Assembly: GCA_001803565.1 (NCBI GenBank)
Contig: MHDQ01000025.1
Location: 1 to 16,334, forward strand
Source of the DNA: Nitrospinae bacterium RIFCSPLOWO2_12_FULL_45_22
GTDB taxonomy: Bacteria; 2-12-FULL-45-22
Direction of reading: 5' to 3'
Length of the DNA: 16,334 nucleotides
Shown here: in pieces, positions 1-16,334 of the stretch
How positions within the stretch are numbered: the first letter of the stretch is position 1
Layout: each line of letters starts with the position of its first letter
Program-made: the position numbers and the translations under genes
Notes under the pieces: generated by a model
What the model was told of the DNA's origin: nothing
What the model saw: the letters and a program-made list of their open reading frames with translations, nothing else
Database searches by the model: none

Positions 1-167
1 CAAGCAACGGTGCCACCCCGCATAAAGGTCTCATAGGTAGGAAACCAGGTTACATTTTTAAAGTGGTTCAGGCCGGCTTTAGCTAAAAGTTGTCCAATAG
101 TCAATACCCCCTGCCCGCCAAAACCGGCAATTACTAATTCAATCCTTGGAACTTTCTCATTACTCAT
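1..167 (-). CDS. 2-oxoacid:ferredoxin oxidoreductase, gamma subunit (5' part, runs off window)
   Basis: This is the N-terminal 55 residues of a gamma-type subunit of a 2-oxoacid (2-oxoglutarate or branched-chain) ferredoxin oxidoreductase, cut by the window edge. The reading frame on the minus strand begins with ATG at 167, preceded by an AGGAGG-type ribosome site at about 172-177. Residues 15-21 read GFGGQGV, the glycine-rich signature of the gamma domain. Further on, FPTYETFMRGGTVA matches the conserved segment that in this family reads like 'SYGxExRGG'. In the known complexes the gamma subunit works with alpha and beta (TPP-binding) subunits and a ferredoxin-like delta subunit to oxidatively decarboxylate 2-oxoacids to acyl-CoA with reduction of ferredoxin. 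It follows the ferredoxin gene by 24 bases on the same strand, so the two are surely cotranscribed. The substrate cannot be told from this fragment. Confidence 0.85.
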   Translation of the reverse strand, partial: MSNEKVPRIELVIAGFGGQGVLTIGQLLAKAGLNHFKNVTWFPTYETFMRGGTVA

Positions 168-191
168 ATCTGCCTCCTGTTTTATTTCCCA

Positions 192-407
192 TTATTTCTC
201 AGCTAACTTATAAATCTCTATAGCGAAGTCTGGACAGAGCTTAGCGCACGAAAGACAGCCTATACAGCATTCAGGGTCCTTAATAAAAGGGTACCTATAG
301 CCTTTTGAATTAAACTGCTCGCCTATGTCTAAGCATTCCTTGGGACAAAACGTCACACAATAACCACAGCCTTTACAATACTCGGTATTGATCACTACCT
401 CAAACAT
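192..407 (-). CDS. 4Fe-4S dicluster ferredoxin, delta subunit of 2-oxoacid oxidoreductase
   Basis: A 71-residue ferredoxin with two CxxCxxCxxxCP clusters: C11, C14, C17, C21 and C48, C51, C54, C58, plus an extra cysteine at 47. Each set should bind one [4Fe-4S] cluster. A 26-residue linker separates the two clusters, as is common in delta subunits of 2-oxoacid:ferredoxin oxidoreductases (KorD/VorD-like). The gene is first in its operon and lies directly ahead of the gamma-subunit gene, which supports this role: it passes electrons from the TPP/FeS core to free ferredoxin. The ATG at 405-407 follows an AAGGAGGG ribosome site by about nine bases. A sigma70-like promoter lies about 65-95 bases upstream. 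It could also be called a general bacterial ferredoxin; the neighbour makes the subunit assignment likely. Confidence 0.88.
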   Translation of the reverse strand: MFEVVINTEYCKGCGYCVTFCPKECLDIGEQFNSKGYRYPFIKDPECCIGCLSCAKLCPDFAIEIYKLAEK

Positions 408-472
408 CTTCTTTGTCCCTCCTTAATTTAGCTATAATCTCAGTAGGTTAAGGGGAATAAACTAACTCTGTT

Positions 473-501
473 AATTTATCCTAAGCACATTTGGATGTCA
501 A
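473..501 (-). promoter_or_regulatory. Sigma70-type promoter of the oxidoreductase operon
   Basis: On the minus strand a perfect TTGACA (501-496) is followed by a 17-base spacer and TAAATT (478-473, four of six matches to TATAAT). The start of transcription would fall near 466, giving a leader of about 60 bases before the ferredoxin ATG. It is arranged back to back with the plus-strand promoter at 521-549. Confidence 0.6.
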
Positions 502-526
502 TTTAAAACCTCTATGTGAATTGACA
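496..526. promoter_or_regulatory. Inverted repeat joining two divergent -35 boxes
   Basis: TGTCAATT (496-503) and AATTGACA (519-526) form perfect 8-base inverted arms with a 15-base spacer. Each arm contains the -35 hexamer of one of the two divergent promoters. The symmetry may only reflect two consensus -35 boxes each followed by AT bases, or it may be an operator for a dimeric regulator that controls both operons together. Confidence 0.45.
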
Positions 527-549
527 AGCTATGGGGGTATCGCTAAAAT
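521..549 (+). promoter_or_regulatory. Sigma70-type promoter of the FAH-DUF362 operon
   Basis: TTGACA (521-526), a 17-base spacer, then TAAAAT (544-549, five of six matches to TATAAT). The predicted transcript starts near 556 and has a leader of about 150 bases, which contains the palindromic element at 588-667. This is the best sigma70-like match I found in the window. Confidence 0.65.
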
Positions 550-587
550 AGAGTAATTGTTTAGCCAACTAAATCTTTAAAAAAATG

Positions 588-667
588 TAGCCACAAAAAA
601 GGCGCAAGAACGCAAAAACAAGATTAACCAGAAATCCTCTTGTACTCTCTGTGCATTTTTTGGGCTA
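588..667. repeat. Imperfect palindromic intergenic element (copy 1)
   Basis: The left arm at 588-609 begins TAGCCACAAAAAAGGC. The right arm at 646-667, read on the other strand, begins TAGCCCAAAAAATGC. They align over about 22 bases with one gap and a few mismatches. The arms resemble those of the other CAGAG/CGCAAAG-type palindromes in this window. A possible ATG at 640 lies inside the right arm, which argues against it as the start of the following gene. Confidence 0.6.
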
Positions 668-705
668 AACTGTTACCAATAATCTCATTGCCCGGGGAGA
701 GAGAT

Positions 706-1623
706 ATGAGGCTATTGAGTTTTGGCCCTCCAGGTAGAGAGAGGGCCGGGCTGTTAGCAGGCGAAGATATTATTGATCTGAGGGCAGCTTCTCATAACCT
801 TTTTGCTGAACCGCTGCCAGCCGATTTAAGGGATATCCTGGCCCTACCGGATTGGTTTGAAAAGCTCCGGCATGTTTTTGCCTCGGTTTCTTTTTTATCC
901 CGAGAGGTCTTTTATGCCCAAAACGCTACCCGGATTGGAGCTCCCATACCCAACCCATCCAAGATTATTGCCCTCGGGGCTAATTATAAAGAGCACCTGG
1001 AAGAGACAAAGATGGATATAGAAACCCCTAAAACCCCTATCCTTTTCTCTAAGGCCCCTAGTAGTGTTAATGGCCCTTATGACGATATCCTCTATCCACC
1101 AGAAACCAGGGCCCTGGATTATGAGGTAGAGCTGGCAATAGTTATCGGCCGGCAGGGGAAAAGAATCAAGCCAGGAGAGGCTTATGAGTATATATCTGGT
1201 TATACCATCCTTAATGATATCTCTGCCCGCGATATCCAGATGGGCGGGCAAAAGGGGTTGGGGGATCAATGGTTCCGGGGAAAGAGCCTGGATACCTTTG
1301 CCCCTATGGGGCCCTGGATAGTGACGAAAGATGAGTTGCCAGAGCCGCATAATCTGAGGATAAGTTTAAAACTGAATGGTGAAATAAGGCAGGATAGTAA
1401 TACTGGCAAGCTTATCTTCAAGATACCAGAGATTGTAGCCTTTGTCTCCAGTGGAATAACCTTATTTCCCGGTGATATTATATCTACGGGAACACCTTCA
1501 GGTGTGGGGATGTTTTCCAACCCACCTCAGCTCCTTCAACCCTCGGATGTTATTAAGTCAGAGATAGAAGGGATTGGGTTTTTAGAAAATAAAATAGTCT
1601 CAGAGCAATCAAGGGAAGGGTGA
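706..1623 (+). CDS. Fumarylacetoacetate hydrolase family protein
   Basis: A 305-residue protein of the FAH superfamily, which cleaves or isomerises C-C bonds in beta-keto acids and acylpyruvates using Mg2+ or Mn2+. The N-terminal 70 residues match the short FAH N-domain (MRLLSFGPPGRERAGLL) and the catalytic FAH domain runs from about 84 to 295. Visible landmarks are ANYKEH (92-97), the metal ligands in DYEVELA (E140, E142), NDISARD (D171) and GDIISTGTPSGVG near the C terminus. I chose ATG 706 because a GGGGAGAG ribosome site sits just upstream; the longer frame from 640 starts inside a repeat arm. It overlaps the next gene by one base. Family members include acylpyruvases, 2-hydroxyhepta-diene-dioate isomerases and diketo-deoxy-sugar-acid hydrolases. 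The sequence does not decide between these, and the neighbours give no pathway. Confidence 0.88.
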   Translation: MRLLSFGPPGRERAGLLAGEDIIDLRAASHNLFAEPLPADLRDILALPDWFEKLRHVFASVSFLSREVFYAQNATRIGAPIPNPSKIIALGANYKEHLEETKMDIETPKTPILFSKAPSSVNGPYDDILYPPETRALDYEVELAIVIGRQGKRIKPGEAYEYISGYTILNDISARDIQMGGQKGLGDQWFRGKSLDTFAPMGPWIVTKDELPEPHNLRISLKLNGEIRQDSNTGKLIFKIPEIVAFVSSGITLFPGDIISTGTPSGVGMFSNPPQLLQPSDVIKSEIEGIGFLENKIVSEQSREG

Positions 1624-2753
1624 TGGTGAAAGAGGGATTTTCAGAGGAGAGAACTACGGCCAAAGTCAGCATACATAAGGCAGACTATCAGGTTATAGCC
1701 GACGTTATTCCTGAAGTCTTTGCGGAATTCCCTTTACCCTGGCAGGGCAAGCGGATACTGATAAAACCCAATATGTTGGGCCCTTTCCCGGTAAATAAGG
1801 GGGTTACTACCCATCCCGCACTGATAAAGTCGGTTGTTGAATATTTGCAATCCCAGAACCCAGCCGAAATAATAGTAGGAGACAACCCAGGCGCTATGGG
1901 TTATGGTGAGAATGAAAGATGTGCCCATCAGACTGGTATCCTGGAAGGGGCTCAAGGGTATTATCGCAACCTATCCAAGAATACTATAAAAAGAGAGGTA
2001 AAATCCACTTTTGTCAAGAGCCTGGTTATCTCCCGGGAGGTCTTAGAGAGTGACATAGTGATCAATCTTCCCAAATTTAAAACCCATCTCCAGACCCGTA
2101 TTACCGGGGCAGTAAAAAATATGTACGGCATCCTGGTGGGAGGGGAAAAGGCCCGACTCCATACCATAGCTACTGATCCAGAAGACTTTTCCAGGGCAGT
2201 AGTAGAAGTCTATAGAATACGGGTACCGGAATTGACCATTATGGATGCCGTGGTCGGGATGGAGGGGAACGGTCCTTCCAATGGTCACTTGCGAAATATA
2301 AACAGGATATTGGCTTCTAACAATGGTGTTGCCCTGGATGCTGTAATGGCTTATATGATGGGTGTAGCCCCACAGGAGATCAAGTATTTACAGATTGCCC
2401 AGACAGAAGGGCTGGGAGAAATAGACCTAGATAAAATAGAGATAAAGGGACCTTTAGAACAGATAAAGGGCTTTAAAATGCCCATAAGTTTTGGCAGCCG
2501 GGGCTTGTTAGGCACTATGATTAACAAATATTTCTATTCCTCTCTGGCCAAACCCCATCTTAAGGTTAAAGAGAAGCAATGTGAGCTCTGCCAGGTCTGT
2601 TTGCAGAGTTGTCCAGTAGGGGCACTAGAGCTGAAAAAATATCCTTCCGTCCGCAGGGATTTATGCATCTCGTGTTATTGCTGTTATGAGTTATGTCCCC
2701 AATCTGCTATTGACTTTACTGGATGGCAAAAGTTCATTAACCTGATATCGTAG
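1623..2753 (+). CDS. DUF362 domain protein with C-terminal 4Fe-4S dicluster ferredoxin domain
   Basis: About 376 residues. The first 300 are a DUF362 domain: KRILIKPNMLGP near residue 45, GDNPGAMGYG near 85, NLPKFKTH and GAVKNMYGI near 150-165, all typical of this family. The C terminus is a ferredoxin-like module with clusters C320, C323, C326, C330 and C348, C351, C354, C358 (extra C353), followed by a short hydrophobic tail. No signal peptide is seen, so it should be cytoplasmic. The biochemical role of DUF362 proteins is not well established; the iron-sulfur module suggests electron transfer. The start is in doubt among GTG 1620, ATG 1623 and GTG 1626. ATG 1623 lies six bases after AAGGGA and overlaps the FAH stop codon (TGATG), so translation is probably coupled to the FAH gene. 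Confidence 0.88.
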   Translation: MVKEGFSEERTTAKVSIHKADYQVIADVIPEVFAEFPLPWQGKRILIKPNMLGPFPVNKGVTTHPALIKSVVEYLQSQNPAEIIVGDNPGAMGYGENERCAHQTGILEGAQGYYRNLSKNTIKREVKSTFVKSLVISREVLESDIVINLPKFKTHLQTRITGAVKNMYGILVGGEKARLHTIATDPEDFSRAVVEVYRIRVPELTIMDAVVGMEGNGPSNGHLRNINRILASNNGVALDAVMAYMMGVAPQEIKYLQIAQTEGLGEIDLDKIEIKGPLEQIKGFKMPISFGSRGLLGTMINKYFYSSLAKPHLKVKEKQCELCQVCLQSCPVGALELKKYPSVRRDLCISCYCCYELCPQSAIDFTGWQKFINLIS

Positions 2754-2844
2754 GGATTAAGGAAGATTTGTCTAAAGTTATAAGCTAAAGAGGCGATAAA
2801 TATAAGTAAGTGCTAAGTCGTAAATGCTTACCAGATAGCCGGAT

Positions 2845-3750
2845 ATGAACGGTGGGAGGAAGGGAATATTTATTTGTCTTGCCACGGCAACAATTTTGTC
2901 TTGTGCTGGGCCGAAAAAGGGTATAAAATATGAACCAGCAGAGAGCCTGGTGGAAATCCTTAGTGAATTTCAGAGGCAAATAACCTATGACTCTTACAGA
3001 TTCCCTACCCCTAAAGATTTAGCGGGGAGGAATATTTTTAAGGCTACTCTGGTCAAGCTGAATAACTATGAAAAGCTTTACCCTGGAAGATTCAAGCAAA
3101 TAATTGCCTTTAACAAAGCTAAATCCTGGGAAAGACTCCAGGACTACCGGCGGGCTATCAAGTACTATAAAGACGCAGAGCAGTATATGCCGCTTAAAAA
3201 AACAGCCCGGCAAAATATCCAAATATGTCAGGAATTTAATAATTTAAAAAAGCAATATGAAAAATTTCCAGGTAAGGAGCCAGAAGCGGTGTTAGCAAGA
3301 TTGGATAAAATGATAGATTCGTGGGAACCCCTTATTCGTAAATATATGGGCACACCCTATGAACCTCTGGCCAGAGAAGAACGGGAGCAACTAGAGTTTG
3401 CCCGGGTATTATTTCTTGAAAAAAACTGGTTCCACCGGTCAAAAGGCAAATTGCTTATACATAACAGTTATCGCTCTTTAATAAAGAAACATATAGAGAG
3501 TAAGAACATAAATCGCTATTTTATAAAATTTGGCGATTTCTATGCCCGTTTAGCCCATGAATATGCAGAAGAGTATGACCCCGAGAGTATTCATTTTAAC
3601 AGCAAAGATTTTGAAAGACTGGCTAATTATGCCTCAGAGTTGTATGAGGTGCCAGCTTCTAAAGACGGGATAGCAGAAAAAGTAGAGGCAAAAGGCAAAT
3701 TGGATGCCCTGAGTTCTTATATGAACTATGTTAAAGAACTGAATCAATAA
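2845..3750 (+). CDS. Putative lipoprotein with TPR-like helical repeats, unknown function
   Basis: A 301-residue protein with a lipoprotein-type signal: basic n-region (NGGRK), hydrophobic stretch and lipobox ILSC, with C20 as the predicted lipidated residue (next residues A-G). The mature part is charged and helical. Around residues 90-120, KAKSWERLQDYRRAIKYY and the following segment look like a TPR helix pair, and the rest is lysine- and tyrosine-rich helix. ATG 2845 has only a weak ribosome site upstream; a GGGAGGAAGGG stretch lies just inside the gene. I do not recognise a named family. The next gene also encodes an exported TPR-like protein and follows by 116 bases, so the two may act together in the cell envelope, for instance in assembly or transport. 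That link is inference from position only. Confidence 0.7.
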   Translation: MNGGRKGIFICLATATILSCAGPKKGIKYEPAESLVEILSEFQRQITYDSYRFPTPKDLAGRNIFKATLVKLNNYEKLYPGRFKQIIAFNKAKSWERLQDYRRAIKYYKDAEQYMPLKKTARQNIQICQEFNNLKKQYEKFPGKEPEAVLARLDKMIDSWEPLIRKYMGTPYEPLAREEREQLEFARVLFLEKNWFHRSKGKLLIHNSYRSLIKKHIESKNINRYFIKFGDFYARLAHEYAEEYDPESIHFNSKDFERLANYASELYEVPASKDGIAEKVEAKGKLDALSSYMNYVKELNQ

Positions 3751-3762
3751 CCGAAATTATGC

Positions 3763-3839
3763 ACCGCAAAAGCACAAAGTTCAGTAAGCAGTTAACTCCT
3801 CACGGCTCACTGCTTACTCCCCTCACTGTTCTTTGCGGT
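3763..3839. repeat. Nested palindromic intergenic element (copy 2)
   Basis: Outer arms ACCGCAAAAG (3763-3772) and CTTTGCGGT (3831-3839) enclose a perfect 10-base inner inverted repeat, AGTAAGCAGT (3783-3792) with ACTGCTTACT (3809-3818), loop 16 bases. It lies between the lipoprotein stop and the ribosome site of the next gene. An ATG at 3759 begins just before the left arm and would translate the element, so it is unlikely to be the true start of that gene. Confidence 0.7.
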
Positions 3840-3866
3840 TATGATATAAACAGAAGGGAGGATCAA

Positions 3867-5930
3867 ATGCGGAAGTGGTCCTTTTTGCTGTTTGATCTCA
3901 TATTAATCTTATTAACTCTTCTGTTGCCCAATCTGTTGTGGTCTTTCTCGGGAAAAGACCTTGTTCAGAATAATAGCGCAATCAAGCCCTGCCCCCTTTC
4001 GGACGAAGAAGAGACTCTTTTGGCCTTAACCCTGGGCATCATCAATACCACTAATCAGATAGGATTTGAAGAGGCCAGGAAGCTTCTACGCGAAGACGAG
4101 GCTATTAAATTCGGCAAGCTATTTAATTTTTTCTTCTCCAGACTCAATTTTTGGAATGAATTAGACATTGAAGATATTGCCCTATTTCAGATAGGGCCCG
4201 CCTTCACCGCAAGCAAGAAAACCGTTGACCTGATAAGAGATTCCCAGGACTTGATCTCTGAATGGAGAGATATATCAACCCGGGAGAGGAAGGCCTTAGT
4301 CAAATATGAAACCTTCTTACGGAAATATCCGCACAGCAAATATGCCCCTGCGGTACAAAGGAAATTGCAAAAGTTAAAAGCTAAGAAGAGCCGCCATGAT
4401 TATCTTCTGGAGATGAAGCTGGCGAAGCAGGCCCTTAAGGCTGAGGATTTACCTCTGGCAAAGAGACACTATCAAACGGCCCTGAGACTATCACCTGCCA
4501 CCCATAAAGAAGTCTTAAAGGCCCTGTATAAGCTAGCAGAATTAGAAAGGGCCGATCGGGATAGAAAAAGAACCTTTGACCTGGTGAAGCCAGGGGGTGA
4601 AATATTTCTAAACCCAGGAGAAAAAGAGAACTATGAAGAACTCCTGGTCTCCCTCTCTCAACATGACACTGATACTCTCCTCGCGGCCAGCAATGAATTT
4701 GTTCAAAGACATAAAAGCAGCCCCTTAAAGGATGAGGCGGAGGTTTCTGTCGCACTGGCTTATGAGTTTAAGGACGATTTGTCACAAGCCAAGAAGGTCT
4801 TTAAGCAGGTAGGGAGAAAATATCCTGAGAGCAATATGGGGAGATATGCCCGACGCATCGCTGCTAACCCCCATTACGACTTATATGCCTCGGTAAAAAA
4901 AACCGTAAAAAACCGCCAAAAAGAAGCGATCAAATATGTCCTCTTAGGAGAAAATTCCAACCTGGCCTGGTTTCAAGAGGGAGTGACCGGATGGACAAAA
5001 CAGGCATACCATCTTAAAGAAAATCAGAAGCAAATCTCTTCGCCTAACCGGCTGATAAGTCGTGCCTTTGAGGTATTTGTACAGAAGAAAGTCCCTACCA
5101 ATCAAACTACTATCACTTTAGGAGAAGAGTATTTGAAAAAATATCCCCGTTCCAAACGGACGCCGGAGGTACGGAAAATAGTTGCCCGGGCTTATGAGGA
5201 GGAGAAACTTTATAATTCGGCCTTATTCCACTATAATTTGATTGGCAACGTACCAGGCAACAAGCTGAAAGAGTTAGAAGATAAAGCCGCTATAGACCTT
5301 CTACAGGGGGTTACACCGGATAAAAAAAACCTCTATTATGCTAATATCCTGGAATTATATCCCCACAGTGATGCGGCTCATCTCATCAGAAAATATACTA
5401 ATAATAAGGGTGCTGGTGGTGTTATCGGGCCAAAAGAAAAAACTGGCGGGATTAGTTTTGAGATTTCATCAGGCAGTTCCCCAATAATGCCCCTATTAGG
5501 AAGTAATTCCTGGCTGCTAAAAGCTAGAGATAATAGCTCTCTACCTGTTTCCCATCCATTATTAGGATTGAGCATGAACTTCGGGCGCAATTCTACTACC
5601 TCACCTGAGCAAGCGAATAGTCCTCAATTATTCGGACTTCCTTTGCACCTGAAAAAAGAATGGGTTAAAGAGGATGAATATTCTATGGGATACCAGTTGT
5701 GGGATGAAAAGCAGTTTGCTACTGGTAAACTCTCTTTAGAGCAGTGGGATGCGGTCGCCCAAATGGGGGTAAATAAAAAGGGCCCCAACACCCAGGTTCA
5801 TCTCCCGATACCCGTAATAAAAAATTTCATCCCCCTGGCCTTAAGAGTGCGTGCAAAGTTAGGAAGGGTGCAGTTCTTACCTGTCATGGAAGATATTGAA
5901 CTTGACGATGCCGCTTTATATCAGGATTAA
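3867..5930 (+). CDS. Exported TPR-like repeat protein, unknown function
   Basis: A 687-residue protein starting at ATG 3867, seven bases after AGAAGGGAGG. The first 25 or so residues form a signal peptide or N-terminal anchor (MRKWSFLLFDLILILLTLLL...). The mature protein is mostly helical with several BamD/YbgF-like tetratricopeptide units recognisable by the '..KYPxSK..P.V' pattern: KYPHSKYAPAVQRKL near 153, HKSSPLKDEAEVSVALAYEF near 280, RKYPESNMGRYARR near 317 and KKYPRSKRTPEVRKIVARAY near 427. The last 150 residues lose this pattern, are rich in glycine, serine and proline and then become more beta-like; I recognise no domain there. It is probably periplasmic or attached to the inner face of the outer membrane as a scaffold. 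It pairs with the upstream lipoprotein. Start codons further upstream fall in a repeat and have no ribosome site. Confidence 0.78.
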   Translation: MRKWSFLLFDLILILLTLLLPNLLWSFSGKDLVQNNSAIKPCPLSDEEETLLALTLGIINTTNQIGFEEARKLLREDEAIKFGKLFNFFFSRLNFWNELDIEDIALFQIGPAFTASKKTVDLIRDSQDLISEWRDISTRERKALVKYETFLRKYPHSKYAPAVQRKLQKLKAKKSRHDYLLEMKLAKQALKAEDLPLAKRHYQTALRLSPATHKEVLKALYKLAELERADRDRKRTFDLVKPGGEIFLNPGEKENYEELLVSLSQHDTDTLLAASNEFVQRHKSSPLKDEAEVSVALAYEFKDDLSQAKKVFKQVGRKYPESNMGRYARRIAANPHYDLYASVKKTVKNRQKEAIKYVLLGENSNLAWFQEGVTGWTKQAYHLKENQKQISSPNRLISRAFEVFVQKKVPTNQTTITLGEEYLKKYPRSKRTPEVRKIVARAYEEEKLYNSALFHYNLIGNVPGNKLKELEDKAAIDLLQGVTPDKKNLYYANILELYPHSDAAHLIRKYTNNKGAGGVIGPKEKTGGISFEISSGSSPIMPLLGSNSWLLKARDNSSLPVSHPLLGLSMNFGRNSTTSPEQANSPQLFGLPLHLKKEWVKEDEYSMGYQLWDEKQFATGKLSLEQWDAVAQMGVNKKGPNTQVHLPIPVIKNFIPLALRVRAKLGRVQFLPVMEDIELDDAALYQD

Positions 5931-6033
5931 TGTCTGAACTTAGCCGGAAAATCTCCCTTCTTTCAAACATCCTTATTCCTCCCCATTTATCTTGATAGTA
6001 TAGGAATTTTCATTTTAATAATGCGGTTTTGTG

Positions 6034-6065
6034 GTAGTCGCAGGCTTTAGCCTGCGCTAATTTAA
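6034..6065. repeat. 32-base hairpin repeat, copy A
   Basis: CGCAGGC (6039-6045), loop TTTA, GCCTGCG (6050-6056): a perfect 7-bp GC-rich stem with a 4-base loop, flanked by GTAGT and CTAATTTAA. The whole 32 bases occur again unchanged at 11306-11337. It is a REP-like extragenic palindrome. No U-run follows it, so it is not a typical terminator. Confidence 0.85.
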
Positions 6066-6124
6066 CTTTGTCAGATTAAAGTATCTAGGTTCAGATATAA
6101 CCGCAAAGGACGCGAAGAATGACC

Positions 6125-6353
6125 AGGGAAAATGTTCCGGTTTTTGGCATCCTTCAAAAGTAGTTACCAGTTTGAGAAAAGGAAAATAGTTTTTTAACCC
6201 TTCACCGCAGAGAGCGCAGAGCCCGCGGAGAGGCCAGAGAGTTCTTTTCTATGTGATCTCTGCGTGCTTTGCGGTAAATTAGTAAAATAATCTTATCGAC
6301 TAAAAGTGTTAACTACTTTTTGGGCGAAATGAAGGATGCCCGGTTTTTCCCTA
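6125..6353. repeat. Nested palindromic element (copy 3)
   Basis: The outer arms pair AGGGAAAA, CCGG, GGCATCCTTC and AAAAGTAGTTA (6125-6167) with their complements in 6308-6353, in the same nested order and with small unpaired interruptions. Inside is an 18-base pair of arms, ACCGCAGAGAGCGCAGAG (6204-6221) against 6258-6275, matching at 15 of 18 positions. The inner pair is the same motif as in copies 2 and 7. The outer pair is different and suggests one element placed within another. Confidence 0.75.
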
Positions 6354-6370
6354 AAACTTTTCAAACGGTT

Positions 6371-6508
6371 AGCCACAGAGTCACGGAGGACACAAAGTAG
6401 CAGCAGGGCCTTGCCCTGCCATAAGGGTAAAAGTTTTAAGTAGGGCGTTGCATGCAACGTCCTTACTCGCCACCTACCCTTCCTCTGGGTCCTCTGGGCC
6501 TCGGTGGC
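6371..6508. repeat. Palindromic element with hairpins in its loop (copy 4)
   Basis: Outer arms of about 26 bases (6372-6397 beginning GCCACAGAGTCACGGAGG, and 6483-6508) match at about 20 of 26 positions. The 85-base loop holds two perfect hairpins: GCAGGGC-CTT-GCCCTGC (6403-6419), and the 14-base palindrome CGTTGCATGCAACG (6446-6459), which extends outwards by about seven more pairs, two of them G-T type. It ends about 55 bases before the phosphodiesterase start codon. Confidence 0.78.
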
Positions 6509-6562
6509 AATATTAATAGTTAATGTAACAATGTCAAACTAGCAGGATGATGGTCGCTGAGC

Positions 6563-7411
6563 ATGTCTAAATTTAAGCCCTATGTTGATTTTGCCGGGGT
6601 TATGAATATGGCCCATCGAGGCGGGGCGGGCCACGGCCCGGAAAATACCCTCCAGGCATTCCAGCAGGCATTAACCGAAGGGGCGCAGGTATTTGAGCTG
6701 GATGTACATCATACCCAGGATGGTTATATTGTTGTGCATCACGACCCGGATCTAGAAAGGACCGCTGGGGTCTCCTTAAAGATCAGTGAAACCCCTTTGA
6801 AAGTCTTGAAAACCTTTGATATCGCCCAACCCTTCCGGCGCTCTAATAATAACCCGCCCCCTCTTATATTCCAAGCCCTGCAACAAACTATAACCCTTCC
6901 TACCCTGGCAGAGGTCTTTGATGAGTTCCCCCATGCCCGAATAAATATAGATATAAAACCCAGGAAAGCTTTCCCGGTATTAGAATTAATCCGATTAATT
7001 GAAGAGAAGGGTATGACCGAGCGAGTGCTGGTAGTCTCCCAATATAGGAAATATCTACGAATTACCCGGAGGATAAACCCGCGGCTGGCTACGGGACTTT
7101 CTATGTCTGAAGTATTCTGCCTCAAATTCATCCCGTTTTACCGTCCAAAAGGCGATGCCTTACAGATCGGCTGGCTATATTATCTAAAAGGACTGATCGC
7201 TATCGGAAAAGTCACCCGGAGACTGGTGGCTAAAGCCCATAGAAAAGGCCTAAAGGTCCATGTCTTTATCACTGAGGGCAAAGCGGGTATGCCGCCAGAG
7301 GAGAGGATAGAAAAGGAAGCCGGAGATATTAAGAGGCTCTTAGATTTGGGGGTTGATGGAATAATAACCGATTACCCTTCCCTTCTAAAACAGATATTAG
7401 ATAATAAGTAA
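6563..7411 (+). CDS. Glycerophosphodiester phosphodiesterase (UgpQ-like, cytoplasmic)
   Basis: A 282-residue GDPD-family enzyme. It hydrolyses glycerophosphodiesters (from phospholipid head groups) to sn-glycerol 3-phosphate and an alcohol, using a TIM-barrel fold and a divalent metal. The signature is clear: AHRGGAGHGPENT (H18, R19, E27, N28), ELDVHHTQDG (E45, D47) and VVHHDPDLERT with catalytic H60, followed by NIDIKP near 131 and GVDGIITDYP near the end. The general acid-base pair H18/H60 and the metal ligands E45/D47 are all present. There is no signal peptide, so it resembles cytoplasmic UgpQ rather than periplasmic GlpQ. It sits directly ahead of phoB-phoR, and such enzymes are often Pho-regulon members, so a role in phosphorus scavenging fits. 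I see no convincing PHO box in front of it. Confidence 0.92.
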   Translation: MSKFKPYVDFAGVMNMAHRGGAGHGPENTLQAFQQALTEGAQVFELDVHHTQDGYIVVHHDPDLERTAGVSLKISETPLKVLKTFDIAQPFRRSNNNPPPLIFQALQQTITLPTLAEVFDEFPHARINIDIKPRKAFPVLELIRLIEEKGMTERVLVVSQYRKYLRITRRINPRLATGLSMSEVFCLKFIPFYRPKGDALQIGWLYYLKGLIAIGKVTRRLVAKAHRKGLKVHVFITEGKAGMPPEERIEKEAGDIKRLLDLGVDGIITDYPSLLKQILDNK

Positions 7412-7413
7412 AA

Positions 7414-7544
7414 TTTAGCCACCGAGACCGCAGAGAAAAGAGCTAAAAGTGGAAAGTGCAAGGTGTAAAGCTAAGGAATAATTCCATAGTTTTGCGCTTT
7501 TCGCTTTAAGCTTTGCAGTTTATCTCGGTACCTCGGTGGCTAAA
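7414..7544. repeat. Nested palindromic element (copy 5)
   Basis: Outer arms are a perfect 13-base inverted repeat, TTTAGCCACCGAG (7414-7426) and its complement (7532-7544). Inside, a second imperfect pair of about 23 bases begins GCTAAAAGTGGAAAGTGC (from 7442) and pairs with about 7488-7512. At the centre is a perfect GGAAT-A-ATTCC. The element fills most of the gap between the phosphodiesterase and phoB. Confidence 0.82.
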
Positions 7545-7583
7545 CAAATACTATAACAAGCATGATTACCACGGGATTGACGG

Positions 7584-8267
7584 ATGGCCAGAGAAAAGAT
7601 ACTGGTAGTAGAAGATGAAGAGGATATCCTGAATTTAGTTGATTATAACCTGCGCCAGGGAGGATTCCAGGTCATTCGGGCAGTAGATGGGGAAACAGCC
7701 CTGGCCCTGGCTAGACAAAAGCCCCCAGACCTCATCATCCTGGATTTGATGCTTCCGGGCATGGATGGGACCGAGGTATGTAAGACCTTAAAGCAGGAAG
7801 GTGCTACCCGGCGGATACCAATCATCATACTTAGCGCCAAAGGAGAAGAGATGGATCGGGTAATAGGACTGGAGCTAGGGGCGGCTGATTATGTAACTAA
7901 ACCCTTCAGCCCCAGAGAGTTAATCTTGAGGGTCAAAGCGGTCTTACAGCGGGGCCTCCCGGAGGAAGAAAACGAAATCCCAATTCAAGTAAGTGACTTA
8001 ACCATTAATATAGCTGAACACCAAGTCTACGTGAAGGGAAAACCGATCGAGCTCACGCATACGGAATTTAAACTCCTGGCATATCTGCTCAAGAATCGGG
8101 GACGGGTTCAGGACCGGGAGAGCCTCCTGGCTCACGTTTGGGGCTATGACTCGGTAGTATATGGCCGGACCGTAGATACCCATATACGCCGCCTCCGGGC
8201 CAAGATAGACCCCTTAGGAGAGTTCATTGAAACCATTCGCGGTGTGGGGTATCGGTTCAAAGAATGA
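7584..8267 (+). CDS. phoB: Phosphate regulon response regulator PhoB
   Basis: A 227-residue OmpR/PhoB-family response regulator. The receiver domain (about 4-120) has the acidic pocket E10, D11, phosphoacceptor D54 in LILDLMLPG, S84 and K106 in TKPFSPREL. The winged-helix DNA-binding domain (about 130-227) ends GVGYRFKE. Its recognition helix reads RTVDTHIRRLR (R195, H200, R202, R203, R205), preserving the residues that in E. coli PhoB contact the PHO box. The stop overlaps the start of the histidine kinase gene as ATGA, so the two form a classic phoB-phoR pair. It most likely binds the two PHO-box promoters at 9653 and 13943. I see no PHO box directly in front of phoB itself; a TATAAC at 7552 lacks a clear -35. 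Alternative: another OmpR-family regulator, but context favours PhoB. Confidence 0.93.
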   Translation: MAREKILVVEDEEDILNLVDYNLRQGGFQVIRAVDGETALALARQKPPDLIILDLMLPGMDGTEVCKTLKQEGATRRIPIIILSAKGEEMDRVIGLELGAADYVTKPFSPRELILRVKAVLQRGLPEEENEIPIQVSDLTINIAEHQVYVKGKPIELTHTEFKLLAYLLKNRGRVQDRESLLAHVWGYDSVVYGRTVDTHIRRLRAKIDPLGEFIETIRGVGYRFKE

Positions 8268-9538
8268 CGGATTTATCATTAGTAATACCTCTGAGTATTA
8301 TCCTGGCATTAATTCTGGTTTACTGGTATCGTAAAACTTTCTATTTTCCTTTACAGAAACTCATCCTGTTTGCTCACCAGCTCTTAGCTGGTCAATATAA
8401 AACCCACCTGGATATCCCACCCAGTAGTAATGCGAGCATACGGGCCCTCGGCCAGTTACTGAATCAATTAGCCATTGAATGGGATAAAAAGAGTCAGGGG
8501 TTAATAACCGAAAAAGAACACCTGCTGGCAGTATTGCGGGGTATGGGAGAAGGGGTTATGGTTACCGATAAGCATGCCCGGATAATATTAATCAATCCTG
8601 CCTTTCGTAAGATATTTTCTGTCGAGGGACTTGTAGAGGGCAAAACCTCCCTCGAAATAATAAGGGATATAGGCCTTGAAGAAGGGATGGAAAGGGTTCT
8701 TCATGGTCAGGAGGAAAGAGTGACTTTAGAGATGAATCACTCATTCCCGCAGGAGAAGACCCTGGAAGTAAATATAACTTCGTTAGGGACAGAAACTGGT
8801 GGCAGTGGTATCCTGGCGGTTTTTCACGACATTACAGAACTTAAACGCCTGGAAGGGGCCCGGCGAGATTTTGTGGCCAATGTATCCCATGAGCTCCGTA
8901 CCCCCTTGACTTCTATTGTAGGATATACCGAGACCTTAATCGAAGGAACCCTTAACGACACCGAGACAGCCCAGAATTTTCTGATGATTATCCAAAAACA
9001 TGCCCAGAGACTGGCTGCGATAGTAGAAGATCTATTAACTATTTCCCAGATTGAGTCGCGTCAGCTAGACCTCACTTTCCAGCCCTTATCACTGGCCGAT
9101 TGTGCTCGAGAAGTACTGAATACTATAGAAAGGGCCTGTGAAGAGAAGGGATTAAAACTGGTTAATGCCTTATCTCCTGAGTTGCCTAAAGTAGGGGGAG
9201 ATAGGTACCGGATAGAACAAATCCTCCTTAATCTGTTAGATAATGCCGTGAAATATACTGCTAGCCCGGGTTCGATAACTATCTCCGCTAAACATAAGGG
9301 AGATATGGTTGAGGTAGCAATAACTGATACCGGCATCGGGATCCCGCAAAAGGACCTGAGCCGAATATTCGAGCGCTTCTATCGGGTAGATAAGGCCCGC
9401 TCCCGCAAGCTCGGTGGGACGGGATTGGGGCTATCTATCGTGAAGCACCTGGTACAGGCCCACAACGGAAAAGTGTGGGCAGAGAGTGAAGAAGGCCGCG
9501 GCTCGACCTTTTATTTCACCTTGCCTAAAGCTCCCTAA
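8264..9538 (+). CDS. phoR: Phosphate regulon sensor histidine kinase PhoR
   Basis: A 424-residue membrane-bound sensor kinase. A single clear membrane segment lies at residues 4-21, with no periplasmic domain, as expected for PhoR, which senses the state of the Pst/PhoU complex rather than external ligand. A linker (about 25-80) leads to a PAS domain (about 85-195, LRGMGEGVMVTDKHARIILINP). The dimerisation and phosphoacceptor region is FVANVSHELRTPLTSIVGY with H209. The ATPase domain shows the N box (QILLNLLDNAVKYT), DTGIGIP and GGTGLGLSIVKHL. It overlaps phoB by four bases (ATGA). It should autophosphorylate under phosphate limitation and pass phosphate to PhoB D54, and perhaps also to the second regulator at 14007, which has no kinase of its own in the window. 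Confidence 0.92.
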   Translation: MTDLSLVIPLSIILALILVYWYRKTFYFPLQKLILFAHQLLAGQYKTHLDIPPSSNASIRALGQLLNQLAIEWDKKSQGLITEKEHLLAVLRGMGEGVMVTDKHARIILINPAFRKIFSVEGLVEGKTSLEIIRDIGLEEGMERVLHGQEERVTLEMNHSFPQEKTLEVNITSLGTETGGSGILAVFHDITELKRLEGARRDFVANVSHELRTPLTSIVGYTETLIEGTLNDTETAQNFLMIIQKHAQRLAAIVEDLLTISQIESRQLDLTFQPLSLADCAREVLNTIERACEEKGLKLVNALSPELPKVGGDRYRIEQILLNLLDNAVKYTASPGSITISAKHKGDMVEVAITDTGIGIPQKDLSRIFERFYRVDKARSRKLGGTGLGLSIVKHLVQAHNGKVWAESEEGRGSTFYFTLPKAP

Positions 9539-9848
9539 ACATTATATCTTTATCTCTTCCCCCGCATCTATACGGTAAGCCATTACCACAAAAGTAACAT
9601 ATCTCTGATACCTGGCAAATCCTTTTCTTGAAACCTCATCCCTCCCTACATTATTTAACGGTATTGTAACATTCCGTTAAGGTGGTTGTAACTTTATCGG
9701 GATAAGATTACTAGCCAGTATGAAGAAAAGTAGCGGAGAGGGAAAGGAGGTGAGGACAGAGTCTTGCGAGGTATCAGTAATATTAATTTTCGGGGTTATT
9801 AGGTTATCAGGAAGAATATGTTAACTGTTTTAGCTAAGGAGGTGTGTG
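9539..9848 (+). other. 310-base region with PHO-box promoter and porin leader
   Basis: The first 110 bases show no gene or strong structure. The PHO-box promoter occupies 9653-9708. From the predicted transcription start (about 9715) a leader of roughly 130 bases runs to the porin start. It contains a second strong ribosome-site-like sequence, AAAGGAGGTGA (9743-9753), inside a 34-codon frame (9720-9824) that is discussed as a possible leader peptide. Unlike most gaps in this window it carries no palindromic element of the CAGAG type. Confidence 0.7.
9653..9708 (+). promoter_or_regulatory. PHO-box promoter 1 (upstream of the porin and pstS)
   Basis: Four seven-base half-sites are spaced by exactly four bases: ATTTAAC (9653), TTGTAAC (9664), CGTTAAG (9675) and TTGTAAC (9686-9692). 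The 11-base period is that of the PhoB PHO box (7-mer, 4-base spacer, 7-mer). Exactly ten bases after the last half-site comes TAAGAT (9703-9708, four of six matches to TATAAT), the spacing seen in PhoB-activated promoters, where the PHO box replaces the -35. An incidental 7-base inverted repeat, TTAACGG/CCGTTAA (9655-9661, 9674-9680), overlaps it. Confidence 0.85.
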
Positions 9849-11174
9849 GTGAAAAGATTCTGTAGCTTGTTAGCTTTTTCTTTGTTCCTGTTCTGGCCCC
9901 TGGTTAGCTGGGCCACCGATGAGGAGCTGTTGATGCTCCTGAAGACCAAAGGGGTCATTACCCAGGAGGAGATGGATGGCCTCCTGGAGCGGGTAAAAGG
10001 GCGGGAGAAGAAAGATAAGACCCTCAATGCCTTCTATAAGGATGGCTTTCAGGTACAAACGGTAGATAAGTCTTTTAAGATGCAAGTCGGTGGTCGCGTA
10101 CAGGGGGATTATCTAGGGCTGGACAATAATGACACCGATGATAGTTCCTTCACTATTCGGCGGGCCCGGATCTTTGCCTCGGGTGATCTTTTTAAACATA
10201 CTGATTTCAAAGGTGAGATAGACTTTGGTCAGGGCAACGATGCCAGCCTTACGGATGGTTACTTGAATTTTAAATATCTAAAGTGGGCCCAGCTCCGGAT
10301 CGGTCAGTACAAAGAGCCCTTTTCTCTGGAAGAGTTGACCTCATCCCGTTATATAGACTTTGTGGAGCGGTCTACTCTAAACAGCTTAGTTCCAGCTAGA
10401 GATATAGGTCTCATGGTTCATTCTGAATTCTTGGAAGGGACTATAGGTTATGGCCTGGGTATCTTTAATGGCAGTGGCCTTAACCAGAGACGCGATCAGA
10501 ACGATGATAAAGATATTGCCGGCCGGCTCTATTTCCGTCCCTTTGCCCAGAGCGAGTCCATGTTCCTCAAAGGGCTACAATTGGCTACTAACTTTACCGT
10601 GGGTAATCAGGAAGGCGGTCTCAGTACCATAAGAACCCCTGCCGCAAGAACATCTATTATTAGCTGGGCTAGTGGGGTGAAGAGCGATGACCGCCGCACC
10701 CGTTTTGGGGCGGACCTGGCCTGGGTCATCGGTCCCTTCTCTCTGAAGAGCGAGTATATCAGGGCAGATTGGGACAATCTCAGGCTAAAGAATAGGCAAG
10801 AAGACTTTGATATCCAGGGCTGGTATGTAACCGGCAGTATCTTCCTTACCGGTGAAGAGAAGCCCTTTAAAGAAGGTGCCTTTGGCCGGCTGAAGAAGGT
10901 GCATAGCTTTGATCCCCAAAAGTCCGGTTGGGGGGCCTGGGAACTCCTGGCCCGCTACGATACCCTCAGGGCCGATGATGATATCTTTGACCTGGGCTAT
11001 GCCACCGGCACTGACCGGATCAATGCCTTTACGGTAGGCCTGAACTGGTACCCGCATAATATGGTGACCGTGAAATTCAACTATGTCCATAACTCCTATG
11101 ATGACAACTTGAAGGAGCTCGAGGGAGACGATTCAGAAGACCTCTTTCTGACCCGGCTCCAGGTAGAATTCTAA
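9849..11174 (+). CDS. Phosphate-selective porin O/P family outer-membrane protein
   Basis: A 441-residue OprO/OprP-type porin. A signal peptide (KRF, hydrophobic core, cleavage after SWA at 22) is followed by a short helical segment TDEELLMLLKTKGVITQEEM, as in porins with an N-terminal coiled stretch. The rest is a beta barrel: KMQVGGRVQGDYLG, SSFTIRRARIFASGDLFKH, FKGEIDFG, LRIGQYKEPFSLEELTSS and a C-terminal strand ending in phenylalanine (RLQVEF), the usual outer-membrane sorting end. In Pseudomonas, trimeric OprP channels are selective for phosphate; selectivity here is inferred from family and context. The PHO-box promoter upstream and pstS downstream support a role in phosphate uptake. 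I prefer GTG 9849, seven bases after AGGAGG; GTG 9846 is also possible. Third codon positions appear richer in C and G than in the upstream TPR gene. Confidence 0.88.
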   Translation: MKRFCSLLAFSLFLFWPLVSWATDEELLMLLKTKGVITQEEMDGLLERVKGREKKDKTLNAFYKDGFQVQTVDKSFKMQVGGRVQGDYLGLDNNDTDDSSFTIRRARIFASGDLFKHTDFKGEIDFGQGNDASLTDGYLNFKYLKWAQLRIGQYKEPFSLEELTSSRYIDFVERSTLNSLVPARDIGLMVHSEFLEGTIGYGLGIFNGSGLNQRRDQNDDKDIAGRLYFRPFAQSESMFLKGLQLATNFTVGNQEGGLSTIRTPAARTSIISWASGVKSDDRRTRFGADLAWVIGPFSLKSEYIRADWDNLRLKNRQEDFDIQGWYVTGSIFLTGEEKPFKEGAFGRLKKVHSFDPQKSGWGAWELLARYDTLRADDDIFDLGYATGTDRINAFTVGLNWYPHNMVTVKFNYVHNSYDDNLKELEGDDSEDLFLTRLQVEF

Positions 11175-11183
11175 AGTGATTCT

Positions 11184-11280
11184 GGACACAGATGAACACA
11201 GATAATTTCGAGTTGTGTGTTAAACCCGTAACTCGCAACCCGTAACGAGTTACTGTAGGTATCTGTGAAAATCTGTGTCC
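11184..11280. repeat. Nested palindromic element (copy 6)
   Basis: The outer arms at 11184-11204 and 11260-11280 match at 18 of 21 positions (GGACACAGAT, three mismatched bases, CACAGATA). The inner arms GTAACTCG (11228-11235) and CGAGTTAC (11246-11253) are a perfect 8-bp stem with a 10-base loop. It begins ten bases after the porin stop, within the probable porin-pstS transcript. Confidence 0.82.
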
Positions 11281-11290
11281 CAACTTAAAG

Positions 11291-11337
11291 TGGTAATCGC
11301 AGGCTGTAGTCGCAGGCTTTAGCCTGCGCTAATTTAA
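11291..11337. repeat. 32-base hairpin repeat, copy B, with partial duplication
   Basis: Positions 11306-11337 are identical to 6034-6065: stem CGCAGGC (11311-11317), loop TTTA, GCCTGCG (11322-11328). Just before it, TGGTAATCGCAGGCT (11291-11305) repeats the left half of the same element. The extra half-arm could form an alternative stem with the single GCCTGCG arm. The stem ends about 14 bases before the pstS ribosome site. Confidence 0.85.
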
Positions 11338-11352
11338 AGAGAGGAGGAAAGA

Positions 11353-12348
11353 ATGATGATAGGGAGTAAGATCATAAGCAAGATTCTAAGTGTAGTTACC
11401 AGTTGTGTTTTAGTTGGAATAGTGACATCTATTAGCTTAAGCCAGGAGGCCATCCAGGTAGACCCCGGTATCACCTCCTACCAGAAGGCCATCGGTGTCT
11501 CGGGCAACCTGAGTAGTGTCGGTTCCGATACTATCCTCAACCTCATGACCCTCTGGGCCGAAGGGTTCAAGAAGGCCTATCCCAATGTCAATATTCAGAT
11601 CGAGGGGAAAGGCTCCAGTACTGCACCACCGGCCCTCATCTCTGGCACTGCGCAGCTCGGACCCATGTCCCGGGCCATGAAGCCCACTGAGATTGATGAA
11701 TTTGAGGCCAAGTTCGGCTATAAGCCCACCCAGATTAAGACCGCCATCGATACCATCGGGGTCTATGTCCACAAAGATAATCCTATCCAGGGCCTTACCA
11801 TGGGCCAGGTAGATGCTATATTCTCCAAGACCCATCGCTGTGGCAACCCCAAAGAGATCCGTACCTGGGGCGACCTGGCCCTCACGGGCGAGTGGGCCGA
11901 CAAGCCCATAAGTATCTATGGCCGTAACTCGGCCTCTGGCACCTATGGCTTCTTTAAAGAAAATGCCCTCTGCAAAGGCGATTACAAAGATGAGGTCAAG
12001 GAGCAGCCCGGGTCGGCTGCCGTAGTCCAGGGTGTTACTGAGGACCGCTACGGGATTGGTTATAGCGGTATCGGGTATGTCACCTCCGGGGTAAGGGCGG
12101 TACCCTTGGGTTTCGAAAACAAGGGTTTTGTCGAAGCCAATATGGAGAATGCCATGAATGGCTCTTATCCCCTGGCCCGCTTCCTCTATGTCTATATCAA
12201 TAAGGCGCCCGATAAACCCCTGGAGCCCCTAGTTAAAGAGTTCATTAAGTTCATCATGAGCCGGGAAGGCCAGGAGGTAGTCATAAAAGATGGTTACTTT
12301 CCCCTGACGGCAGATTTAGTGGCCAAGGAATTGGCCAATCTAGAATAG
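11353..12348 (+). CDS. pstS: Phosphate ABC transporter substrate-binding protein PstS
   Basis: A 331-residue periplasmic phosphate-binding protein. An N-terminal signal segment (residues 1-30) precedes the PstS fold. [15 protein letters not shown] (near 50-64) and [23 protein letters not shown] (near 85-107) form one half of the phosphate site, and [15 protein letters not shown] (near 196-210) supplies the conserved R/S/G-T contacts. [19 protein letters not shown] follows. The protein captures Pi in the periplasm and delivers it to PstC-PstA. A GAGGAGG ribosome site precedes ATG 11353; ATG 11356 is an equal alternative. VTSC at 15-18 resembles a lipobox, but the hydrophobic stretch continues past it, so normal cleavage near SLSQ is as likely. 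It is probably cotranscribed with the porin from PHO-box promoter 1. The gene is separated from pstC by three other genes, an uncommon order. Confidence 0.93.
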
Positions 12349-12355
12349 GAATACT

Positions 12356-12440
12356 TACCGCAGGGACACAGAGGCCGTGGAGAGAATGGACCTAAACCAG
12401 GGTACCCACAGCCTCCTCAGCGTCTCAGCGCCTCTGCGGT
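12356..12440. repeat. Palindromic intergenic element (copy 7)
   Basis: ACCGCAG (12357-12363) and CTGCGGT (12434-12440) are perfect inverted arms. The arms continue inward with weaker pairing: GGACACAGAGGCC against the complement of GTCTCAGCGCCT. The loop is about 30 bases. It fills the gap between the pstS stop and the metallophosphoesterase start. Confidence 0.65.
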
Positions 12441-12465
12441 TAATATTATGGAAAGATACTCACCC

Positions 12466-13182
12466 ATGTTAATAGCAATATTTGGGGATATCCATGGGAA
12501 TATTGAGGCCCTCAGGGTGGCATATGAGGCGGCCATCACTCATAGAGTTGAAAAGATATATCACCTGGGCGACCTAGGTGGCTATGCACCATTCGTAAAT
12601 GAAGTGGTTGATTTCCTTATCGAGCATAAGATTGAGGGAATACAGGGTAATTATGATGAAGCGGTAGCTAATAACCGGGAACATTGTGGCTGCAAGTATG
12701 AGAACCCCTTCCAGGCAGAGATGGCCACCTTGTCTTTTGAGTGGACCAAGCAGCATGCTACCCAGAAGAGTAAGGACTATATGAAGGGTCTCCCTTTTGA
12801 TATTTCATTCTCCTGCCACAATCTAACCATAACCCTATTCCATGCCACCCCATTGAAAAACAATCTTTATTGGTACCAAGAAAGGCCGGATAAATTTTTC
12901 CGGCAGATGGCTATGTGGGCAGATGCCAAGGTAATGATTTATGGACATACTCATATCCCTTACAGGAAGGATATAGACAATAAGGTATTCATCAATGCTG
13001 GTAGTGTAGGGAAGCCAAAGGATGGGAATCCAGGGGCATGTGTGGCATTGGTTGATATTACTCCCGATGCCATAAGAACCGAATTATTAAGGCTGCCTTA
13101 TGATGTAGAAAAGATGGCGGGAGCCATAATTAAAAGCGGCTTACCAAAATATTTTGCCGAGAAGCTGCGCTCAGGAGAATGA
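12466..13182 (+). CDS. Metallophosphoesterase (YfcE/ApaH-type superfamily)
   Basis: A 238-residue binuclear-metal phosphoesterase. All superfamily motifs are present in order: GDIHGN (D8, H10), GDLGGYAP (D36), GNYDE (N62, D64; a tyrosine replaces the usual histidine of GNHD), FHATP (H126) and GHTHIP (H161, H163). The histidine missing from GNHD is the residue thought to assist catalysis in many relatives, and subfamilies with GNYD exist. A CGC pair at 74-76 is a further landmark. No signal peptide, so it is cytoplasmic. Substrates in the superfamily range from phosphodiesters and cyclic nucleotides to phosphoproteins; none can be assigned here. Its place between pstS and phosphate genes suggests phosphorus release or signalling. 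I prefer ATG 12466, where the family's beta strand begins; ATG 12448 is possible. The MBL gene follows after 18 bases. Confidence 0.85.
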   Translation: MLIAIFGDIHGNIEALRVAYEAAITHRVEKIYHLGDLGGYAPFVNEVVDFLIEHKIEGIQGNYDEAVANNREHCGCKYENPFQAEMATLSFEWTKQHATQKSKDYMKGLPFDISFSCHNLTITLFHATPLKNNLYWYQERPDKFFRQMAMWADAKVMIYGHTHIPYRKDIDNKVFINAGSVGKPKDGNPGACVALVDITPDAIRTELLRLPYDVEKMAGAIIKSGLPKYFAEKLRSGE

Positions 13183-13200
13183 GTCGAGAGGAGAGCGCCA

Positions 13201-13959
13201 ATGGATCAGAAAGAGGATATTCTGGAATTAAGACCTAACATCTTCCGCCTGCGGGGCACCAATCAGAGTAGCCATTCCTACGTGATAAAAGGAGATTATA
13301 AGAACCTGCTGATTGATTCCGGGGCAGATGAGAACTTTCAAAAGTTGGAAAGCCTCCTCCTAAAGGTGGGCCTCAAGGTAAAAGATATTGACATAATAAT
13401 AAATACCCATGAACATTTTGATCACATAGGGGCTAACCGCTATTTTCAGGACTATGCCCTCATCGCTTCCCATCGCTACTCGGCCAATAAGATAACCCTG
13501 GCAGACCGGGTCGTTACTCATTACCAGAGCCGGGATATGAATGAGTTACCCCTGAAGGTGCATTTATGCCTAAAAGACCGGTGTCGGATGGATCTGGGCA
13601 ATTATATCCTGGATGTAATCCATACCCCAGGCCATACCTCGGGCTCCATCTGTCTGTATGAATTCAGTCAGATGCTATTATTTACGGGTGATACTGTCTT
13701 TGCCGGCGGCACTTTATCCAGGATTGCCGAGTCAGGCAGTATTGGCGATTATATAAACTCCATCATTACTTTGAGAAACTTCAGGATTGCTGAGCTCTAC
13801 CCTGGCCATGGCCGTATTTCTTGTACACCAGACGAAGATATGGAGCAGGCCATAATCAATGCCCGCTCCTTCCTCAAAGATAAATGCCAACCGTCACCTA
13901 TCGGAATGGCCAGTCCATCTCTTGAATCGGAAGATAACGAAAATTTAATAAAATTGTAA
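13201..13959 (+). CDS. MBL-fold metallo-hydrolase (glyoxalase II-like)
   Basis: A 252-residue metallo-beta-lactamase-fold protein. The metal site is complete: THEHFDH (H70, H72, D74, H75), HTPGHTSG (H145), FTGDTVF (D164) and PGHG (H203), arranged as in glyoxalase II-like zinc hydrolases. The spacing fits a short cytoplasmic enzyme, and the last 30 residues are a polar tail without known motif. The family includes thioester hydrolases, phosphodiesterases and lactonases, so the substrate is open. A GAGAGGAGAG ribosome site precedes ATG 13201 and the gene follows the metallophosphoesterase closely, so the two form one operon. The stop codon TAA (13957-13959) lies within a half-site of PHO-box promoter 2, so the end of this coding sequence also serves as operator DNA for the next gene. 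Confidence 0.87.
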   Translation: MDQKEDILELRPNIFRLRGTNQSSHSYVIKGDYKNLLIDSGADENFQKLESLLLKVGLKVKDIDIIINTHEHFDHIGANRYFQDYALIASHRYSANKITLADRVVTHYQSRDMNELPLKVHLCLKDRCRMDLGNYILDVIHTPGHTSGSICLYEFSQMLLFTGDTVFAGGTLSRIAESGSIGDYINSIITLRNFRIAELYPGHGRISCTPDEDMEQAIINARSFLKDKCQPSPIGMASPSLESEDNENLIKL

Positions 13960-13998
13960 CCATTCCTTAACCTGCCTGTAACATTTCCAGGCTATAAT
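13943..13998 (+). promoter_or_regulatory. PHO-box promoter 2 (upstream of second regulator and pstC)
   Basis: Half-sites repeat every 11 bases: ATTTAAT (13943), TTGTAAC (13954), CCTTAAC (13965) and CTGTAAC (13976-13982). A weaker fifth, AGATAAC, lies at 13932. Exactly ten bases after the last half-site is a perfect TATAAT (13993-13998). The geometry is identical to promoter 1. The array overlaps the 3' end and stop codon of the MBL gene. Transcription should start near 14004-14006, only one to three bases before the ATG of the next gene. Confidence 0.88.
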
Positions 13999-14006
13999 GT
14001 GCGGCA

Positions 14007-14720
14007 ATGGATAAAGTATCACCAAAGTTCAAGCCTAAGACTGTCCTGGTAGTAGATGATGAGTTAGATGTAGTACGTTTAGTAGCTTATCATCTCGCCC
14101 AGGCCGGTTTTTCGGTCTATGAGGCATATGATGGCAAGAGCGGTATTGATATCTGCCTGAGTAATCCCATAGATCTATTAATCCTGGATATTATGCTCCC
14201 GCAATTGAGTGGCTGGGAAGTATGTCAACTCCTGAAGGCTCATCCCAAGACCTATCGGCTGCCTATAATTATCCTTTCCGCACTGGCTGAGGAAGAAGCC
14301 CGGATAAAGGGTTTCCAGTTGGGGGCCGATGACTATATGGTAAAGCCCTTTTCTCCCCGGGAGTTGGTTTGTCGGGTAAAGAACATCTTGCACCAGATGG
14401 AAGTCGAGAAAAAGGCTAGGTCGGTAATAAGGGTTGGAGAAATCACTATTGATTTCTCTAGACACCGGGTATTCAGGCAAGATAAGGAGATATTTTTGAG
14501 TATAAGAGAATTTAACCTCTTGAAACTCCTCGCTACTCACCAGGGATGTATCCTCAAGCGGGATGAGATCATAGAGGCCTTGTGGGATCAGGACCGCTTT
14601 ATCGAATATGGCAATATAGATGTCCATATATGTCACCTGAGGAAAAAGTTAGAACCTGATCCGCATAAACCCCGGCACATTGTTACCAAAAAAGGTGTAG
14701 GGTACCTACTAGCCAGCTAA
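14007..14720 (+). CDS. Second OmpR/PhoB-family response regulator, orphan
   Basis: A 237-residue response regulator with an intact receiver: D17, D18, phosphoacceptor D61 in LILDIMLPQ, S91, K113 in VKPFSPREL. A winged-helix output domain covers about 140-237. The output domain differs from true PhoB. Aligned with the recognition helix of the upstream PhoB (RTVDTHIRRLR), it reads GNIDVHICHLR, so R195, R202 and R203 become G202, C209 and H210; the final wing reads KKGVGYLLAS instead of RGVGYRFKE. The ATG at 14007 has no ribosome site and lies eight bases after a perfect TATAAT, so the mRNA is probably leaderless. No in-frame ATG is near for an alternative. No kinase gene adjoins it; the nearest is phoR, 4.5 kb upstream. 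It is followed by pstC. Probably a Pho-induced secondary regulator. Confidence 0.88.
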   Translation: MDKVSPKFKPKTVLVVDDELDVVRLVAYHLAQAGFSVYEAYDGKSGIDICLSNPIDLLILDIMLPQLSGWEVCQLLKAHPKTYRLPIIILSALAEEEARIKGFQLGADDYMVKPFSPRELVCRVKNILHQMEVEKKARSVIRVGEITIDFSRHRVFRQDKEIFLSIREFNLLKLLATHQGCILKRDEIIEALWDQDRFIEYGNIDVHICHLRKKLEPDPHKPRHIVTKKGVGYLLAS

Positions 14721-14723
14721 GAT

Positions 14724-14733
14724 AGGGGGTGAT
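14724..14733 (+). promoter_or_regulatory. Strong ribosome-binding site of pstC overlapping the nominal GTG start
   Basis: AGGGGGTGAT differs from the full anti-Shine-Dalgarno complement AGGAGGTGAT at one base. The first in-frame start, GTG 14729, lies inside this site. The next candidate at normal spacing is CTG 14738, eight bases after the AGGGGG core. ATG 14752 is in another frame. Confidence 0.6.
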
Positions 14734-16334
14734 AAATCTGTCTTCGGCCAGATGGAAAACTATAACGGGGGTTTTACCCTACCTGATTATCTCATTAGGG
14801 GGTATCACCATAATAGTGAGCATCCTGGCTATTCTGATATTTATTGCCTGGGAGGTTTATCCTTTGTGGAAAAAACCCAAGGCCGGCCTAGTCGCTAAGA
14901 TCAATCTTACCCAGGAACTAACCGGTATAAATTGGGATGATCTGCCATCACCCCTGGCTTTAGGGATCGAAGAATATCGCGAGATAGCTTTTGTGCCGGC
15001 GGTAGATGGGGCCATCAACTTCTTCTCACCTATTACGGGTAAGGTGATAGAGTCCGCCAGGGTGAAAGAGATAGAACCAGGAGATATTACCGCTTCTCGG
15101 GGGTCATTGGGCAGCAAAGGAATAATCATGGGCACTTCTACCGGTGAGGTAGTAGTAGGGGAGATAAATTTCTCTATCTCCTTTATCAGCGGGAAGCGCA
15201 CTATCAGACCAACTATTACGGTGAAAGGGCCTATTAAAGTTGATCAGGCGGGGCAACCTCTCTCGCTCGTTACTTTTAAGGGAGATGAAGAGCAAGGGGC
15301 TGCTGCCGCCCTAACCGCAGATGGCAGACTGGTTTTTTTTGCTTACCAGAAAGGCCCTCCTACCCTCCTCCTGGGCGAAGGGAAAAGAGAGGAGTTTCGA
15401 CACGATCTTACCCAGCAACTTCAGGGAGAGCAGGTGAGGGCCTTGGCCTTAGACCATTTCTTGGAAAATCTCTATATAGGTACCCAACATGGGCATATTT
15501 ATAATTGGGCTGTGAGGGATAAGAGGAATCTTTCTTTAGTGGACAAGTTGGATGCCACGGGTGACAGGAGAGCCCCAGTTACTGCCCTGGGGTTTTTGAT
15601 AGGTGAGCGGTCCCTCATGGTCGGTGATGCCGCCGGTAATGTGAGTACCTGGATGCAAATAGCGAATCAGACTTCTCCTGGAAAGACCATACTCAGAAGG
15701 GGCCATGTACTGAATCCCCATCCGGCAGCGGTTACTGCGGTGGCTGGTTCATCGCGGAATAAGGGTTTTGTATCGGCCGATGTCCAAGGAAACATCTTTA
15801 TCCACCATGCCACATCAGAACAAACTCTGCTGGAGCTTAAAGGGGAAGGAGAGATCATTAAAGCCCTGGCCTTTGCCCCCAAAGCCGATGGAGTAATAGC
15901 TCTGGACGGAAAAGGGGTATTTTACCACTGGGAGGTGGATAATCCCCACCCGGAAATAAACCTGAAAACTCTCTTTGGTAAGGTCTGGTATGAGGGCTAT
16001 CAAAAACCGGAATATGTATGGCAGTCTACCGGAGGAAGCGACGACTTTGAACCGAAAATCAGCCTTACACCCCTGGTTTATGGCACCTTTAAAGGTACCT
16101 TTTATGCCCTGATCTTTGCTATCCCATTAGCAGTACTGGGGGCCATTTATACCTCTCAGCTTATGCACCCTAATCTAAAAGGAATTGTTAAACCAAGCAT
16201 AGAAATTATGGCGGCTTTACCCAGTGTAGTGCTGGGTTTTTTGGCCGGTCTATGGATAGCTCCTCTACTGGAAAAGATATTGCCCGCGGTGCTAATTATG
16301 CCTTTGGTTATCATTAGTTTGATATTGGTTGCGG
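14729..16334 (+). CDS. pstC: Phosphate ABC transporter permease PstC, long form (3' end outside window)
   Basis: An open frame of 535 codons runs from GTG 14729 to the window edge without a stop. One membrane segment (residues 15-40) is followed by a large extracytoplasmic domain (about 42-445) and then the permease segments, from SLTPLVYGTFKGTFYALIFA (about 450) through LPSVVLGFLAGLW. The insert contains four WD40-like units beginning near 235, 282, 333 and 375, for example RALALDHFLENLYIGTQHG and TALGFLIGERSLMVGDAAG. The segment YVWQSTGGSDDFEPK just before the permease part is typical of the long PstC found in Pseudomonas and relatives, in contrast to the roughly 300-residue E. coli form. 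With PstA and PstB, expected beyond the window, it imports Pi delivered by PstS. It is cotranscribed with the orphan regulator from PHO-box promoter 2. The start codon is uncertain (GTG 14729 or CTG 14738). Confidence 0.88.
   Translation, partial: MINLSSARWKTITGVLPYLIISLGGITIIVSILAILIFIAWEVYPLWKKPKAGLVAKINLTQELTGINWDDLPSPLALGIEEYREIAFVPAVDGAINFFSPITGKVIESARVKEIEPGDITASRGSLGSKGIIMGTSTGEVVVGEINFSISFISGKRTIRPTITVKGPIKVDQAGQPLSLVTFKGDEEQGAAAALTADGRLVFFAYQKGPPTLLLGEGKREEFRHDLTQQLQGEQVRALALDHFLENLYIGTQHGHIYNWAVRDKRNLSLVDKLDATGDRRAPVTALGFLIGERSLMVGDAAGNVSTWMQIANQTSPGKTILRRGHVLNPHPAAVTAVAGSSRNKGFVSADVQGNIFIHHATSEQTLLELKGEGEIIKALAFAPKADGVIALDGKGVFYHWEVDNPHPEINLKTLFGKVWYEGYQKPEYVWQSTGGSDDFEPKISLTPLVYGTFKGTFYALIFAIPLAVLGAIYTSQLMHPNLKGIVKPSIEIMAALPSVVLGFLAGLWIAPLLEKILPAVLIMPLVIISLILVA

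What the first reader, a model, noticed from the sequence alone, without database searches (positions are those of the whole stretch)
588..12440. Family of nested intergenic palindromes with CAGAG/CGCAAAG-type arms
Seven copies (588-667, 3763-3839, 6125-6353, 6371-6508, 7414-7544, 11184-11280, 12356-12440) occupy nearly every gap over about 100 bases. Each has outer arms of a shared style (CCACAGAG, ACCGCAGAG, GGACACAGAT) and often a second, unrelated pair of perfect inner arms. The arm sequences vary while pairing is kept, which suggests selection on structure or repeated insertion of related elements. The gap at 2754-2844 has only a weak possible remnant (GTAAG/CTTAC at 2807-2830). The two gaps that hold PHO boxes have none. 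I recall similar-looking repeats in other environmental genomes but know no named family or function.
Basis: partly seen in the sequence, partly recalled or inferred. Interest (0 to 1): 0.62.

Follow-up and report, generated by a model that had tools for sequence, protein, structure and literature searches.

The report
Nested mobile palindromes with CACAGAG arms
The gaps between genes in this bacterium are filled with hairpin-forming DNA repeats that behave like small mobile elements, landing between genes and inside one another; the same unnamed motif occurs in hundreds of copies across many bacterial phyla, and no enzyme that moves it is known.

Summary
The hairpins are real. All seven fold better than shuffles (z -2.9 to -9.4), and six of the seven gaps over about 100 bases hold one. 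They are not one family. The set mixes (i) CRCRGAG-armed palindromes, 86 strict arm hits genome-wide against 1 for the reversed control; (ii) a sister GGACRCAGAT family (11184-11280); (iii) a MITE-like element at 6146-6340 with 8-bp target duplications and a CRCRGAG hairpin in its middle; (iv) a second composite (about 6350-6516) whose CRCRGAG arms enclose GTAG-type REPs; (v) a degenerate copy (588-667). Nesting is insertion into insertion.

The strict arm motif is found in 86 of 192 held genomes, abundantly in a minority, and as palindromes in at least nine phyla. One MAG has about 330 elements. In Roseateles one palindrome is missing at the same operon junction in 7 of 7 congeners; another is present in 4 species and absent from 7. 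In an acidobacterial MAG the elements sit about 20 nt behind stop codons, as REPs do. Arms match within a copy, but four inherited copies mostly drift without compensation. Repeated insertion is supported; a conserved RNA is not. The richest genome has no Y1 (RAYT-type) transposase. I found no published name.

The parts
588..667 (.). Degenerate hairpin in a divergent intergenic gap; membership in the CRCRGAG family uncertain
   Evidence: Folds at z -3.5, but the 5' arm is CCACAAAAAAGGCGCAAG with no CAGAG unit
3763..3839 (.). CGCAAAG-subtype palindrome with an inner AGTAAGCAGT/ACTGCTTACT palindrome about the same centre
   Evidence: z -4.6; a sibling at G000:C207 shares the flanks AAATTATGCACCGCAAAG and CTTTGCGGTTATGA (L261)
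6034..6065 (.). GTAG-tagged REP-type palindrome GTAGTCGCAGGCTTTAGCCTGCGCTAATTTAA; identical copy at 11306-11337
   Evidence: Direct repeat D3, 100% identical
6062..6129 (+). Left end of another dispersed CGCAAAG-armed element (CAGATTAAAGTATCTAGGTTCAGATATAACCGCAAAGGACGCGAAGAATGACCAGGGAA)
   Evidence: Related copies at C315, C158, C46 and C207 of the same genome
6138..6145 (.). Target-site duplication CGGTTTTT, left copy
   Evidence: Exact 8-bp repeat flanking the element
6146..6340 (.). MITE-like element M1, ends GGCATCCTTC and GAAGGATGCC; related copies of 92 to 379 bp elsewhere in the genome
   Evidence: duplications at other copies: GAGTTTTT, CATTTTTA, AAATATTA, AGCAATGA/AGCAAGGA
6204..6275 (.). 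CRCRGAG palindrome (ACCGCAGAGAGCGCAGAG ... CTCTGCGTGCTTTGCGGT) in the middle of M1
   Evidence: z -4.2; the whole module is absent from the 92-bp copy at C232 (L251)
6341..6348 (.). Target-site duplication CGGTTTTT, right copy; runs into element M2
6350..6516 (.). Composite element M2 (core), CRCRGAG arms 6372-6388 and 6480-6507; four further copies
   Evidence: Aligned with C53, C74, C119 and C51 copies; z -4.2
6397..6466 (.). GTAG-tagged palindromes nested inside the arms of M2
   Evidence: GTAGCAGCAGGGCCTTGCCCTGCC at 6397 and GTAGGGCGTTGCATGCAACGTCC at 6440
7414..7544 (.). Palindrome TTTAGCCACCGAG/CTCGGTGGCTAAA, 2 nt behind the GDPD stop codon, enclosing an AAAGTGC-type palindrome
   Evidence: Perfect 13-nt arms; z -9.4
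11184..11280 (.). Sister GGACACAGAT-family palindrome, about 10 nt behind the porin stop codon, enclosing CCCGTAA-type repeats
   Evidence: 21-nt arms; 25 genome hits, 0 control
11306..11337 (.). Second copy of the GTAG-tagged REP-type palindrome
12356..12440 (.). CRCRGAG palindrome about 8 nt behind the pstS-like stop codon
   Evidence: z -2.9

Best explanation
The repeats are non-autonomous mobile palindromes (MITE/REP-like): short dispersed DNA elements with terminal arms made of degenerate CRCRGAG (or CGCAAAG, CAGAT) units in inverted orientation. Copies are added by insertion into intergenic DNA and survive best just behind stop codons. Later elements land inside earlier ones, giving nested palindromes with unrelated inner and outer arms. 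Shown: genome-wide multi-copy dispersal, intergenic confinement in the samples studied, 8-bp target duplications around the M1 composite in the window, paralogous copies with and without the CRCRGAG module, and empty orthologous sites for the same motif in Roseateles. Inferred: that the stand-alone CRCRGAG copies in this window arrived the same way, that an unidentified enzyme supplied in trans moves them, and that a copy behind a stop codon works as an mRNA 3'-end hairpin (stability or weak termination), a by-product rather than the reason for its presence.
For: Own genome: 86 strict hits against 1 control. M1 element with target duplications CGGTTTTT, GAGTTTTT, CATTTTTA, AAATATTA and a 7/8 match AGCAATGA/AGCAAGGA; the 92-bp copy lacking the CRCRGAG module (L251); M2 in five copies. 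Roseateles: at a hydrogenase-gene junction seven of seven congeners have the two genes abutting where R. oligotrophus carries the palindrome; at a second locus 4 species are filled and 7 empty. Copy number varies from 0 to 133 strict arm hits among seven species of one genus. Patchy occurrence: 86 of 192 genomes have at least one hit; palindromic copies occur in Acidobacteriota, Planctomycetota, Verrucomicrobiota, Proteobacteria, Geobacter, Cyanobacteria, Chloroflexi, Gemmatimonadetes and Actinobacteria. Placement: 16 tandem-context copies in one MAG lie 11-35 nt from the stop codon, uniform placement p 0 of 200,000.
Against: No transposase flanked by CRCRGAG arms was found; Y1 transposases are absent from the richest genome, and of 30 Y1 loci examined only two had an arm nearby, on one side. 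No target duplication was found around stand-alone CRCRGAG palindromes. The window's own stand-alone copies have no close relative to compare with (one same-order genome is held, and the one gene I located there showed no element nearby). The 92-bp M1 copy could be a deletion rather than the empty state. In cyanobacteria the motif is mostly one-armed, so a palindrome is not obligatory.
Confidence: 0.72

Rival explanations
1. The palindromes are bidirectional intrinsic terminators or mRNA 3'-end hairpins kept by selection, and dispersal is secondary.
For: In the acidobacterial MAG 27 of 31 copies lie beside a stop codon and 11 of 31 lie between convergent genes. Outward shoulders are T-rich on both strands, 0.44 against 0.22 background. 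In the window four copies start 2-13 nt behind a stop codon. At one Roseateles site other species carry different hairpins in the same place.
Against: T-rich shoulders are equal on the transcribed and untranscribed sides in tandem contexts (0.44 and 0.43), and only 11 of 62 shoulders have a run of four or more T. The terminator scan over the window finds no more sites than shuffles. In the window genome many copies are far from stop codons or upstream of divergent genes. GTAG and CGTC REPs show the same placement (PMC3733652).
Confidence: 0.3
2. A conserved structured RNA family whose pairing is maintained by compensatory change.
For: Within-copy arm matching exceeds between-copy matching (permutation p below 1/5000). 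First-unit type agrees between arms in 14 of 15 copies, p 0.002.
Against: Four orthologous Roseateles copies show one compensated position among about ten changed positions, and one has 8 of 31 mismatches. No Rfam family matches. Loops, inner sequences and lengths are unconserved. Sites are empty in relatives.
Confidence: 0.07
3. The arms are matched because in-place DNA synthesis (hairpin snap-back or template switching at replication forks) copies one arm from the other, so palindromes grow and self-correct without a transposase.
For: Flanks beyond the shared motif are copy-specific yet self-complementary, e.g. about 12 outward pairs in L175 and L148. Nested palindromes share one centre in several window copies. 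No dedicated transposase was found.
Against: Does not by itself explain the same motif in hundreds of places and many phyla, nor the target duplications of M1. Orthologous arms drift apart rather than correct.
Confidence: 0.15
4. The motif is a DNA uptake sequence whose inverted pairs double as terminators, as in Neisseria and Pasteurellaceae.
For: Short motif in high copy, inverted pairs behind genes; spread across species.
Against: The arm motif is largely intergenic and comes as tandem degenerate units; strict hits differ from 0 to 133 within one genus. Competence was not tested.
Confidence: 0.04

Closest known systems
GTAG/CGTC REPs (repetitive extragenic palindromes), BIMEs and REPINs
   Same: Short high-copy palindromes, intergenic, placed just behind stop codons and between convergent genes; patchy across phyla (PMC3733652)
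   Different: No GTAG or CGTC tag on CRCRGAG elements; arms are tandem degenerate 7-9 nt units; no Y1/RAYT gene needed (G201 has none). GTAG REPs are present in this genome as a separate family, and two of its Y1 genes are flanked by them
MITEs (miniature inverted-repeat transposable elements)
   Same: M1: terminal inverted repeats, 8-bp target duplications, no coding capacity, multi-copy
   Different: M1 carries a nested CRCRGAG palindrome as cargo; stand-alone CRCRGAG copies show no target duplication and no parent transposon was found
Cyanobacterial STRR and other heptamer repeats (e.g. TAACTGA in Beggiatoaceae, PMC4679880)
   Same: Degenerate short units of about seven bases in near-tandem; sporadic distribution over unrelated phyla; in a cyanobacterial genus the motif sits beside heptamer arrays. 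STRR itself is recalled from memory, a lead only
   Different: Here the units form inverted pairs enclosing a loop or another element, with 1-2 nt between units
Intrinsic (Rho-independent) terminators
   Same: Strong hairpin behind stop codons, T-rich shoulders in some genomes
   Different: No strand-specific U-tract; high-copy shared sequence; variable placement in the window genome

Membership tests
REP (GTAG or CGTC super-families) | Unpaired GTAG or CGTC tag at one end of the palindrome | tested here: not met
   CRCRGAG elements begin with TTA(A/G)CC(A/G)C-like ends and are symmetric; only the nested inner elements carry GTAG
REP (GTAG super-family) | Associated RAYT (Y1) transposase flanked by the repeat | tested here: not met
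   30 Y1 loci in CRCRGAG-rich genomes: none flanked on both sides, two with a single arm nearby; G201 with about 330 elements has no Y1_Tnp
REP-like placement | Intergenic, close behind stop codons, convergent or tandem contexts | tested here: met
   Acidobacterial MAG: 27 of 31 by a stop codon; less strict in the window genome
MITE (element M1, 6146-6340) | Terminal inverted repeats with target-site duplication, no coding capacity, multiple copies | tested here: met
MITE (stand-alone CRCRGAG palindromes) | Target-site duplication and a parental transposase with the same ends | tested here: inconclusive
   Clean empty sites in Roseateles but no duplication recognisable; only Y1 transposases were checked as parents
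Intrinsic terminator | Hairpin followed by a U-tract on the transcript | tested here: not met
   No strand asymmetry of T; T-run of four or more in 11 of 62 shoulders; the window scan equals shuffles
Structured ncRNA | Compensatory changes among orthologous copies; match to a described family | tested here: not met
   One compensated change in four orthologues (small sample); no Rfam match
STRR heptamer repeats | Tandem heptamer arrays | tested here: inconclusive
   Units are 7-9 nt and degenerate, arranged as inverted pairs
DNA uptake sequence | Promotes DNA uptake in a competent host | not testable with these tools
   Needs an uptake assay

The most novel reading that the evidence does not exclude
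CRCRGAG palindromes are a bacteria-wide class of mobile DNA, present in at least nine phyla and up to hundreds of copies per genome, moved by a mechanism that is neither a RAYT/Y1 transposase nor a classical transposon with its own gene, and able to enter the loops of existing hairpins so that palindromes nest.
Probability: 0.28. Interest if true: 0.75.

Novelty: new variant of a known kind. Interest (0 to 1): 0.5.

Why it matters
A repeat motif this common (about 330 elements in one genome, many phyla) that apparently has no name means that a sizeable share of intergenic DNA in environmental bacteria is not annotated for what it is. Such hairpins can be mistaken for regulatory RNAs or terminators, and they insert between genes of an operon, so they can change expression. 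The missing mover is a concrete open question: the species pairs and loci listed here (Roseateles, a cyanobacterial genus, an acidobacterial MAG with no Y1 transposase) make it testable.

Tried and rejected
Rfam scan of the window: nothing. Literature search by motif strings and by concept: no paper naming the motif; sequence strings in papers are hard to search, so absence is weak evidence. RAYT/TIRYT as mover: rejected as a general mover. Terminator scan: no excess. Longest-ORF gene calls put 24 of 83 elements 'inside genes'; codon-usage gene calls on the acidobacterial MAG put none of its 31 inside genes, so most of those were probably artefacts of spurious ORFs. Comparison of a window gap with the one same-order genome: the protein hit there is only about 30% identical with no element nearby, uninformative. 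A covariance model was not built: loops and inner sequences are not homologous between copies, and pattern searches with a reversed control answered the abundance question.
Full report
OBSERVATION. The window is G000:C25, a contig of a 3.67-Mb, 321-contig genome whose only same-order relative held is G001. Its genes are mostly a phosphate regulon on the + strand: GDPD, PhoB/PhoR-like pair, a phosphate-selective porin, a PstS-like protein, phosphoesterase, a second PhoB-like regulator and a probable transporter subunit (and the sequence). All seven reported intervals fold better than dinucleotide shuffles, z -2.9 to -9.4 (the third was tested as its core 6200-6280). Six of the seven gaps over about 100 bases hold one; 9539-9845 does not.

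ABUNDANCE. The strict arm pattern CCRCRGAGN{0,4}CRCRGAG occurs 86 times in the genome against 1 for the same pattern read backwards. In about 0.54 Mb of this genome the single unit CRCRGAG is about nine times denser between genes than in genes (115 in 14% of the sequence, 80 in 86%), and all 22 paired elements whose gene context could be assigned are intergenic (part of this sample was chosen for hits).

THE SEVEN ARE SEVERAL FAMILIES. Copy 11184-11280 carries GGACACAGAT units, a sister motif with 25 own hits, no control hits, and a different set of host genomes. Copy 3763-3839 is a CGCAAAG subtype with a sibling at C207 that shares its flanks (L261). Copy 588-667 is degenerate. The interval 6125-6353 is a MITE-like element, M1, at 6146-6340: ends GGCATCCTTC/GAAGGATGCC and an 8-bp target duplication CGGTTTTT on both sides. 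Other M1 copies have their own duplications (GAGTTTTT, CATTTTTA, AAATATTA, and AGCAATGA/AGCAAGGA with one mismatch), and one 92-bp copy lacks the CRCRGAG module. The next interval, 6371-6508, is the core of a second composite, M2, with four more copies; inside its CRCRGAG arms lie GTAG-tagged palindromes. M1's right target duplication runs straight into M2 sequence, so M1 appears to have landed in M2; M2's outer left part is not recognisable upstream (inference). Further upstream is the left end of yet another dispersed element (window 6062-6129). The 5931-6562 gap is thus a pile of insertions.

NESTING. In the rest of the genome the CRCRGAG arms enclose other short-unit repeats: AATGACC, AAAGTGC, GGAGTGA, CCCGTAA types and GTAG REPs. 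Nested palindromes with unrelated arms are the expected product of elements landing inside elements.

BEYOND THIS GENOME. 86 of 192 genomes have at least one strict hit, a minority have dozens to more than a hundred, with near-zero controls in most. One acidobacterial MAG has about 330 elements. Within one cyanobacterial genus strict hits range from 0 to 133; there the motif is mostly one-armed and sits beside heptamer arrays (that this genus is cyanobacterial is inferred from its sequences, the handles being unnamed).

MOBILITY. In Roseateles oligotrophus a palindrome separates two hydrogenase genes; in seven of seven congeners with the same junction the two genes abut. At a second junction four species carry the palindrome and seven do not. 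At a third, one species has it and the others have different hairpins or a short gap. These are relatives of the motif, not the window's own copies; the window's own direct evidence is the M1 duplication.

STRUCTURE OR HISTORY. Flanks beyond the shared motif are copy-specific but self-complementary (within against between copies, permutation p below 1/5000), and the first unit agrees between arms in 14 of 15 copies of the window genome (p 0.002). But the four orthologous Roseateles copies at one site show only one compensated position; one copy has drifted to 8 mismatches in 31. The simplest reading is that arms are alike when a copy is born and then drift. The sample is small.

PLACEMENT AND EFFECT. 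In the acidobacterial MAG 31 of 31 copies are intergenic, 27 lie beside a stop codon, and tandem-context copies lie on average 21 nt behind it (uniform placement p 0 of 200,000). REPs show the same placement (PMC3733652). T-rich shoulders are present on both sides equally and rarely form a real U-tract, so termination is possible but not a defining feature. In the window genome placement is looser.

MOVER. Two Y1 genes of the window genome are flanked by GTAG palindromes, as expected for RAYTs, which gives the nested GTAG elements a plausible mover. Y1 loci in CRCRGAG-rich genomes are not flanked by CRCRGAG arms, and the richest genome has no Y1 gene at all. The mover of CRCRGAG elements is unknown.

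NAMES. No held paper on bacterial repeats prints the motif strings searched and none of the concept searches found a matching family. Most subscription papers are not held, so I claim only that I found no name.

VERDICT. Real, several families, best read as nested non-autonomous mobile palindromes of REP/MITE kind; not a new RNA class. Interest lies in the breadth of distribution and the missing mover.

Noticed in passing
window 6034-6065 and 11306-11337: Two identical 32-nt copies of a GTAG-tagged palindrome (GTAGTCGCAGGCTTTAGCCTGCGCTAATTTAA).
   Followed up: partly
L033 and L034 (G000:C49, G000:C141): Y1 transposase genes flanked by GTAG palindromes, a typical RAYT arrangement.
   Followed up: partly
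L036, L037, L047, L048 and others: Many further short-unit repeat families in the same genome (AAATCCT, ATCAGCT, AATGACC, CCCGTAA, CAATAACC, AAAGTGC, GGAGTGA), often as inverted pairs.
   Followed up: no
L088-L117 (genus of G048): One-armed CCACAGAGTCACAGAGGACACAGAGG beside GGCAAGA, GGGAACA and GGCAGTA heptamer arrays; strict hits 0 to 133 among seven species.
   Followed up: partly
L049 5518-5781 and L241: A TGTCATTCCGAGTGAAGCGAGGAATCT-type repeat, another dispersed palindrome, nested in or beside CRCRGAG elements.
   Followed up: no
L298-L316, L339-L347 (Roseateles transporter-gene junction): Different species carry different hairpin families at the same intercistronic site, suggesting that a hairpin there is tolerated or useful whatever its sequence.
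   Followed up: partly
window 6508-6532, 9649-9673, 13961-13985: Related 25-nt sequences with TGTAACA cores (PHO-box-like at the last two); the first lies at the end of element M2.
   Followed up: no
L261 (G000:C207): Sibling of the 3763-3839 element sharing its flanking bases but with a different inner part.
   Followed up: partly
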